This document shows positions 1-64,000 of a DNA stretch of 64,000 nt, one piece after another; positions within the stretch are counted from its first letter, which is position 1; every line of letters begins with the position of its first letter. The notes beneath the pieces are model-generated. The model was not told the origin of the DNA and searched no databases. It saw only the letters and a program-made list of their open reading frames with translations. The translations under genes and the position numbers were made by a program. Origin of the DNA: Chloroflexia bacterium SDU3-3 (GTDB taxonomy: Bacteria; Chloroflexota; Chloroflexia; Chloroflexales; Roseiflexaceae); assembly GCA_009268125.1 (NCBI GenBank), contig WBOU01000004.1, positions 406,136-470,135 on the forward strand, in the 5' to 3' direction.

Positions 1-757
1 TGCGCTGGATCTTGGCGATCTCGTCGCCCATGCTGCCAGTCGCATCAAGCAGAAACAGCACCTCTAGCCTGCGGGCCTGGGGCTGCGCCGCGCCATCCAG
101 CACCACACCCAGCGTGGAATCTTGGCCGCGCGGTAGCGGCACCTCCACCTGGGCGTTGGCCTGGGCCACCTGCACCGTCAGCGCGCCGCCGTCGCTGGCC
201 CCCAGCGCCTTGGGGAAGACGATAGCCTTGCCGCCCGCCAGGGTGCGGCCCTCGAACAGCAGCTTGTCGCCCTCGCGCAGGCGCACGGTGGCGTCGGCCA
301 CGGGCCGCTTCTGGGCGTCGGTGACGCTGATCACATAGCGCTCGCTCACCTCCATCGGTTCTGCCGCCGGGCCGCTGTAGGTACGCAGGTAGGTCTGATA
401 GTCGGCAAAATCACGGTTGTCGTCGATCTCGCCCGCACGCAGCGCGATCTCCTGGCCCTGCTGGCTGTGGCTGGTGCGGTTGTCCCCTATCGCGCCACCT
501 GCGGTAGAACCGGCGGCATCGGGCTTGGCCTCGCCGCTGGCTGGCGCGCCCGCCTCGCCGCCAGATGGGGCGCTGCTGGTGCCACTGCTATCGCGCGAGG
601 TGGATGAGTTCTGCGACGCGGGCGGCACGCCGCTGCCGCTGGATGGGGCAGACACCGGCGCGGATGTGCCGCCGCATGCCGCCAGCAGCGCTGCCAGCGC
701 GGTAGTGAGGAGCAATCTGGATACCGGGCGTGCCAAGGAGGGGTCGTTTTTGCGCAT
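1..757 (-). CDS. von Willebrand factor A domain lipoprotein (partial)
   Basis: The reading frame starts at the ATG at 755-757 on the minus strand, six bases after AGGAGG, and runs off the window edge, so the C-terminus is missing. The N-terminus is a lipoprotein signal peptide: basic MRKN start, hydrophobic stretch, then a lipobox-like LLAACGG. A Ser/Gly/Pro-rich linker follows, then a beta-rich stretch that looks like a carboxypeptidase-regulatory-like fold (DAQKRPVADATVRLREG). The end of the visible part enters a vWA domain with the MIDAS motif DATGSMGDE. It is therefore probably anchored outside the membrane and binds a protein ligand through a metal ion. The partner cannot be told from the sequence. 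It lies downstream of murT on the same strand but behind that gene's terminator. Confidence 0.85.
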   Translation of the reverse strand, partial: MRKNDPSLARPVSRLLLTTALAALLAACGGTSAPVSAPSSGSGVPPASQNSSTSRDSSGTSSAPSGGEAGAPASGEAKPDAAGSTAGGAIGDNRTSHSQQGQEIALRAGEIDDNRDFADYQTYLRTYSGPAAEPMEVSERYVISVTDAQKRPVADATVRLREGDKLLFEGRTLAGGKAIVFPKALGASDGGALTVQVAQANAQVEVPLPRGQDSTLGVVLDGAAQPQARRLEVLFLLDATGSMGDEIAKIQR

Positions 758-828
758 AGTCGGCCTCCTGCCGTGAGGGAATCTGATATCGTCTGCGGTC
801 ATGACGGATGCTGCAGCCCGCGAGTTCC

Positions 829-861
829 CAAAAAAACGGGGAGGCCTGGGAGGCCTCCCCG
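829..861 (-). terminator. Intrinsic terminator of murT
   Basis: An 11-bp perfect inverted repeat (837-847 with 851-861, three-base loop) is followed on the minus strand by seven T residues (the A-run at 830-836). It lies 18 bases past the murT stop codon and separates murT from the downstream lipoprotein gene. Confidence 0.85.
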
Positions 862-878
862 TGCGCCGCATCGGGCGG

Positions 879-2282
879 CTAGTCCTCCCAGAAGGGCTTC
901 ACCCAGCCGCGCTGGGCCAGGTTCTGGCGCAGCTCCAGCATGGCCGTGTAGGTGGGCAGGGCATAGAGCGTCGCGCCCTGGGGCAGCGCGGCCAGCGCTG
1001 CATCCAGGGCCTGCGGCAGCTCGGGAACTACCGTGACGCGGGCGGGGTCGACCCCGGCGTACTTCAGGCGCACGGCCATGTCGTCGGCGCGTGTGCCGCT
1101 CACCACCGCGCGGGCCACGTGGTCGGCCAGCCGCTCAAAGTCGGCGTCCCACAGCCACGAGACATCGGTGCCATCGGCGTAGCGGTCGTTGATCGCGATC
1201 ATCAGGTCGATCTGCTGCGCGGCGGGCAGGCCGCCCACCAGCATGCGCACCGTCTCGCTCGCGCCCACCGGGTTCTTGATCAGCGCCATGAACAGCGGCC
1301 TGCCCGCCGCGTCGATCCGCTCGATCCGCCCAAACGCCGCGCTGAACTGCTCCAGCGTGGCGCGCACCACGGCGGGCTGCACCCCCATCTCCAGCGTGGC
1401 GGCGGCGGCGGCCAGCGCGTTGAGCGCGTTGTAGAGGCCGGGGATGGGCAGGCCCAGCTCCAGCGCGCCGCCGGGGTAGCGCATGAACAGGCGGCTCGGC
1501 TCGGTGCCGTGCAGATCTAGGCGGTCGAGCGTGTAGTGGGGCGTGGGGCGCGTGTTGCCGCAGCTGGGGCAGGTGTAGTGGCCCACATGGGCGTAGAAGA
1601 TCGCGCTGTAGCTGAAGGGCGTGCCGCAGCGCTGGCAGAACTGCGAGTCGGCCATGTTGGTGGCCCCGCCAGCGTGGCTGGTGTCCTCTAGGCCATAGAA
1701 GCGCACCTGGGCGGCCAGGCCCTGGCCCAGCGCCGCGATCGCGGGGTCGTCGGCATTCAGCAGCACCAGCGACGAGGCGGGCAGGCGCTCCAGGGCCGCG
1801 CGCCAACGCTTGGCGATCGTATCCACCTCGCCGTAGCGATCGAGCTGGTCGCGGAACAGGTTGTGCAGCAGCACCACGCGCGGCCTCGTCTCATCGAGGG
1901 CATCGGGCAGGGCGGCCTCGTCGGTCTCGAACAGGCCCACAGTGGCGCGCGGCACGCCGCCCAACGATGAGCCAGCCAGGGCGGTGGCGGTGAGGCCGGA
2001 GAGCAGGTTGGCCCCGGCGCGGTTGTGCAGCACGGCCCGGCCTGCATCGTGCAGGATGCTGGCGATCATGCGGGTGGTGGTGGTCTTGCCATTGGTGCCC
2101 GCCACCACCACGGCCCCATCGGGCAGGCGCGCGGCCAGCTGCCGCAGCACATTGGGCGCAATGCGCCGCGCCACCACGCCGGGCAGGGTGGTGCCGCCGC
2201 CACGGCCTAGGGCGCGGCTGGCCAGCCCGGCGGCCTTGCCAGCGGCGATCGCGGCGGAGAGACGAACAGAGTCAAGCAGCAT
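879..2282 (-). CDS. murT: Lipid II isoglutaminyl synthase subunit MurT
   Basis: Mur-ligase family ATPase. In complex with the glutaminase GatD, MurT amidates the alpha-carboxyl of D-glutamate in lipid II in the cytoplasm. The P-loop GTNGKTTTTR is near residue 63. The family-specific four-cysteine zinc ribbon (CQRCG ... CPSCG) sits in the middle domain. The C-terminal DUF1727 region contains the conserved INDRYADGTDVSWLWD motif. The length (467 aa) is typical. I chose the ATG at 2282; an upstream TTG at 2294 is in frame but less likely. No gatD gene is adjacent on either side, although the two genes are usually neighbours, so GatD must be encoded elsewhere. Confidence 0.92.
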   Translation of the reverse strand: MLLDSVRLSAAIAAGKAAGLASRALGRGGGTTLPGVVARRIAPNVLRQLAARLPDGAVVVAGTNGKTTTTRMIASILHDAGRAVLHNRAGANLLSGLTATALAGSSLGGVPRATVGLFETDEAALPDALDETRPRVVLLHNLFRDQLDRYGEVDTIAKRWRAALERLPASSLVLLNADDPAIAALGQGLAAQVRFYGLEDTSHAGGATNMADSQFCQRCGTPFSYSAIFYAHVGHYTCPSCGNTRPTPHYTLDRLDLHGTEPSRLFMRYPGGALELGLPIPGLYNALNALAAAAATLEMGVQPAVVRATLEQFSAAFGRIERIDAAGRPLFMALIKNPVGASETVRMLVGGLPAAQQIDLMIAINDRYADGTDVSWLWDADFERLADHVARAVVSGTRADDMAVRLKYAGVDPARVTVVPELPQALDAALAALPQGATLYALPTYTAMLELRQNLAQRGWVKPFWED

Positions 2283-2352
2283 ACGCCTACACAATCAGTC
2301 GCCGATCTGGGTTTGGCATGGAGCTCGGCGGCGCTAGAAAACGAACGCTGGG

Positions 2353-2381
2353 ATTGTAGCGGCGCGGGCGAAAGGTGTCAA
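2353..2381 (-). promoter_or_regulatory. Promoter of murT
   Basis: On the minus strand TTGACA (2376-2381), a 17-bp spacer and TACAAT (2353-2358) form a near-consensus sigma-70 type promoter about 70 bases upstream of the murT start codon. Its -35 box is back to back with the -35 box of the tRNA-Cys promoter on the other strand, separated by two bases. Confidence 0.8.
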
Positions 2382-2383
2382 TT

Positions 2384-2412
2384 TTGACATCGGCAATCAG
2401 GTATGCTACAAT
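2384..2412 (+). promoter_or_regulatory. Promoter of tRNA-Cys
   Basis: TTGACA (2384-2389), a 17-bp spacer and TACAAT (2407-2412). The expected start point is near 2419, a few bases before the tRNA. The -35 and -10 hexamers are the same as those of the divergent murT promoter. Confidence 0.82.
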
Positions 2413-2421
2413 CGGCATCAC

Positions 2422-2495
<74 letters not shown>

Positions 2496-2502
2496 AAGCA
2501 AG

Positions 2503-2537
2503 AGCGTGTCACGTTTAACAGCGTGACACGCTTTTTT
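2503..2537 (+). terminator. Intrinsic terminator after tRNA-Cys
   Basis: An 11-bp perfect stem (2503-2513 with 2522-2532), an 8-base loop and a run of six T residues at 2532-2537. Confidence 0.9.
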
Positions 2538-2745
2538 GTTACTGTTTGCTCACATAGTAGATGTGAATTTTCACACGGTCGTAAGCCAGTTGCAAGGGAC
2601 GTGTGGTATGATATTGCTAGAACGCATGACTCAATGACCCGAGTCAGAATCCTTTTCTCCCCTGCGTTCTGCGCCTGAATGCGAGCCCGCCGCCCAACAC
2701 TTCACCGCTGCCGCACACCATCTTGACAGGGAAAGGTTCAACGCA

Positions 2746-3147
2746 ATGTTCAACATCGACACGCTTGAGATCGATGAGCTTGAGCAGCTGCGCGACGCCG
2801 TCAATCGCCGCATCCTGGAGATGCGACGGACCCGCGGATTAGCGCTTCCAGATCTGCTCCGGCTGCTTGAGGAAGTGAAAGCGACACTGTCGGATCAGGG
2901 TAAAGAGTGGTATTCGCTTGAGCGCTGGCAATACATGGAGGGCGAGGTCCGTTTTTGGCTCAACCCCAAAGACCAGGATCTCTACCACACCGGATGGTTC
3001 AGCATCGACGATCTGATCGCATGGGCGCGTGACGCCGGGGCCATCATGCAGGAAGATCTGTTCGAGGACGAGGACGACGATCCGCTCTCGCTGGTTGGCC
3101 AGGCCGACTCCTACGGTGATAGCTTCCGCCCGTTTGGTTCGAACTAG
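2746..3147 (+). CDS. Hypothetical acidic protein, 133 aa
   Basis: I do not recognise this family. The ATG at 2746 follows a GAAAGG-type ribosome binding site. Residues 1-50 are predicted helical (IDELEQLRDAVNRRILEMRR and a Leu-rich DLLRLLEEVKATL). The middle is rich in Trp, Tyr and Phe (WYSLERWQYMEGEVRFWL) and the tail is very acidic (EDLFEDEDDDP). There is no signal peptide or membrane segment, so it is probably a soluble cytoplasmic protein. It stands alone between the tRNA and the sigma factor gene. Base composition is like the surrounding genes, which supports a real gene, but the function is unknown. Confidence 0.7.
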   Translation: MFNIDTLEIDELEQLRDAVNRRILEMRRTRGLALPDLLRLLEEVKATLSDQGKEWYSLERWQYMEGEVRFWLNPKDQDLYHTGWFSIDDLIAWARDAGAIMQEDLFEDEDDDPLSLVGQADSYGDSFRPFGSN

Positions 3148-3504
3148 TTTATTCCACCGCATAGCGCTGCTGTGCGCCCCCTTTTATATGCCGCCCTCGC
3201 CGCAGCCAGTGCGGCGGGGGTGGCCGTTGCTCCCACCTCCTCACGGCGGCATTCTCATCAACTCCTCATCTTTTCATCGCTCGTAGCAGGCCCTTTTGGC
3301 CGATTGCTGGAACCAATGTTGCAGGCATGGCAGGCAGGCCTTTTTGGGCGTTGGTATGCGCTTTGGTCGTTTCCACCAGCAGGCCTACGCGTGTTGCTCG
3401 TCTTGGCTCAGAAAACCCTTACCTAACGTATTTCGATAGTAAATGCTTTGCAAATAGCAAACCAGCCTAGCTTTGCACACCTTTTGCAAAACCTGTTCAA
3501 CCTA
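3148..3504 (+). other. Intergenic, no gene seen
   Basis: No convincing gene is present. The right part (3421-3500) is AT-richer than its surroundings and holds several copies of TTTGCA or TTGCAAA (around 3450, 3473 and 3484) just upstream of the sigma factor promoter. These could be binding sites, but nothing identifies a regulator. Confidence 0.5.
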
Positions 3505-3543
3505 TTGACATCACCCTGACGGATGAGTATACTAAATAGTATA
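3505..3543 (+). promoter_or_regulatory. Near-consensus promoter of the ECF sigma gene with overlapping inverted repeat
   Basis: TTGACA (3505-3510), a 17-bp spacer and TATACT (3528-3533), one mismatch from the sigma-70 consensus. The -10 box is also the left arm of a perfect inverted repeat, TATACT-AAAT-AGTATA (3528-3543), which would sit over the start site and could be an operator. The start codon is about 54 bases downstream of the expected start point. Confidence 0.8.
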
Positions 3544-3593
3544 GAGAGTATGTTACTTCTTTCACATAGAAACCGACAGAGAGGAGCACCGCG

Positions 3594-4256
3594 ATGGCGT
3601 TTCTAAGCCTTGGCGGCCAAGCACGCGAGCAGGGCTGGGCCGAACCAGCAGCGCGACAAGTACCACTCGTCGACCAAGATGACCTCGCCCTTATCAGCGC
3701 CATCTCTGCGGGCAACAGCGCCGCGCTGGATGTGCTCTACGACCGATATTCTGCCACCGTCTACCGCATGGCGCTGCGGATCGTGAAAAACCAAGAGCTA
3801 GCCGAGGAGATCGTGCAAGAGGCCTTCTGGCGCGTCTGGCGGCGCAGCAGCAGCTTCGCGCACGAGCGCGGGCGGGTGGCGCAGTGGCTCTTTGGGATCA
3901 CCCACAACCTGTGCATCGACGAGCTGCGCCGCATCCGCTCGCGCCCGATCTCGGTCTACGAGGATGTCGAGCACCCCTTCATCCAGCAGATGCCCGACCA
4001 GCGCACCGACGTGGCCGGCGAGGTCTGGCAGGGCGAGCAGCGCCGCGCCATCGTCACCGCGCTCGAAGAGCTGCCCGCCAGCCAGCGCGAGGCGATCGAG
4101 CTGGCCTACTTCGGCGGCCTCTCGCAGCAGGAGATCGCGCAGAAGCTGGACAGCCCGCTGGGCACGATCAAAACCCGCGTGCGCCTGGGCCTGCAGAAGC
4201 TCAAGGCCGCGCTGAGCAGCCAGGGCATGCAGCCCGCCGACGTGTACGAACGCTAG
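3594..4256 (+). CDS. RNA polymerase sigma factor, ECF subfamily
   Basis: ECF (group 4) sigma factor of 220 aa. Region 2 is at about residues 40-105 (LDVLYDRYSATVYRMALRIV, AEEIVQEAFWRVW, then RVAQWLFGITHNLCIDELRR). Region 4 is at about 150-205 (LEELPASQREAIELAYFGG, then LSQQEIAQKLDSPLGTIKTR as the helix-turn-helix). The ATG at 3594 follows GAGAGGAGC. The first 35 residues are a non-conserved extension. No anti-sigma gene with a zinc finger or membrane segment follows; the next gene is argC behind its own promoter. The sigma gene itself has a near-consensus housekeeping promoter. The signal it answers to cannot be told from the sequence. Confidence 0.93.
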   Translation: MAFLSLGGQAREQGWAEPAARQVPLVDQDDLALISAISAGNSAALDVLYDRYSATVYRMALRIVKNQELAEEIVQEAFWRVWRRSSSFAHERGRVAQWLFGITHNLCIDELRRIRSRPISVYEDVEHPFIQQMPDQRTDVAGEVWQGEQRRAIVTALEELPASQREAIELAYFGGLSQQEIAQKLDSPLGTIKTRVRLGLQKLKAALSSQGMQPADVYER

Positions 4257-4301
4257 GCTCTGCACCGGGCCTGCACACCCCAGCAGCTAGCGAGCGCGTA
4301 T

Positions 4302-4330
4302 TTGACAAGAACCCCCTCGGGGGGTATCAT
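4302..4330 (+). promoter_or_regulatory. Promoter of the arginine operon
   Basis: TTGACA (4302-4307), a 17-bp spacer and TATCAT (4325-4330). The spacer contains a small inverted repeat, CCCCC-TC-GGGGG (4312-4323), of unknown meaning. Transcription should start at about 4337-4341, on or a few bases before the ATG of the leader peptide, so the leader mRNA would be leaderless or nearly so. Confidence 0.82.
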
Positions 4331-4340
4331 ATCCCGCGAT

Positions 4341-4421
4341 ATGCTTTATACCTTCGCACAGTGCTATACGCTGCGTCGTCGCACCCGTCGTCCGGCCCGT
4401 AAGGGTCTGGGGCTCGGCTAG
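4341..4421 (+). CDS. Arginine-codon leader peptide of the arg operon (26 aa)
   Basis: ATG at 4341, stop TAG at 4419-4421. Residues 12-20 read RRRTRRPAR: six arginines in nine codons (CGT at 4374, 4377, 4386, 4389 and 4398; CGC at 4380). CGT dominates here, although the neighbouring genes prefer CGC. It lies directly after the arg promoter, has no Shine-Dalgarno sequence, and is followed by competing RNA helices and a terminator before argC. The peptide is probably only a sensor: ribosome stalling at the arginine codons when charged tRNA-Arg is scarce would let transcription continue. No homologue search was possible, so the assignment rests on codon content, position and RNA structure. Confidence 0.82.
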   Translation: MLYTFAQCYTLRRRTRRPARKGLGLG

Positions 4422-4480
4422 CGTGCGTCGCGAAACGTGCATCAGCACATAAGCGCAGATCGTGAACCAGTCCCCGGGCC
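4392..4480 (+). promoter_or_regulatory. Arginine attenuator: competing anti-antiterminator and antiterminator helices
   Basis: Strand 1 (4392-4398) can pair with strand 2 (4403-4410) across a GTAA tetraloop. Strand 2, as 4404-4412 (GGTCTGGGG), can instead pair over nine contiguous positions (seven Watson-Crick, two G-U) with strand 3 at 4472-4480 (CCCCGGGCC). Strand 3 is also the 5' arm of the terminator at 4472-4501, so the helices exclude one another. A ribosome stalled on the arginine codons covers strand 1 and frees strand 2, giving readthrough. A ribosome at the stop codon (4419-4421) covers strand 2, giving termination. The pairings were read by eye, without energy calculation. Confidence 0.75.
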
Positions 4481-4501
4481 AGCTTTGGCACCGGGGTTTT
4501 T
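4472..4501 (+). terminator. Intrinsic terminator (attenuator) before argC
   Basis: Stem CCCCGGGCCA (4472-4481) pairs with TGGC-A-CCGGGG (4486-4496) with one bulged A at 4490 and a 4-base loop, followed by five T residues (4497-4501). It ends 21 bases before the argC start codon, so it can only act on transcripts that begin upstream, as an attenuator. Confidence 0.88.
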
Positions 4502-4522
4502 GTATGTTCGGGGGGCGCTTCT

Positions 4523-5533
4523 ATGATCAAGGTTGGTATCTGCGGGGTCACCGGCTACGCCGGGTACGAGCTGCTCCGCTGGCTTCGGCGGCACCCATCT
4601 GCCGAAATTGTGTTTACCACATCCGAGTCGCAGGCGGGCAAGTCGCTGGCCGAGGTCTTCCCTGGCCCGCTGGACACCCCGCTGCTGGCGGTGGGCGACG
4701 CGCCGCTGGACACGGCAGATGTGGTGTTCCTGGCCCTGCCGCACGGCGTGGCGGGCGAGCTGGCCAAGAAGGCCCTGGCCCAAGGGGTGAAGGTGATCGA
4801 CCTCTCCGCCGACTTCCGGCTGACCACCGCCGAGGCCTACACCACCTGGTACCGCCACGCCCACCCCGCCCCCGAGCTTCTCCCCATCCCCTACGGCCTC
4901 CCCGAGCTGAACCGCGCCGCCCTGGCCGACGCCCCGCTGATCGCGAACCCCGGATGCTACCCCACCAGCGTGCTGCTGGGCCTCGCGCCCATCCTGCGCG
5001 CGAGCAAGCTGGCCAGCCCCACCGTGATCGTCGACTCGAAATCGGGCGTCTCGGGCGCTGGCCGCGCGCCTAAGCAGAACACCCACTTTGTGGAGGTGAG
5101 CGAGAGCCTCGCGCCCTACAGCATCGGGCGGGTGCACCGCCACGTGGCCGAGATGGAGCAGGAGGCCGCGCGGATCTCGACCGGCATCGCGCCGGAGATC
5201 ATCTTCACGCCGCACCTGCTGCCGATCAGCCGCGGCATCCTCAGCTCGATCTACGTGCCCGTGCCCGCCGACCTGGGCGAGGACGAGATCCGCGCGCTCT
5301 ACGAGCAGCAGTACGCGGGCGAGCCGTTCGTGCGGGTGCTGCCCAAGGGCCAGCTGGCCACGATCGCCCACACCGCCCACACCAACCAGTGCGCCATCTC
5401 GCTGACGCTGGCCCGGCCCGGCCTGCTGATCGTGGTGGCCAGCGAGGACAACCTGGTGAAGGGCGCTGCTGGGCAGGCCATCCAGAACATGAACGTGATG
5501 TTTGGGCTTGACGAGACGACGGGCCTGCTCTAG
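4523..5533 (+). CDS. argC: N-acetyl-gamma-glutamyl-phosphate reductase
   Basis: Third enzyme of arginine synthesis: NADPH-dependent reduction of N-acetylglutamyl phosphate to N-acetylglutamate semialdehyde in the cytoplasm. The N-terminal Rossmann motif GVTGYAG is at residues 8-14. The catalytic cysteine is Cys145 in NPGCYPT. The conserved DSKSGVSGAGR and VHRHVAEMEQE segments follow, and the 336-aa length is usual. It is the first gene of the operon behind the arginine attenuator. argB follows after 35 bases. Confidence 0.97.
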   Translation: MIKVGICGVTGYAGYELLRWLRRHPSAEIVFTTSESQAGKSLAEVFPGPLDTPLLAVGDAPLDTADVVFLALPHGVAGELAKKALAQGVKVIDLSADFRLTTAEAYTTWYRHAHPAPELLPIPYGLPELNRAALADAPLIANPGCYPTSVLLGLAPILRASKLASPTVIVDSKSGVSGAGRAPKQNTHFVEVSESLAPYSIGRVHRHVAEMEQEAARISTGIAPEIIFTPHLLPISRGILSSIYVPVPADLGEDEIRALYEQQYAGEPFVRVLPKGQLATIAHTAHTNQCAISLTLARPGLLIVVASEDNLVKGAAGQAIQNMNVMFGLDETTGLL

Positions 5534-5568
5534 CCAATGCGAGCGCCCTTCAGCATAGAGGATGCGAT

Positions 5569-6312
5569 ATGACCAGGCTTGTGCTCAAGATCGGCGGCAA
5601 CGACATCGACGACCCGGCCTTCCTGGCCGAGCTGGTGCGCACCGTCGCAGCGCTGAGGCCCCTGCCCGTGCTGGTGCACGGCGGCGGCAAAGAGATCGGC
5701 CAGCTACAGACGGCGCTGGGCGGCGAGCCGCGCTTCGTGGCCGGGCTGCGGGTGACGGACAAGACCGCGCTGGCCGCCGCCGAGATGGTGCTGTGCGGCA
5801 CGGTGAGCACGCGGCTGGTGGCGGCGCTGCTGGCGGGCGGCGTGGACGCGCAGGGCCTGTCGGGCGTGGATCGCGGCCTCATCCGCGTGCGCAAGCTGAG
5901 CCACCCCGAGGGCGATCTGGGCTACGTGGGCACGCCCACCGCCGTGCGCGCTGGGGTGCTGAACGGCCTGCTGGCCGACGGCGCGGTGCCGGTGGTGGCC
6001 CCGATCTCGCTAGGCGATGAGGGGCCGTACAACGTGAACGCCGACGAGGCCGCTGGCGCGGTGGCCGCCGCACTGGGCGACGCCGAGGTGGTGTTTGTCA
6101 CCAATGTGCCCGGCGTGCTGGTGGATGGCGCGCTGGCCGCGCGGCTCGACCGCCAGCAGGTGATCGACCTGATCGACGGCGGCGTGATCACCGGCGGCAT
6201 GATCCCCAAGGTCCGCTCGGCCCTGGCGGCGCTGGATGGCGGCGTGCGGGCGGCGCGGATCACCAACCTGGCTGGCCTGGGCGATGGCTCGGGCACCGTG
6301 ATCTGGCAGTAG
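5569..6312 (+). CDS. argB: Acetylglutamate kinase
   Basis: Second step of arginine synthesis: ATP-dependent phosphorylation of N-acetylglutamate. Amino acid kinase fold, 247 aa, a short ArgB of the E. coli length class. Visible motifs are LKIGGN at residues 5-10 (phosphate binding), VLVHGGGKEI, NVNADEAAGAVAAALGDAEVVFVTNVPGVL (nucleotide site) and GGMIPKV. The related LysW-aminoadipate kinase (LysZ) is the main alternative, but the setting between argC and argA favours ArgB. It follows argC in the same transcript. Confidence 0.94.
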   Translation: MTRLVLKIGGNDIDDPAFLAELVRTVAALRPLPVLVHGGGKEIGQLQTALGGEPRFVAGLRVTDKTALAAAEMVLCGTVSTRLVAALLAGGVDAQGLSGVDRGLIRVRKLSHPEGDLGYVGTPTAVRAGVLNGLLADGAVPVVAPISLGDEGPYNVNADEAAGAVAAALGDAEVVFVTNVPGVLVDGALAARLDRQQVIDLIDGGVITGGMIPKVRSALAALDGGVRAARITNLAGLGDGSGTVIWQ

Positions 6313-6336
6313 CGCGCCGAGAGGAGAGGAGCACCC

Positions 6337-7266
6337 ATGGATATCGCCCTGATGATCGAGGGCCAGAGCGGCCTGACCTGGCCCGCCTGGCAGGGCCTGG
6401 CCGCAGCGACGGAGGAGCTGGGCTTCGCCGGGCTATACCGCTCGGACCACTTCACTGACCCCGAGCCGCCCAACAGCGCCGCGCTAGAGGCCTGGGTCTC
6501 CATGGCCTGGCTGGCCAGCCACACCAGCAGGATCGACTTTGGCCCCATGGTATCGCCGGTCTCGTTCCGCGACCCGGTGATGATGGCCCGCCAGGCCATG
6601 GCCATCGACGACCTGTCGGGCGGGCGGTTCCAGTTCGGCGTGGGCGCGGGCTGGCAAGAGCGCGAGCACGCCATGTTCGGCTACCCGCTGCTGGATGTGC
6701 CGCAGCGCATGGCCCGCTTCCGCGAGGCGCTAGAGGTGATGAGCCTGCTGCTGCGCGGCGATGGCCCGGCCAGCTTCAGCGGCAGCTACTACCAGCTGCG
6801 CGACGCCGAGCTGCTGCCCAGGCCGCAGCGCCGGGGCGGCCCCCCGATCGTGATCGGCGGCAACGGCCCCAAGTACACCCTGCCGCTGGCCGCGCGCTAC
6901 GCCCAGGAGTGGAACGGCGTCTACATCACCGCCGAGCGCTTCAACACCCTGCAGACCCAGCTCGACGAGCTGCTGGCCGAGCACGGGCGTGCGCGCGGCG
7001 ACATCCGCCGCACCCTGATGACCGGGCTGGTGTATGGCCGCAACGACGCCGAGCTGAAGGCCCGCCTTGAGCAGCGTGGCGCGACCGCCGAGCAGCTGGC
7101 GGCCCAGGGTGTGGTGGCAGGCACCACAGGCGCGATCATCGAGCAGCTGGGCAGGCTCCAGCAGGTGGGCGTGCAGCGGGTGATGCTGCAGTGGTTCAAT
7201 TGGCACGACCGAGGCGAGCTAGAGGCATTCGCCGCAGCTATCCTGCCGCACTTCGCGGCGGACTAA
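6337..7266 (+). CDS. Luciferase-like (LLM) flavin or F420-dependent oxidoreductase
   Basis: Bacterial luciferase-like TIM-barrel oxidoreductase of 309 aa. It begins MDIALMIEGQ and continues with the family signatures ELGFAGLYRSDHF, the DLSGGRFQFGVGAGWQEREHAMFG block and PPIVIGGNGPKYTL. It resembles the proteins annotated as F420-dependent family oxidoreductases. Whether it uses F420H2 or FMN cannot be decided here. The ATG follows a strong GAGAGGAGAGGAG site 24 bases after argB, so it is cotranscribed with the arginine genes. It has no known role in that pathway, and its substrate is unknown. Confidence 0.88.
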   Translation: MDIALMIEGQSGLTWPAWQGLAAATEELGFAGLYRSDHFTDPEPPNSAALEAWVSMAWLASHTSRIDFGPMVSPVSFRDPVMMARQAMAIDDLSGGRFQFGVGAGWQEREHAMFGYPLLDVPQRMARFREALEVMSLLLRGDGPASFSGSYYQLRDAELLPRPQRRGGPPIVIGGNGPKYTLPLAARYAQEWNGVYITAERFNTLQTQLDELLAEHGRARGDIRRTLMTGLVYGRNDAELKARLEQRGATAEQLAAQGVVAGTTGAIIEQLGRLQQVGVQRVMLQWFNWHDRGELEAFAAAILPHFAAD

Positions 7267-7285
7267 CCTATATAAGGAAGAAGGA

Positions 7286-7810
7286 ATGACCAGTCGGATT
7301 CGGAGCGAGCAGGTTGGGACGACGCCGCGCGACCAGAGCGTGATCGTCGTACGCACGCCAGCCGAGGCGGACGTCACAGCGCTCACCGCCATTGTGAATG
7401 AGAACGCACGGCTTGGACACCTCCTGCCGCGCAGCGAGGCCAGCATCCGCGCGAGCCTGCCCGACTGGCTGATCGCCGAGGTGGATGGCACCGTGGTCGG
7501 CTGCGCGTCGCTGCTGATCATGGGGCAGCAGCTGGTGGAGGTGCGGTCGCTGGCGGTGCTGCCGGCCTACCGCAGCTACGGCATCGGCGCGAAGATCGTG
7601 CGAACGCTGATCGACCAGGCGCGGCGGCGCGGCTACGCCACGGTGTTCGCGCTCACCCGCGCGGTGCCCTTCTTCCTCAAGCTAGGCTTCACCATCACCG
7701 AGAAGGAGCGCTTCCCGGAGAAGGTCTGGCGCGACTGCGCCATCTGCCCGCTCCAGGCCCGCTGCGATGAGACGGCGGTGGTGCTTGAGCTCGACCATTC
7801 CAATCGATAG
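7286..7810 (+). CDS. argA: Amino-acid N-acetyltransferase (N-acetylglutamate synthase, short GNAT type)
   Basis: GNAT-fold acetyltransferase of 174 aa that resembles the stand-alone short ArgA of mycobacteria. The acetyl-CoA loop is VLPAYRSYGIGAKI. The family-typical C-terminus is FFLKLGFTITEKERFPEKVWRDCAICPLQARCDETAVVLEL, with the conserved KVW-x-DC-xx-CP and CDE pattern (given here by its key residues). It would acetylate glutamate with acetyl-CoA as the first step of arginine synthesis. Its place between the LLM gene and carA, with 19- and 78-base gaps, supports this. The later argJ gene can also make N-acetylglutamate, so the cell has both a priming and a recycling enzyme. Confidence 0.85.
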   Translation: MTSRIRSEQVGTTPRDQSVIVVRTPAEADVTALTAIVNENARLGHLLPRSEASIRASLPDWLIAEVDGTVVGCASLLIMGQQLVEVRSLAVLPAYRSYGIGAKIVRTLIDQARRRGYATVFALTRAVPFFLKLGFTITEKERFPEKVWRDCAICPLQARCDETAVVLELDHSNR

Positions 7811-7888
7811 ACCACGGTGCGACGGCGGGCGGCGCTGGCCGCCCGCCGCCGCGCGCCAATAAGCTACTTGCGAGGAGCATTCACAACG

Positions 7889-9034
<1,146 letters not shown>

Positions 9035-9056
9035 CCGCGCGGGGAGCGCAGGAACA

Positions 9057-9208
9057 TTAACCACGAAGACGCGAAGGAGACCGGGAACATAACCACCAAG
9101 ACTCCAAGACACCAAGGAACGAGGGGGTATGAAACCGAAGCGAGCGCTGGGGCAACAAAACCGGCAACATAACCACCAAAACTCCAAGACACCAAGGAGC
9201 GAAGGGGT
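9057..9208 (+). repeat. CCAAG/CGAAG repeats, left flank of the GxxExxY element
   Basis: The stretch starts with the CGAAG variant (AACCACGAAGACGCGAAGG) and holds two CCAAG copies of about 50 bases, 80 bases apart. Each runs from ACATAACCACCAA through CCAAGACACCAAGG to GGTATGAAACC. The second copy ends in the real start codon of the GxxExxY gene (9209). The first ends in a decayed copy of that start (ATG at 9129, out of frame). The left end of the element has therefore been duplicated. Confidence 0.8.
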
Positions 9209-9601
9209 ATGAAACCAGAGCCAACACTTGTGCGTGAAAATGCCATTGGAAAAGGCGTTGTGCAGGCAGCCTACACGGTGCATAAAGCCCTCGGGCCCGG
9301 TCTGTTGGAGCATATCTACGAGGTTTGTTTCTGCCACGAATTGGCAAAACAGGGATTTCAGGTTCAGCGACAGGTTATCCTCCCCATCATCTACGATGGG
9401 ATTATCTTTGAAGATGGCCTGCGGCTGGATGTTCTTGTTGAGAACTGCATCATCTGCGAGCTAAAGGCGGTGCAGGACATGCACGCCGTCTTTACCGCGC
9501 AGCTTATGTCGCACCTCAAACTTGCTCATAAACGGCTTGGTTATCTGATAAACTTTAATGTCCCACTGATAAAGAGTGGCATCAAGCGCCTTGTGCTATA
9601 G
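9209..9601 (+). CDS. GxxExxY family protein (PD-(D/E)XK nuclease-like)
   Basis: 130 aa. The family signature is GLLEHIYE at about residues 30-37, giving the GxxExxY name. A PD-(D/E)XK-like core follows: [18 protein letters not shown], with Asp, Glu and Lys in the expected order. The C-terminus ([33 protein letters not shown], here cited by its ends) is typical of the family. The biochemical role is not established; the fold suggests a nuclease. The gene starts inside a CCAAG repeat, is less GC-rich than carA and carB, and lies between inverted repeats, all of which suggest that it came in as an insertion. Confidence 0.85.
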
Positions 9602-9603
9602 AA

Positions 9604-9632
9604 TCTTGGAGCCTTGGAGCCTTGGTGGTAAA
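9604..9632 (-). repeat. CCAAG repeat, right flank of the GxxExxY element
   Basis: The minus-strand copy of the CCAAG repeat (plus strand CTTGGAGCCTTGGAGCCTTG then GTGG) begins three bases after the GxxExxY stop codon. It ends directly before AAAAAAGGAA, the ribosome binding region of carB. Confidence 0.85.
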
Positions 9633-9645
9633 AAAGGAATCTTTC

Positions 9646-12885
<3,240 letters not shown>

Positions 12886-12897
12886 CTGGGGCGGCAG

Positions 12898-12939
12898 GCA
12901 TGCGCGGCGGCAGCGCCGCGCATGCCCAGCGACGTTTTT
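12898..12939 (+). terminator. Intrinsic terminator after carB
   Basis: A 12-bp perfect GC-rich stem (12898-12909 with 12914-12925) with loop GCAG. Five T residues stand at 12935-12939, nine bases after the stem. This marks a probable end of the argC-to-carB transcript. Confidence 0.75.
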
Positions 12940-12968
12940 CACTTTACTGAACAGCAGAATAACGCACT

Positions 12969-15900
12969 ATGAAGGGTATCCTGACCGCACAATCAATTAA
13001 CCTTGAGCAGCTGAGGCACATCACCAACCAGAAGAATATTGTGGCTGGGACCGAGGACTATGCCGCAGGCCGCGTGACGATCGCCCAGGTGGAGGCCCAG
13101 GTCGCCACCCTCACCGTGGATGATCACCGCAGCGGCAAGCCCTACAGTGTCACCATCCGCAGTGGTGCCGATGGAACCATTGGCCTCACCTGCACGTGCC
13201 GCGAGGGATACCCATGGGTGGCCTGCCGCCACCGCTACGCCGCCGCGCTGGCCCTGCGCGACCACCTGACCGCCAATCCCCCGAAGGTCTGGCGCTACCT
13301 GATGGAGCACGCCAAGCCCGCCGCGCCGCGCCGATCCTCCACCAACAACGCGCTGATCCTCTTTAGCCTGATCGAACGCAACCCCAGCGCCTGGATTATC
13401 CAGCCCTACACGCTCAACATCCGCCACCTGGATGGCGTGGATCTGACCGACCGCGCGGCAGTGGCGGATAAGATCGTCGAGCTGAACATGGCGCGCGAGG
13501 CCAAGCCGCTGCGCTCGCGGGTGCAGCATAGCGCCTACCCCTACGCCAGCGAGGATGACATCACCGCCACCAATCTGGCGCTGGGCAACCCCTACGCGGC
13601 CTACGGCTACGCATCCAGCCGCGACAGCGGGGCCTTCTACCAGGCGGTGCTGCCCTACCTCAGCCGCTGCCTCAGCTTTATCGGCGAGGAGGGCGACCCC
13701 TTTCAGGCCCGGCTGGATGTGCGCAGCGAACCAGCCGCCATCCAGGCCGAGCTGAGACAGAGCCGCAAGGGCATCACGATTGTCGGGCAGATCCTGGTCG
13801 GCGGCGACACCATCCCGATCCAGCCCAACGCCACCTCGGTGCTGGCCCAAGACCCCATGTGGCTGCTGGTGGACACCACGCTGGTGCGCTTCCAGACGCC
13901 GCCGAGCGGCCTTGCGGCGACCCTGCTGGAGGAGCCGAGCATCCTGGTGCCGAGCGACGACGCCGAGGAGTTCTACGACCGCTACCTGCCCACCGTGGCC
14001 GCGCAGCTGCCCGTCAGCGGCAAGATGCTGGACTGGCGGGAGCAGGCGGAGAAGCCCCAGCCCCGGCTCTACCTGAGCGACCAGGACGGCCAGCTCCAGG
14101 GCGAGCTGCGCCTGGGCTATGGCCCCTACGAGGTGAGCTACGAGCGCCTGACGCCCTCCCACACGGTGCAGCGCGTGCCCGGCAGCACCCAGTTCACGCG
14201 CATCCGCCGCGACGCCGGGGCCGAGCACGAGGCGGCCAGCCTGCTGGGCAGCAGCGCGGGCTTCAAGAAGAGCACCGAGGCCAACATCTTCCCGCTGCGC
14301 GCCAACATGAACCCGATCGACTTCCTGCTGCACCAGGTGCCCAAGCTGGTGGAGAAAGGCTTTACGATCTTCGGCGAGAACGAGCTGGTCTCGGCCCGCG
14401 TGAACCGCAACAAGCCCTCGATCTCGTTCAATGTGACCAGCGGCATCGACTGGTTCGATGTCAAGGCGGTGGTGAACTTCGGCGATCTGACGGTGAGCCT
14501 GAAAGACATCCGCCAGGCGGTGCGCAAGCGCGAGCGCTACATCAAGCTGGCCGATGGCTCGATCGGCGAGATCCCCGAGGAGTGGCTGGCCCGCTACCGC
14601 CACCTGTTCGCCCACGCCGACTCGACCGACGGCGAGACGCTGCGCGTCGGCCAGAACAGCCTGACCCTGATCGACCAGCTGCTGGGCGAGGCCGACGGCG
14701 CCCAGGCCGATGAGGCCTTCCAGCAGCGCCGCGACAAGCTGCGCAACTTCCAGAGCATCGCCCCACACACCCTGCCCCCCGGCTTCATCGGCCAGCTGCG
14801 GCCCTACCAGAAGTTCGGCTACGACTGGCTGCACTTCCTGCAGGAGTATCACTTCGGCGGATGCCTAGCGGACGACATGGGCGTGGGAAAGACGATTCAG
14901 ACCCTGGCCTTTCTCGAATCGATCTACCACGACGACAACAGCGCGCCCGCCAGCCTGATCGTGATGCCGCGCTCGCTGCTGTTCAACTGGCAGCGCGAGG
15001 CCGAGAAGTTCACGCCGGGCCTAGATGTGTATGTGCAGGCCGACCAGGGCCGTATCGCCGACCCCGCGCAGTTTGGCGAGCACAACCTAGTGCTGACCAC
15101 CTACGGCACCATGCTGCGCGATATCGAGCTGCTGAGCCAATACGAGTTCCACCACATCATCCTCGACGAGTCGCAGATGATCAAGAACCCGCTGGCCGAG
15201 ACATCCAAGGCGGCACGGCTGCTGCGCGGCAGGCACCGGCTGGCGCTCACCGGCACGCCAATCGAAAACACCACCATGGAGCTGTGGTCGCAGTTCGCCT
15301 TCCTTAACCCCGGCCTGCTGGGCAGCCTCGACTACTTCCGGCAGGAGTTCGTGAACCCGATCGAGCGCCAGCAGCGCGGCGAGACCTCCGACTTCCTGCG
15401 CAAGATGGTCTTCCCGTTCATCCTGCGCCGCACCAAGGACCAGGTCGCCACCGACCTACCGCCGCGCACCGAGCGCGTGATCGTATGCGACATGGAGCCA
15501 GCCCAGCTCAAGGTCTACAATAAGCAGCGCGACATCTACCGCGCCAAGCTGCTGGGCCTGATCGACAACGAGGGCATGGACGACGCCCGCATGCAGATCC
15601 TAGAGGGCCTGCTGCGACTGCGCCAGATCAGCAACCACCCCCGGCTGGTGGATGCCAAGTACAAGGGCGGCTCGGGCAAGTTCGAGCTGCTGTTCGAGAC
15701 GCTCGACACCCTGCGCGCCGAGGGCCACCGCGCCCTGATCTTCTCGCAGTTCGTGCAGATGCTGGCCCTGGTGCGCCAGGAGCTAGATGCCAAGGGTGTG
15801 CCCTACGCCTACCTGGATGGCCAGACCCGCGACCGCCAGGAGCAGGTCGACCGCTTCCAGGGCGACGGCGCGCTGCCGTTCTTCTTGATCAGCCTGAAGG

Positions 15901-16178
15901 CCGGGGGCGTGGGCCTCAACCTCACCGCCGCCGACTACGTGATCCATGTGGACCCATGGTGGAACCCGGCAGTCGAGCAGCAGGCAACCGACCGCACCCA
16001 CCGCATCGGGCAGGACAAGCCCGTGTTCGTGTACAAGATGGTGGCGCGCGGCACCGTGGAGGAGAAGATCCTCCAGCTCCAGGAGCGCAAGCGCGAGCTG
16101 GTGGCGCAGATCATCGGCGACGAGGGCGGCGTGTTCAAGTCGCTCACCCGCGAGGATGTCGAGGTGCTGTTCAGCTAG
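12969..16178 (+). CDS. SNF2-family DNA-dependent ATPase with SWIM zinc finger
   Basis: 1069-aa DEAD/DEAH-type superfamily 2 translocase. The N-terminal SWIM zinc finger is CTCREGYPWVACRH (CxC...CxH) at about residues 75-90. The long middle region is not recognised. The helicase core begins near residue 610: Walker A in ADDMGVGKTIQT, DEAH-like box HHIILDES, LALTGTPIEN, and the C-terminal helicase domain ending QQATDRTHRIGQDKPVFVYK. It is probably a chromatin-like remodeller or helicase acting on DNA; the target is unknown. It sits behind the carB terminator, inside the arginine gene region but without a link to the pathway. Confidence 0.93.
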   Translation: MKGILTAQSINLEQLRHITNQKNIVAGTEDYAAGRVTIAQVEAQVATLTVDDHRSGKPYSVTIRSGADGTIGLTCTCREGYPWVACRHRYAAALALRDHLTANPPKVWRYLMEHAKPAAPRRSSTNNALILFSLIERNPSAWIIQPYTLNIRHLDGVDLTDRAAVADKIVELNMAREAKPLRSRVQHSAYPYASEDDITATNLALGNPYAAYGYASSRDSGAFYQAVLPYLSRCLSFIGEEGDPFQARLDVRSEPAAIQAELRQSRKGITIVGQILVGGDTIPIQPNATSVLAQDPMWLLVDTTLVRFQTPPSGLAATLLEEPSILVPSDDAEEFYDRYLPTVAAQLPVSGKMLDWREQAEKPQPRLYLSDQDGQLQGELRLGYGPYEVSYERLTPSHTVQRVPGSTQFTRIRRDAGAEHEAASLLGSSAGFKKSTEANIFPLRANMNPIDFLLHQVPKLVEKGFTIFGENELVSARVNRNKPSISFNVTSGIDWFDVKAVVNFGDLTVSLKDIRQAVRKRERYIKLADGSIGEIPEEWLARYRHLFAHADSTDGETLRVGQNSLTLIDQLLGEADGAQADEAFQQRRDKLRNFQSIAPHTLPPGFIGQLRPYQKFGYDWLHFLQEYHFGGCLADDMGVGKTIQTLAFLESIYHDDNSAPASLIVMPRSLLFNWQREAEKFTPGLDVYVQADQGRIADPAQFGEHNLVLTTYGTMLRDIELLSQYEFHHIILDESQMIKNPLAETSKAARLLRGRHRLALTGTPIENTTMELWSQFAFLNPGLLGSLDYFRQEFVNPIERQQRGETSDFLRKMVFPFILRRTKDQVATDLPPRTERVIVCDMEPAQLKVYNKQRDIYRAKLLGLIDNEGMDDARMQILEGLLRLRQISNHPRLVDAKYKGGSGKFELLFETLDTLRAEGHRALIFSQFVQMLALVRQELDAKGVPYAYLDGQTRDRQEQVDRFQGDGALPFFLISLKAGGVGLNLTAADYVIHVDPWWNPAVEQQATDRTHRIGQDKPVFVYKMVARGTVEEKILQLQERKRELVAQIIGDEGGVFKSLTREDVEVLFS

Positions 16179-16215
16179 GGCCTCGGCTCTAGCGCCTAGG
16201 AGTGGGGGATATCAG

Positions 16216-18360
16216 ATGACCTCATTGGCTTCGCATACCCACGCTGGCAGGCGAGAGATCAGCGCGGCCCAGCGATGGCGGCTGCTCGCTCCGGCTGCTG
16301 GCGCCCTGCTGCTACTGTCGCTCTGCGTGCTGTATGTGCTCAACGGCTACGCCACCATCCGCAGCATGGATGCGGACGCCGCAGCCCAGGGCAAGGCCAT
16401 TATCAGCGGGCCGGGCGACCCAGCCCACCGCGACATCCCGCAGGCGCTAGCCATGGCCACCGGCAGCTGGTACGACGACGGCAGCTACATTGGCGAGGTG
16501 CACTGGTACCCATTTATGACGCCGCTGGTGGTGGCCTGGTACATGGTCGCCACCGGCGAGCCGCTCCAGTCGGCCTACCGCATCGGCTGCATGCTGATCA
16601 GCATGGCATCGCTGCCCGCGCTGGCGTGGCTGCTCTCGCGCTATGTAGGCCGCCTGGCATACCTGGCCCTAGCGGCGGCGCTGCTGCTCGCGCTCTACTG
16701 GCCGAGCAACAGCAACTACCCGGCGGGGTCGAGCATGGCCGCGTTCTTCCTGTTTCTGGGCCTCGCCGCATCGGCGTTCGAGCGCGTCGGGGCGGCGCGC
16801 TGCAATGGCTGGATGTTCGCCGCTGGCCTCTCGGCTGGCTGGCTGGCGCTGTGGCATGGTGCGTCATTCATCACGGCCAGCGCGGTGGTGGCGGCGCTGA
16901 TGGGCTTTCGTGTGCTGGCGCGCTGGGGCGAGCAGCGCTGGCGGGCGCTGGGCGACCCCGCGCTGGCGGCAGCTGGCCTGGCGCTGGGCTGCGCGCCGCT
17001 GTTTCTGCCCCAGCTGCTGCGCTACGGCCACCTGCAGCAGGCCGATGTGGCTCGGCTGTTTATCAACCCGGTGCTCTATGGCGATGGCAAGAACACGGCG
17101 GCATTCCTGCAGCTTGAGCTGCTGCCCAAGGGCCTGGATGCGGCGCTGCCCGCTCTCTTCCTGATCACCCTGGCGGTGGCGCGCAGCAGGCGCATGTGGC
17201 TGCGCAGCGCCCCGCTGCTGATCAGCTATGTGCTGGGTGTGGGCCTGGGCCAGCTGGGCTTCATCATGAACGGCGCGGATTTCCCCTGGCTGGTGGCGCT
17301 GGCCAACCGCTTCATCCCGTCGCCGCCGCACACCTTCGCGTGGATCGCCATCACTGTGCTGATCGCCGCCCGCTGCGTGGCGGTGGCGCTGCTGCTGTTC
17401 TACGGCGTGGCCGGGCTGCGCTGGGCTGCGCGGCGCTGGGCCTGGCAGCCGCCGCAGTGGCTGCTGCCCACGCTGCTCTCGGCGGCGATGGTGGGCGGCT
17501 ACGCCTGGCTGCTGGGCCATATGCCGAGCCAGGGCACGGGCCATATCGAGTATGCCGACCAGGAGCTTTTCCAGTTCGCCGAGGGCGTCTCGCGCATCGC
17601 AGGCCCGCAGCGCAGCGTCTACACCGCATCGTGGGCGGGCCAGCGCGAGATCTTCGACCTGATGCCCTTCAAGGTGCCGCTGCTGCACTCGCCGCTGCAC
17701 AGCAACCCCTACCTCGACCAGCAGCACGTGCAGGATGAGTACTACCTGGGCACGCCGCCCCGGTTCGCCAGCAGCTTCAGCGAGGTGATCGAGCGCAACC
17801 ACGTGGGCTACGCGCTGACCATGCCCGGCGAGCTGAACGTCACAGCGCAGCTGTGCGGCGGCCAGCCGGTGCTGCGCTCGGCGCAGGGCTACACGCTCTG
17901 GCAGCTGCACCCGCCCTGCCGCGTGCCCACATTCAGCGCCGCGCAGACCTCCGCGCCGGATGACCGACTTGGCCTGATCGCATCCGAGAGCGCCGCTGGG
18001 CTGACCATCCAGGGCCTGAAGCCTGGCGCAGCTCAGAGCTTCGTCAGCTTCCCTGCGGTGGATGTGCGCGGCGGCGAGATCGTGTCGCTCACCTTCACCG
18101 GCAGAATGAGCGGGCCTGCGGCGGAGAGCTGCCTCACGCCGCAGGCCGACTTCCTGTCGGGCGGGCGGCCCGACGGCACTATGTTCGTCAACTTTAGCTA
18201 CCCAGCCGATGGCCAGATTGCGCTACAATTCTGGCTGGCCACACCCGTATCAACAACAACGATCACTCCCAAGCTCGGGTTCAGAAGCTCATGTTTTGAC
18301 CATGGGCAGTCGATTGTTGTCGAGAATATACGTGTCGCCCATGAGGCGGCGCACCACTAA
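16216..18360 (+). CDS. Polytopic membrane protein, GT-C glycosyltransferase-like
   Basis: 714 aa with about ten predicted membrane helices over residues 28-440 and a soluble C-terminal half with a beta-rich last 110 residues. The first external loop after helix 1 has GPGDPAHRD and WYDDGSYIGEVHWYPFMTPL, placed like the acidic catalytic loop of GT-C enzymes of the ArnT/PMT type. That assignment is tentative because no family motif is decisive. The ATG at 16216 follows GGGGGA; longer upstream frames overlap the helicase gene. It ends 21 bases before argG, so the two are probably cotranscribed. It may glycosylate a lipid or protein outside the membrane. Confidence 0.7.
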   Translation: MTSLASHTHAGRREISAAQRWRLLAPAAGALLLLSLCVLYVLNGYATIRSMDADAAAQGKAIISGPGDPAHRDIPQALAMATGSWYDDGSYIGEVHWYPFMTPLVVAWYMVATGEPLQSAYRIGCMLISMASLPALAWLLSRYVGRLAYLALAAALLLALYWPSNSNYPAGSSMAAFFLFLGLAASAFERVGAARCNGWMFAAGLSAGWLALWHGASFITASAVVAALMGFRVLARWGEQRWRALGDPALAAAGLALGCAPLFLPQLLRYGHLQQADVARLFINPVLYGDGKNTAAFLQLELLPKGLDAALPALFLITLAVARSRRMWLRSAPLLISYVLGVGLGQLGFIMNGADFPWLVALANRFIPSPPHTFAWIAITVLIAARCVAVALLLFYGVAGLRWAARRWAWQPPQWLLPTLLSAAMVGGYAWLLGHMPSQGTGHIEYADQELFQFAEGVSRIAGPQRSVYTASWAGQREIFDLMPFKVPLLHSPLHSNPYLDQQHVQDEYYLGTPPRFASSFSEVIERNHVGYALTMPGELNVTAQLCGGQPVLRSAQGYTLWQLHPPCRVPTFSAAQTSAPDDRLGLIASESAAGLTIQGLKPGAAQSFVSFPAVDVRGGEIVSLTFTGRMSGPAAESCLTPQADFLSGGRPDGTMFVNFSYPADGQIALQFWLATPVSTTTITPKLGFRSSCFDHGQSIVVENIRVAHEAAHH

Positions 18361-18381
18361 CGCCAGAGGAGGATCCCCACC

Positions 18382-19596
<1,215 letters not shown>

Positions 19597-19616
19597 GCGC
19601 TACCATAGCTGCCAGC

Positions 19617-19658
19617 ACGTTGGGGGGCTTTGCAAAGCCCCCCAACGTTCTTTCTTTT
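19617..19658 (+). terminator. Intrinsic terminator after argG
   Basis: A 15-bp perfect stem (19617-19631 with 19634-19648) with a two-base loop, followed by the T-rich TTCTTTCTTTT. It separates argG from the transglutaminase-argJ pair. Confidence 0.9.
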
Positions 19659-19705
19659 GGAAGGTCGACGGCGCTGTTCTGATGGCACGGCCAGAAGGAG
19701 TGCAT

Positions 19706-20491
19706 ATGCGGCTTACGGCAACCTGCACGATGTCGTTTGATGTGGCCTCGCCCACCCCCATGATCCTGATGCTCCGCCCGCGCAGCGGCCTCGGCCAGTG
19801 GGTCGTCGCCGAGCGCTACGAGCTGACGCCCTTCGCGCCGGTGGTGGAGTACACCGACGCCCACGGCAACCTCTGCCAGCGCATCACCGCGCTGCCGGGG
19901 CCGCTGGAGATCCGCACCCGCGTGGAGGCCGAGACCGCCGATCAGATCGATGTGCAGCCCGGCGCGCCCTTTGTGCCCGCCCAGGATCTGCCGCCGGATG
20001 CGCTCCAGTTCCTGCTGCCCAGCCGCTACTGCGAGTCGGACAAGCTGGGGGCGCTAGCCGCCGAGGTGGCGGGCGACGCCGCCCCCGGCTACGACCAGGC
20101 CGAGCGCATCTGCCGCTGGATCCACACCCAGGTCGCGTATCGCTACGGCGCCAGCGACGCCACCACATCCGCCGCCGACACCGCGCAGCAGCGCGTGGGC
20201 GTGTGCCGCGACTTCGCCCACCTGGGCATGGCGCTGTGCCGCGCGCTCAGCATCCCCGCCCGCATGGTGGTGGGCTACCTCCACCGGCTCGACCCCATGG
20301 ACCTGCACGCGTGGTTCGAGGCCTACGTGGGCGGGCGCTGGTACACCTTCGACGCGACCCAGCCGGAGCCACGGGGCGGGCGAATTGTGATAGCCTATGG
20401 GCGTGACGCCGCCGATGTGGCGATGACCACCCAGTTTGGGCCTGCGACGCTCACGGCGATGCAGGTCTCTGTCTCAGGAGAGAATGAATGA
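19706..20491 (+). CDS. Transglutaminase-like domain protein
   Basis: Transglutaminase/protease-like superfamily protein of 261 aa. An N-terminal beta domain (residues 1-100) precedes the papain-like core. The catalytic triad is visible as Cys in GVCRDFAHL (about residue 168), His in DLHAWFEAY (about 203) and Asp in TFDATQ (about 218). Such bacterial proteins are usually peptidases or amidases, but the substrate is unknown. The ATG at 19706 has AAGGAG upstream; an alternative in-frame start is at 19682. Its stop overlaps the argJ start (ATGA), so the two genes are translationally coupled. It follows the argG terminator. Confidence 0.88.
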   Translation: MRLTATCTMSFDVASPTPMILMLRPRSGLGQWVVAERYELTPFAPVVEYTDAHGNLCQRITALPGPLEIRTRVEAETADQIDVQPGAPFVPAQDLPPDALQFLLPSRYCESDKLGALAAEVAGDAAPGYDQAERICRWIHTQVAYRYGASDATTSAADTAQQRVGVCRDFAHLGMALCRALSIPARMVVGYLHRLDPMDLHAWFEAYVGGRWYTFDATQPEPRGGRIVIAYGRDAADVAMTTQFGPATLTAMQVSVSGENE

Positions 20492-21720
20492 CCGCCCCTG
20501 CTGATATCGACTCGTTCCAGCTGGCCCCTGGTTTCCGCGCCAGCGCGGTGGCCTGCGGCCTGAAGACCAGCGGCGCGATGGCCGCCAGCTCGCTCGACAT
20601 GGCGCTGGTGGCCGCCGACGGCCCCTGCGCCGCCGCTGGCCTGTTCACCACCAACCGCGTGAAGGCCGCCCCGGTGCTGTACGACCAGGAGACCCTGGCC
20701 GCCAACCCGGCGGGCATCCGCGCCGTGATCGCCAACGCGGGCAACGCCAACGCCGTGACCGGCGAGCAGGGCATGGCCGACGCCCGCCGCATGGCCGAGC
20801 TGGCCGCCTACGCCCTGCGCTGCCAGCCCGAGGATGTGCTGGTGCTCTCCACCGGCGTGATCGGCAGGCCGCTGCCGATGGACAAGGTGGCCCAGGGCAT
20901 CGCCGAGGTCACGTCGCCGGTGGCCAACAAGGGCGCGGGCTTCGCGGCCCGCGCCGTGATGACCACCGACACCCGTCCCAAGATCGCGTCTGGCCAGTTC
21001 CAGGTGGCCGGGCAGGTTGTCACCGTCAGCGGCTTCGCCAAGGGCGCGGGCATGATCCACCCGAACATGGCCACCATGCTCTCGGTGATCACCACCGACG
21101 CGGCGATCGCGCCCGCGCTGCTTCAGGATGCGCTGGCCGGGGCCGTGGCTCGCAGCTTCAACCGGATCAGCGTGGATGGCGACATGAGCACCAACGACAC
21201 CGTGCTGCTGCTGGCATCCGGCCTGGTGCCGGTGGGCGAGACGCCCGAGGCGCTGGCGCAGTTCGCCGAGGCGCTGGCCAGCGTGTGCGTGTCGCTAGCC
21301 AAGCAGATCGCAGGCGACGGCGAGGGCGCGACCCGCCTGATCGAGATCAGCGTCAGCGGGGCCGCCGACGAGGCCATGGCCCACACCGTGGCCGACTCGA
21401 TCGCCCGCTCGCCGCTGGTGAAGACCGCCGTACACGGCGGCGACCCCAACTGGGGCCGCATCCTGGCCGCCGCAGGCTACAGCGGGGCCGAGATCGACCC
21501 GCAGCGCATCACGCTCAGCTTTGGGCCGCAGGGCCGCCAGATCACCGTGCTGCGCCAGGGCATGCCCGCCAGCTACGTCGAGCGCGAGGCCGCCGCGCTG
21601 TTCCGCGAAGACCCCGTGCTGATCAGCCTCGACCTGGGGCTGGGCCAGGCCGCCACCACCGTGTGGACCTGCGACTTCAGCAAGGAGTACGTGGAGATCA
21701 ACGCGCACTACACGACCTGA
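20488..21720 (+). CDS. argJ: Bifunctional glutamate/ornithine acetyltransferase
   Basis: ArgJ moves the acetyl group from N-acetylornithine to glutamate and so recycles N-acetylglutamate; some members also use acetyl-CoA. It is a self-cleaving Ntn-type protein. The cleavage site is in KGAGMIHPNMATML, with the nucleophile Thr196. DGDMSTNDTVLLLASG and HGGDPNWGRILAAAGYSG are conserved family segments, and the 410-aa length is usual. The start codon overlaps the transglutaminase stop by four bases. With argA present as well, N-acetylglutamate can be made both anew and by recycling. Confidence 0.96.
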   Translation: MTAPADIDSFQLAPGFRASAVACGLKTSGAMAASSLDMALVAADGPCAAAGLFTTNRVKAAPVLYDQETLAANPAGIRAVIANAGNANAVTGEQGMADARRMAELAAYALRCQPEDVLVLSTGVIGRPLPMDKVAQGIAEVTSPVANKGAGFAARAVMTTDTRPKIASGQFQVAGQVVTVSGFAKGAGMIHPNMATMLSVITTDAAIAPALLQDALAGAVARSFNRISVDGDMSTNDTVLLLASGLVPVGETPEALAQFAEALASVCVSLAKQIAGDGEGATRLIEISVSGAADEAMAHTVADSIARSPLVKTAVHGGDPNWGRILAAAGYSGAEIDPQRITLSFGPQGRQITVLRQGMPASYVEREAAALFREDPVLISLDLGLGQAATTVWTCDFSKEYVEINAHYTT

Positions 21721-21726
21721 TATTTT

Positions 21727-21754
21727 CACCACGAAGACGCGAAGGCATGAAGGG
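21727..21754 (+). repeat. CGAAG-type repeat after argJ
   Basis: CACCACGAAGACGCGAAGGC followed by ATGAAGGG, seven bases after the argJ stop. A partial minus-strand partner (CGCCTTCGCATCTTGCGC) follows at 21767-21784. Confidence 0.8.
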
Positions 21755-21877
21755 AAAACCTGATACGCCTTCGCATCTTGCGCTCTAGCAACCGTAAAAG
21801 ATTTTTTGCCTACCACCAAAACGCCGCTGTCATCTTTTGCAATTTGCCGTATGCCTGGCACTGCATAAGAACCCTAT

Positions 21878-21953
21878 TGATGTGTCTGGTGTGCTTGGCG
21901 CTACGCCAAGCACACCAGGCACATCAGATGTAAGGTTCCTTGCTGCCGCAGGC
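21878..21953 (+). repeat. Palindromic element, copy 1 (core GCTTGGCG plus 12-bp tag)
   Basis: A 23-bp inverted repeat with one G-U-type mismatch (21878-21900 with 21904-21926) and a three-base loop. The loop-proximal core is GTGCTTGGCG/CGCCAAGCAC. Fifteen bases later comes the tag GCTGCCGCAGGC (21942-21953). Copies 2 and 3 at about 23.6 and 25.7 kb share the core and tag but have different outer arms. No transcript ends or genes are tied to it. Confidence 0.8.
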
Positions 21954-21962
21954 GAAAAGAGA

Positions 21963-21984
21963 CATCTTGGAGTCTTGGTGGTTA
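21963..21984 (-). repeat. CCAAG repeat before argH (minus orientation)
   Basis: ATCTTGGAGTCTTGGTGGTT is the inverted partner of the repeat at 21727-21754. The pair encloses palindromic element copy 1. Confidence 0.8.
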
Positions 21985-22008
21985 TCTACAAAACGTTGGA
22001 GGAAAACC

Positions 22009-23370
22009 ATGTGGGGAGGCCGATTCTCTGGCTCGCTCGATGAGCGCATGGCGCGCTTTCAGAACTCGTACCCGTTCGACTGGAAGCTTTGGGATGAGGA
22101 CATCCGTGGCTCGCTCGCCTGGGCCAGGCAGCTGGCCGAGGCCAAGGTGATCACCCCCGAGGAGCGCGACGCGCTGCTGGCCGGGCTAGAGCAGGTGCGC
22201 GCCGAGTTCGCCGAGGGCCGCTTCCAGGCCCAGCCCAACGACGAGGACATCCATAGCGCCGTCGAGCGCCGCCTGGGCGAGCTGGCGGGCAGCGTGGCGG
22301 GCAAGCTGCACACCGGGCGCAGCCGCAACGACCAGGTGGCCACCGATGTGCGCCTGTGGGTGCTGGGCGCGATCGACCGCGTGGACGCCGCCGTGCGCCA
22401 GGTGCAGCAGGCGCTGCTGGCCCAGGCCGAGGCCGCAGGCGAGGCGCTGCTGCCGGGCTACACCCACCTCCAGCGCGCCCAGCCCATCCTGCTGTCGCAC
22501 TGGCTGCTCATGTTCTTCTGGCCGCTCCAGCGCGACCGCGAGCGCCTGGCCGACTGCCGCAGGCGCGCCGCCGTGCTGCCGCTCGGCTCGGCGGCGCTGG
22601 CGGGCACCCCGCTGCGCATGGACCGTGGCGCGCTGGCCGCCGAGCTGGGCTTCGAGAACATCTCGCCCAACAGCCTGGATGGCGTGAGCGACCGCGACTT
22701 CGCCGCCGAGTTCCTGTTCAGCGCAGCCATGATCGGCATCCACCTCAGCCGCATCGCCGAGGACATGGTGATCTACAGCTCCAGCGAGTTTGGCTTTGTG
22801 ACGCTGGATGACGCCTACTCCACCGGCTCCAGCATCATGCCGCAGAAGAAGAACCCCGACTCGATGGAGCTGACGCGCGGCAAGACGGGACGCCTGATCG
22901 GCGACCTGATCACGCTGCTGACGGTGCTGAAGGGCCTGCCATCCACCTACAACAAGGACATGCAGGAGGACAAGGAGCCGCTGTTCGACGCCGCCGACAC
23001 CCTGGAGCTGACGCTGCCGGTGGTGGCCGGGGCCATCGCCACCGCCCGCTTCAACACCCAGAAGATGCGCGGCGCCATCGACGACGCCATGCTGGCCACT
23101 GACGTGGCCGACTACATGGTGGATCGCGGCGTGCCCTTCCGCGAGGCGCACAAGGTGGTGGGCCAGTTGGTGCGCGAGGCCGAGCAGCGCGGCGTGGGCC
23201 TCTCGGCACTGCCGCTGGAGGTGTACCAGGCCGCCCACCCCTCGCTAGGCGACGACATCCTGAGCATCTACGACCCCAGCCGCTCGGTTGCGGCCCGCAC
23301 CGTGCCCGGCTCCACCGGCCCCGGCAGCGTGCGCGCCCAGGTGGCCCGCGCCAAGGCCGCGCTGAAGTAG
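22009..23370 (+). CDS. argH: Argininosuccinate lyase
   Basis: Last step of arginine synthesis: argininosuccinate to arginine and fumarate. Fumarase/aspartase superfamily. The signature [12 protein letters not shown], with the catalytic serine loop, is at about residue 280. [17 protein letters not shown] and [16 protein letters not shown] are further conserved blocks. With the ATG at 22009 behind TTGGAGGA the protein has the usual 453 aa; longer frames run into the repeat. The gene is separated from argJ by the repeat region and probably has its own promoter, which I could not identify. Confidence 0.96.
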
Positions 23371-23390
23371 GGCTAGGAAACAGGTTTTAT

Positions 23391-23464
23391 CACCAAGGCT
23401 CCTAGGGTGGAAAAACTGCGGTATGGCATTGGGAAGCTGTAGGCAATGCTTGTAGCATGTGCCT
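23391..23464 (+). repeat. Degenerate CCAAG repeat and accessory hairpin
   Basis: CACCAAGGCTCCTAGGG (23391-23407) is a decayed CCAAG repeat. At 23440-23464, TAGGCAATGCT and AGCATGTGCCT form a hairpin with one bulge. Nearly the same hairpin occurs at 25786-25811, in the same relative orientation to palindromic element copy 3 as this one has to copy 2. Confidence 0.6.
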
Positions 23465-23487
23465 CTCGCGCCCAATCACCGCACGAA

Positions 23488-23523
23488 AGCAGGGGTGGCG
23501 AGCAGATCGCCGCCCCTGCTTCT
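23488..23523 (+). terminator. Hairpin after argH, possible terminator
   Basis: AGCAGGGGTGGCG (23488-23500) pairs with CGCCGCCCCTGCT (23508-23520) with one G-T pair and a seven-base loop. Only TCT follows instead of a T-run, so termination is uncertain. Confidence 0.4.
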
Positions 23524-23609
23524 GCATCCACGCTTCCAAGGCAAAACGGGTGAGTCCGCCCTGATTCACATGGCCCGATGTTCAAACGTGTATACACCTC
23601 TATTCATCC

Positions 23610-23682
23610 TATGGATTGATTGTGCTTGGCGTTGACAAGCACAATCAATCCATAAAAAACGGTATCCCATGCTGCCGCAGGC
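23610..23682 (+). repeat. Palindromic element, copy 2
   Basis: A perfect 19-bp inverted repeat (23610-23628 with 23636-23654) around GCGTTGA, again with the GTGCTTG/CAAGCAC core next to the loop. The tag GCTGCCGCAGGC (23671-23682) follows after 16 bases. The outer arms (TATGGATTGATT and its complement) differ from copies 1 and 3. Confidence 0.85.
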
Positions 23683-23794
23683 CTTCAGCCGCTGGCTGAA
23701 GGACGCCCGCTGCAACAAAACGCGCGTGGCACTCGTCTTGAAGCATACAGAGAGGAGCGACGGACCAACCGGTAGCGAGGAGGAGAACGCCGCA

Positions 23795-24145
23795 ATGAGA
23801 CAGAACTGGATCGCTTGGCTCGCCAGGGGCCGTGTGCTGCGCCGCCCGATCGGGGTGCTGATGTTCGTGCTGGCCGTGATCGGCACCATCCTGCCGATCA
23901 TGCCCACGTGGCCCTTCCTGATCCCCGCCATCGTGCTGCTGGGGCGGCGCGACCCCATGCTGCGCCACACCCACCTGATGCTGCGCCATGCCCTTCGCCG
24001 CATGCGCCGCGCCCGCGCCCGCTGGCTGCGCTCGCTGGGGCTGCGCGGCTCCGCCGAGTACGTGCGCGCCCGCCGCATGATCACCCCGATCATCCTGCAG
24101 GCCGAGCGCACATTCAGCGGCGGCACGGCGATAACCAGCCGTTAA
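23795..24145 (+). CDS. Small membrane protein, DUF454/PGPGW-like
   Basis: 116 aa. One hydrophobic hairpin spans about residues 16-44 (RPIGVLMFVLAVIGTILPIM, then PTWPFLIPAIVLLGRRDP). The LPxxPTxPFL pattern followed by RxDP resembles the YbaN/DUF454 and PGPGW membrane families. The rest is very rich in arginine and probably cytoplasmic. The ATG at 23795 follows GAGGAGGAG. The function is unknown, and the gene stands alone between argH and the phytase-like gene. Confidence 0.65.
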   Translation: MRQNWIAWLARGRVLRRPIGVLMFVLAVIGTILPIMPTWPFLIPAIVLLGRRDPMLRHTHLMLRHALRRMRRARARWLRSLGLRGSAEYVRARRMITPIILQAERTFSGGTAITSR

Positions 24146-24222
24146 CCGCATCATAAAGCGCGAATAACGCGACCATGCTAGGCTCCCTGGTGTTTCCACC
24201 CGAACCCAAGGAGCTTTCTGGT

Positions 24223-25497
24223 ATGTCTCGCATCCTCTCGCTGCGCGGAGTCGCGCTGGGCGCGCTGCTGCTGCTGGCGCTGCCCGCCATGCCCGCCGCC
24301 AGCGCCGACACCACACCCTACGTCACCCTGGAGGGCCGCGCCGTGCTGCCCGCCGACACCTTTGCGCCCGGCCCGCCCTCGGGCTTCGCGATCACCGGCA
24401 ACACCAACGGGCGCAAGGCCCCCTTCGCCAGCCAGCCGGTGCAGGGCTTCAGCGCCGTGCTGCCCAACTGGGATGGCAACTGGCTGGCCATGGCCGACAA
24501 CGGCTTCGGCAACAAGGCCAACAGCGCCGACTTCCGCCTGCGCTGGTACAGCGTGAAGACCGACTGGTCCACGGGCAGCGCCAGCGTGGCGGGCTACACC
24601 GAGCTGCGCGACCCCAGCCGCCTGGTGCCCTTCCCGATCGTGAACGGCGACCTCGACCGCGTGCTAACCGGCGGCGACTTCGACCCGGAGTCATTCCGCC
24701 AGCTGCCCGACGGCACGTTCTGGTATGGCGAGGAGTTTGGCCCCTACCTGCTGCACACCGACATGGCGGGCCGCCTGCTCGAAGCGCCCATCCCCACGCC
24801 CTACCCGGCGGCGCTCGCGCCCTTCGCCAAGGGCCTGCCCTTCATCCAGTCGCCGGACAACCCGGCGTTTCGCGGCATCGCCAAGGCCGAGGATCGCCTG
24901 AGGGCGGCCAACCTGCCCAGCAGCAAGGGCTTCGAGGGCATGGCCATGAGCAAGGACGGCAGCAAGCTCTACCCGCTGCTGGAGGGCGCGCTGATCGATG
25001 ACCCCATCCGCACCCGCCTACTCATCCAGGAGTTCGATACGGCCAAGCGGCAGTACACCGGGCGCTACTGGTTCTACCCGCTGGCCGACGCGGCCAACGC
25101 CATCGGCGATATGACCGCGATCAACGACAGCGAGTTCCTGGTGATCGAGCGCGACAACGGCCAGGGCGCGGCGGCCACGTTCAAGCGCATCTACAGGGTC
25201 AACCTGGGCAGCTTCAACGCCGACGGTACGCTGAAGAAGGCCCTGGTGGCCGACCTGATGTCGATCACCGACGACCAGGGCCTGACCGCGCCCGAGGATG
25301 GATCGGTGGGCATGGGCCGCAGCTTCTCCTTCCCCTTCCAGACCATCGAGGATGTCTACCCGGTGGATGAGCGCACGCTGCTGGTGGTGGACGACAACAA
25401 CTACCCCTTCAGCTCGGGCCGCCGCCCCGGCAAGGCCCCGGACGACAGCGAGTTCATCCTGCTGCGCCTGCCCGAGGCGCTGAGCCTCGACCGCTAG
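24223..25497 (+). CDS. Secreted esterase-like/phytase-like beta-propeller protein
   Basis: 424 aa with a Sec signal peptide (about residues 1-28: MSRILSLRG, hydrophobic core, then PAASADT). The mature part matches the esterase-like activity of phytase family (PF13449 type): GFSAVLPNWDGNWLAMADNGFG, LTGGDFDPESFRQLPDGTFWYGEEFGPY, SSKGFEGMAMSKDG and NDSEFLVIERDNGQG are its repeated blade-like motifs. It probably acts outside the cell on phosphate esters or related compounds; the substrate is not proven for the family. The start at 24223 follows AAGGAG. A strong terminator follows the gene. Confidence 0.88.
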   Translation: MSRILSLRGVALGALLLLALPAMPAASADTTPYVTLEGRAVLPADTFAPGPPSGFAITGNTNGRKAPFASQPVQGFSAVLPNWDGNWLAMADNGFGNKANSADFRLRWYSVKTDWSTGSASVAGYTELRDPSRLVPFPIVNGDLDRVLTGGDFDPESFRQLPDGTFWYGEEFGPYLLHTDMAGRLLEAPIPTPYPAALAPFAKGLPFIQSPDNPAFRGIAKAEDRLRAANLPSSKGFEGMAMSKDGSKLYPLLEGALIDDPIRTRLLIQEFDTAKRQYTGRYWFYPLADAANAIGDMTAINDSEFLVIERDNGQGAAATFKRIYRVNLGSFNADGTLKKALVADLMSITDDQGLTAPEDGSVGMGRSFSFPFQTIEDVYPVDERTLLVVDDNNYPFSSGRRPGKAPDDSEFILLRLPEALSLDR

Positions 25498-25512
25498 GCG
25501 CACAGCAGCAGA

Positions 25513-25553
25513 ACGCGGCGCAGGGCGTATTTTTTGCCCTGCGCCGCGTTTTT
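25513..25553 (+). terminator. Intrinsic terminator after the phytase-like gene
   Basis: A 14-bp perfect stem (25513-25526 with 25536-25549), a nine-base loop and five T residues at 25549-25553. Confidence 0.9.
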
Positions 25554-25660
25554 GTTCTGTCTCCGTAGGGCGGCTTCCTCCACAGGGGTTTAAATCCCTC
25601 CCTCCCCGCCTTTTCGCGTCCACAATTATTTGCCGCTGTCCGCATAGAGGTGCGCTAAAC

Positions 25661-25731
25661 GCCTGCGGCAGCGTGGAGCCTTTTCTTTTTATATGCACGA
25701 TGCTTGGCGTTGCCAAGCATCGTGCATATAA
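25661..25731 (-). repeat. Palindromic element, copy 3 (inverted)
   Basis: A perfect 20-bp inverted repeat (25689-25708 with 25712-25731) with loop GTT and core TGCTTGGC/GCCAAGCA. The tag is present as GCCTGCGGCAGC at 25661-25672, 16 bases from the palindrome, so this copy is inverted relative to copies 1 and 2. The arms (TTATATGCACGA) again differ but remain fully complementary. Confidence 0.85.
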
Positions 25732-25785
25732 GGTGGGGATGGGAAGAAGCGCAGAGATTACATGATCTGCTGGAGCTGCGCACGA

Positions 25786-25811
25786 TAGGCAAATGCTGGA
25801 AGCATTGCCTA
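25786..25811 (-). repeat. Accessory hairpin near palindromic copy 3
   Basis: TAGGCAAATGCT, loop GGA, AGCATTGCCTA: an 11-bp stem with one bulge. It matches the hairpin at 23440-23464. Confidence 0.6.
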
Positions 25812-25840
25812 CGGCACCCACGCCAAGGCCCCATCTCTCC

Positions 25841-25902
25841 CCTTGGAGCCTTGGTGTCTTGGTGGTAAAACGGTTCTCCCCTTCGCGCCTTCGTGGTTAC
25901 GC
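25841..25902 (-). repeat. CCAAG and CGAAG repeats at the end of ptrB
   Basis: CCTTGGAGCCTTGGTGTCTT and GGTGGTAAAA (25841-25870) are followed by CGCGCCTTCGTGGTTAC (25885-25902). The last copy contains the TAA stop codon of ptrB (minus strand, 25897-25899), so the repeat forms the very end of that gene. Confidence 0.8.
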
Positions 25903-27957
25903 ATCCCCCAGCGGCTCATAGGGAGCGCCCAGCGCGTCGATCAGGAAGGCGTACTGCAGCGCATCCTCGCGCAGGTGATCGAAGCGGCCCGACGAGCCGA
26001 AGTGTCCGAAGCTCATGTTGGTCTTCAGCAGCACCAGGGTATCGCTGGTCTTCAGGGCGCGCAGCTTCGCGGCCATTTTGCTCGGCTCCACGTAGAGCAC
26101 GCGCGGGTCATTCAGGCCAGATGTGAGCAGGATGTGCGGGTAGGCCTTGGCCTCCACATTGTCGTAGGGCGAGTACGAGCGCATGTAGGCGTAGAACTCG
26201 GGGTCGCCCGGGTTGCCCCACTCGTCGTACTCGGTCACGGTCAGCGGCAGGCTGGCGTCGCTCATGGTCGTCACCACATCCACGAACGGCACATCCGCGA
26301 TCGCGGCGGCGAACAGGTCGGGGCGCATGTTCACCACGGCCCCGGCCAGCAGGCCGCCCGCGCTGCGGCCCTGCAGCGAGAGCTTGGCGGGCGCGGTGTA
26401 GCCCTGCGCCACCAGGTGCTCGGCGGCGGCGATGAAGTCGGTGAAGGTGTTGCGCTTGCGCAGCAGCTTGCCATCCTCATACCAGGCCCGCCCGCGCTCC
26501 GCGCCGCCCCGGATGTGGGCAATGGCGTAGATGAAGCCACGGTCCAGCAGGCTCACGCGCTTGGATGCGAAGCTCGGCTCGATGGTGATGCCGTAGGAGC
26601 CGTAGCCGTACAGGAGCGTGGGGTTTGCGCCGTCGCGGGCCAGGCCGCGCCGGTAGACCAGCGAGATCGGCACCTCGGCCCCGTCGGCGGCGCGGGCGGT
26701 GAGCCGCTCGCACACGTAGCGGCTGGCATCGTAGCCGCTGGGGATGGCCTCCTGCTTGCGCACCTGCCACGAGCGGTCGTCCATGCCGTAGTCCACCACC
26801 GATGCGGGCGTCACCAGCGAGCTGTAGGCGATGCGCAGCGTGGCCGTGGCGTACTCGGGGTTGGCGGTGGGCGAGACGGTGTAGACCGGCTCGGGGAAGG
26901 CGATGTCGTAGCGCTCGCCGCCGTTTGGCCACACGCGGATGCGGCGCAGGGCGTCCTCGCGCTCGTAGAGCACCAGGTGGTCGCGGAAGGCATCCACGCC
27001 CGTGAGGAACACATCGGCGCGGTTGGGCAGCAGCTCGCGCCAGCCCTCGGGGTCGCCGTCCACCGGCAGCTCCATCAGCCGGAAGTTCTGCGCATCCTCG
27101 TTGGTGACGATCAGAAAGCGCTGACCCTGGTGCTCCACCGTGTACTCCACGCCGCTCTGGCGCGGGCGGATGACGCGCAGCTCGGACTCGGGCTGGTCGG
27201 CGGGCAGGTAGCGCACCTCGGCGGTGCTATTGCTGCGCAGTTCTAGCAGCACGTAGGCCCCGCTGCGCGTGCGCTTCACCTCGGCGAAGTAGGCCTCATC
27301 CGGCTCGTGGTAGACCAGCACATCGCCCGCCGCGTCGTCGCCCACGGTGTGGCGGAACAGCTTGTAGGGGCGCTTGGCCGCATCCAGCACGGTGTAGAAG
27401 ATCGTGCGGTTGTCGCTGGCCCAGGCCACGCCGTAGTAGGTGCGCGGCACCTGGCCCGCCAGCAGCTGGCCGCTGGCCAGATCCTTCACGCACAGGGTGT
27501 ACTCCTCGTCGCCAGCGAAGTCCACCGAGTAGGCCAGCAGCCGCTGGTCGGGGCTGGGCGCGTACACGCCGATCTTGCAGAACTCGCGGCCCTCGGCCAG
27601 CTCGTTCTGGTCGAGCAGCACCTCCTCGGCAGCCTCGGGGCCACGCCTGCGGCAGTAGAGCGGGTACTCCCTGCCCGGCACGTAGCGGGTGTAGTACAGG
27701 AACTCGCCGCGCCGCTCGGGCACCGAGCTGTCGTCCTCTTGGATGCGGGCGCGCATCTCTTGGTAGAGCTGCTCCTGGAGCGGGCGGGTGTGGGCCAGCG
27801 CGGCCTCCAGGTAGGCGTTCTCGGCCTCCAGATAGGCGATCAGGTCGGGGCTGGTCTTCTCGCGCATCCAGTCGTAGTTATCGATGCGGGTCTCGCCGTG
27901 CTGGGTGATCGCGTGCGGGATCAGCTTGGCCACCGGCGGCTGGGGATTCTGTGCCAT
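25897..27957 (-). CDS. ptrB: Oligopeptidase B (prolyl oligopeptidase family S9A)
   Basis: 686-aa serine peptidase that cuts short peptides after basic residues, in the cytoplasm. The N-terminal seven-blade propeller (about residues 75-400) restricts access to the active site. The catalytic domain has the nucleophile in QGRSAGGLLAG (about residue 530), Asp in TSGLNDPRV (about 615) and His in FGHFGSSGRFDHLRE (about 650). The N-terminus DNYDWMRE is the S9A signature. The ATG at 27957 has AAGGAG upstream. The stop codon lies inside a CGAAG repeat. The gene is monocistronic. Confidence 0.93.
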   Translation of the reverse strand: MAQNPQPPVAKLIPHAITQHGETRIDNYDWMREKTSPDLIAYLEAENAYLEAALAHTRPLQEQLYQEMRARIQEDDSSVPERRGEFLYYTRYVPGREYPLYCRRRGPEAAEEVLLDQNELAEGREFCKIGVYAPSPDQRLLAYSVDFAGDEEYTLCVKDLASGQLLAGQVPRTYYGVAWASDNRTIFYTVLDAAKRPYKLFRHTVGDDAAGDVLVYHEPDEAYFAEVKRTRSGAYVLLELRSNSTAEVRYLPADQPESELRVIRPRQSGVEYTVEHQGQRFLIVTNEDAQNFRLMELPVDGDPEGWRELLPNRADVFLTGVDAFRDHLVLYEREDALRRIRVWPNGGERYDIAFPEPVYTVSPTANPEYATATLRIAYSSLVTPASVVDYGMDDRSWQVRKQEAIPSGYDASRYVCERLTARAADGAEVPISLVYRRGLARDGANPTLLYGYGSYGITIEPSFASKRVSLLDRGFIYAIAHIRGGAERGRAWYEDGKLLRKRNTFTDFIAAAEHLVAQGYTAPAKLSLQGRSAGGLLAGAVVNMRPDLFAAAIADVPFVDVVTTMSDASLPLTVTEYDEWGNPGDPEFYAYMRSYSPYDNVEAKAYPHILLTSGLNDPRVLYVEPSKMAAKLRALKTSDTLVLLKTNMSFGHFGSSGRFDHLREDALQYAFLIDALGAPYEPLGDA

Positions 27958-28045
27958 AGAAAAGCGCTCCTTCTGCGGAAACTATCGCCCCATTATCGCA
28001 CGAGGCCGGCCAGCCGCCATCGGGCGGGGTGCGGAGGGGAGACCG

Positions 28046-28278
28046 TTTTACCACCAAGGCGCGAAGGCACGAAGGGAACAAAAAAGACGAATACCACGAA
28101 GGCGCGAAGGGGAGAAACGTTTACCACCAAGACACCAAGGAACAAAGGGATGCATACCACAAAGGCGCGAAGAGGATAAGAAAAAGCTGTTTTACCACCA
28201 AGACGCCAAGAAAAAATATGTCTTGAAACGATGATCGCGGCGCATCTGCGCCCTTGGAGCCTTGGCGTCTTGGTGGTA
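28046..28278 (+). repeat. Cluster of CCAAG/CGAAG repeats between ptrB and the hydrolase gene
   Basis: At least five copies in plus orientation lie at 28046-28215, alternating the two variants (ACCACCAAGGCGCGAAGGCA, ACCACGAAGGCGCGAAGG, ACCACCAAGACACCAAGG, ACCACAAAGGCGCGAAG, ACCACCAAGACGCCAAG). One minus copy at 28251-28278 closes the cluster. No gene is present; short open frames here are translations of the repeat. Confidence 0.85.
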
Positions 28279-28288
28279 GATACATGCG

Positions 28289-29107
28289 CTAGGCCAGGAA
28301 CTGCTCGACCAGCCGCGCGAAGGTATCCGGCTGCTCCATGCTGATCATGTGGGCCGCGCCCACCACCTCCTCGTAGCGCGCATTGCCGATATGCTGCGCC
28401 ACCAGCTTGGCGATAGTGCGGAACTCGGCCTGGTCGTGCGTGCCGACCATCACCAGGGTGGGCTGGCTAATGTCTCCCAGCCGCGTGATCGCGGGCGGCT
28501 CCAGATCCAGCGCCTCCTCGCCATCGGCGGGCGGCAGCACAAAGGCCAGGCGCTGCATCTCGGCCACCTTGGCGCGGATATCGGGCGGCACCGCACCCGC
28601 GTCGCGGCCCACGCCATCCACCCACATGCGCATGTTCAGCTCCACCGCGCCATCCACATCGTCGGCAGCCAGCAGCGCGTTCTCCTGCGCGAAGAACTCG
28701 CGCATCGCAGGCGTCTCGAACACGTAGCCGCCCAGCGCGGGCGCCACCAGCACCAGCCGCGAGACCAGCTCGGGGTGGGCCAAGGTCAGGTCCAGCGCCA
28801 CCGCCCCGCCGAACGAGGCACCCACCACATCGGCGCAGGCCACACCCAGCGAGCGCAGCAGCTCGGCCATGTCGTCGTGGAAGGTGAATGTGCCGGGGGC
28901 GTGGGCCGACAGGCCAAAGCCGCGCATGTCGCAGCGGATGACGCGGCGGCTGTCGGCCCAGCGCGCGGCCTGCGCATCCCACATACGGCTGTCGGCCACC
29001 CCGGCGTGGATGAGCAGCAGCGGCTCGCCCTGGCCGCTCACCTCGAAGAAGATCTGCGCCCCGCTGATCGGCGCGTAGCCCTGGATAGGCTCAGATGTCA
29101 CAGGCAT
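28289..29107 (-). CDS. Alpha/beta hydrolase
   Basis: 272-aa alpha/beta hydrolase fold protein. The oxyanion region is LLLIHAGVADSRMWD, the nucleophile elbow GASFGGAVALD holds Ser about 97, the acid is probably Asp in VGTHDQAEF, and the histidine is in GAAHMISMEQPDTFARLVEQF. It resembles the 3-oxoadipate enol-lactonase/haloperoxidase group, but the substrate is unknown. The ATG at 29107 follows GAAAGG. It lies downstream of the tandem array and is not linked to fadA, which ends in its own terminator. Confidence 0.88.
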   Translation of the reverse strand: MPVTSEPIQGYAPISGAQIFFEVSGQGEPLLLIHAGVADSRMWDAQAARWADSRRVIRCDMRGFGLSAHAPGTFTFHDDMAELLRSLGVACADVVGASFGGAVALDLTLAHPELVSRLVLVAPALGGYVFETPAMREFFAQENALLAADDVDGAVELNMRMWVDGVGRDAGAVPPDIRAKVAEMQRLAFVLPPADGEEALDLEPPAITRLGDISQPTLVMVGTHDQAEFRTIAKLVAQHIGNARYEEVVGAAHMISMEQPDTFARLVEQFLA

Positions 29108-29341
29108 GCCTTTCGATAAAAGAGAAAAGGGGAAGTCGGGCCATTATAGCGGGCGGGGCGCGATCATCCATCGGCCATTGTGTTGGGATGTCGCCCGCAT
29201 CGAACGCCGTAGGGGGCGGTCTCATGTCCGCCCACGATGCGGGCACCGTGCCGCGCCGTGAACGCCATGTATTTCATCGATGTAGGGGTGGATCTTGTGT
29301 CCGCCCACGATGTAATTCATCGCGTGCATCGCACCGCGTGG
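29108..29341 (+). other. Intergenic, no gene; two short direct repeats
   Basis: No gene is seen. The 14-bp word GTCCGCCCACGATG occurs twice (29226-29239 and 29300-29313), just left of the tandem array. Confidence 0.5.
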
Positions 29342-29824
29342 GATCGTTCCACCACCGCGTGGGATTGTTCCATCACCGCGTGAGATCGTTCCATCACCGC
29401 GTGAGATCGTTCCACCACCGCCACAGATCGTTCCACCACCGCCACAGATCGTTCCACCACCACCGCAGATCGTTCCACCACCACCGCAGATCGTTCCACC
29501 ACCACCGCAGATCGTTCCACCACCACCGCAGATCGTTCCACCACCACCGCAGATCGTTCCACCACCACCGCAGATCGTTCCACCACCACCGCAGATCGTT
29601 CCACCACCACCGCAGATCGTTCCACCACCACCGCAGATCGTTCCACCACCACCGCAGATCGTTCCACCACCACCGCAGATCGTTCCACCACCACCGCAGA
29701 TCGTTCCACCACCACCGCAGATCGTTCCACCACCACCACAGATCGTTCCACCACCACCGCAGATCGTTCCACCACCACCGCAGATCGTTCCACCACCACC
29801 ACAGATCGTTCCAACCACCGCCAC
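29342..29824 (+). repeat. Tandem array, 23 units of exactly 21 bp
   Basis: Every unit starts with GATCGTT or GATTGTT followed by CCACCACC-type sequence. The phase is perfect from 29342 to the last unit at 29804-29824 (23 x 21 = 483 bp) with no insertion or deletion. Five left-end units are divergent (CGCGTGG, CGCGTGA or CGCCACA ends); most of the rest are identical (GATCGTTCCACCACCACCGC then A). The unit has no stop codon in any frame, so long open frames on both strands (His-rich, Gly-rich, Trp-rich) are expected by chance and are not evidence of a gene. It lies between the fadA terminator and the hydrolase gene. Confidence 0.95.
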
Positions 29825-29856
29825 AAAAAGGCGGGGCGGCATCGTGCCGCCCCGCC
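29825..29856 (-). terminator. Intrinsic terminator of fadA
   Basis: A 12-bp perfect stem (29830-29841 with 29845-29856) is followed on the minus strand by five T residues (A-run 29825-29829), 20 bases after the fadA stop. Confidence 0.88.
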
Positions 29857-29876
29857 CCATCCAGCGTGCCCACGCC

Positions 29877-31055
29877 CTAGCCAGCCAGCTCGAACACCCC
29901 GGCAGCCCCCATGCCGCCGCCCACGCACATCGTCACCATGCCGTAGCGCCCGCCGCGCCGCCGCAGCTCGGCCAGCAGCTGCACGGTCAGCTTGGCCCCG
30001 CTGCAGCCCAGCGGGTGGCCCAGCGCGATCGCGCCGCCGTTCACGTTCACCTTCTCCGGGTCCAGCTCCAGCCCGCGCATCACCGCCAGCGACTGGGCGG
30101 CGAAGGCCTCGTTCAGCTCGATCAGATCAAGCTCCTGCGCCGAGATCCCAGCCAGCTCCAGCGCCTTGGGCACGGCGGCCAGCGGCCCGATGCCCATCAG
30201 CTCGGGGGGCACGCCGCCCACCGCGAACGAGACGAAGCGGGCCAGCGGCACGAGGCCCAGCGCCTCGGCCCGCTGGCGCGACATCAGCAGCAGCGCCGCC
30301 GCGCCGTCGCTAGTCTGCGAGGCGTTGCCCGCCGTCACCGTGCCGCCTGCGGCGAACACCGGGCGCAGCTTGGCCAGCGCCTCGGCGCTGGTATCGCGGC
30401 GCGGCCCCTCATCGGTGTCGAACACGCCCGACTCGCGGCGGCGCTCGCCGCCCTCGAACCAGACCCGCTCCACCTCCACCGGCGCGATCTCGTCGCGAAA
30501 CAGCCCGGCCTCGATCGCCGCCAGCGCCCGCTGGTGCGAGCGCAGCGCGAAGGCATCCTGATCCTCGCGGCTCACGCCATACTTCTTGGCCACGTTCTCG
30601 GCGGTCAGGCCCATGCCCAGGTACACATCCGGCGTCACCTCGGCCAGCTCGGGGTTGGGCGTATAGTTGAAGCCGGTCATCGGCACCTGGCTCATGCTCT
30701 CGGCCCCGCCCGCCAGCATCACCTCGGCCTGCCCGGTCATGATCTGGTTGGCGGCCAGCGCGATGGTCTGCAGACCCGAGGCGCAGAAGCGGTTCACCGT
30801 CTGGCCGGGCACCTCGTGGGGCAGGCCCGCCCGCAGCGCCGCGATCCGGCCCAGGTTGAGGCCCTGCGCGGCCTCGGGCATGGCGCAGCCCATCATCACA
30901 TCGTCGATCTGCTTGGGGTCCAGCCCCGGCGCGCGGCGCAGCGCCTCGCGGATGGCGGCAGCGGCAATATCGGCGGGGTGGGTATCGCGCAGCGCGCCCC
31001 GGCCAGCCTTGGCCACGGCGGTGCGGGCGGCAGAAACAATCACAGCTTCACGCAT
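29877..31055 (-). CDS. fadA: Acetyl-CoA C-acyltransferase (thiolase)
   Basis: 392-aa thiolase: cleaves 3-ketoacyl-CoA with CoA in the last step of beta-oxidation, or condenses acetyl-CoA in reverse. The acylated cysteine is in [15 protein letters not shown] (about residue 91). The histidine is in [17 protein letters not shown] (about 350) and the second cysteine in [14 protein letters not shown] (about 380). The ATG at 31055 follows GAGGAG. It starts 12 bases after the fadN-like gene on the same strand, forming a beta-oxidation operon. Degradative function is favoured over acetoacetyl-CoA synthesis by this partner. Confidence 0.95.
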
Positions 31056-31067
31056 TGGTGTGCTCCT

Positions 31068-33491
31068 CTAGTTGCGCAGCGGCTTGCCGTTCTGAAGCAT
31101 GGCCATGATCCGCTCCAGCGTCCTCGGCTCGCATGCCAGCCGCATGAACGACTCGACCTCCATGTCGAGAATGTACTGCTCCGTCACCCACTGCGGGCTG
31201 GTGAAATCGCCCCCGGCCAGCACCCAGGTCAGCGCGGTGGCCAGCTTCTGGTCGTACTCGCTGATATAGCCCGCCACCACCATCTGGTGGATGTTGCTGG
31301 CGGCGGCGGCCACGGCCCTGCGGCCCACGGCGTAGATCGGCGCGGGGGCGGGCGGCGCGTAGCCCTCGGCGGCCATGCGCAGCACCTCGCGCTTGGCCTC
31401 ACCGATCAGGTGCTCGCGGTTCATCACCACGCGGTCGCCCTGCACCAGGAAGCCCATGGCGCGGGCCTGCTCGGCGCTCTCCGAGACCTTGGCCAGGGCG
31501 ATAGTCTCGAACACCTGCTGGAACAGCGGCAGCGGGTCGACCTGCTCGCTGGCCTGCATCACCGGGGTGAGCACGCGGCGCAGCAGCTCCTTGCACCCTC
31601 CGGCGGCGGGGATGAGGCCCACGCCCAGCTCGACCTGGCCGATGTAGCTCTCGGCGGCGGCCACGCGGCGCGCGGCGGCCATGGCCACCTCGGCGCCGCC
31701 GCCCAGCACGCGGCCATAGGGCGCGGCCACCACCGGCTTGGGCGCGAAGCGCAGCGCCTGCATCAGCCGCTGGTTGGATGTGACCAGCTCGCGCAGCGCG
31801 TCCACCTGGCCCGCCATCGCGCTCATGCCAACCATGGAGATGTTCGCGCCCACGCAGAAGTTCTCGGCCTGGTTGCCCACCACCATGCCCACGTAGGCTG
31901 GGTCGCCCAGCAGCTCCAGGGCGCGGAAGCCCATCTCCACGATCAGCGGGTCGAGCGAGTTCATCTTCGAGTGGAACTCGAAGCACAGCACGCCATCGCC
32001 CAGATCCAGCACGCTGGCGCTCTCGTTGGCGGCCAGCTCGTGGCCCTGCGCTCGCAGCGTGGCCAGCTCGATCACGCGCGCGTCGTGCGGCAGCGGCTCG
32101 TAGGCGCGGTGGGCCGGGCTGTAGACAGCGGTGGCGCGCCCGCCCTCGCGGCGGTAGAGCGACTCGCCGCCCTGCTCCAGCAGCGCCTCCACCCACGGCG
32201 CAAGCGCGATGCCCAGCTGGCGCATCTGGTCGGCGGTGGCGCGCAGGCCCAGCGTGTCCCACAGCTCGAACGGCCCCTGGCGCACGCCGAAGCCCCAGCG
32301 CATGGCGCTGTCCACATCCGCCAGGCTCTCGCTGATCTCGGGGATGCGGCGGGCGGCGTAGGCCAGCGTGCGCAGCGTGGTGTCGCGGATGAACTCGCCC
32401 GCGCGGTCGCCCGCCGCGTTGGCCATCAGGAAGCGCATGCGCTCGCCTAGGTCGTCGATCTTGCGGGCCTTGCCCACCAGATCGAAGCGCACCTTGGTGG
32501 GCGGCTGGTACTCCAGCGTCTGCAGGTTCAGCGGCCAGAACTCCTTGCCGCGCTCGCTGCGGTGCTGCTTGTAGAAGCCGCCGCCCGCCTTGTTGCCCAG
32601 CAGCTTGCGCTCAAGCATGGCGTGCACCAGATCGGGCGTGGCGAACACCTCGCGCTCCTCGTCCTCGGGGGCGGCCTGGTGCAGGTTCTCGTTTACGTGG
32701 GCCGACACATCCAGCCCCACGAGGTCAACCAGCCGAAAGGTGGCGGTCTTGGGGTTGCCGATCAGCGGGCCGGTGAGGTTGTCGACCTCCTCTACGCTGT
32801 AGCCGCGCTCCAGGGCATAGCGCAGCCGCACCTGGCCCAGGTACGAGCCGATCCGGTTGGCGATAAAGTTGGGGCGGTCGTTGGCCAGCACCACGCCCTT
32901 GCCCAACACATCCTCGGCGAAGGCGCGGAACTGCGCGACCACCTCGGGCAAGGTGTCGGGGGTGGGGATGAGCTCCAGCAGGTAGAGGTAGCGGGGCGGG
33001 TTGAAGAAGTGGCTGCCCAGGAAGTGCTGGCGGAACTCGGGCGAGCGGCCCTCGGCCAGCGCGGCGATCGGGATGCCGCTGGTGTTGGATGAGATGATGC
33101 TGCCAGGCCTGCGCACCTGCTCGATCTGCTGCATCAGGGCGCGCTTCGGCTCGATCTGCTCGACAATCGCCTCGACGATCCAGTCGGCATCGGCGATCAG
33201 GCCGATGTCATCTGCCGTGTTGCCCAGGGTGATGCGCTGGGCCAGATCGGCGGTGAACAGCGCGGCGGGGCGGGCCTTGCGCATACGCTCGAAGCCGGCC
33301 TGCACCAGCCGGTTGCGCACCGCCCGCGCGTCGAGCGCCAGGCCCCTGGCCTGCTCGTCGGGGGTGAGCGTAGCCGGGGGCGCATCCAGCAGCACCACAT
33401 GCAGCCCAGCGTTGGCGGCGTGCGCCGCGATCGCCGCGCCCATGGTGCCTGCGCCAATCACTGCGACCTTACGAATGGCATGAGTCATCAT
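31068..33491 (-). CDS. fadN: 3-hydroxyacyl-CoA dehydrogenase/enoyl-CoA hydratase fusion (FadN type)
   Basis: 807-aa multifunctional beta-oxidation enzyme. The order is NAD-binding dehydrogenase domain first (VAVIGAGTMGAAIAAHAANAG at residue 8, then SNTSGIPIAALAEG and HFLGSHFFNPPRY), 3HCDH C-terminal domains (about 190-450), and a crotonase-type hydratase domain last (about 475-750, with NFCVGANISMVGM and RVLGGGAEVAMAA). This order is that of Bacillus FadN and opposite to E. coli FadB. Start ATG at 33491 (a second ATG directly follows) behind AGGAG. First gene of the fadN-fadA operon. Confidence 0.92.
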   Translation of the reverse strand: MMTHAIRKVAVIGAGTMGAAIAAHAANAGLHVVLLDAPPATLTPDEQARGLALDARAVRNRLVQAGFERMRKARPAALFTADLAQRITLGNTADDIGLIADADWIVEAIVEQIEPKRALMQQIEQVRRPGSIISSNTSGIPIAALAEGRSPEFRQHFLGSHFFNPPRYLYLLELIPTPDTLPEVVAQFRAFAEDVLGKGVVLANDRPNFIANRIGSYLGQVRLRYALERGYSVEEVDNLTGPLIGNPKTATFRLVDLVGLDVSAHVNENLHQAAPEDEEREVFATPDLVHAMLERKLLGNKAGGGFYKQHRSERGKEFWPLNLQTLEYQPPTKVRFDLVGKARKIDDLGERMRFLMANAAGDRAGEFIRDTTLRTLAYAARRIPEISESLADVDSAMRWGFGVRQGPFELWDTLGLRATADQMRQLGIALAPWVEALLEQGGESLYRREGGRATAVYSPAHRAYEPLPHDARVIELATLRAQGHELAANESASVLDLGDGVLCFEFHSKMNSLDPLIVEMGFRALELLGDPAYVGMVVGNQAENFCVGANISMVGMSAMAGQVDALRELVTSNQRLMQALRFAPKPVVAAPYGRVLGGGAEVAMAAARRVAAAESYIGQVELGVGLIPAAGGCKELLRRVLTPVMQASEQVDPLPLFQQVFETIALAKVSESAEQARAMGFLVQGDRVVMNREHLIGEAKREVLRMAAEGYAPPAPAPIYAVGRRAVAAAASNIHQMVVAGYISEYDQKLATALTWVLAGGDFTSPQWVTEQYILDMEVESFMRLACEPRTLERIMAMLQNGKPLRN

Positions 33492-33713
33492 CGATCTCCT
33501 GTCACGCGGGTACGTGGCGTTATGATACCATTTTCACAGCCGGGACGCATGGATTATGCAGCAAAGCTCTTTGCAAAATCTTTGGGCAGCTGCGCGACCA
33601 GATTCCTCACAGCAGCGATGATTCAGCCCTGTGTGCTACACGAACTGCTAGTATGGGGCATAGGTCTCACGGTATTTAAAAAAAGAGCAGTTCTCTCTGG
33701 CCCCAACCTATGC

Positions 33714-34072
33714 TATACTAGCGCTTGCATTCTGCATACGCTCACGAATCCAGCCAACCGAACTCAATAGTTGTTAGGAAAAGCCCACGCCGGAAGAGCG
33801 ATCAACGACGATCAGACACGAGGTAGCCGCCTACGGCATCGCCACGCGGGCTGCGGGGCACGATTCCGCAGAAAAGGTGTACGGGTGGCGTGTCTGCTAC
33901 TGCAAGCCGCCAAAGTCCCTCTGCTTATCCTTGGCCAAACCTAACAAAAGGAGCAGAATCGGTATGGCATCACCCCCCCTCGCAACCAGTGGTACTCGGC
34001 CGCAATGCCCTATACCGCCCAAAATCACCCCCACGAATCTCCTAACAAGAATAGAGCGTTTGACACGCTTTT
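33714..34072 (+). ncRNA. Candidate structured noncoding RNA (unassigned)
   Basis: The 680-base gap between fadN and the STAS gene holds no good coding frame but has signs of a transcript. A -10-like TATACT is at 33714-33719 (weak -35). A three-way junction can be drawn at 33813-33896: outer stem CAGACACG/CGTGTCTG, inner GTAG/CTAC and GCCAC/GTGGC enclosing CTGCGG/CCGCAG. A short terminator-like hairpin AGCGT/ACGCT with TTTT lies at 34055-34072. It does not match RNase P RNA, tmRNA, SRP RNA or a riboswitch that I recognise. A 43-aa frame at 33964 with AAGGAG upstream is an alternative reading. Confidence 0.3.
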
Positions 34073-34172
34073 GTTTCCATTCTGTCATATTGTAGGCATA
34101 CCTTATCGCGTATTGTTTAGTGGTTGCGTGTATAGGCCCCGCTTCATGCAAGCGCAGATATAGTAGGTAGCT

Positions 34173-35438
34173 ATGTCAATACGCACGAAACTCTTTCTGG
34201 CATTCACCGTCCAGATTGTCCTCCTCATCTTGATCGCCGCAGTCATTGGCCTTCAGCTGACCAGCGCCCAGACCGAGGTCGCCAAGCTCAACCAGGATGC
34301 GGTGCCGTCACTCATCCAGATCAACGAGATCAGCCTCTACATCGAGCAGTACCGTGTCGCCGAGACCTTCCACCTAGCGCTCACCGACGACGCGGCCATG
34401 GATGTCGTCGAGCGCGACATGGCCCAGCTGGAGAGCAAGATCGATGAGGCGCTGAAAGCCTACCAGCCCTACGCCGAGGGCGACCAGCAGGAGAAAGACG
34501 CGCTGGATGACCTGAATGTGTGGTGGCCCCGACTCGTGCACGAGACCAAAGAGAATTTTTTGCCGGCAAGCCGCGAGAACAATCTTGAGCAGTCGATCCA
34601 GGTCTACAACGACTCGCAGACCTACTACTGGAGCCTCGAGAATATGATCGACCGGCTGACCAAGAGCAACCGCGAGCAGGCCAGCGCCGCCGCCGCTTCC
34701 ACCCAGGAGTCGACCAACATCGTGCAGCGCACCATGCTGGCGGCCATCCTGGCAGGCATCCTGATCGCAGCCGTGGCAGGGATCGTGCTGACACGCTCGA
34801 TCACCAACAACCTGCGCGAGGTGATGAGCGCGGCCTCCGCCGTCGCCCACGGCGACCTGGATCAGCAGCTGGCCATCCGCGGCCACGACGAGATCAGCCA
34901 GCTGGCGTCGAGCTTCAACACCATGGTCACGGCGCTGCAGATCGCCGCCGAGGACCGCAAGGCCTACCAGCAGACCCTTGAGCAGCGCGTGACCGAGCGC
35001 ACCGCCGAGCTAAAGGAGGCCATGGGCGAGCTGCGCGCATCCAGCGAGGCCCGCGAGGCCCTGCTGGAGACCGTGCGGGCGCTCTCGTGCCCGCTCATCC
35101 CGGTGCAGGAAGAGGTGCTGGTGCTGCCGCTGATCGGCCTGATCGACGCCGAGCGAACCCAGATGCTGATCGACTCGCTGCTGCACACGGTGGAGGAAAA
35201 GCGCACCCGCGCCGTGATCGTGGATGTGACGGGCGTGCCGGTGATCGACTCGTACGTGGCCTCGGCGCTGCTGCGGGTCACGGCTATGCTCAAGCTGCTG
35301 GGCACGCGCTGCATCCTAGTGGGGCTGCGGCCCGAGCTAGCGCAGACCATCGTGGCGCTTGGGGTCGATCTGTCATCGCTTACCACGCAGGCAAACTTGC
35401 AATTGGGGTTACACTATGTGTCACGGATCTTGCGCTAG
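34173..35438 (+). CDS. Membrane sensor with HAMP and STAS domains
   Basis: 421 aa. Membrane helix 1 at residues 7-27, a four-helix-bundle type extracytoplasmic sensor (28-188), helix 2 at 189-209, HAMP at about 210-262, a coiled coil (about 265-300) and a C-terminal STAS domain (about 308-415). The STAS part has VIVDVTGVPVIDSYVASALLRV, close to the RsbR/RsbS phosphorylation-site region, where Ser at the DSYV position may be phosphorylated. It probably signals through a serine kinase partner of the RsbT type, but no such kinase or phosphatase is nearby. Twelve bases separate it from the next small gene. Confidence 0.9.
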   Translation: MSIRTKLFLAFTVQIVLLILIAAVIGLQLTSAQTEVAKLNQDAVPSLIQINEISLYIEQYRVAETFHLALTDDAAMDVVERDMAQLESKIDEALKAYQPYAEGDQQEKDALDDLNVWWPRLVHETKENFLPASRENNLEQSIQVYNDSQTYYWSLENMIDRLTKSNREQASAAAASTQESTNIVQRTMLAAILAGILIAAVAGIVLTRSITNNLREVMSAASAVAHGDLDQQLAIRGHDEISQLASSFNTMVTALQIAAEDRKAYQQTLEQRVTERTAELKEAMGELRASSEAREALLETVRALSCPLIPVQEEVLVLPLIGLIDAERTQMLIDSLLHTVEEKRTRAVIVDVTGVPVIDSYVASALLRVTAMLKLLGTRCILVGLRPELAQTIVALGVDLSSLTTQANLQLGLHYVSRILR

Positions 35439-35450
35439 AGGTAGGCGAGC

Positions 35451-35771
35451 ATGGACAAACCAGGGTTCTACAAGGGCAGGCACTACAGCACATACACCGA
35501 GCATATCGCAACGCTGGCGCAGCAGGGCCAGTACAACGAGCTAGAGAACCTGCTGCTGCACCTGATCGGCTCGGTCGAGGCCGAAAACCACCACATCCAG
35601 CACGGCGTCGTCTCGTGGCCATACGACCTGCTGGGGCTGCTCTACCAAAACGCCCAGTCGTACACCAAAGAGATCGCCATCTACGAGCGCTATGCCCGCC
35701 AGCCCTACACGCTCGACCGCATGTTCTTCGAGACGCGGCTGGCGCGGGCGCGCGGCAGCCTGTGCGCGTAG
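35451..35771 (+). CDS. Hypothetical protein, 106 aa
   Basis: I do not recognise the family. The protein is soluble and helical with a TPR-like look (YTEHIATLAQQGQYNELENL, then LLGLLYQNAQSYTKEIAIYE). The ATG at 35451 follows AGAGGTAGG and is 12 bases after the STAS gene stop, so it is probably cotranscribed and may work with the sensor. Confidence 0.72.
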   Translation: MDKPGFYKGRHYSTYTEHIATLAQQGQYNELENLLLHLIGSVEAENHHIQHGVVSWPYDLLGLLYQNAQSYTKEIAIYERYARQPYTLDRMFFETRLARARGSLCA

Positions 35772-35852
35772 CGGCGGCAGGTGGCCGCTGGGCACACCCG
35801 CGCCCTGATCTATAATAGCGCAGCACCGCCACGTCGAAACAGCTGAGGCACT

Positions 35853-36737
35853 ATGCTGCACGAATATAGCATCCGGGCATCCGGGACATGTGGGCAGGAG
35901 ACAATCGCGATCAGCCAGCGCAGCGAGGGCCAGCACCCTTTTGTGGCCTGGCACGGCATCACCGCCGTCAACCGCTTCTGGTTCTGGGATGTGCTGTGGC
36001 CGAGGGGCGCGGTCTACCTGACCGGGCTGCCGGGCCACGGGCCAATAGGCCCGCTGCCGCCGGGCCAGGCCGAAAGCTGGACGCCCGAGCACTTTATCGA
36101 CTGCGGGGTGGACACGCTGCGGCAGCTGGCCGAGGGGCGACCCGCCACCATCATCGGGCACTCCACCGGCGGCATGATCGCGCTGGGCATCGCCCAGAAG
36201 GCCCCCGAGCTGGTCGCGCGGCTCATCCTCATTTCCCCAGTGGTGTGGCACGACCTGCGCGGGATCGTGTGGCTGTGGCAGCGCTGCGCCTTCTCGCCCG
36301 CGCTGCTGCGCCAGGTGGTGCGCGCCTCGCTTGGGGCTGGGCGGGCCAGCTACCTGGCCTTTATGGGCGCGCTGAACGCCTTCATCGCCGACCGGCGCGG
36401 CTTCTACGGCAACTGGAAGATCAGCCGCACCGTGGCCCACGGCTATGAGCACATGCGCAGCACCCCGCTTGAGGGGATAGCGGGCACCACCCGCGTGCTC
36501 TGCCAGGCCGACATGCGCCCAATCGTTGGGCAGAACCCCACTAGCATCCCCACCCTGATCATCCACGGCGACCGCGACCCAATCATCCCGCTGGCGCAGT
36601 CGCGGTGGCTGGCCCAGCGCCTACCCAACGCCGAGCTACACGTGGCCCACAGGGCTGGCCACCTGCCCTACGCCGAGCAGGAGGACAGCATCAACGCCGC
36701 CGTGGCGCGCTGGTTGGATGCGCACCCGCTGGCCTAG
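35853..36737 (+). CDS. Alpha/beta hydrolase
   Basis: 294-aa alpha/beta hydrolase fold protein. The oxyanion region is FVAWHGITAVNRFWFWD, the nucleophile Ser is in IIGHSTGGMIALG (about residue 102), the acid is Asp in IIHGDRDPIIPL and the histidine is in VAHRAGHLPYAEQ. The substrate is unknown. No Shine-Dalgarno is obvious; TATAAT-like TATAATA at 35811-35817 lies some 35 bases upstream. The stop codon overlaps the stop of the convergent gene in a shared CTAG (36734-36737). Confidence 0.88.
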   Translation: MLHEYSIRASGTCGQETIAISQRSEGQHPFVAWHGITAVNRFWFWDVLWPRGAVYLTGLPGHGPIGPLPPGQAESWTPEHFIDCGVDTLRQLAEGRPATIIGHSTGGMIALGIAQKAPELVARLILISPVVWHDLRGIVWLWQRCAFSPALLRQVVRASLGAGRASYLAFMGALNAFIADRRGFYGNWKISRTVAHGYEHMRSTPLEGIAGTTRVLCQADMRPIVGQNPTSIPTLIIHGDRDPIIPLAQSRWLAQRLPNAELHVAHRAGHLPYAEQEDSINAAVARWLDAHPLA

Positions 36738-37288
36738 GCCTCGCCCTGCTGCTTGCGCAGCCGCTTGACGCAGCGCTCGCACAGCATGGCGCGGTTGCTG
36801 GCCGCCCAGCGGTCGCCGCCGCGCTTGGGCAGCAGCACATGGCACACGCGCGGGTGGCGGCTGCGGCTGCCGCACTGCTCGCAGCGCCCGCGCGAGCGCG
36901 CCCAGATGCGGTAGTCCAGCAGCATGGTCCAGGGCGTGTCCATGGCCAGATGCAGCGTGAGGCCCAGAGCCACCGGCGCGAGCGCCTGCGGGGCCACGCG
37001 CGCGCCCGCCCACACCAGCGGCAGCGTGAGCGGCGCGCGGTGCGCCGCCGAGCGCAGCGAGCCGTAGCGCGGGCGGGTGTCGCCGGGGCGGGGCCTGCCG
37101 CCACGCCGCCGGTCGTAGCGCAGCGCGCCCAGCAGGCTCAGATCGCCGCTGCGCGAGGCGTACAGCGCGTAGTGGTCGAGGTCGATGGCCACGCCCGCGA
37201 TCGCGACCAGCCCGGCCTTCACAGGGCTGCGACGATAGACCAGTGCGCCCAGCAGGGCCGAGGCCAGCAGGTGGGTGTGAAAACGCAT
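36734..37288 (-). CDS. YdjM-like membrane protein with HNH-type four-cysteine tail
   Basis: 184 aa. The N-terminus MRFHTHLLASALLGALVYRR followed by AIAGVAIDLDHY resembles the YdjM/LexA-binding-type putative metal hydrolases, with conserved His4/His6 and a DxDH motif at about residues 36-39. A second hydrophobic stretch has HLAMDTPW. The C-terminal part has RCEQCG ... LCERC with HPRVCHVLLPKRGG, like an HNH or zinc-ribbon domain. The combination may be lineage-specific. Function unknown. It diverges from the DUF6483-like gene over a 38-base gap. Confidence 0.65.
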   Translation of the reverse strand: MRFHTHLLASALLGALVYRRSPVKAGLVAIAGVAIDLDHYALYASRSGDLSLLGALRYDRRRGGRPRPGDTRPRYGSLRSAAHRAPLTLPLVWAGARVAPQALAPVALGLTLHLAMDTPWTMLLDYRIWARSRGRCEQCGSRSRHPRVCHVLLPKRGGDRWAASNRAMLCERCVKRLRKQQGEA

Positions 37289-37313
37289 GCGAGAACTTTC
37301 TGGCGTTATGCCC

Positions 37314-37326
37314 TATAATACGCCCC
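37314..37326 (+). promoter_or_regulatory. -10 box of a leaderless transcript
   Basis: TATAAT (37314-37319) ends seven bases before the ATG at 37327, so the mRNA should begin on or next to the start codon. No recognisable -35 box is seen. The complementary strand reads TATTAT at nearly the same bases and could serve the divergent gene. Confidence 0.65.
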
Positions 37327-37989
37327 ATGGTACGAAAAGATTTTATTCTCCGCATGATCGAGTCGCTGGCCGCCACCATCCACCAGCTGGTGGGGCTGCG
37401 CACCGAGCGCGATTTCGACGCGGCGCTGGCGCTGCTGGATGAGACCTACAAGCGGCTGGTGGGGCTGGATGGCGATCTGCTGCGCGGGGCGAGCCAAGAG
37501 GCGCTGCCCGACCTGCTCTCGTTCGCAGGCGAGCTGGATGCGGCGCGGGCGGTGGCCGCCGCCGAGCTGCTGAAGGAGGAGGGCGACATCCGCGCCGAGA
37601 TGGGGCGCGACGATCTGGCGTTCAACTGCTACGACCGCGCGGTGCTGCTCTACCTGGCCCTGCTCGACCGCCACGGGCCGATGCTGCTGGAGGGGCGGCT
37701 CGACCGCGCCGACGCCGCCGCCGCCGCGCTGGGCACATACGAGATGCCCGCCGAGGCCGGGCAGCGGCTGTTCAGCTACTACCGCCACACCCACCGCTAC
37801 GCCGACGCCGAGACCTGGCTGCTGCGCACCCTGGCCGCATCCGGCGACGACCGCGCGCTGCTGGCCGAGGGCGCGGCCTTCTTCGAGGGGCTGCTGCGCC
37901 GCACCGACCGCGAGCTGAGCGCGGGCGGCACCACACGCGAGGATGCCGAGGACACCCTGGCCGAGCTGCGAGGGCGGCTGGTGGGCTAG
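37327..37989 (+). CDS. DUF6483-like helical repeat protein
   Basis: 220 aa, all-helical and TPR-like (DFILRMIESLAATIHQLVGL at the start, then FNCYDRAVLLYLALLDRHGP and GQRLFSYYRHTHRYADAETW). The beginning (RKDFILRMIE then a hydrophobic helix) matches proteins annotated as DUF6483 from memory. It is soluble and of unknown function. It has no Shine-Dalgarno sequence but a TATAAT box seven bases upstream, so it is probably translated from a leaderless mRNA. Its stop shares CTAG (37986-37989) with the convergent GNAT gene. Confidence 0.75.
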   Translation: MVRKDFILRMIESLAATIHQLVGLRTERDFDAALALLDETYKRLVGLDGDLLRGASQEALPDLLSFAGELDAARAVAAAELLKEEGDIRAEMGRDDLAFNCYDRAVLLYLALLDRHGPMLLEGRLDRADAAAAALGTYEMPAEAGQRLFSYYRHTHRYADAETWLLRTLAASGDDRALLAEGAAFFEGLLRRTDRELSAGGTTREDAEDTLAELRGRLVG

Positions 37990-38768
37990 AACAGAAACCG
38001 CGCCAGGTGAAAGGACTCGATCGCCTGGAAGCCCAGCGCCCGGTAGGTGTGGCGGGCGGGCAGGTTCTCCTCTAGCACCATCAGGAACACGCGCGGCGCA
38101 AGCGCAAACGCGGCCTGGGTCAGCGCCGCCGTAGCGGCCTTGGCGTAGCCGCGCCGTCGGAAGTCGGGGTGCGTGGCCACATGCCCGATCTCGATCACGT
38201 CGGGCGTGGCAAAGTGGGTGGCGGCCATGGCCACCAGCCGCTCGCCCTCGAAGCAGCCGAAGGCCGGGCCAAGGCCCAGCGTGCTCTCGTGCCAGACGGT
38301 GAGGCCCGCCGCCTCGGCCAGCGCGCTCATGGCGGGCAGATCGGCCTGCCCCAGGCGGCGCGCGGGCGGGCCATCGGGCATACGCAGCGTGTCTGGCTCC
38401 ACTCCCATCTGGTACTCCACCTCGCTATCCACCAGCGTGGCGAAGCTGCGCACCTGGCGGAAGCGATCCTCGGGCAGCAGCGCCATCACTGGGCGGTCGC
38501 GCAGCTGGGGGTTGCGGGCCACCAGATTCTCAAGCAGCTGCTGCGCCACCGATGGGTAGGCGGCGGCAAAGATAAAGTTGGGGGTCGGCAGGTCGCGGTA
38601 GGTCGAGGCCACGCCCACAATCTCCTCGTGGTGCTGCGCCACCAGCACATCGCACGACTGGCGCAGCTGGGAGATGTTAGAGAGCAGCAGGGCGTTGCGG
38701 TAGGGTGAGCGCCGCAGGTAGGCGAATGTCGGCGTCAGCAGCTCGGGGGTCAGCGCGCAGATCTCCAT
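37986..38768 (-). CDS. GNAT family N-acetyltransferase
   Basis: 260 aa. An N-terminal half of unassigned acetyltransferase-like type (LLSNISQLRQSCDVLVAQHH) is joined to a C-terminal GNAT domain with the acetyl-CoA loop THPDFRRRGYAKAATAALT (about residues 205-223) and the terminal ARHTYRALGFQ motif. The layout is like the DUF4081-plus-GNAT double-domain proteins. The ATG at 38768 follows GGAGG and gives a compact protein; a longer frame to 39053 overlaps the epimerase gene and is rejected. Substrate unknown. Confidence 0.85.
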   Translation of the reverse strand: MEICALTPELLTPTFAYLRRSPYRNALLLSNISQLRQSCDVLVAQHHEEIVGVASTYRDLPTPNFIFAAAYPSVAQQLLENLVARNPQLRDRPVMALLPEDRFRQVRSFATLVDSEVEYQMGVEPDTLRMPDGPPARRLGQADLPAMSALAEAAGLTVWHESTLGLGPAFGCFEGERLVAMAATHFATPDVIEIGHVATHPDFRRRGYAKAATAALTQAAFALAPRVFLMVLEENLPARHTYRALGFQAIESFHLARFLF

Positions 38769-38796
38769 AGGCCCTCCGCCAGACTCGGCACGGGCA

Positions 38797-38826
38797 GCGC
38801 TGGCCCCACAACACCGGGGCCAGCGC
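38797..38826 (-). terminator. Hairpin between the epimerase and GNAT genes
   Basis: GCGCTGGCCCC (38797-38807) and GGGGCCAGCGC (38816-38826) form a perfect 11-bp stem just after the epimerase stop on the minus strand. There is no T-run, so it may be an RNA-stabilising hairpin instead of a terminator. Confidence 0.4.
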
Positions 38827-38836
38827 CGCAGCATTT

Positions 38837-39880
38837 CTAGAACACCAGCTTGGCCAGCTTCAGGATGCCCTGATCCCAGGGCACACGGTGCGAGACGCCC
38901 TTGGCGTTCTCGAACTTCTGCAGGTTGGCGATGTACCACTCGTAGTTGCGCACCATGGCCTGCTTGTTCGAGTACTGCGGCTTGTAGCCCAGCACGCGCT
39001 CGGCCTTCTCGATCGACACAAACGAGTCGGTCGAGGCGGTCTCGTAGACCCACTTGTACAGCGGCGAGAGGTGCAGCAGCTCAAGGAAGCGCAGCGTCCA
39101 GATCAGCGGGGCGGCGGGGAAGGGCAGGATCTTCTTGCCGAAGCCAGCGCGGTCGAGCACGGCCTGGTAGTCCTCCTGCATGGTGGTGTACTCCTTCGCG
39201 CCGATGTTGAAGGTGTCGTTCACCACCTCGCGGTCGAGCGAGGCGCACAGGTAGATTGCCTGGCACAGATCCTCGACATCCAGCAGCTGGTAGCGATTCT
39301 TGCCGCTGCCGATCATCGGGAAGTTCTTGCCATCCTTGGCCCAGTCGTAGAACAGCGCGAACACCCCCAGGCGCTCCGGCCCGACGAACGACTTGGGGCG
39401 CACGATCGGCACGCACAGGCCCTTGGAGCGGTACTGCTTGCAGACCTCCTCGGCCTGCACCTTGGCGATGCCGTAGGGGCCGACGCCGTCCAGCCGGTCG
39501 TCCTCTAGCAGCGGGTGGTGGTCGGGGATGCCGTACACCGCCGTCGAGGAGACCTGGATCATGCGGTCGACCTTGTTGTCGAGCGCCGACTGAAGCACGT
39601 TGCGCGTGCCGTCGATATCGGTCGAGAAGATGTCCTCGGCCTTGTAGAGCGGCAGCGCCGCAGCGGTGTGGATGACGATGTCCGCGCCCTTGGTGGCCTG
39701 GTCAACCGCCGCGCGGTCGCGGATATCGCCCTTCACAAACGTCACCTTGTCAAGCTCGGGGTAGTCGAAATCGGCGATGTCGAGGATCACGACTTTGTGG
39801 CCGCGCTCAAGCAGGTAGCGGGCCATATTGATGCCCAGAAAGCCCGAGCCGCCGGTAATCATAAAGGTTTTTGATTCCAT
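38837..39880 (-). CDS. NAD-dependent epimerase/dehydratase (extended SDR)
   Basis: 347 aa. The NAD-binding motif ITGGSGFLGINMARYL is at residues 8-23. The acidic residue VVILDIADF follows beta-2, the serine lies in IQVSSTAVYG and the catalytic YxxxK is in GPYGIAKVQAEE. It is closest in kind to nucleoside-diphosphate-sugar epimerases or sterol-dehydrogenase-like SDRs; the substrate is not decided. The ATG at 39880 gives the standard N-terminus. It lies beside a minus-strand cluster with a methyltransferase, an FAD oxidoreductase and a flippase-like protein, which suggests lipid or glycolipid work. Confidence 0.9.
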   Translation of the reverse strand: MESKTFMITGGSGFLGINMARYLLERGHKVVILDIADFDYPELDKVTFVKGDIRDRAAVDQATKGADIVIHTAAALPLYKAEDIFSTDIDGTRNVLQSALDNKVDRMIQVSSTAVYGIPDHHPLLEDDRLDGVGPYGIAKVQAEEVCKQYRSKGLCVPIVRPKSFVGPERLGVFALFYDWAKDGKNFPMIGSGKNRYQLLDVEDLCQAIYLCASLDREVVNDTFNIGAKEYTTMQEDYQAVLDRAGFGKKILPFPAAPLIWTLRFLELLHLSPLYKWVYETASTDSFVSIEKAERVLGYKPQYSNKQAMVRNYEWYIANLQKFENAKGVSHRVPWDQGILKLAKLVF

Positions 39881-40040
39881 GTTTTCCACTCTATATGCTG
39901 TGCGCCGATCGCTGGCGCAGCCGAGAAACACGCGGGTATGCCGCGAAACCACCGGACATTATAGCCTATCTTGGCGGGGGCATTTCAAAATGAGCAACCA
40001 ACGCTAGAGGCTATGCGTTCTTTCGTCACCGAAGATTCTT

Positions 40041-40147
40041 TACCACGAAGACGCGAAGGTCATATCACTTTTCTCTTCACATCTTCATGCCTTCGTGGGT
40101 ATTGGCCCCTTTTGTCGCCTTGGAGTCTTGGAGTCTTGGTGGTGAAA
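40041..40147 (+). repeat. Inverted pair of CGAAG/CCAAG repeats
   Basis: TACCACGAAGACGCGAAGG (40041-40059) in plus orientation, then the minus copies ATGCCTTCGTGGG (about 40087-40099) and CGCCTTGGAGTCTTGGAGTC with TTGGTGGTGAAA (40116-40147). The pair fills the gap between the epimerase and methyltransferase genes (39881-40180). Confidence 0.8.
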
Positions 40148-40180
40148 ATGTTCTGCCGAGACGAGAAGGCATCGCCCCTG

Positions 40181-40984
40181 CTACCAGCGCCCCGCCACGG
40201 CCACCACATCGCCGCTCAGCGGGTAACGTTTGTCGGGGTCGCTAAACATCTCGCCGATCCACTCCTCCAGCTGGCGCGTGGCCTCGGCATGGATCGCCTC
40301 GGGGGTCTCCCAGTCGGAGCTGAACATGCGCGCCTCGATGATGTCGGCCATGCGCCGCACCGAGAGCGGCTGGCGCTCGTAGGTGGCCAGCGTCACCGGC
40401 TCGGCACGCGCCCCCAGCTGCCGCAGGTCGGCCACGATCACGTCGTCGGTGATCCAGCGCGGGCCTTTCTGCTCGGTGTACATGCCCATCTCGTGCAGCA
40501 GGGCGACCCAGTGGGTGCGCACCTGGCGGGGCGGGGTCTCGTCGCCGCCGTTCTCTGGCCCATCGTAGGCCGAGAGGAACACGCCGCCCGGGCGCAGCAC
40601 CCGCCGCACCTCGCGCAGCACCTCGCGGCGGTCGTCGACCAGATGCAGCACGTGGAAGGCGTACACCACATCGAACGAGGCGTCGGCAAAGGGCAGGCGC
40701 ATCGCGTCGCCCAGCGCCAGCACCGGGGTGGGCGCGTCGGCAGCCTTCTCGCCCAGGCGCGCCAGCATCCCGCGCGAGATGTCCACGCCCACAAAGCGGT
40801 CGCCGGCCTGGATGAAGGGCAGCGCGATCCTGCCCGTGCCGACCCCGATCTCAAGGATCGTGCTGCTCGCCGTGGCCCCGGTGTAGGCCAGAATCCCCGC
40901 GCGGATGCGCTCGGCGGTGCCGGGGGCGTAGCCGCGGGTCTCGTCGTAGAAGGCCACCGCTCGGTCAAAAGACACGCCAGGCAT
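40181..40984 (-). CDS. Class I SAM-dependent methyltransferase
   Basis: 267 aa. The SAM-binding motif I is ILEIGVGTGRIALPF (about residues 43-57), motif II FVGVDISRGML, then FDVVYAFHVLHLVDDRREVLREVRRVLRPGG, the typical methyltransferase-11 segment (positions about 103-133). The acceptor is unknown. The ATG at 40984 follows GGAGG. It is the third gene of a minus-strand set after the flippase-like and FAD oxidoreductase genes. Confidence 0.9.
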   Translation of the reverse strand: MPGVSFDRAVAFYDETRGYAPGTAERIRAGILAYTGATASSTILEIGVGTGRIALPFIQAGDRFVGVDISRGMLARLGEKAADAPTPVLALGDAMRLPFADASFDVVYAFHVLHLVDDRREVLREVRRVLRPGGVFLSAYDGPENGGDETPPRQVRTHWVALLHEMGMYTEQKGPRWITDDVIVADLRQLGARAEPVTLATYERQPLSVRRMADIIEARMFSSDWETPEAIHAEATRQLEEWIGEMFSDPDKRYPLSGDVVAVAGRW

Positions 40985-41050
40985 AGGTCACCTCCACCTC
41001 ATCAGAAGAGATTCCTCCAGCGGGCGGGCAGGGCGGCTGGGGCTTGCGGG

Positions 41051-42346
41051 CTAGCTCGAAGCGCGCCCCAGCAGCTCGGCGGCCACGCGCTGGCCGATCT
41101 CCACCGCAAAGTTGGTGCCGCGATCCCAGGGGTAGACCTGGCTCATGCTGGCCCAGTAGAGGCCGGGCAGCGGCGTGGCCAGCGGCGGCACGTTCTTCGA
41201 GTGGTTGACAGTGACGATCGGCTGGGCGTACGGCTCGCGGTGCACCCACACCTTGCGCACCCAGCCGCGCTCGAAGGCCGGGTTCACCCGCTTCAGCGCG
41301 GGCGTGAAGCGATCCAGCAGCTCGTCCTCGCTCAGGCGGAAGTACTCGTGGCCTGGCTCGAGGTAGTCGCCGCAGTAGACCAGGTGGTCGCCGCCGTAGT
41401 GCTCCGGCTCGATAAAGTTGGTGTGCTCCACCAGCGAGAGAAACGGGGCCTCGCTCTTCAGCATATTGATCCAGTAGATCCCGCCGGTGAGCGGCTTGGT
41501 GAGCGCCAGGGTCATCACCACCGCGCCCATGGAGCGCAGGTTGGTGAGCTGTCCCAGGTAGTCGGGCGGCAGCTGGGGGGCCAGCTTGGACAGCAGCGTG
41601 GGCGAGCCGGTGACGATCACGCGGTCGACATCCTGCTCGGCCAGGCCGCGCGCGCGCACCCGCCAGCCGCCGCCAGGCAGCGGCTCCAGCGCCTCTACCG
41701 GCGTGCCCAGCGTCACCTGCACGCCCTGCCGCTGCACGTGGGCCAGCAGGCCATCCACGAAGCCCTGGAAGCCGCCCTTGTAGTAGCCCAGCTTGAAGCT
41801 GCGCGTCTTCATGCGCGCCCACAGCCAGGCCATGTTCACCTGATCGACATAGGGGCCAAACTTGCCCTCCAGCATCGGTCGCCAGATCGTCTCGTAGACG
41901 GCCTTGCCCGCCCACTTGCGGGTCCACTCGGCGGCGGTCACCTGCTCCAGCCCGCGCCAGTTGTTCGTCACGAACTTCAGGTACGCGCCGGTCATGCCGA
42001 AGCGGATGCGGTCGAGGAAGGGCATGCCGGGGAAGCTCAGGATGGGCAGCACGCCATCCAGCGCGTAGGCCCGCCCGTTCCACCACTGGCCCGAGACCGG
42101 GCCGCGGAAGAACAGCGCGTCCTCCAGCCCGATCTCCTTGGTCAGGTCGATGATCGCCTTGTCGGTGGTGAAGATGTGGTGGTAGAAGCGCTCCAGCGGC
42201 CACTCCCAGCGCTCGTCGCGGAAGCCCGAGGCTAGGCCGCCAGCCACCCCGGCGGCCTCCACCACCGACACGCTATGGCCAGCCTTGGCCAGCTCGTTTG
42301 CTGCGGCTAGGCCAGCGATGCCCGCGCCGACAATCAGAATCTTCAT
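41051..42346 (-). CDS. FAD-dependent amine oxidase-type oxidoreductase
   Basis: 431 aa. The dinucleotide-binding motif KILIVGAGIAGLAAANELAKAG starts at residue 2 and is followed by SVVEAAGVAGGLAS, as in protoporphyrinogen oxidase, phytoene desaturase and UDP-galactopyranose mutase relatives. The C-terminal GLYWASMSQVYPWDRGTNFAVEIG is the FAD-contacting end. The reaction is not known; carotenoid, sterol-like or sugar-nucleotide substrates are possible. I chose the ATG at 42346 directly before KILIVG; an upstream frame adds 12 unrelated residues. Confidence 0.87.
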   Translation of the reverse strand: MKILIVGAGIAGLAAANELAKAGHSVSVVEAAGVAGGLASGFRDERWEWPLERFYHHIFTTDKAIIDLTKEIGLEDALFFRGPVSGQWWNGRAYALDGVLPILSFPGMPFLDRIRFGMTGAYLKFVTNNWRGLEQVTAAEWTRKWAGKAVYETIWRPMLEGKFGPYVDQVNMAWLWARMKTRSFKLGYYKGGFQGFVDGLLAHVQRQGVQVTLGTPVEALEPLPGGGWRVRARGLAEQDVDRVIVTGSPTLLSKLAPQLPPDYLGQLTNLRSMGAVVMTLALTKPLTGGIYWINMLKSEAPFLSLVEHTNFIEPEHYGGDHLVYCGDYLEPGHEYFRLSEDELLDRFTPALKRVNPAFERGWVRKVWVHREPYAQPIVTVNHSKNVPPLATPLPGLYWASMSQVYPWDRGTNFAVEIGQRVAAELLGRASS

Positions 42347-42394
42347 AGAAGCCCCATCATCTATCAGCTGGCTGCGCAGCAAGAAGCGCAGCAG

Positions 42395-43411
42395 TTAGGA
42401 AGAATGCTCAGAAGCCTGCATGGCACGGCGCTCCTCGACGGCGCGGTCCATATCCTTCCAGCCCACCTGCTCGACAAACATGTAGAACGCGCCCAGCAGC
42501 GTGATCGGCAGCCAGAGCGCCACGTGCAGCACCAGCGTGTAGCCCGTGGCCAGCGCCTTGGGCACGCCATAGGTGCCTAGGATGGCGATGCCAGGCGCAT
42601 CGAAGGTGCCCACATAGCCGGGGGTGGATGGCAGCGTGGTGGCCAGATTCACCACCGCCGTCATCAGCATCAGCACGTAGAACGGCGCGTGGAAGCCCGG
42701 GAAGGCAAAGGCCACCAGCCAGTACTTGGTGGTCTCGGTCAGCCAGATCAGCGTGGAGGTGAGGAAGATGAAGAATAGGTCGCGCGGGCTGCGCAGCGAC
42801 TGGAGGCCCTCGATAAACTTGTCGAACACGCCGTGGAAGGCCTCGCGCAGGCGCGCGGGCACCACGCGATCGACAAACCAGCCGTACACCCGCTTCATGC
42901 GCTGGGGGCGGGCGGCCAGCGCCAAAAACACCAGCAGCGCCCCAATGAAGACCACGCTGAACACCGTGACAAGCTGGGTGTAGATCGGGTCCAGCTCGAT
43001 GAACGGCAGGGTGACAAACACGAACAGCAGCATCACCAGGCCGTCGAACAGCCGCTCCAGCACCACCGTGGCCAGGCTGGCGCTCACCGGCACACCCTCT
43101 TTGCGGCGCAGCACATAGGATCGCAGCACCTCGCCGGCGCGGGCGGGGTAGATGTTGTTGCCCATGTAGCCGATCACCACCACCGGGAACAGGCGGCGGA
43201 TGGGCACCGGCGCGATGTGGCGCAGCATATAGTGCCAGCGCCAGGTGCGCACCCACACCGCCACAAAGTAGATCGCCACGCCTGGGATGATCCACCAGTA
43301 GTTGGCGTGGCTCAGAGTCTCCCAGAAATGCTGCAGATCAAGGCCGCGCAGCGCCAGCCACATAAAGACGGCGCTGATCACAACGCCGAGCCAAAACTTC
43401 CAGCTTCGCAA
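42395..43411 (-). CDS. Flippase-like membrane protein (LPG synthase TM/UPF0104 family)
   Basis: 338 aa with about eight membrane helices. Family motifs are LRGLDLQHFWETL, GYMGNNIYPARAGEVLRSYVL (about residues 80-100) and LPSTPGYVGTFDAPGIAIL, typical of the lysylphosphatidylglycerol synthase transmembrane and AglD-like group. The start is a TTG at 43411, seven bases after GGAGG; no ATG fits. It is the first gene of the minus-strand cluster and may move a lipid-linked molecule across the membrane. Confidence 0.9.
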   Translation of the reverse strand: MRSWKFWLGVVISAVFMWLALRGLDLQHFWETLSHANYWWIIPGVAIYFVAVWVRTWRWHYMLRHIAPVPIRRLFPVVVIGYMGNNIYPARAGEVLRSYVLRRKEGVPVSASLATVVLERLFDGLVMLLFVFVTLPFIELDPIYTQLVTVFSVVFIGALLVFLALAARPQRMKRVYGWFVDRVVPARLREAFHGVFDKFIEGLQSLRSPRDLFFIFLTSTLIWLTETTKYWLVAFAFPGFHAPFYVLMLMTAVVNLATTLPSTPGYVGTFDAPGIAILGTYGVPKALATGYTLVLHVALWLPITLLGAFYMFVEQVGWKDMDRAVEERRAMQASEHSS

Positions 43412-43587
43412 AGATACGCCTCCAATGCGCTGTCAGCTCACGCCCGACTGATGCAGCGGCCAATCGTAAGAAGGGACAAGGGCACAGACTGGGCGCATGA
43501 TACGCGTAGGCTGCGAGGCTTGTCAAAAACGCATGTGCACCGTAGGGCCTACGCGTTCTCGAAATGGCGCAGCCACGGAGGTTGTTT

Positions 43588-43701
43588 CCCACCAAGGCTC
43601 CAAGACTCCAAGTTTCTGAAGAGACCGATTCACCACGAAGTCGCGAAGTCGCGAAGCGGGCAAAAGAGCCGATTCACCACCAAGACTCCAAGGCTCCAAG
43701 A
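43588..43701 (+). repeat. Three CCAAG/CGAAG repeats in plus orientation
   Basis: CCCACCAAGGCTCCAAGACT (43588-43612), CACCACGAAGTCGCGAAGTC (43631-43656) and TTCACCACCAAGACTCCAAG (from 43673 to 43701). The last two share the lead-in GACCGATTCA or GCCGATTCA. They stand directly before the roughly 200-bp dispersed repeat. Confidence 0.85.
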
Positions 43702-43743
43702 TTGGAAAGAGCAGGTGAACGCACGACGAAGGAAAACCTTACG

Positions 43744-43940
43744 CACCTGGCCCATGCGGCGAAGGTGCTGCGACGGCCAGCTGGCCATATGCACAAACAC
43801 CAGCCACCAGCAAGCGGCATAGCAACGCCCAAAATTGGGGGTTCCAAGGGGGCGATGCCCCCTGGTGGGGTTCCTAGGGGCTAGCCCCTAGGTGCCGCCC
43901 GCGCAGGGCATCCACCCAGTAACCAACCACCGCCGCCATA
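43744..43940 (+). repeat. Dispersed repeat of about 200 bp, copy A
   Basis: It starts CACCTGGCCCATGCGGCGAA and ends near ACCACCGCCGCCATAAACG. Clear similarity to 61466-61660 runs over the whole length, including GGCCATATGCAC, TTGGGGGTTCCAAGGGGGC and CCGCCCGCGCAGGGCATCCA. It contains the perfect 20-bp palindrome centred at 43882 (CCTAGGGGCT and its complement) and the hairpin CCAAGGGGGC/GCCCCCTGG. Both copies follow a CCAAG repeat at a similar distance. Nothing coding is seen. Confidence 0.85.
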
Positions 43941-44050
43941 AACGAAGGCGCACCCTGCCCGAATCAGCGACAACACATACTTTCACCAGCAACGCCTCGG
44001 AAACCCATAGAAAACCATGTAAAGGCTGGCCCTGGTGCGCCGCCCGCGCG

Positions 44051-45826
44051 CTAGCGGCCAGGGCGGCGCGGGCGCACGGCCCACAGCGCCACCAGCGCCG
44101 CCGCGCCCCAGGCCCACCACGCATCGGCGGCGAAGCCATGCACCCGCAGCACAGCGCCGCCCACGAACAGCCCTGCAGACACCACCCCCGCCGAAAGGCT
44201 AGCCACCGCCCGCTCTAGGCCGAACATGCCGCGCTCTAGGCGGCCAAAATCTACCCGCATCTGCAGTTCGCCCCGGTTGGCCGCCTTGTAGTAGGCGTCC
44301 ATCTCCTTGGGCAGGGCCAGCGCTGCTTGGCCCAGCGCGCCCAGCTCCTGGCGCACCCGCTCGGCCAGGTTCAGCTCGCGCTGCTGGCGGGCGATCAGCT
44401 CCTGCGCGAAGGGGCGGGTCAGCGCGAACAGGTTCACGTCGGGGTACAGCCCGGTGGTGATCCCGCTCACCAGGGCCACGGCGCGGCCCAGGTAGATCAG
44501 ATCCTGCGGCAGCTGGAAGGGCAGGTCGCGCACCAGGTGCTCGACATCGGCGAACACATTTTCCACATCCATATTGGTCAGCTCGCGGATGCTGCGGTCG
44601 TAGGTGTGGCGCAGCACGATCTGGATGGCCCGCACGATCTGGCCGCGATCCGCGCCGGGGCGGATGATCCCGCCCATGTCCAGCGCCTCCACCATCTTGG
44701 CCGCATCGTTGGTGGCCACGCCGATAATGCCCTCGCGCAGCGCCCGCATGAGCGCCGGGGTGATGCGGCCCACCATGCCCAGGTCGATAAAGATCAGGGT
44801 GTAGGGCGTGGCCACGCCAGGCGCGGGCGGGGCCTCGGGGCGCACAAACAGGTTGCCGGGGTGCGGGTCGGCGTGGAACAGGCCATCCAGAAAGAACTGC
44901 TTCTGGTAGGCCTTGTTGAAGCGCTCGGCCAGCTCGGCGCGGTCGATGCCCGCCGCCTCCAGCGCCGCGTAATCGTGGATCTTAACCCCGCTGATCCGCT
45001 CCATCACCAGCAGCTGCTTGGTAGAGTGCTCGCGGTATGGCTCGGGCACGTACACCCCGGCCACCTCGGCGAAGTTGGCGCGGAACTGGATGGCGTTCTC
45101 GGCCTCCAGCTCGTAGTCCAGCTCCTGGCGCAGCACCCTGGCGAACTCCTGGAACAGCGCGGGCAGGTCGGCGCGGCGCTTGATCAGCGGGTAGTTCTTG
45201 ATGATCTGCACGGCGGCGCTCACCGCGCTCAGGTCCACATCGATGATCTCGGCGATCTGGGGGCGCTGGAGCTTCACCGCCGCCGCGCGGCCATCGTGCA
45301 GCTGGGCGAAGTAGACCTGGCCGATCGAGGCCGCCGCCACCGCCTGGGTGTCGAAGCTGGCGAACACATCCTCGGGCGGGCGGCCCAGCTCGCGGGCCAG
45401 GCGGTGGCGCATCACATTCCAGGGCGCGGGCGGCACCTCATCCTGCAGCCCGGCCAATTCGTCGGTGATGCTGGCGGGCAGGATGTCGGCGCGGCTGCTG
45501 AGGAACTGGCCCAGCTTGATCAGCACGCCGCCCTGGGCCACGGCCAGCGCGCGGAAGTCGCGGGCCGCCTTGGCCCAGCGCCGCAGCGCGCTGCGTTGGG
45601 CATACCAGCGAGTCAGCGGCGTGCGGTTGCCGAGGATATCGAAGAAGAAAACGTGGATGATGATCCCCAGAAAAAACAGGAAGGTGCGCAGAAAGCGCCT
45701 GCGCCGCCTGAGCGGGCGATCGAGCGCGGCGGGGCGCGCAGAAACAATCGTTGTGGCCATGGACCCCATGAATTTCTGGGCACTGCCAGTGCCCCTTGGC
45801 GAATCTCCGACTGCCTTACCATTCAT
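44051..45826 (-). CDS. AarF/UbiB (ABC1) family kinase-like protein
   Basis: 591-aa member of the atypical kinase family tied to quinone or lipid metabolism. The signature KLGQFLSSRADILPASITDELAGLQDEVPP (about residues 105-134) is the KxGQ region. VAAASIGQVYFAQLHDGRAAAVKLQRP is the Ala-rich nucleotide loop with the lysine. FHADPHPGNLFVRP is the catalytic loop, and FIDLGMVGRI is the metal-binding DxG-like segment. Two membrane helices end the protein (about 535-580). The start is uncertain: ATG at 45826, or inner ATGs at 45769 and 45760 just before the conserved part; none has a good ribosome binding site. Confidence 0.88.
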   Translation of the reverse strand: MNGKAVGDSPRGTGSAQKFMGSMATTIVSARPAALDRPLRRRRRFLRTFLFFLGIIIHVFFFDILGNRTPLTRWYAQRSALRRWAKAARDFRALAVAQGGVLIKLGQFLSSRADILPASITDELAGLQDEVPPAPWNVMRHRLARELGRPPEDVFASFDTQAVAAASIGQVYFAQLHDGRAAAVKLQRPQIAEIIDVDLSAVSAAVQIIKNYPLIKRRADLPALFQEFARVLRQELDYELEAENAIQFRANFAEVAGVYVPEPYREHSTKQLLVMERISGVKIHDYAALEAAGIDRAELAERFNKAYQKQFFLDGLFHADPHPGNLFVRPEAPPAPGVATPYTLIFIDLGMVGRITPALMRALREGIIGVATNDAAKMVEALDMGGIIRPGADRGQIVRAIQIVLRHTYDRSIRELTNMDVENVFADVEHLVRDLPFQLPQDLIYLGRAVALVSGITTGLYPDVNLFALTRPFAQELIARQQRELNLAERVRQELGALGQAALALPKEMDAYYKAANRGELQMRVDFGRLERGMFGLERAVASLSAGVVSAGLFVGGAVLRVHGFAADAWWAWGAAALVALWAVRPRRPGR

Positions 45827-45919
45827 TGCTGCTATAGATCAGCACCAAATCGCCAAAAAAGTGCTAGAATTGGCATCCATATCCGAGGATTTTCGAAGGA
45901 GCATGCCAGTACCGATATC

Positions 45920-45949
45920 TTGACAGAAGATCCTCTTTACAGGTATGAT
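45920..45949 (+). promoter_or_regulatory. Promoter of rny
   Basis: TTGACA (45920-45925), an 18-bp spacer and TATGAT (45944-45949), about 100 bases upstream of the rny start codon. Confidence 0.75.
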
Positions 45950-46058
45950 ACCAGCACTTACCTGATTCTCATCTCGTGCATTCCTACAAGCTCACCGTAA
46001 GGCGACACGCGGAATGCGTGCCGTTTGCGGCACCTTAACAAGTTCATAGGAGGCTAAC

Positions 46059-47594
46059 GTGCCCACTGAGCTCATTACGTCTTTGATCGGGCTTATCGTC
46101 GGCCTGGCGATAGGCGTGGTCACTGGCATTTTCACTTTTCGCAACGCCGTAGCCACCCGCCAGCGCGAGGCCGAATCGCAGGCGAAGCTACAACTCGAAG
46201 CCGCCCGGGCCGAGCAGAAGGATATCATCCTTCAGGCCAAGGACGAGGCGCTGCGGATCCGCAACGAGGCCGAGGACCAGATCCGCGAGGCCCGCACCGC
46301 GCTCACCAAACAGGAGGAGCGGCTCCAGCGCAAAGAGGAGAACCTCGACCGCAAGCTGGAGGGCCTGGAGCGCCGCGAGCGCCAGCTCCAGAACCGCGAG
46401 CGGCAGATAGAACAGCTCCATCAGGAGGCCGAGCTGCTGCATGGGCAGCAGCGGGCCGAGCTTGAGCGCATCTCTGCGCTTAGTCAGGAGGATGCTCGCA
46501 ACATCATTCTTCAGAAGGTGGAGGCAGAAACCCGCGACGAGTCAGCACGCCGGATCCGCGAGATCGAGCGTGCCGCCACCGAGGACGCTGACCGGCGCGC
46601 CCGCAAGATCATCGGGCTTGCCATCCAGCGCAGCGCCTCGGAGTATGTCGCCGAGGTGACGGTCTCGACCGTCGCCCTCCCAGGCGAGGAGCTCAAGGGC
46701 CGCATCATCGGACGCGAGGGCCGCAACATCCGCGCGTTCGAGCAGATCAGCGGTGTCGATATCATTGTCGATGACACCCCCGAGGCTGTGACCCTGTCAT
46801 GTCACGACCCGGTTCGGCGCGAGGTCGCCCGGATCGCCCTGATAAAGCTGCTGAAGGATGGCCGCATCCACCCCGCTCGCATCGAGGAGGTAATCGCCAA
46901 GACCCAGCAGGAGATCGACCAGATCATGCGGGAGGAGGGCGAGCGCATTGCCCACGACGCCAATGTGATGGGCCTACACCCCGATCTGATCAAGCTGCTC
47001 GGGCGGCTGAAATACCGCACGAGCTATGGGCAGAATGTGCTCCAGCACTCGCTGGAGTGCTCCTTGCTGGCGGCGCATATGGCCGCCGAGCTTGGGGCCA
47101 ACATCAACGTCGCCAAGACCGCGGCGTTACTGCATGATATCGGCAAGGCCGTGGACCACGAGGTCCAGGGGCCGCACGCGCTGATAGGTGCAGATATCGC
47201 TCGGCGTCTGGGGCGTTCCCCCGCGATCGTGCACGCGATCGCGGCGCACCACAACGATGAGGAACCGCAATCGGTTGAAGCGTTCCTGGTGCAGGCAGCC
47301 GACGCTATCTCAGGCGGTCGCCCTGGCGCACGCCGCGAGACCATCGACCTCTACATCAAGCGGCTGGAAGCGCTTGAGACCGTGGCCACCTCGTTCACAG
47401 GTGTCCAGCGCGCCTACGCCATCCAGGCGGGGCGCGAGGTCCGCATCCTCGTCCAGCCCGATTCGATCGACGATCTTGGCAGCATTCACCTCGCTCGTGA
47501 TGTCGCGAAAAAGATCGAGGAGAGCCTTCAGTATCCCGGACAGATCAAAGTTACGGTTGTCCGCGAGACGAGGGCGGTCGATTACGCTCGCTAG
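46059..47594 (+). CDS. rny: Ribonuclease Y
   Basis: 511-aa membrane-anchored endoribonuclease that starts mRNA decay. One N-terminal membrane helix (residues 5-27), a long coiled coil (about 30-190, rich in Glu, Arg and Gln), a KH RNA-binding domain with [20 protein letters not shown] (about 205-225), and an HD phosphohydrolase domain with [13 protein letters not shown] (about 350) and AHHNDEE. The length matches the family. It has its own promoter and is followed by spoVS, as in Bacillus, but without the ymdB gene often found between them. Confidence 0.96.
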
Positions 47595-47710
47595 GCGATT
47601 CGCAGGCGTGAGTCGGGGCACAGATCGTGCTCTTCATCCCTACTAGCGATGTAGGCGAACGCCGGGGCAATATCCGTTCATCCCATTGTGTCAATTGAGG
47701 AGTCTGAACT

Positions 47711-48127
47711 ATGGGCCTGGACACCTATGACCCGGAGACTTTCGGCTCGGCAACACCCTTGTCAACGCCTTCACAGGAGGAACGCATGGCTACAAACACA
47801 TCCCAAGCAACACCGCTGGCCCGTGCGGTCGGCGCGAGCGGCCAGCCGGCCGCCGAGCGCCACAGCGCCGAGGTTCTGAAGGTTTCGACCCGCTCACGCC
47901 CGAGCGCGGTGGCCGGCGCTATCGCTGGCGTCATCCGCGACAGCGGCATGGCCGAGGTTCAGTCGATCGGCGCAGGCGCGACCAACCAGGCCATCAAGGC
48001 CGTGGCGATCGCCCGCAGCTACCTCAACGAGGAGGGCATCGATATCGTCTGCGTGCCCTCATTTATCGACGTGGCCATTGATGAAGAGGAGCGCACCGCC
48101 ATTCGCCTGCTGGTAGAGCGCCGCTAG
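47711..48127 (+). CDS. spoVS: Stage V sporulation protein S family
   Basis: The last 86 residues are a full SpoVS domain, an Alba-like putative nucleic-acid-binding fold: VLKVSTRSRPSAVAGAIAGV, SIGAGATNQAIKAVAIARSY and VCVPSFIDVAIDEEERTAIR. Two in-frame starts each have a ribosome binding site: ATG at 47711 (GAGGAG, 138 aa) and ATG at 47786 (AGGAGG five bases upstream, 113 aa). The second has the stronger site, and the extra 25 residues are low in conservation, so the shorter form may be the main product. SpoVS occurs in many bacteria that do not sporulate. It follows rny and ends at a good terminator. Confidence 0.92.
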   Translation: MGLDTYDPETFGSATPLSTPSQEERMATNTSQATPLARAVGASGQPAAERHSAEVLKVSTRSRPSAVAGAIAGVIRDSGMAEVQSIGAGATNQAIKAVAIARSYLNEEGIDIVCVPSFIDVAIDEEERTAIRLLVERR

Positions 48128-48148
48128 CCTCCCCCCATACAAAAGAAG

Positions 48149-48180
48149 ACGCCGGACAGCTATGCTGCCCGGCGTTTTTT
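48149..48180 (+). terminator. Intrinsic terminator after spoVS
   Basis: Stem ACGCCGG/CCGGCGT (48149-48155 with 48169-48175), continued inside by CAGC/GCTG, then six T residues. Confidence 0.9.
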
Positions 48181-48196
48181 GTGCCCGAAGCGGCGG

Positions 48197-48460
48197 CTAG
48201 CCGCGCTGGCGGCTGGCCACCACCACCGCCACCATCAGGCCGGCGGTCATGCCGCCGCCCATGTTGAGTACATCGGGCAGGGGGATGGCGCCCGCTAGCA
48301 GCGGAGCACCCAGCGCGAGCGCCATCCAGGGCACCCACGACGGGATGAGCAGCAGCCGCTTGGTGCGCTCGGAGAGCTTGGATGTGCTGATGGCACGGAT
48401 CGTGGCGAGAAAACCGATCACGGCGACAACGATGGCAAAGACGATAGAGGGCGTAAACAT
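48197..48460 (-). CDS. Small membrane protein, 87 aa
   Basis: Two or three hydrophobic helices (MFTPSIVFAIVVAVIGFLAT, then WVPWMALALGAPLLAGAIPL and MTAGLMVAVVVAS) separated by a basic loop (SKLSERTKRLL). The ATG at 48460 follows AAGGAG. I do not recognise the family. It converges on spoVS with only the terminator between them. Confidence 0.65.
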   Translation of the reverse strand: MFTPSIVFAIVVAVIGFLATIRAISTSKLSERTKRLLLIPSWVPWMALALGAPLLAGAIPLPDVLNMGGGMTAGLMVAVVVASRQRG

Positions 48461-48576
48461 AATCAAAGGCTCCTTTCACAGCTAGCCCTATTGTAGCAGG
48501 TCATGGCGGGCCTGCACGCTGCCCGATCTAGGCTTTCGGTCCTGTCATGGCATGCCCATGCGGCACCGCTGGCCCG

Positions 48577-48602
48577 GCGGCAAGCACCCGGGTGCTTGCC
48601 GC
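48577..48602 (+). repeat. 26-bp perfect palindrome
   Basis: GCGGCAAGCACCC (48577-48589) is directly followed by its reverse complement, with no loop base. It lies in the divergent gap between the small membrane protein and the EEP-family gene and could be an operator or a cruciform site. Confidence 0.7.
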
Positions 48603-48698
48603 ACCAGCCGAACGATGCTACTGTACCCCTTGCGAACTATCCGCCCCGGCGCTGCGCGTGTGCACTGTCGCCCATAGCCTCGCCACTACAACAAGCCT

Positions 48699-49709
48699 AT
48701 GAGACGACAAACCATGCTCGCCCGCGCCCTCTCGGTGGGGGGCACGGCCTACTGCGCCGCGCTGGTGGCCGCCGAGGCGCTGAGCGCGCTGGGCGTGCGC
48801 CCCTGGTGGCTGGCGATCGCCCACGATGTGCTCGCGCCCATCCTGTTCGCGCCTGTGGCCGCGCTGGGCCTGCTGGCCCTAGCGCTGCGCATGCGCGCGC
48901 TGGGGGCGGCGGTGGCCGCCGCCGCGCTGGCCTTCGCGCTGGCCTTCCAGGCCGCGCTGGTACCTCCCAGCCCCACCGCGCCCACCGCACCCGCACGGCA
49001 GCTGCGCGTGGCCACCTACAACCAGCTGATCGCCAACACCCAGATCGACACGATGCTGGCAACCATACGCAGGCAGGACGCCGACCTAGTGGCCATCCAG
49101 GAGCTGTCGCACGACCTCGCCGCCGCCATCCAGCGCGACATGGCGGGAGAGTACCCCTACCAATGGCTCGTGCCATCGTACAACGCCGATGGGCTAGGCC
49201 TGATCAGCCGCTACCCGCTGGACCGGCAGGAGCAGGCCAGCGCCTACCGCGGGCTGCGCGCGGTCATCCACGTGGATGGCGCGCTAATCACGGTGGTGAA
49301 CGTGCACCCGCACATCCCATTCGCGGCCAGCGGTATCCGCAGGCCCAGCGACGTGCTGCGTGCGCTGGCCAGCTACGGCACCAGCCCGCGCCAGGGCGAG
49401 ATCGAGGCCCTGGTGGCTATGGCCAGCCAGGTGCCGGGGCCGATGATCGTGCTGGGCGACTTCAACACCAGCGACCGCGACCCGCTGTACGCGCAGCTTG
49501 CTGCTGTATTTCACGACTCGTACCGCCAATCTTCGTGGGGCTTCGGGGCGACCTTCCCCAGCCCGCAGTCGGACATGCTGCCCTTCCCGATCGTGCGCAT
49601 CGACTATATCTGGCTGCGCGGGCCGCTGGCGGCTATCGCAAGCCAGGTCGACTGCGACAGCGGGGGGTCGGACCACTGCCTGTATGTGGCCGACGTAGCG
49701 CTGCCCTAG
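48699..49709 (+). CDS. Membrane-anchored endonuclease/exonuclease/phosphatase (EEP) family protein
   Basis: 336 aa. Three hydrophobic helices (about residues 12-90) precede an EEP domain (about 102-335). The catalytic motifs are in order: LRVATYNQ, LVAIQELS (metal-binding Glu), NVHPHIPF, VLGDFNTSDRDP, RIDYIWLRG and GGSDHCLYVADV. The domain probably faces outward and cleaves a phosphodiester in nucleic acid or lipid; the substrate is unknown. ATG at 48699. The 21-bp tandem array begins 15 bases after the stop. Confidence 0.87.
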   Translation: MRRQTMLARALSVGGTAYCAALVAAEALSALGVRPWWLAIAHDVLAPILFAPVAALGLLALALRMRALGAAVAAAALAFALAFQAALVPPSPTAPTAPARQLRVATYNQLIANTQIDTMLATIRRQDADLVAIQELSHDLAAAIQRDMAGEYPYQWLVPSYNADGLGLISRYPLDRQEQASAYRGLRAVIHVDGALITVVNVHPHIPFAASGIRRPSDVLRALASYGTSPRQGEIEALVAMASQVPGPMIVLGDFNTSDRDPLYAQLAAVFHDSYRQSSWGFGATFPSPQSDMLPFPIVRIDYIWLRGPLAAIASQVDCDSGGSDHCLYVADVALP

Positions 49710-49723
49710 CTGTATGGGGCACG

Positions 49724-50060
49724 CCGGATGCCGATTGCGTCACATCGGAACCCACATGTAGACACGTCGGATGCCGATTGCAGCACATCGGAACCCACAT
49801 GTAACACGTCGGATGCCGATTGCGTCTCGTCGGATGCCGATTGCGTCACATCGGAACCCACATGTAACACATCGGAAGCCGATTGCGTCACATCGGAAGC
49901 CGATTGCATCACATCGGAAGCCGATTGCGTCACATCGGAAGCCGATTGCGTCACATCGGAACCCACATGTAACACGTCGGATGCCGATTGCGTCTCGTCG
50001 GATGCCGATTGCGTCACATCGGAACCCACATGTAACACGTCGGAAGCTGATTGCATCACG
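49724..50060 (+). repeat. Tandem array, 16 units of 21 bp, two unit types
   Basis: Type A units read TCGGAWGCCGATTGCGTCAC plus one base and contain the inverted repeat TCGG-N3-CCGA. Type B units read TCGGAACCCACATGTAACAC plus one base and contain ACATGT. The order is A B A B A A B A A A A B A A B A. The period is 21 bp throughout, with one extra base in unit 2. Open frames across it (repeats of SDADCVT or HRKPIAS) come from the unit having few stops. It fills the space between the EEP gene and the CCAAG repeats. Confidence 0.95.
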
Positions 50061-50080
50061 TCGCAAGGGGCATATTTCTG

Positions 50081-50155
50081 CCCTTCGTGTCTTCGCGCCT
50101 TCGTGGTATTCGTTCACTTTAGCCCCTTGGAGCCTTGGTGTCTTGGTGGTAAAAA
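50081..50155 (-). repeat. CGAAG and CCAAG repeats (minus orientation)
   Basis: CCCTTCGTGTCTTCGCGCCT with TCGTGGTATTCG (50081-50112), then CCCCTTGGAGCCTTGGTGTC with TTGGTGGTAAAA (50124-50155). They stand directly before the promoter of the ValRS gene. Confidence 0.85.
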
Positions 50156-50174
50156 ACTGTGCGAAAGAAGCCGG

Positions 50175-50204
50175 TTGACATGGCCACGCCCGGCGGCATA
50201 CAAT
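50175..50204 (+). promoter_or_regulatory. Promoter of the archaeal-type valyl-tRNA synthetase gene
   Basis: TTGACA (50175-50180), an 18-bp spacer and TACAAT (50199-50204). The expected start near 50211 leaves a roughly 170-base leader before the synthetase gene. Confidence 0.78.
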
Positions 50205-50248
50205 AGAGCCAGCTTTCTTTTTTGCCCGTTGTGAGGAGGTGATCCGCC

Positions 50249-50329
50249 ATGGTAGGCGATGATGTAGGTGTAGTACGCCCCAACCGAATCTCGACCGTTT
50301 CTTACATCGCGCGCCGCGCCATCGGCTGA
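50249..50329 (+). CDS. Putative valine-codon leader peptide (26 aa)
   Basis: ATG at 50249 to TGA at 50327-50329. The beginning reads MVGDDVGVVR; valine codons are GTA four times (50252, 50264, 50270, 50273) and GTT once (50297), although the synthetase gene prefers GTG and GTC. The Shine-Dalgarno region AGGAGGTGATCC matches the expected complement of the 16S rRNA 3' end over 12 bases, far longer than in any other gene here. It lies between promoter and ValRS gene and could sense charged tRNA-Val. No terminator is visible. Leader codons 50309-50317 could pair with 50358-50366, just before the synthetase ribosome binding site. Function is inferred. Confidence 0.6.
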   Translation: MVGDDVGVVRPNRISTVSYIARRAIG

Positions 50330-50381
50330 TCGCACGCCTGCCCGTGCCCGGCCCGCTGCGGCGCGCCAGGAGCACAGGCAT

Positions 50382-52772
50382 ATGGACATCCCGCAGAGCT
50401 ACCGCCCCGAGGAGGCCGAGCCGCGCATGCAGCGCCGCTGGGCCGAGCAGGGCACCTACCACTTCAACCCCACCGACCGCCGCCCGATCTTCGCCATCGA
50501 CACGCCGCCGCCCACCGTCTCGGGCGCGCTGCACATCGGCCACGTGTACTCCTACATCCAGGCCGAGGCCATGGTGCGCTACCGCCGGATGCGCGGCTAC
50601 GCCATCTACTACCCCTTCGGTTTCGACGACAACGGCCTGCCCACCGAGCGCTATGTGGAGAAGACCCACGGCATCGCCGCGCGCGACGTGGGCCGCGAGG
50701 CCTTCACCGAGGCCTGCCTGAGCACCACCCGCGAGGTGGAGGCGCGCTTCGAGGCGTTCTGGCAGCGCCTGGGCATCAGCGCCGACTGGCGGCTGCGCTA
50801 CTCCACCATCGACGAGCGGGCCAGGCGCACCTCGCAGTGGTCATTCCTCGACCTCTACCGCCGGGGCCGGATCTACCGCGCCCAGGCCCCCGGGCCGTGG
50901 TGCTGCACCTGCGGCACCGCCATCGCCCAGGCCGAGATCGACGACATCGAGCGCGACACTGTGTTCTCCACCCTGTGCTTCGCGCTGGCCGAGGGCGATG
51001 GCACAGTGGAGATCGCCACCACGCGCCCCGAGCTGCTGCCCGCCTGCGTGGCGATCTTCGTGCACCCCGAGGACGCGCGCTTCCAGCACCTGGTGGGGAG
51101 AATGGCCACGGTGCCGCTGCTGGGCCACGCCGTGCCCATCCTGGCCGAGCCGACGGTGGAGCGCGAGAAGGGCAGCGGCGCGGTGATGTGCTGCACGTTT
51201 GGCGACACGGCGGATGTGGCCTGGTGGCAGGCCCACGGGCTACCGCTCATACCGCTGGTGGGGCGCGACGGGCGGCTGGGCGCGCACGGCGGGGCCTACG
51301 CGGGCCTGACCCTGGCCCAGGCGCGGCGGCAGATCCTGGCCGACCTGGGCGAGGCCGGGGCGCTGCTGGGCCAGCGGCCCGCCCGCCAGAGCATCCGCGT
51401 GCACGAGCGCTGCGGCACGCCGCTGGAGATCCTGGAGAGCAGCCAGTGGTTCATCCGCGTGCTCGACATGAAGGACGAGCTGCTGGCGGCGGGCCGCGCC
51501 ATCGCATGGCACCCCGAGCACATGCGCGCGCGCTACGAGCACTGGGTGGAGAACCTGGGCTGGGACTGGTGCATCTCACGCCAGCGCTTCTTCGGCGTGC
51601 CCTTCCCGCTGTGGCGCTGCGCCAGCTGCGGCCAGGTGGTGCTGGCCGACGAGGCCCAGCTGCCGGTGGACCCGCTGCGCGCCGCGCCGCCGCGGCCCTG
51701 CCCGTGCGGCGGCCCGCTGGAGCCAGACCCGGATGTGATGGACACCTGGGCCACATCCTCGGTCAGCCCGCAGATCGCGGGGCAGCTGCTCGACCAGCCC
51801 GAGCTGTTCGGGCGGCTGTTCCCCATGGCGCTGCGCCCGCAGGCCCACGACATCATCCGCACCTGGGCCTTCGACACCATCGTGAAGAGCCTGTTGCACC
51901 ACGGCCAGATCCCCTGGCGCACGCTGCTGGTCTCGGGCCACGTGCTCACCCCCCGGCACGAGAAGCTGAGCAAGTCGAAGGGCAACGCCAGCGCCGACCC
52001 CGACGCGCTGATCGCGCGCTATGGGGCCGACGCCATCCGCTACTGGGCCTGCAGCGGCGGCACCGGGGCCGATCAGCTGTTCGACGAGGATGTCATCCGG
52101 CGCGGCGCGAAGCTGGTGAACAAGCTGTGGAACGCCGCGCGGCTGATCGGCAGGGCCGAGCCGCGCGGCGTGGCGGCGGCCCCGCCCACCCCGCTGGATC
52201 GCGCCATGCTGTCGTGGCTCCAGCGCCTCATCCAGCAGGCCACGGCCAGCATGGAGGCCTACAGCTACACGGCGGCGCTGGATGCGACCGAGCGATTCTT
52301 CTGGTCGAGCCTGTGCGACAACTACCTAGAGCTAGCCAAGGGCAGGCTCTACGACGGCGACGAGGCCGAGCGCGAGCGCGTGGCGCTGACGCTGCGCGAG
52401 CTGCTGGGCACGCTGCTGCGGCTGCTGGCCCCGTTCCTGCCGCACATCACCGAGGAGATCTACGTCCAGCTCTACGCCGCCGAGGGCGAGTCCATCCACA
52501 CCGGCGGCTGGCCCGAGGCCGACCCAGGGCAGATCGACGAGGAGTCCGAGCGGGCGGGCGAGGCCGTGATGGCCATCCTAGCGCAGGCGCGGCGCTGGAA
52601 GAGCGAGCGCAGGCTGGGCCTGGCCACGCCGCTGGCCAGCATCACCGCAGGCGCGCCAGCCGCGCTGCACCCCGCCCTGGCCGCCTGCGAGGCCGACATC
52701 CGCAGCGGCACCCGCGCCGCCCGCGTGGCCCTGGCCGTGGCCAGCTCGCCCCAGCTGCTCGCGGCTGATTAG
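50382..52772 (+). CDS. Valine--tRNA ligase, archaeal type (second ValRS)
   Basis: 796-aa class I aminoacyl-tRNA synthetase. HIGH motif in VSGALHIGHVYSYIQAEAMV (about residue 45), then YYPFGFDDNGLPTERYVEK, which is typical of archaeal and alphaproteobacterial ValRS (bacterial ValRS has WLPGTDHAGIATQ). An editing domain with TTRPELLPACVAIFVHP, a zinc-type segment CASCGQ...CPCGG, and KMSKS as KLSKSKGN (about 535). An anticodon-binding domain follows (about 610-760); there is no C-terminal coiled coil like that of canonical ValS. A canonical valS lies 6 kb downstream on the other strand, so the cell has two. Confidence 0.9.
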   Translation: MDIPQSYRPEEAEPRMQRRWAEQGTYHFNPTDRRPIFAIDTPPPTVSGALHIGHVYSYIQAEAMVRYRRMRGYAIYYPFGFDDNGLPTERYVEKTHGIAARDVGREAFTEACLSTTREVEARFEAFWQRLGISADWRLRYSTIDERARRTSQWSFLDLYRRGRIYRAQAPGPWCCTCGTAIAQAEIDDIERDTVFSTLCFALAEGDGTVEIATTRPELLPACVAIFVHPEDARFQHLVGRMATVPLLGHAVPILAEPTVEREKGSGAVMCCTFGDTADVAWWQAHGLPLIPLVGRDGRLGAHGGAYAGLTLAQARRQILADLGEAGALLGQRPARQSIRVHERCGTPLEILESSQWFIRVLDMKDELLAAGRAIAWHPEHMRARYEHWVENLGWDWCISRQRFFGVPFPLWRCASCGQVVLADEAQLPVDPLRAAPPRPCPCGGPLEPDPDVMDTWATSSVSPQIAGQLLDQPELFGRLFPMALRPQAHDIIRTWAFDTIVKSLLHHGQIPWRTLLVSGHVLTPRHEKLSKSKGNASADPDALIARYGADAIRYWACSGGTGADQLFDEDVIRRGAKLVNKLWNAARLIGRAEPRGVAAAPPTPLDRAMLSWLQRLIQQATASMEAYSYTAALDATERFFWSSLCDNYLELAKGRLYDGDEAERERVALTLRELLGTLLRLLAPFLPHITEEIYVQLYAAEGESIHTGGWPEADPGQIDEESERAGEAVMAILAQARRWKSERRLGLATPLASITAGAPAALHPALAACEADIRSGTRAARVALAVASSPQLLAAD

Positions 52773-52792
52773 CAAACCTGCGCGGGACGAGA

Positions 52793-52821
52793 CAAAGAGG
52801 AGGCAACGTGCCTCCTCTTTG
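52793..52821 (+). terminator. Hairpin terminator after the archaeal-type ValRS gene
   Basis: A 13-bp perfect stem, CAAAGAGGAGGCA (52793-52805) with its complement (52809-52821). The T-run is short (TTT within the stem end), so it is a moderate terminator. The same stem sequence returns at 55123-55151. Confidence 0.65.
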
Positions 52822-53127
52822 TGCATGTATGGCTCTGGAATAGGGTACGATGCCATGCGCTCAGCATTTTCAGGTTGTTCCACCTTCGACACTGGCCCCC
52901 CAAAAAAGAACATTTTCGCCCTTTTGGTTATGGTTTATTTATTCTATTTTAAAAGTATATACCTGAATAATAGAAAAGAGCTGCTATGCTGGCATGGAGG
53001 CACAGCATCGTACGAACCTGATTCTGCGAGCTATCGACACAGCACCACTATAAACGAGCGCCCGCGCACGATCTTTGCGCTAACGCAACGATTGCGGCGC
53101 GGGCAGCCCTATGATAGTGCTATCGCC
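52822..53127 (+). other. AT-rich intergenic promoter region
   Basis: No gene is seen, though a frame is open in phase with the following methyltransferase. The part at 52895-52980 is strikingly AT-rich for this genome (runs such as TTTATTTATTCTATTTTAAA). TATGAT at 53110-53115 could be a -10 box for the methyltransferase operon. Confidence 0.45.
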
Positions 53128-53142
53128 ATGAAAGGAACCGGC

Positions 53143-53970
53143 ATGTCGCTTTCCCACAGCCCCGCCGATAGCCCGACCAGCGCGCCGCCCGATCTGGCCA
53201 GGATGCCCGGACACTGGCTGCTGGCCCAGCTCGGGCGGCGCGTGCTGCGCCCTGGCGGGCTGGCGCTCACCAAGCAGATGCTCGCGGCCCTGGCCATCAC
53301 CCCTGCCGACCGCGTGGTCGAGTTCGCGCCGGGGCTGGGCGTGACCGCGCAGCTGACGCTCGGCCAGAGGCCCGCCGCCTACACCGCGATCGAGCGCGAT
53401 AGCGCCGCCGCCGCGCAGGTGCGGAGCTTCCTCACCCGCCCCGGCGACCGCTGCCAGATCGGGACCGCGCAGGAGACCGGGCTGCCCGACGGCGAGGCCA
53501 CGGTGGTCTACGGCGAGGCGATGCTGACCATGCACTCGCCCAGCCAGAAGGCTGAGATCATCCGCGAGGCGGCCCGCATCCTCCAGCCCGGCGGGCGCTA
53601 CGGCATCCACGAGCTATGCCTCACGCCCGACAGCATCGATGAGAAGAGCAAGCAGGCGATCTCGCGCCAGATCTCCTCGGCCATCCAAGTGGGTGCGCGC
53701 CCGCTGACCAGCGCCGAGTGGCGCGAGCTGCTGGAGGCCGAGGGCTTCACGGTCGAGTTCAGCGCCCACGCGCCCATGCACCTGCTGCGCATCCGCCGCA
53801 TGATCGCCGACGAGGGCCTGCGGCAGACCATCAAGATCATCGTTAATATGATCCGGCGTCCAGCCGCACGTCGGCGCATGCTGGCGATGCGGCGCGTCTT
53901 TGAGCAGTATTCCCCCAACCTCGCGGCCATCTCGCTGGTGGCGCGCAAAACCGAAGGAGCCAACCGATGA
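53143..53970 (+). CDS. SAM-dependent methyltransferase
   Basis: 275-aa class I methyltransferase. An N-terminal segment (RMPGHWLLAQLGRRVLRPGG) precedes motif I VVEFAPGLGVTAQLTLG (about residues 58-74). ERDSAAAAQVRSFL, GEAMLTMHSPSQKAEIIREA and RILQPGGRYGIHELCL continue the typical type-11 fold. The acceptor is unknown. I chose the ATG at 53143, which follows AAAGGA; an earlier ATG at 53128 is possible. Its stop overlaps the cupin start (ATGA), and the cupin stop overlaps the YwiC-like start in the same way. Confidence 0.86.
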   Translation: MSLSHSPADSPTSAPPDLARMPGHWLLAQLGRRVLRPGGLALTKQMLAALAITPADRVVEFAPGLGVTAQLTLGQRPAAYTAIERDSAAAAQVRSFLTRPGDRCQIGTAQETGLPDGEATVVYGEAMLTMHSPSQKAEIIREAARILQPGGRYGIHELCLTPDSIDEKSKQAISRQISSAIQVGARPLTSAEWRELLEAEGFTVEFSAHAPMHLLRIRRMIADEGLRQTIKIIVNMIRRPAARRRMLAMRRVFEQYSPNLAAISLVARKTEGANR

Positions 53971-54293
53971 ACCTGACCAGCTTTCTCGATCTGGCGGCCC
54001 AGATCACCATCTCGGAAAATAGCACCATCAGCCGCACCATCTACCAGGACCCCAGCGTGAAGGCGGTGCTGTTCGGCTTTGACGCCGGGCAGGAGCTTTC
54101 CGAGCACACCGCAGGCACCCCGGCGATCATCCACATCGTGCAGGGCAATGCCCACGTGACGCTGGGCGAGGAGTCGCTGAGCGCGCAGGCGAACACATGG
54201 ATCCACATGCCCGCGCGCACACCCCACAGCATCCGCGCGGAGACGCCGGTGGTCATGCTGCTGCTGCTGCTGAAGGGCGGCCAGGCCGAATGA
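53967..54293 (+). CDS. Cupin domain protein
   Basis: 108-aa single-domain cupin. Motif 1 is near GQELSEHTAGTPAIIHIVQG and motif 2 near WIHMPARTPHSIRAETPVVMLLL; metal ligands are probably the histidines in SEHT and TPHS. It is likely a small metal- or ligand-binding beta-barrel in the cytoplasm. It overlaps its neighbours by four bases on both sides, so it is made in step with the methyltransferase and the YwiC-like protein. Confidence 0.88.
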   Translation: MNLTSFLDLAAQITISENSTISRTIYQDPSVKAVLFGFDAGQELSEHTAGTPAIIHIVQGNAHVTLGEESLSAQANTWIHMPARTPHSIRAETPVVMLLLLLKGGQAE

Positions 54294-55093
54294 GCGCACG
54301 CCCTGCGGCCCAGGTGCGCCTGCGCCCGATCGCGCTGCCGACCGAGCACGGCGGCTGGGGGCTGGTGCTTATGCCGATCATCCTTGGGCTGGGGGTCGCC
54401 CCTTCGTGGGCGGGGCTGTGGATCGGCCTCGCCGCGCTAGCGGTGTTCCTGGTGCGCCAGCCGCTCAAGCTGGCGATAGGCGACTGGCGCGGCGGAAAGC
54501 GGTTTGCGCGCACACGCTGGGCTTTGCTCTTCGCCCTGGCCTATGGGGCGGCGGCGCTGGCCTGCGTGGCCGCCGCGTGGGCGGCGGGCGCGCGGCCCTG
54601 CTGGGAGCCGCTGCTGCTGGCCGCGCCGCTGGCGCTTGTCCAGTTCTGGCACGACACATTAAAGCAGAGCCGCGCGCTGCTAGCCGAGCTGTGCGGGGCC
54701 GCCGCGATCAGCGCCGTAGCCGCCATCATCGCGCGGGCGCAGGGCTGGGCGCTCGCGCCCGCATGCGCCCTGTGGCTCCTGCAGGCGCTCCAGGCCTGCG
54801 CGGCGATCGTCTACGTGCGCACGCGCATCCGCCTGGCCCGTGGCGTGGTGGTGCCGCGCGCCCCCGCCATCTGGCTGCACGTGGCCGCGCTGGGCGCGGT
54901 GCTGGCCCTGGCCTGGTGGCGGCTGGTGCCAGCCCTCAGCGGCGTCGCCTTCGCGATCCTGGCCGCGCGGGCGTGGGCAGGCCTGCGGCCACAGGCGCTC
55001 GCGCTGCCCATCCCGCGCGTGGGCATGCAGGAGGTAGGGTACAGCCTCGTGGTGGTCGTTATGAGCATCCTTGGCGTGCACATGGCCTTCTAG
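54290..55093 (+). CDS. YwiC-like integral membrane protein
   Basis: 267 aa with seven or eight membrane helices. The family signature is at the N-terminus: LPTEHGGWGLVLMPIILGL (residues about 16-34, PxEHGxW). Helical stretches follow to the end (GYSLVVVVMSILGVHMAF). In Bacillus, ywiC lies near anaerobic nitrate genes, but its function is not known. Here it closes a tightly coupled methyltransferase-cupin-ywiC operon, suggesting a common job, possibly in redox or nitrogen-oxide metabolism (speculative). It ends at a hairpin terminator shared with murJ. Confidence 0.85.
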   Translation: MSARPAAQVRLRPIALPTEHGGWGLVLMPIILGLGVAPSWAGLWIGLAALAVFLVRQPLKLAIGDWRGGKRFARTRWALLFALAYGAAALACVAAAWAAGARPCWEPLLLAAPLALVQFWHDTLKQSRALLAELCGAAAISAVAAIIARAQGWALAPACALWLLQALQACAAIVYVRTRIRLARGVVVPRAPAIWLHVAALGAVLALAWWRLVPALSGVAFAILAARAWAGLRPQALALPIPRVGMQEVGYSLVVVVMSILGVHMAF

Positions 55094-55122
55094 AAAAGCC
55101 TAGCGCCAGCATTATGCATAGC

Positions 55123-55151
55123 AAAAGAGGAGGCGAGCTGCCTCCTCTTTT
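55123..55151. terminator. Bidirectional terminator between the ywiC-like gene and murJ
   Basis: A 12-bp perfect stem, AAAAGAGGAGGC (55123-55134) with GCCTCCTCTTTT (55140-55151), has T residues at the end on both strands, so it can stop both convergent transcripts. Confidence 0.8.
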
Positions 55152-55153
55152 CG

Positions 55154-55184
55154 TTCCTTGGAGCCTTGGAGTCTTGGTGGTAAA
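55154..55184 (-). repeat. CCAAG repeat at the end of murJ
   Basis: TTCCTTGGAGCCTTGGAGTC followed by TTGGTGGTAAA, three bases downstream of the murJ stop on its strand. Confidence 0.85.
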
Positions 55185-55187
55185 GCG

Positions 55188-56741
55188 CTATCTGCGGCGC
55201 AGCTTGCGCATCAGCGCGCCCAAGAAGAAGTCGAGCGCCTCGACCCGCAGCGCCGCGCAGAGCGCCAGGTAGACCGCCGCGCCCGCCGCGCCGCCCAGCG
55301 CCAGCTGGGCCAGCGGCGCGGACACCAGGCTGGATGCGCCCCAGGCCGCCAGACCCAGCGCCACGCTGGCCGCACCGCACTTCACAAACGCCTCGCCCAG
55401 CCGCAGCCCGCGCAGCACGATCAGCTCGCGCGAGCAGTAAAGCAGGATCAGCAGATGGCCGACCCACTGCGCCGAGTTGCCCAGCACCAGCGCGCCGAAG
55501 CCCAGCTGGGTGGTCGCCAGCAGCCCCAGCGCCGTGGCAAGGTAGATCAGCACCGCACCGCCCTGCACCAGGTTGGGCATCAGCGTGCGCTTGTGGGCGT
55601 AGACCGCGAACAGCAGCACCTGATCAAGCGCGGCGGCGGGCAGGCCGGGCAGGTACAGCAGCAGCGCCTGGGCAGTCATGGCCGCATCCTGGCTGCCGAA
55701 CTGGTGGCGCTGGAAGATCGCCGCCACGATCGGGCCGCGCAGCGCCGCCAGCGCGAAGGTGGCGGGCAGCACCAGCAGCAGCACCACCTTCAGCCCCATG
55801 CCCAGCGTCGCGCCGAAGGCCTGCTTGTCGCCCGCGCTGGCCTGCCGCGAGAGGATGGGCAGCACCGCAAACGAGATCGCGGCGGCTACCAGCCCCAGCG
55901 GGAACTGGATGAGCGTGGTGGCGTAGCGCATGGCCGAGATCGCGCCGCCGAACTGCGAGGCCAGATTGCGGTCGATCGTCACACCGATGGTCGAGAAGGT
56001 GATACCCAGCGCGACCGGCGCGTAGAGCTTGAGGATGCGGCGCACGCCGGGGTGGCGCAGGTCGATGGTGGGGCGGTAGGCCATGCCGCGCAGCCCCGGC
56101 AGCTGCAGCAGCACCTGCAGCCCCGCGCCCAGCAGCACGCCGAACACCAGCGCGAACGGGCCGAAGCGCGTAGCCAGCAGCGCGGCGGCGGCGATGATGC
56201 CCAAGTTGTAGGCGCTGGTGGTAAACGCGGGTAGCAGAAACTTCTGCCGCGCGTAGAGCAGCGCGGTGATCAGGCCCGAGAGGCCCATCAGCACCACGGC
56301 GGGCATCAGCCAGCGCACCATGGCCATGGCCTCGGCCCGCGCAGGGCCAGCGAAGCCGCCGCCCACCACTGTGACCACCGGCCCGGCCAGCAGCGCCAGC
56401 ACGGCGGCCAGCGCGGCCAGCACCAGCAGTGCCAGGTTGATCACCGTCGAGGCGACGTGCCAGAACTCGCGCTCGTCGCCCTCGGCGTACTCGCTGAGCA
56501 CCGGCACCAGGGCCGCGCTGATCGCGCCGTTGATCAGCAGGTCGTAGAGCTGGGTCGGCACGATCGAGGCGGCGGTGAAGGTGTCCACCCCCAGCCCAAA
56601 GTGCGCGCCGATCACCGACTCGCGCACAAGCCCGAGCACGCGGCTGGCGATATTTCCCGCCGCGATCAGCATGGCGGCCAGGGCGATCCGGCGCACGGTG
56701 GTGCTGGCCGTCTGCGCTGGGACGGGTTCTGTCTGTGACAT
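55188..56741 (-). CDS. murJ: Lipid II flippase MurJ (MviN family)
   Basis: 517-aa polytopic protein of the MOP superfamily with about 14 membrane helices; it moves lipid II to the outer face for peptidoglycan synthesis. Family motifs are NIASRVLGLVRESVIGAHFG (about residues 29-48), FTAASIVPTQLYDLLINGAISAALVPVLSEY and AISFAVLPILSRQASAGD. The ATG at 56741 gives the standard start after a short polar tail. It follows the LCP protein gene on the same strand after 29 bases, a cell-envelope pair. Confidence 0.93.
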   Translation of the reverse strand: MSQTEPVPAQTASTTVRRIALAAMLIAAGNIASRVLGLVRESVIGAHFGLGVDTFTAASIVPTQLYDLLINGAISAALVPVLSEYAEGDEREFWHVASTVINLALLVLAALAAVLALLAGPVVTVVGGGFAGPARAEAMAMVRWLMPAVVLMGLSGLITALLYARQKFLLPAFTTSAYNLGIIAAAALLATRFGPFALVFGVLLGAGLQVLLQLPGLRGMAYRPTIDLRHPGVRRILKLYAPVALGITFSTIGVTIDRNLASQFGGAISAMRYATTLIQFPLGLVAAAISFAVLPILSRQASAGDKQAFGATLGMGLKVVLLLVLPATFALAALRGPIVAAIFQRHQFGSQDAAMTAQALLLYLPGLPAAALDQVLLFAVYAHKRTLMPNLVQGGAVLIYLATALGLLATTQLGFGALVLGNSAQWVGHLLILLYCSRELIVLRGLRLGEAFVKCGAASVALGLAAWGASSLVSAPLAQLALGGAAGAAVYLALCAALRVEALDFFLGALMRKLRRR

Positions 56742-56770
56742 AGGTTATGTAATGTTCTCTAGCAGCATGT

Positions 56771-58246
56771 CTACTGCTGCGGCGCGGGCTGCTCGGGGGC
56801 GGGCGTTGGTGCGGCCTGCTCCGGCGCGACGGTGGGCGCGGCCTGCTCGGGGGCGGGCGTGGGCGAGGCCTGCTCCGGCGTGGGCGCTGGCTCGCTGTTC
56901 GTCTCTTGCGGCGCGACAGTGGGCGCGGCCTGCTCCGGCGTGGCGGTCGGCGCTAGCTCGCTGTTCGTGCCCTCGGCGGCCACCGTGGGCGTGGGCTGCT
57001 CGCCGCCCACCTGCTCGGGCGCGGTGGTGGCCGCTGGCTCGCTCTCGGGGGGGAGGGGGGTGGCACCCTCGGCGGTCGGCGTGGCGCTCTCCTCGGCGGC
57101 CACCGCTGTGGCGCTGGCCTCGGGGTCGGCCAGCAGCGTGGGCACCACGGTGGCGCGCGCTGGGCCGCTGGCGTTGCGCACTGGCACCACCGTGGGCGTC
57201 GGCCCGCCGCTCACGAAGGCGGATACCAGCGACTTAAAGGCCGTCTTATTACCGATAAACAGGTAGTACGGGCTGGGCTGCTCGACCAGCATCGCGGGGC
57301 TGACCGAGTAGTGGCCGACATCGGCCATATTCACCGACGGGGCCAGCGAGGCCAGGCTCATGATCTCATCCTGCGAGAGGTCGAAGCGCACCGAGTCGCG
57401 CAGCGCGGCGGTGTACGAATCCAGGCTGGTAAGACTGGAGTAGAGGTTCTGATCGCGGATCTGCTTGAACATGGCCATCAGCACCTGCTGCTGGCGCTGC
57501 TGCCGCCCGAAGTCGCTATCGGCGTGGCGGGTGCGCGAGTAGATCAGCGCGGTCTCGCCATCCATCTTCTGCACGCCCGCATCGAAGTGGATCTTCATAA
57601 TGCGCACGTCGCCCGCGTACTCATCCATCGGGTACTTATCGTCGTCGATCACCTTTGGCACATCGATGGTGATACCGCCCAGCTTATCGATCAGTGTCTT
57701 GAAGCCCTCAAAGTTAATCAGCACATAGCGATCGATCGGGATGCCCAGCAGCTTGCTGAGCGACTCTTTCGCCAGCGCAGGGCCGTAGCCAGCGCCCAGC
57801 TGCTTCTCACCCAGATAGTAGGCGGTGTTGATGCGGCGCGTATCGTTCACGCGCGGGATGGTCATCGCCAGGTCGCGGGGGAGCGAGAGCGTGGTGAAGA
57901 GCTGCTGCTGGGGATCGATATGCACCACGATCATCGAGTCGGTGCGGGCGATCTCCTCGCCGATGCGGGCGTCGGTGCCCATCAGCAGGATGTTGATCGG
58001 CGCATCGGGGCCAGGGACAAGCGTGGGGGTGGGCGACGCGGTCGGCGCGGGGCTGCCCTGGGCCACGACGGTGGGGGCGGCGGTCGGCGGCAGCTCGGTG
58101 GGCAGCACCACCGTGGGCTGGCTCATCGTCTTAAAATCACTATAGGCGCCCATCATGGCCCGCACCACAGGGACAAGGATGGCGACAATGAGGATGAAGC
58201 CTACGGCCACAATCCCCACCACAAGTCGTCGGCTTGGACGGAACAT
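56771..58246 (-). CDS. LytR-CpsA-Psr (LCP) family protein
   Basis: 491 aa, one N-terminal membrane helix (about residues 9-30) and a large outside part. The LCP domain is at about 85-260 with INILLMGTDARIGEEIARTDSMIVVHIDP, TTLSLPRDLAMTIP, INTAYYLGEKQLGAGYGPAL and YSRTRHADSDFGRQQRQQQVLMAM. LCP enzymes attach wall polymers to peptidoglycan, using pyrophosphate lipid donors held by conserved Arg and Asp residues. The last 130 residues are a Pro/Ala/Glu/Thr low-complexity tail built of short repeats such as TPAPEQAAPTVAPEQ, probably a wall-spanning spacer. The start is ATG 58246 after GGAGAG. Confidence 0.92.
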   Translation of the reverse strand: MFRPSRRLVVGIVAVGFILIVAILVPVVRAMMGAYSDFKTMSQPTVVLPTELPPTAAPTVVAQGSPAPTASPTPTLVPGPDAPINILLMGTDARIGEEIARTDSMIVVHIDPQQQLFTTLSLPRDLAMTIPRVNDTRRINTAYYLGEKQLGAGYGPALAKESLSKLLGIPIDRYVLINFEGFKTLIDKLGGITIDVPKVIDDDKYPMDEYAGDVRIMKIHFDAGVQKMDGETALIYSRTRHADSDFGRQQRQQQVLMAMFKQIRDQNLYSSLTSLDSYTAALRDSVRFDLSQDEIMSLASLAPSVNMADVGHYSVSPAMLVEQPSPYYLFIGNKTAFKSLVSAFVSGGPTPTVVPVRNASGPARATVVPTLLADPEASATAVAAEESATPTAEGATPLPPESEPAATTAPEQVGGEQPTPTVAAEGTNSELAPTATPEQAAPTVAPQETNSEPAPTPEQASPTPAPEQAAPTVAPEQAAPTPAPEQPAPQQ

Positions 58247-58480
58247 ATGTCTCTCCAGTGCATATCGGCAGTGCGTCGGCGGCGATCCAGCGGCGGCGCG
58301 CTCCCCGTTCGTATGCGCTATTCCTCAGGTTGTCGGGCGATGCGCGCTCACTATACCATAGGGGTTTGCGTTCCACTCTCATAGGAAACTAATGATTGAG
58401 TGAGATACGATCTTGCTCGCGCCAGCTCACCCCCAGATCGTGTTAGGAATAGCGGCGGATAAAGCCCTTCAGGGCGGCGC
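58247..58480 (+). other. Intergenic, nothing recognised
   Basis: Promoter region of the LCP gene. A minus-strand -10-like TATAGT lies near 58350. No gene is seen. Confidence 0.4.
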
Positions 58481-58521
58481 AAAAAACACCAAGCGCTGTG
58501 AAGTCTCCTCCACAGCGCTTG
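58481..58521 (-). terminator. Intrinsic terminator of valS
   Basis: An 11-bp perfect stem (58490-58500 with 58511-58521) with a ten-base loop. On the minus strand GTG and six T residues follow (A-run 58481-58486). Confidence 0.85.
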
Positions 58522-58547
58522 TGGTATTGTGGATTGCCGCGTAGGCG

Positions 58548-61265
58548 CTAGGCCAGCTGCTCCAGCCGCGTGCGCAGCTTGGCCACCGCTGCGCGGGCCT
58601 GCTCCAGGCCGTCGCGCTCGCGCTGCACCACGGCGGGCGGGGCCTTGTCCACAAAGCTGCCGTTGGACAGCCGGCCCTCGCGCCGCGCCACATCGGCCTC
58701 GGCGGCCTCTAGCTCCTTGCCCAGGCGGGCGCGCTCGGCCCCTAGGTCGATCATGCCGGCCAGCGGGATAAACACCTCGATCTCGCCCACCACCAGGGCG
58801 GCGGCGGCCTCGGGGCGGTGGTCCACATGCTCGGCGATCACCAGCTCGGCCTCGCTCACCCTGGCCAGCCGCACGATCAGGGCGCGCTGGGCCGCGATGG
58901 TCGCGAGGCGCGGGCCAGCCACCACGGTGGCGGCGATCACCTTGGCAGGCTCGACCTTGTACTCGCTGCGCACATTGCGGATACCCACGATCAGATCCTG
59001 CACCTGCGTCCAGTCGCGCTCGGCGGCCTCGCTCACCAGCACGGCGTTGGCCTGCGGGTAGTCGGCCACCATGATCGAGTCGGGCGCGCCCGCGCCGCGC
59101 TTGTCGCGGGTCAGGTACTGCCAGGCCTCCTCGGTCACAAACGGCATGAAGGGGTGCAGCAGCCGCAGCGAGCCTTCCAGCACCTCGTAGAGCACGGCCT
59201 GAGTGCTGCGCTGCTGGGCAGCGTCGCCCTCCATCTGCACCTTGGCCAGCTCCACATACCAGTCAGCGAACTCGCTCCACAGGAAATCTTGGATCTGCCG
59301 CCCGGCCTCGCCCAGGTTGGATGCGCGCATCAGCCGGTCGACCTCGGCCAGCAGGCGGTGGTAGCGCGAGAGGATCCAGGCGTCGGCCAGCGTGCTGGGC
59401 GTGGCGGGCGCGCCCGGCTGGAAGCCGCCCAGCTTGGTGAGCACGAAGCGGGTGATATTCCAGATCTTGTTGGCGAAGTTGCGGGCCGACTCGATGCGCT
59501 GCGGGTTCAGGTTCAGATCCTGGCCCGGCGTGCCGCTGGTGGCCAGCGTGAAGCGCAGCGCGTCGGTGCCCTGCTGCTCCATCACCACCAGCGGGTTCAC
59601 CACATTGCCGTACGACTTCGACATCTTGCGCCCGTGCTCATCGCGCACCAGGCCGTGCAGGTAGATGGTGTGGAAGGGGGCCTGGCCGGTCAGGTAGCAG
59701 CCCAGCATCATCATGCGGGCCACCCAGAAGAACAGGATGTCGTAGCCCGTCTCCATCATCGCCGTCGGGTAGTAGTAGGCCAGATCCTCGGTCTGCTCGG
59801 GCCAGCCCAGCGTGGAGAAGGGCCACAGGCCCGACGAGAACCATGTGTCCAGCACGTCGGCATCCTGGGTGATGCCCTCGCCCTGCGGCTCGGGGTCATC
59901 CGGCCCGGGCACGATGATCTGGCCGTCGGCGGTGTACCACACTGGGATGCGGTGGCCCCACCACAGCTGGCGGCTGATGCACCAGTCCTGGATATTCTCC
60001 AGCCAGTGGTAGTAGACCTTCTCGAAGCGCTCGGGGATGATGCGGGTGGTGCCCTCGCGCACGGCGGCCAGCGCCATGTCGGCCAGCGGCTGCATGCGCA
60101 CAAACCACTGCTCGGAGAGCAGCGGCTCGATCACCTCGCCGCCGCGCTGGCTGATGCCCACCGACATGGTGTGGGGCTTGACCTCGACCAGCAGGCCCTC
60201 TTTCTCAAGGTCGGCCAGCACCTGCTTGCGCGCGTCGTAGCGGTCCATGCCCGCGTAGGGGCCGGCCTCGCTGTTCAGCGTCGCATCCTTATTCATGATG
60301 TTGATCAGCGGCAGGCTGTGGCGCTGGCCCACCTGGTAGTCGTTGGGGTCGTGCGCCGGGGTGATCTTCACCACGCCAGTGCCGAAGGCCGGGTCGGCGT
60401 GCTGGTCGGCGATCACCGGGATGGCCCGCCCGATCACCGGCAGCAGCACGCTGCGCCCGATCAGGTGCTGGTAGCGCTCGTCCTCGGGGTTCACCGCCAC
60501 CGCCACGTCGCCCATCAGCGTCTCGGGGCGCGTGGTGGCCACCGTCAGGTACTCGCTGGCGAACGAGGCCCACGCGCCCTCGCCCCACGCGCCGCCCGCC
60601 GCGGCAGCCTGCCCTGCGGGCAGCACCGGGTAGCGGATGTGGTACATCGAGACGTTGCGCTCCTCGTAGTCCACCTCCAGGTCCGACACGGCGGTCTGGA
60701 GCCGGGGCGACCAGTTCACCAGGCGGGTGCCGCGGTAGATCAGGCCGTCGTCGTAGAGCTTCTTGAAGGCGGCGCGCACCGCCCGCGAGAGGCCTGGGTC
60801 GAGCGTGAAGTGCTCGCGGCTCCAGTCGCAGGATGCGCCCAGCCGCCGCAGCTGGCGGGTGATCTCGCCTCCGTACTTGGCCTTCCACTCCCAGGTGCGG
60901 CGCAGGAACTCCTCGCGGCCCACCGCGCGGCGGCTGGTGCCCTCGCGCTCCAGCATCTTCTCCACCTGCATCTGGGTGGCGATACCCGCGTGGTCGGTGC
61001 CAGGCAGCCACAGCGTCGGCTCGCCCAGCATGCGGTGCCAGCGCGTCATCACATCCTCGATGGTGACGAACATGGCGTGGCCCATGTGCAGCTCGCCGGT
61101 GACGTTGGGCGGCGGCATGGACATGACAAACGGCTTGCGGTCGGGGTTTATCTTCGGTGAGAACAGGCCGCGTGACTCCCACCACTCGTAGATGCGCTGC
61201 TCGACCTGCTGGGCCTCGTAGGCTTTGGCCATCTCGGCAGGGCGCTCGATCTCAGGGCTAGACAT
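58548..61265 (-). CDS. valS: Valine--tRNA ligase, canonical bacterial type
   Basis: 905-aa class I synthetase. The HIGH motif is in PPPNVTGELHMGHAMFVTIEDV (about residue 55), the valine pocket region in WLPGTDHAGIATQMQVEK, the editing domain contains TTRPETLMGDVAVAVNPED, and KMSKS is in DEHGRKMSKSYGNVV (about 545). The C-terminal coiled coil (ARLGKELEAAEADVARREGRLSNGSFVDKAPPAVV region) is the tRNA-binding arm typical of bacterial ValS. The leader is short (about 40 bases) with no leader peptide, in contrast to the second ValRS gene at 50.4 kb. The start is ATG 61265. Confidence 0.97.
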   Translation of the reverse strand: MSSPEIERPAEMAKAYEAQQVEQRIYEWWESRGLFSPKINPDRKPFVMSMPPPNVTGELHMGHAMFVTIEDVMTRWHRMLGEPTLWLPGTDHAGIATQMQVEKMLEREGTSRRAVGREEFLRRTWEWKAKYGGEITRQLRRLGASCDWSREHFTLDPGLSRAVRAAFKKLYDDGLIYRGTRLVNWSPRLQTAVSDLEVDYEERNVSMYHIRYPVLPAGQAAAAGGAWGEGAWASFASEYLTVATTRPETLMGDVAVAVNPEDERYQHLIGRSVLLPVIGRAIPVIADQHADPAFGTGVVKITPAHDPNDYQVGQRHSLPLINIMNKDATLNSEAGPYAGMDRYDARKQVLADLEKEGLLVEVKPHTMSVGISQRGGEVIEPLLSEQWFVRMQPLADMALAAVREGTTRIIPERFEKVYYHWLENIQDWCISRQLWWGHRIPVWYTADGQIIVPGPDDPEPQGEGITQDADVLDTWFSSGLWPFSTLGWPEQTEDLAYYYPTAMMETGYDILFFWVARMMMLGCYLTGQAPFHTIYLHGLVRDEHGRKMSKSYGNVVNPLVVMEQQGTDALRFTLATSGTPGQDLNLNPQRIESARNFANKIWNITRFVLTKLGGFQPGAPATPSTLADAWILSRYHRLLAEVDRLMRASNLGEAGRQIQDFLWSEFADWYVELAKVQMEGDAAQQRSTQAVLYEVLEGSLRLLHPFMPFVTEEAWQYLTRDKRGAGAPDSIMVADYPQANAVLVSEAAERDWTQVQDLIVGIRNVRSEYKVEPAKVIAATVVAGPRLATIAAQRALIVRLARVSEAELVIAEHVDHRPEAAAALVVGEIEVFIPLAGMIDLGAERARLGKELEAAEADVARREGRLSNGSFVDKAPPAVVQRERDGLEQARAAVAKLRTRLEQLA

Positions 61266-61311
61266 GGCTCAGGCTTTCTTACGCAGAATTTGACAATAAG
61301 CACTGCTGTGG

Positions 61312-61339
61312 ATTATACCCATTTTTGCCCGAGGCGCAA
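61312..61339 (-). promoter_or_regulatory. Promoter of valS
   Basis: On the minus strand TTGCGC (61334-61339), a 16-bp spacer and TATAAT (61312-61317), about 40 bases upstream of the valS start codon. Confidence 0.7.
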
Positions 61340-61342
61340 AAC

Positions 61343-61430
61343 ACCACACCACCAAGGATCCGAATACCACGAAGACGCGAGGGCGCGAAGAGGAGAGAGA
61401 ACCGATTCACCACCAAGACTCCAAGGGAAG
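61343..61430 (+). repeat. CCAAG/CGAAG repeats in plus orientation
   Basis: CACCACACCACCAAGGATCC (61343-61360), ATACCACGAAGACGCGAGGG (61373-61392) and CCGATTCACCACCAAGACTC with CAAGG (61402-61426). They share the GATTCACCACCAAG lead-in with the repeats at 43.6 kb. Confidence 0.85.
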
Positions 61431-61465
61431 AAAAGGCAGAAAAGAGCGCGGGGCCAGCCCTACCC

Positions 61466-61660
61466 ACCTGGCCCATACGGCGAAGATGCTGCTATGGTTT
61501 TGATGGCCATATGCACGAAAGTGAGCTACCAGGCGAGAGCATCGGAACACCCAACATTGGGGGTTCCAAGGGGGCAACGCCCCATGGCGGGGTTGCTCGG
61601 GGCTGGCCCCTAGCCGCCGCCCGCGCAGGGCATCCACCACCAACCGCCTACCACCGCCAT
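61466..61660 (+). repeat. Dispersed repeat of about 200 bp, copy B
   Basis: Second copy of the repeat at 43744-43940, same orientation, again directly after CCAAG repeats. It starts CACCTGGCCCATACGGCGAA and ends CCGCCTACCACCGCCAT. The palindrome of copy A is decayed here. No gene is present between valS and the MBL gene (61266-61790). Confidence 0.85.
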
Positions 61661-61790
61661 CACTGCTGGGAAACGCGTCAAAAAAGTGACACCATGTATG
61701 TGTGGGATGCCCTCTGTATGCCGCCCAGGCAACACGGCAAGATAACGCAGCCCACCAGCCTTCAATGAAACGAGAAGAAGAGAGAGAACC

Positions 61791-62468
61791 ATGCGAGAGA
61801 TAGCCGAGAACGTGTTTCAGATCCCGCTATTCCCGCGCAGCGCGGTGAACGCCTACCTGATCGGGTCGGTGCTGGTGGATGCCGGCGTGCGCTCCTCCGG
61901 CGCGGCCATCCTGCGCGCCATCGCGGGCAGGCCGCTCACCGCCCACGTGCTCACCCACGCCCACGCCGACCACCAGGGGGCCAGCGCGCAGATCTGCGCG
62001 GCGCGCGGCGTGCCGCTGTGGTGCGGCGCAGCCGACAGCGGGCGCGCGCAGTCGGGCCACGTGATCGAGGAGTACCCCAACCCAGCGGGGGCGATCGCGC
62101 GCTTTCAGCAGCGCTTCTGGGCTGGCCCGGGCCACCCCGTGGCGTGCACCCTGCGCGACGGCGACATGGTAGAGGACTTCCGCGTGATCGAGACGCCAGG
62201 CCACGCCAGCGGCCACATCGCGCTGTGGCGCGAGCGCGACGGCGTGCTGATCGCCGGGGATGTGCTGGTGAATATGGACATGCTCACCACCGCGCCCGGC
62301 CTGCACGAGCCGCCCGCCGTCTTCACCCACAACATCGCCCAGAACCGCGGCTCCATCCGCGCCGTCGCGGCGCTGCGCCCGCGTGTGGTGGGCTTCGGCC
62401 ACGGCCCGGCCCTGCACGACGCCGCCCAGCTGCACGAGCTGGCCGCGCGGCTGCCGGGCGAGGCTTGA
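61791..62468 (+). CDS. MBL-fold metallo-hydrolase
   Basis: 225-aa metallo-beta-lactamase fold hydrolase. The metal motif THAHADHQG is at about residues 55-63, a further His is in TPGHASGHIAL, an Asp in LIAGDVLVNMD and the last His in VGFGHGPALHD. These proteins usually hydrolyse thioesters, lactones or similar bonds; the substrate is unknown. The ATG at 61791 follows GAGAGAA-rich DNA. It is flanked by repeats on both sides and stands alone. Confidence 0.9.
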   Translation: MREIAENVFQIPLFPRSAVNAYLIGSVLVDAGVRSSGAAILRAIAGRPLTAHVLTHAHADHQGASAQICAARGVPLWCGAADSGRAQSGHVIEEYPNPAGAIARFQQRFWAGPGHPVACTLRDGDMVEDFRVIETPGHASGHIALWRERDGVLIAGDVLVNMDMLTTAPGLHEPPAVFTHNIAQNRGSIRAVAALRPRVVGFGHGPALHDAAQLHELAARLPGEA

Positions 62469-62473
62469 TCCTT

Positions 62474-62566
62474 TCCACGAAGACTCCAAGGCTCGAAGGG
62501 GCGCAGCCTTCCTTCGCGGTATTCGTTCCTACTGTTCCTTGGTGTCTTGGAGGCTTGGTGGTAAAC
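62474..62566 (+). repeat. Inverted pair of CCAAG/CGAAG repeats
   Basis: TCCACGAAGACTCCAAGGCT with CGAAGG (62474-62499) in plus orientation and TTCCTTGGTGTCTTGGAGGC with TTGGTGGTAAAC (62535-62566) in minus orientation, 35 bases apart. A transcript could fold into a long imperfect hairpin. Confidence 0.85.
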
Positions 62567-62591
62567 ATGCCTGCCGGAAAGCGCGGCCTCA

Positions 62592-62620
62592 TTGCGGGGG
62601 CGGCGCGGCTTCGCTATAAT
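62592..62620 (+). promoter_or_regulatory. Promoter of the GT39-like gene
   Basis: TTGCGG (62592-62597), a 17-bp spacer and TATAAT (62615-62620), about 60 bases upstream of the start codon. Confidence 0.7.
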
Positions 62621-62681
62621 CAGCCCTGCTGCATCCGCCCGCCCGCACACCAGGTCCGCCTGTGGCCCTGGCGCACACGCA

Positions 62682-64000
62682 ATGAACGAATCTGCCAACA
62701 CCACCGATGTCGCATTCGAGCAGGCCGACCAGGCGCTAGGCGCGCTGGAGCAGCGCCTGCGCACCGAGGCCGCCGCCCACCCCGCCCGCCAGGCCGCGCT
62801 GGCCGCCGCCCAGGGCGAGGCCGCCGCCGTGCGCGCGCGGCTCCAGCGCGCCGCGCGTGCGCTGGCCTCCGGCCAGGCCGCGCCGCAAGGCCTGTGGTGG
62901 CGCATGCCGCCGCTGGCTGGCGCGTCGCTGCCGCCCGCCTTCACCACCCCGCTGCTCACGCTGCTGCTGGTGGTGCTGCTCATCCTCGGCCAGATGGCCG
63001 TGGCCCAGATCACCCCGCAGGATGCGGGCATCTACCTGCCGATATTTGCCATCCTCACGCTGGCCGCGCTGGCCCTAGCGCTCTACGCCGGGCTGCGCCG
63101 CCCCAGCGCCGGGGGCCAGATCGCCGCCGAGCCTGGCCAGCGCTTCCCGCTGCTGATCTTTGTGGGTGTGCTAGCGCTGGCCGCCGTGCTGCGCGGGCTG
63201 GGACTCGGCCAGTTCCCCTACCGCGTGGATGGCGACGCCGCCGCCTTCGCCAAGTACGCCTACGAGTTTCTGCAGCCCAACGAGCACCAGCTGTTCGAGA
63301 CAGGCTGGATGGGCCACACCCATCTCTATTTCACGCTGGAGTCGCTTATCCTGCGCGTGTTTGGGCCGACGATCCTGGGCATGCGGGTGTTTAGCGCCAT
63401 CGGGGGCACCCTGGGTGTGGGCGCGATCTTCCTGCTGGGGCGCTCGCTGTTCGGCAACCGCGTGGCCTGCTTCGCCGCACTGTGCGCGGCCTGCCTGCCC
63501 TTCGACCTGGTGTTCTCGCGCATCGGCACCGAGGTCATCCACCTTAGCTGGCTGGCCCCGCTGGTCATCTGGGGCATCTGGGAGGGCTGGAAGAGGCGCT
63601 CGTGGCCGCTGTTTCTCGCCGCCGGTCTGGTGCTTGGCCTCAGCCAGTACTTTTACCCCGGCGCGCGCCTGCTACCCCTTCTGGCCGTGGCCCAGGTGGG
63701 CGTGCTGGCAATCACCCAGGGGCCGCTGCGCCAGCTGCCGTGGCGGCGCGGGCTGGCCGCCGCAGGCATCATTCTGCTCGGCTTCGTGCTGATCTACGCG
63801 CCGATGATCTTCTACTACATCGGCAGGCCCGACACCTACACCGCGCGCATGAATACGGTGAGCGTGCTGGCCCCCGGCTGGATCGCAGGCCAGCTGGACA
63901 AGCAGCCCTGGTACGAGCTGCTGGCCAAACAGCTCGGCATGTCGTTCTTTCCCTTCCTCTACCCGGTGCGCGGGCCGGCCATGTGGTGGATGTGGCCGCA
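62682..64000 (+). CDS. GT39-like membrane glycosyltransferase (partial)
   Basis: Starts at ATG 62682 and runs off the window edge (439 residues visible). A cytoplasmic helical N-terminus with probable coiled coil (residues 5-65) comes first, then two membrane helices (about 88-150). From about residue 155 the part is like dolichyl-phosphate-mannose mannosyltransferases (GT39/PMT_2): the first outer loop has YRVDGDAAAFAKYAYEFL with acidic residues placed like the catalytic Asp-Glu, then HTHLYFTLESLILRVFG and many further helices. It probably transfers sugars from a lipid donor outside the membrane. Confidence 0.82.
   Translation, partial: MNESANTTDVAFEQADQALGALEQRLRTEAAAHPARQAALAAAQGEAAAVRARLQRAARALASGQAAPQGLWWRMPPLAGASLPPAFTTPLLTLLLVVLLILGQMAVAQITPQDAGIYLPIFAILTLAALALALYAGLRRPSAGGQIAAEPGQRFPLLIFVGVLALAAVLRGLGLGQFPYRVDGDAAAFAKYAYEFLQPNEHQLFETGWMGHTHLYFTLESLILRVFGPTILGMRVFSAIGGTLGVGAIFLLGRSLFGNRVACFAALCAACLPFDLVFSRIGTEVIHLSWLAPLVIWGIWEGWKRRSWPLFLAAGLVLGLSQYFYPGARLLPLLAVAQVGVLAITQGPLRQLPWRRGLAAAGIILLGFVLIYAPMIFYYIGRPDTYTARMNTVSVLAPGWIAGQLDKQPWYELLAKQLGMSFFPFLYPVRGPAMWWMWP

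Follow-up and report, generated by a model that had tools for sequence, protein, structure and literature searches.

The window analysed here, a 64,000-nt stretch of the genome of Chloroflexia bacterium SDU3-3, contains a cluster of arginine genes on its forward (+) strand. Downstream of an ECF sigma factor gene and an intervening control region lies argC (4523-5533), which encodes N-acetyl-gamma-glutamyl-phosphate reductase (TIGR01850, 381.7 bits; cut-off 233.6). It is followed by argB (5569-6312, acetylglutamate kinase; TIGR00761, over cut-off), a gene for a flavin-dependent LLM oxidoreductase, a gene for an ArgA-like GNAT N-acetyltransferase (7286-7810), and carA and carB (7817-12885; TIGR01368 and TIGR01369, over cut-off). 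The acetyltransferase scores 144.6 bits with NF005840 (cut-off 154) and has a weaker similarity to N-acetylglutamate synthase models. carA extends to 9034 and carB occupies 9622-12885, and the true starts of these genes may be further in. argG (18382-19596) and argJ (20488-21720) lie further down in the same cluster (18382-21720; matches to TIGR00032 and TIGR00120). Between carA and carB, at 9209-9601, the cluster is interrupted by a 130-aa ORF that is GxxExxY-like by eye. In family f3, argC, argG, argJ, and argF follow one another on a single strand in a span of about 8 kb. (It should be noted that f3 is probably Herpetosiphonaceae, and that the family names of several relatives are inferred.)

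The first-pass annotation had placed a TTGACA-N17-TATCAT promoter and a 26-codon, arginine-rich ORF in front of argC, and both are present on the + strand. The σ70-type promoter (4302-4330), identified by consensus matching, has its -35 element TTGACA at 4302-4307, a 17-nt spacer, and its -10 element TATCAT at 4325-4330, which together give 11 of 12 matches, compared with 0.1 from shuffles; relatives keep its distance from the -35 element to the ATG. The leader ORF (4341-4421), encoding MLYTFAQCYTLRRRTRRPARKGLGLG followed by a stop codon, starts 10 nt 3' of the -10 box and is thus nearly leaderless. A transcript start past 4421, which would have refuted the proposal, is not what the promoter predicts; the expected start is instead 5' of the ORF. 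By codon count, the control region (4374-4400, + strand) has six Arg codons in nine, five of them CGT and one CGC, as had been described. When the 250 nt upstream were dinucleotide-shuffled, 3 of 1000 sequences contained an ORF as rich in arginine. In nine genes nearby, CGT accounts for 9 of 290 Arg codons. The -35/-10 spacer also contains a short inverted repeat (4310-4324, CCCCCTCGGGGG); it is absent in most relatives read, and no operator role is claimed for it.

Downstream of the control region, the RNA can adopt alternative helices. The 3' end of the ORF contains strand 2 (4404-4412, GGTCTGGGG), which forms 9 bp, including two G-U pairs, with strand 3 (4472-4480, CCCCGGGCC), as the first reading of this region had proposed from the letters. 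Strand 3 is also the 5' arm of an intrinsic terminator (4472-4501), which consists of a stem-loop at 4472-4496 and a U-tract of five T at 4497-4501, is found at the same place in relatives, and ends about 21 nt before argC. Since the antiterminator and the terminator share 4472-4480, the two helices are mutually exclusive. When folding starts from the stop-codon state, the terminator that had been predicted is the minimum free energy structure (z -2.0). Strand 1, proposed at 4392-4398, does pair with the strand 2 region, but the helix is smaller, 5 bp between 4394-4398 and 4403-4407, and this protective 1:2 hairpin is kept only in part of the Roseiflexaceae. (All of these elements lie on the + strand.) Neither the antiterminator duplex of the window alone (z -1.1) nor its whole-leader fold (z -1.25) is remarkable compared with shuffles. 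The significance does not come from the window's own duplex or fold scores, but from its relatives.

To what extent the layout is general was judged from argC upstream regions sampled at the level of family, order, and phylum and in other phyla. Roseiflexaceae, Herpetosiphonaceae, and a number of further Chloroflexota families have this layout before argC, so that the upstream comparison that had been suggested finds the leader ORF with its many Arg codons, the spacing of the promoter, and the terminator kept in relatives across the phylum. More distant leaders, in Ardenticatena, Thermoflexus, Anaerolineae, and other families, retain the ORF rich in Arg together with the terminator, and their 5' UTR can be longer. 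A stem plus T-run lies 17-167 nt upstream of argC in the leader-bearing genomes listed. A detector requiring an ATG ORF of 12-36 codons with at least 4 Arg per ten residues, a terminator 10-75 nt past the stop, and a duplex of -12 kcal/mol or better between the ORF end and the terminator arm was positive in 44 of 127 argC upstream regions, compared with 2 of 2,540 dinucleotide shuffles. When any other residue replaced Arg in the detector, there were 0-7 positives, indicating that the signal is specific for arginine. The element is absent from the Chloroflexaceae and family f2 sequences examined. Applying a very lax filter to 63 argC loci, mostly from other phyla, gave weak matches only, none convincing; many of these matches were the C-terminus of an apparent ribosomal protein S9.

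The peptides themselves differ between families except for their arginines (LRRRTRRP, LRRADRRRVR, LRLRRPRT, PRRERRSRP, RSRRSRR), and the codons used for these arginines avoid the favoured CGC. In Roseiflexus-like leaders, CGT accounts for 45 of 76 Arg codons, and argC there uses CGC; in the leaders of genus g8 (L095-L101), CGA accounts for 34 of 41 and is rare in their argC (7 of 122). These counts indicate that codons uncommon in genes tend to serve the leaders, with the codon chosen depending on the lineage. The distance of the leader ATG from the promoter is conserved in many relatives. In nearly all Roseiflexus-like and Herpetosiphon relatives, the ATG lies 39 nt from the start of the -35 element, as in the window; this distance is 36 nt in genus g8 and 36-38 nt in some genera of f1 (Roseiflexaceae) and f3. 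Given this spacing, the leader mRNA in f1 and f3 is probably leaderless or nearly so. A pattern of this type (TTGACA-N15-18-TANNNT-N4-13-ATG) occurs 53 times in the genome of SDU3-3, compared with 3 occurrences of a reversed-pattern control, and leaderless genes have been put at about 5% in Chloroflexi genomes where they are detected (PMC3160421). Reading 30 of the 53 loci for other amino-acid leaders revealed only that of argC as resembling an Arg leader.

Evidence that strand 2 and the terminator arm belong together comes from their co-variation. Over 26 clusters, the duplex formed by a leader's own pair of arms has a mean energy of -19.8 kcal/mol, compared with -15.7 +/- 0.6 kcal/mol when arms are swapped between clusters; none of 20,000 species-swap permutations paired as well as the own pairs, and strand 2 compared with shuffled strand 2 gave a Stouffer z of -11.2. 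Within the Chloroflexales, where a fixed 10-bp register can be followed, three pairs have changed on both sides and 89% of cells are paired; shuffling lowers this share to 84 +/- 1.4%, and sliding the register lowers it to 64% or less. (This comparison is based on a small sample, and because strand 2 lies within coding sequence, some of its conservation may be spurious.) In farther relatives, the strands are wholly different and still complementary, for example TGTGTCTGG/CCAGACACA and TGAGGTTCG/CGAACCTCA. Compensatory changes had been named as a check for both alternative helices. The antiterminator helix is kept with such changes, both in the cluster swaps and in the Chloroflexales register, but the 1:2 hairpin is not general: it is strong in L092, L086, and L095 (Roseiflexaceae) and weak or absent elsewhere, and with a mean z of -0.55 its general conservation is unsupported. 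In GC-rich leaders, individual duplex z-scores are weak (-1.1 for the window, about 0 for L093).

The spacing of these parts and the simulated folding of ribosome-bound states fit the proposed geometry, in which a stalled ribosome frees strand 2 and a ribosome at the stop codon masks it. In most clusters, throughout the phylum, the centre of the Arg codons is about 21 nt 5' of strand 2, and so a ribosome stalled there would end just short of strand 2. With a ribosome simulated on the fourth or fifth Arg codon while strand 3 is emerging, the antiterminator probability in the window is 1.0, compared with 0.05 in ribosome-free RNA; a ribosome on any of the first three Arg codons still leaves the window in the opposite fold. 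A similar stalling shift is seen in the simulated folding of L084, L085, L117, and L122. When the ribosome is placed at the stop codon, the terminator remains. In Herpetosiphon and others, strand 2 ends about 23 nt short of the last base of the stop codon, a distance at which a ribosome at the stop would mask strand 2 only in part. Folding of the two states thus agrees with the proposal as long as strand 3 is emerging, when stalling shifts the RNA to the antiterminator, but not at equilibrium: once strand 4 is out, the completed terminator is mostly favoured, even with a stalled ribosome. Such a switch must therefore act co-transcriptionally and kinetically, as in known attenuators.

A search with PF01316 (ArgR) gives no match in the genome of SDU3-3 and is positive in control genomes, and the genes do not qualify as an ArgR regulon. 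Among 301 sampled Chloroflexota genomes, 71 have an ArgR over cut-off; these include 0 of the 21 leader-bearing genomes (one of which, L114, was counted by eye) and 71 of the other 280. The distributions of ArgR and the leader do not overlap at the family level, and a large number of genomes carry neither of the two. Because the genomes are related, a simple test of the contrast would be unsafe. Comparison of the leader with Rfam gave nothing near gathering score that would indicate a T-box or known riboswitch.

The anatomy of the element and its conservation are observed, as are the co-variation between strand 2 and the terminator and the lack of ArgR; taken together, they argue that the element is a ribosome-mediated transcription attenuator for arginine. 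We give this reading a probability of about 0.88, without data from expression, ribosome-profiling, or termination experiments; that the ORF is translated and ribosomes stall on it, and in which direction and by how much the cluster responds, is inferred. In this process, transcription would begin a few bases 5' of the leader ATG, and a ribosome would load immediately, the Chloroflexales version being probably read from a nearly leaderless mRNA. When charged arginyl-tRNA is ample, the ribosome would pass through the Arg codons to the stop and mask strand 2, leaving strand 3 free to form the terminator, and transcription would end before argC. When arginine is scarce, the ribosome would stall on the Arg codons with its footprint ending just 5' of strand 2, which could then capture the emerging strand 3; no terminator would form, and the arginine cluster would be transcribed. 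In part of the Roseiflexaceae, the 1:2 hairpin may set a default-off state when the leader is untranslated. The attenuator would stand in for ArgR, which is missing from the leader-bearing genomes.

Leaders can also sense through the peptide they encode, and fungal AAP and bacterial ornithine-sensing leaders are precedents for arrest-type leader peptides. Arginine itself, or a positively charged peptide within the exit tunnel, rather than a shortage of charged tRNA, could in this case stall the ribosome, as in AAP or SpeFL, and RRP or LRR motifs do recur in the leaders. However, only Arg is conserved in the peptide between families, and with this geometry, stalling induced by arginine would increase expression when the amino acid is abundant, opposite to what a biosynthetic operon requires. 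We consider nascent-chain arrest unlikely. Even less support exists for the idea that the leader ORF acts mainly on argC translation or mRNA stability, by coupling or re-initiation, with the hairpin being secondary. Salmonella speF provides the model, since the Arg codons of its short orf34 (SpeFL) sense arginine, as proposed here, and act on speF via RNase G and Rho, with no part played by an intrinsic terminator (PMC6386406). That system differs from the Chloroflexota leader in its target, an ornithine decarboxylase, in its Rho-dependent termination without an intrinsic terminator, and in its unrelated peptide. Assignment to the orf34 type was rejected: the leader has no HIRR-type core before speF, argC is downstream, and an intrinsic terminator is present. 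In addition, the stem plus T-run before argC recurs in the leader-bearing genomes, and the 5' arm of this terminator is the specific target of strand 2, which leaves a primary role in translation or stability very improbable. The least credible explanation is that the ORF is a chance product of GC-rich sequence and the hairpin a mere terminator of the upstream ECF sigma factor gene. Arg is common in what GC-rich sequence encodes, and in a few per cent of individual shuffles, 4 Arg in 10 residues also arise. Against this, the terminator sits 3' of a near-consensus promoter and directly before argC, it co-varies with strand 2, and the combination of ORF, terminator, and matching strand 2 in the detector far exceeds shuffles for Arg only.

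Textbook accounts of bacterial arginine synthesis centre on ArgR, and those of leader-peptide attenuation on a small set of amino acids, chiefly in Proteobacteria and Actinobacteria. The proposed arginine attenuator shares with those of trp, his, leu, thr, ilv, and phe a short leader ORF with many codons for the pathway product and, as in classical systems, a mutually exclusive antiterminator and terminator at the head of a biosynthetic operon; it differs from them in sensing arginine, in belonging to Chloroflexota, in having almost no 5' UTR (Chloroflexales), and in lacking a general 1:2 hairpin. Like the attenuators of Actinobacteria and the hisS leaders of Bacilli, it would be a case of non-proteobacterial leader-peptide attenuation. 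With the ArgR regulon it shares arginine-responsive control of the same genes, but that regulon depends on a protein repressor, which neither this genome nor the leader-bearing families have. A 2013 survey found Rfam attenuators only for His, Leu, Thr, and Trp, those for Ile/Val and Phe being described elsewhere (PMC3766115); a survey of actinobacterial leader peptides reported none upstream of arginine operons (PMC1262725); and neither Chloroflexi nor argC comes up in the main text of a broad survey of attenuators from 2010 (PMC2965389). No earlier description of a leader-peptide attenuator for bacterial arginine biosynthesis was found in the open literature, although subscription work may have been missed. 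The suggestion that an arginine leader might be undescribed in this lineage therefore holds within that scope, and novelty is likely, not proven.

The recurrence of the element in distant members of the phylum suggests that arginine shortage is sensed there by the speed of the ribosome on arginine codons. We think there is a good chance that Arg-specific attenuation, leaderless in the Chloroflexales, is an old device of a large part of the Chloroflexota that replaces ArgR, with the layout kept while the helix sequences and the rare Arg codon (CGT or CGA, by clade) turn over. A large part of this deep phylum is without ArgR and appears to rely on a ribosome-based arginine sensor, which would extend attenuation to a further amino acid and a further phylum and supply a regulator where none was known. 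The mRNA, probably near-leaderless in some lineages, offers a case in which the coupling of leaderless translation to transcription can be tested, and the switch of control codon from CGT to CGA between genera is a natural test of theories of isoacceptor sensitivity to starvation.

Other arginine loci were considered. A second ArgC-type gene in the genome of SDU3-3 (contig C22) has a GNAT gene upstream and no leader, so this control is not common to both copies. Among relatives, Arg leaders before argG or argJ gave a sole match (L222), which was not recurrent. On contig C22, a candidate leader for argF (L285, 1302-1434) encodes MAHISDKNLRATTGAMPQLRRFFRRM followed by a stop codon, with a strong terminator 17 nt on and then argF; no such leader was seen upstream of argF in the relatives read, and it is a lead only. 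A different RNA precedes argC in seven genomes of genus g16, probably Chloroflexus (L126, L127, L129, L130, L131, L135, and L136), which are without the Arg leader. This RNA is conserved, structured, and about 165 nt long, lying in L126 about 305 to 140 nt 5' of argC; it is followed by a conserved 28-aa ORF (MFTRxLxFLRRLxQIHPAVIAIAPDRTW) and then argC. It has no Rfam match in the three loci tested and is single copy where checked. An invariant 8-bp long-range pairing (GGCGCATC/GATGCGCC) lies outside its nested fold, making it a pseudoknot candidate.
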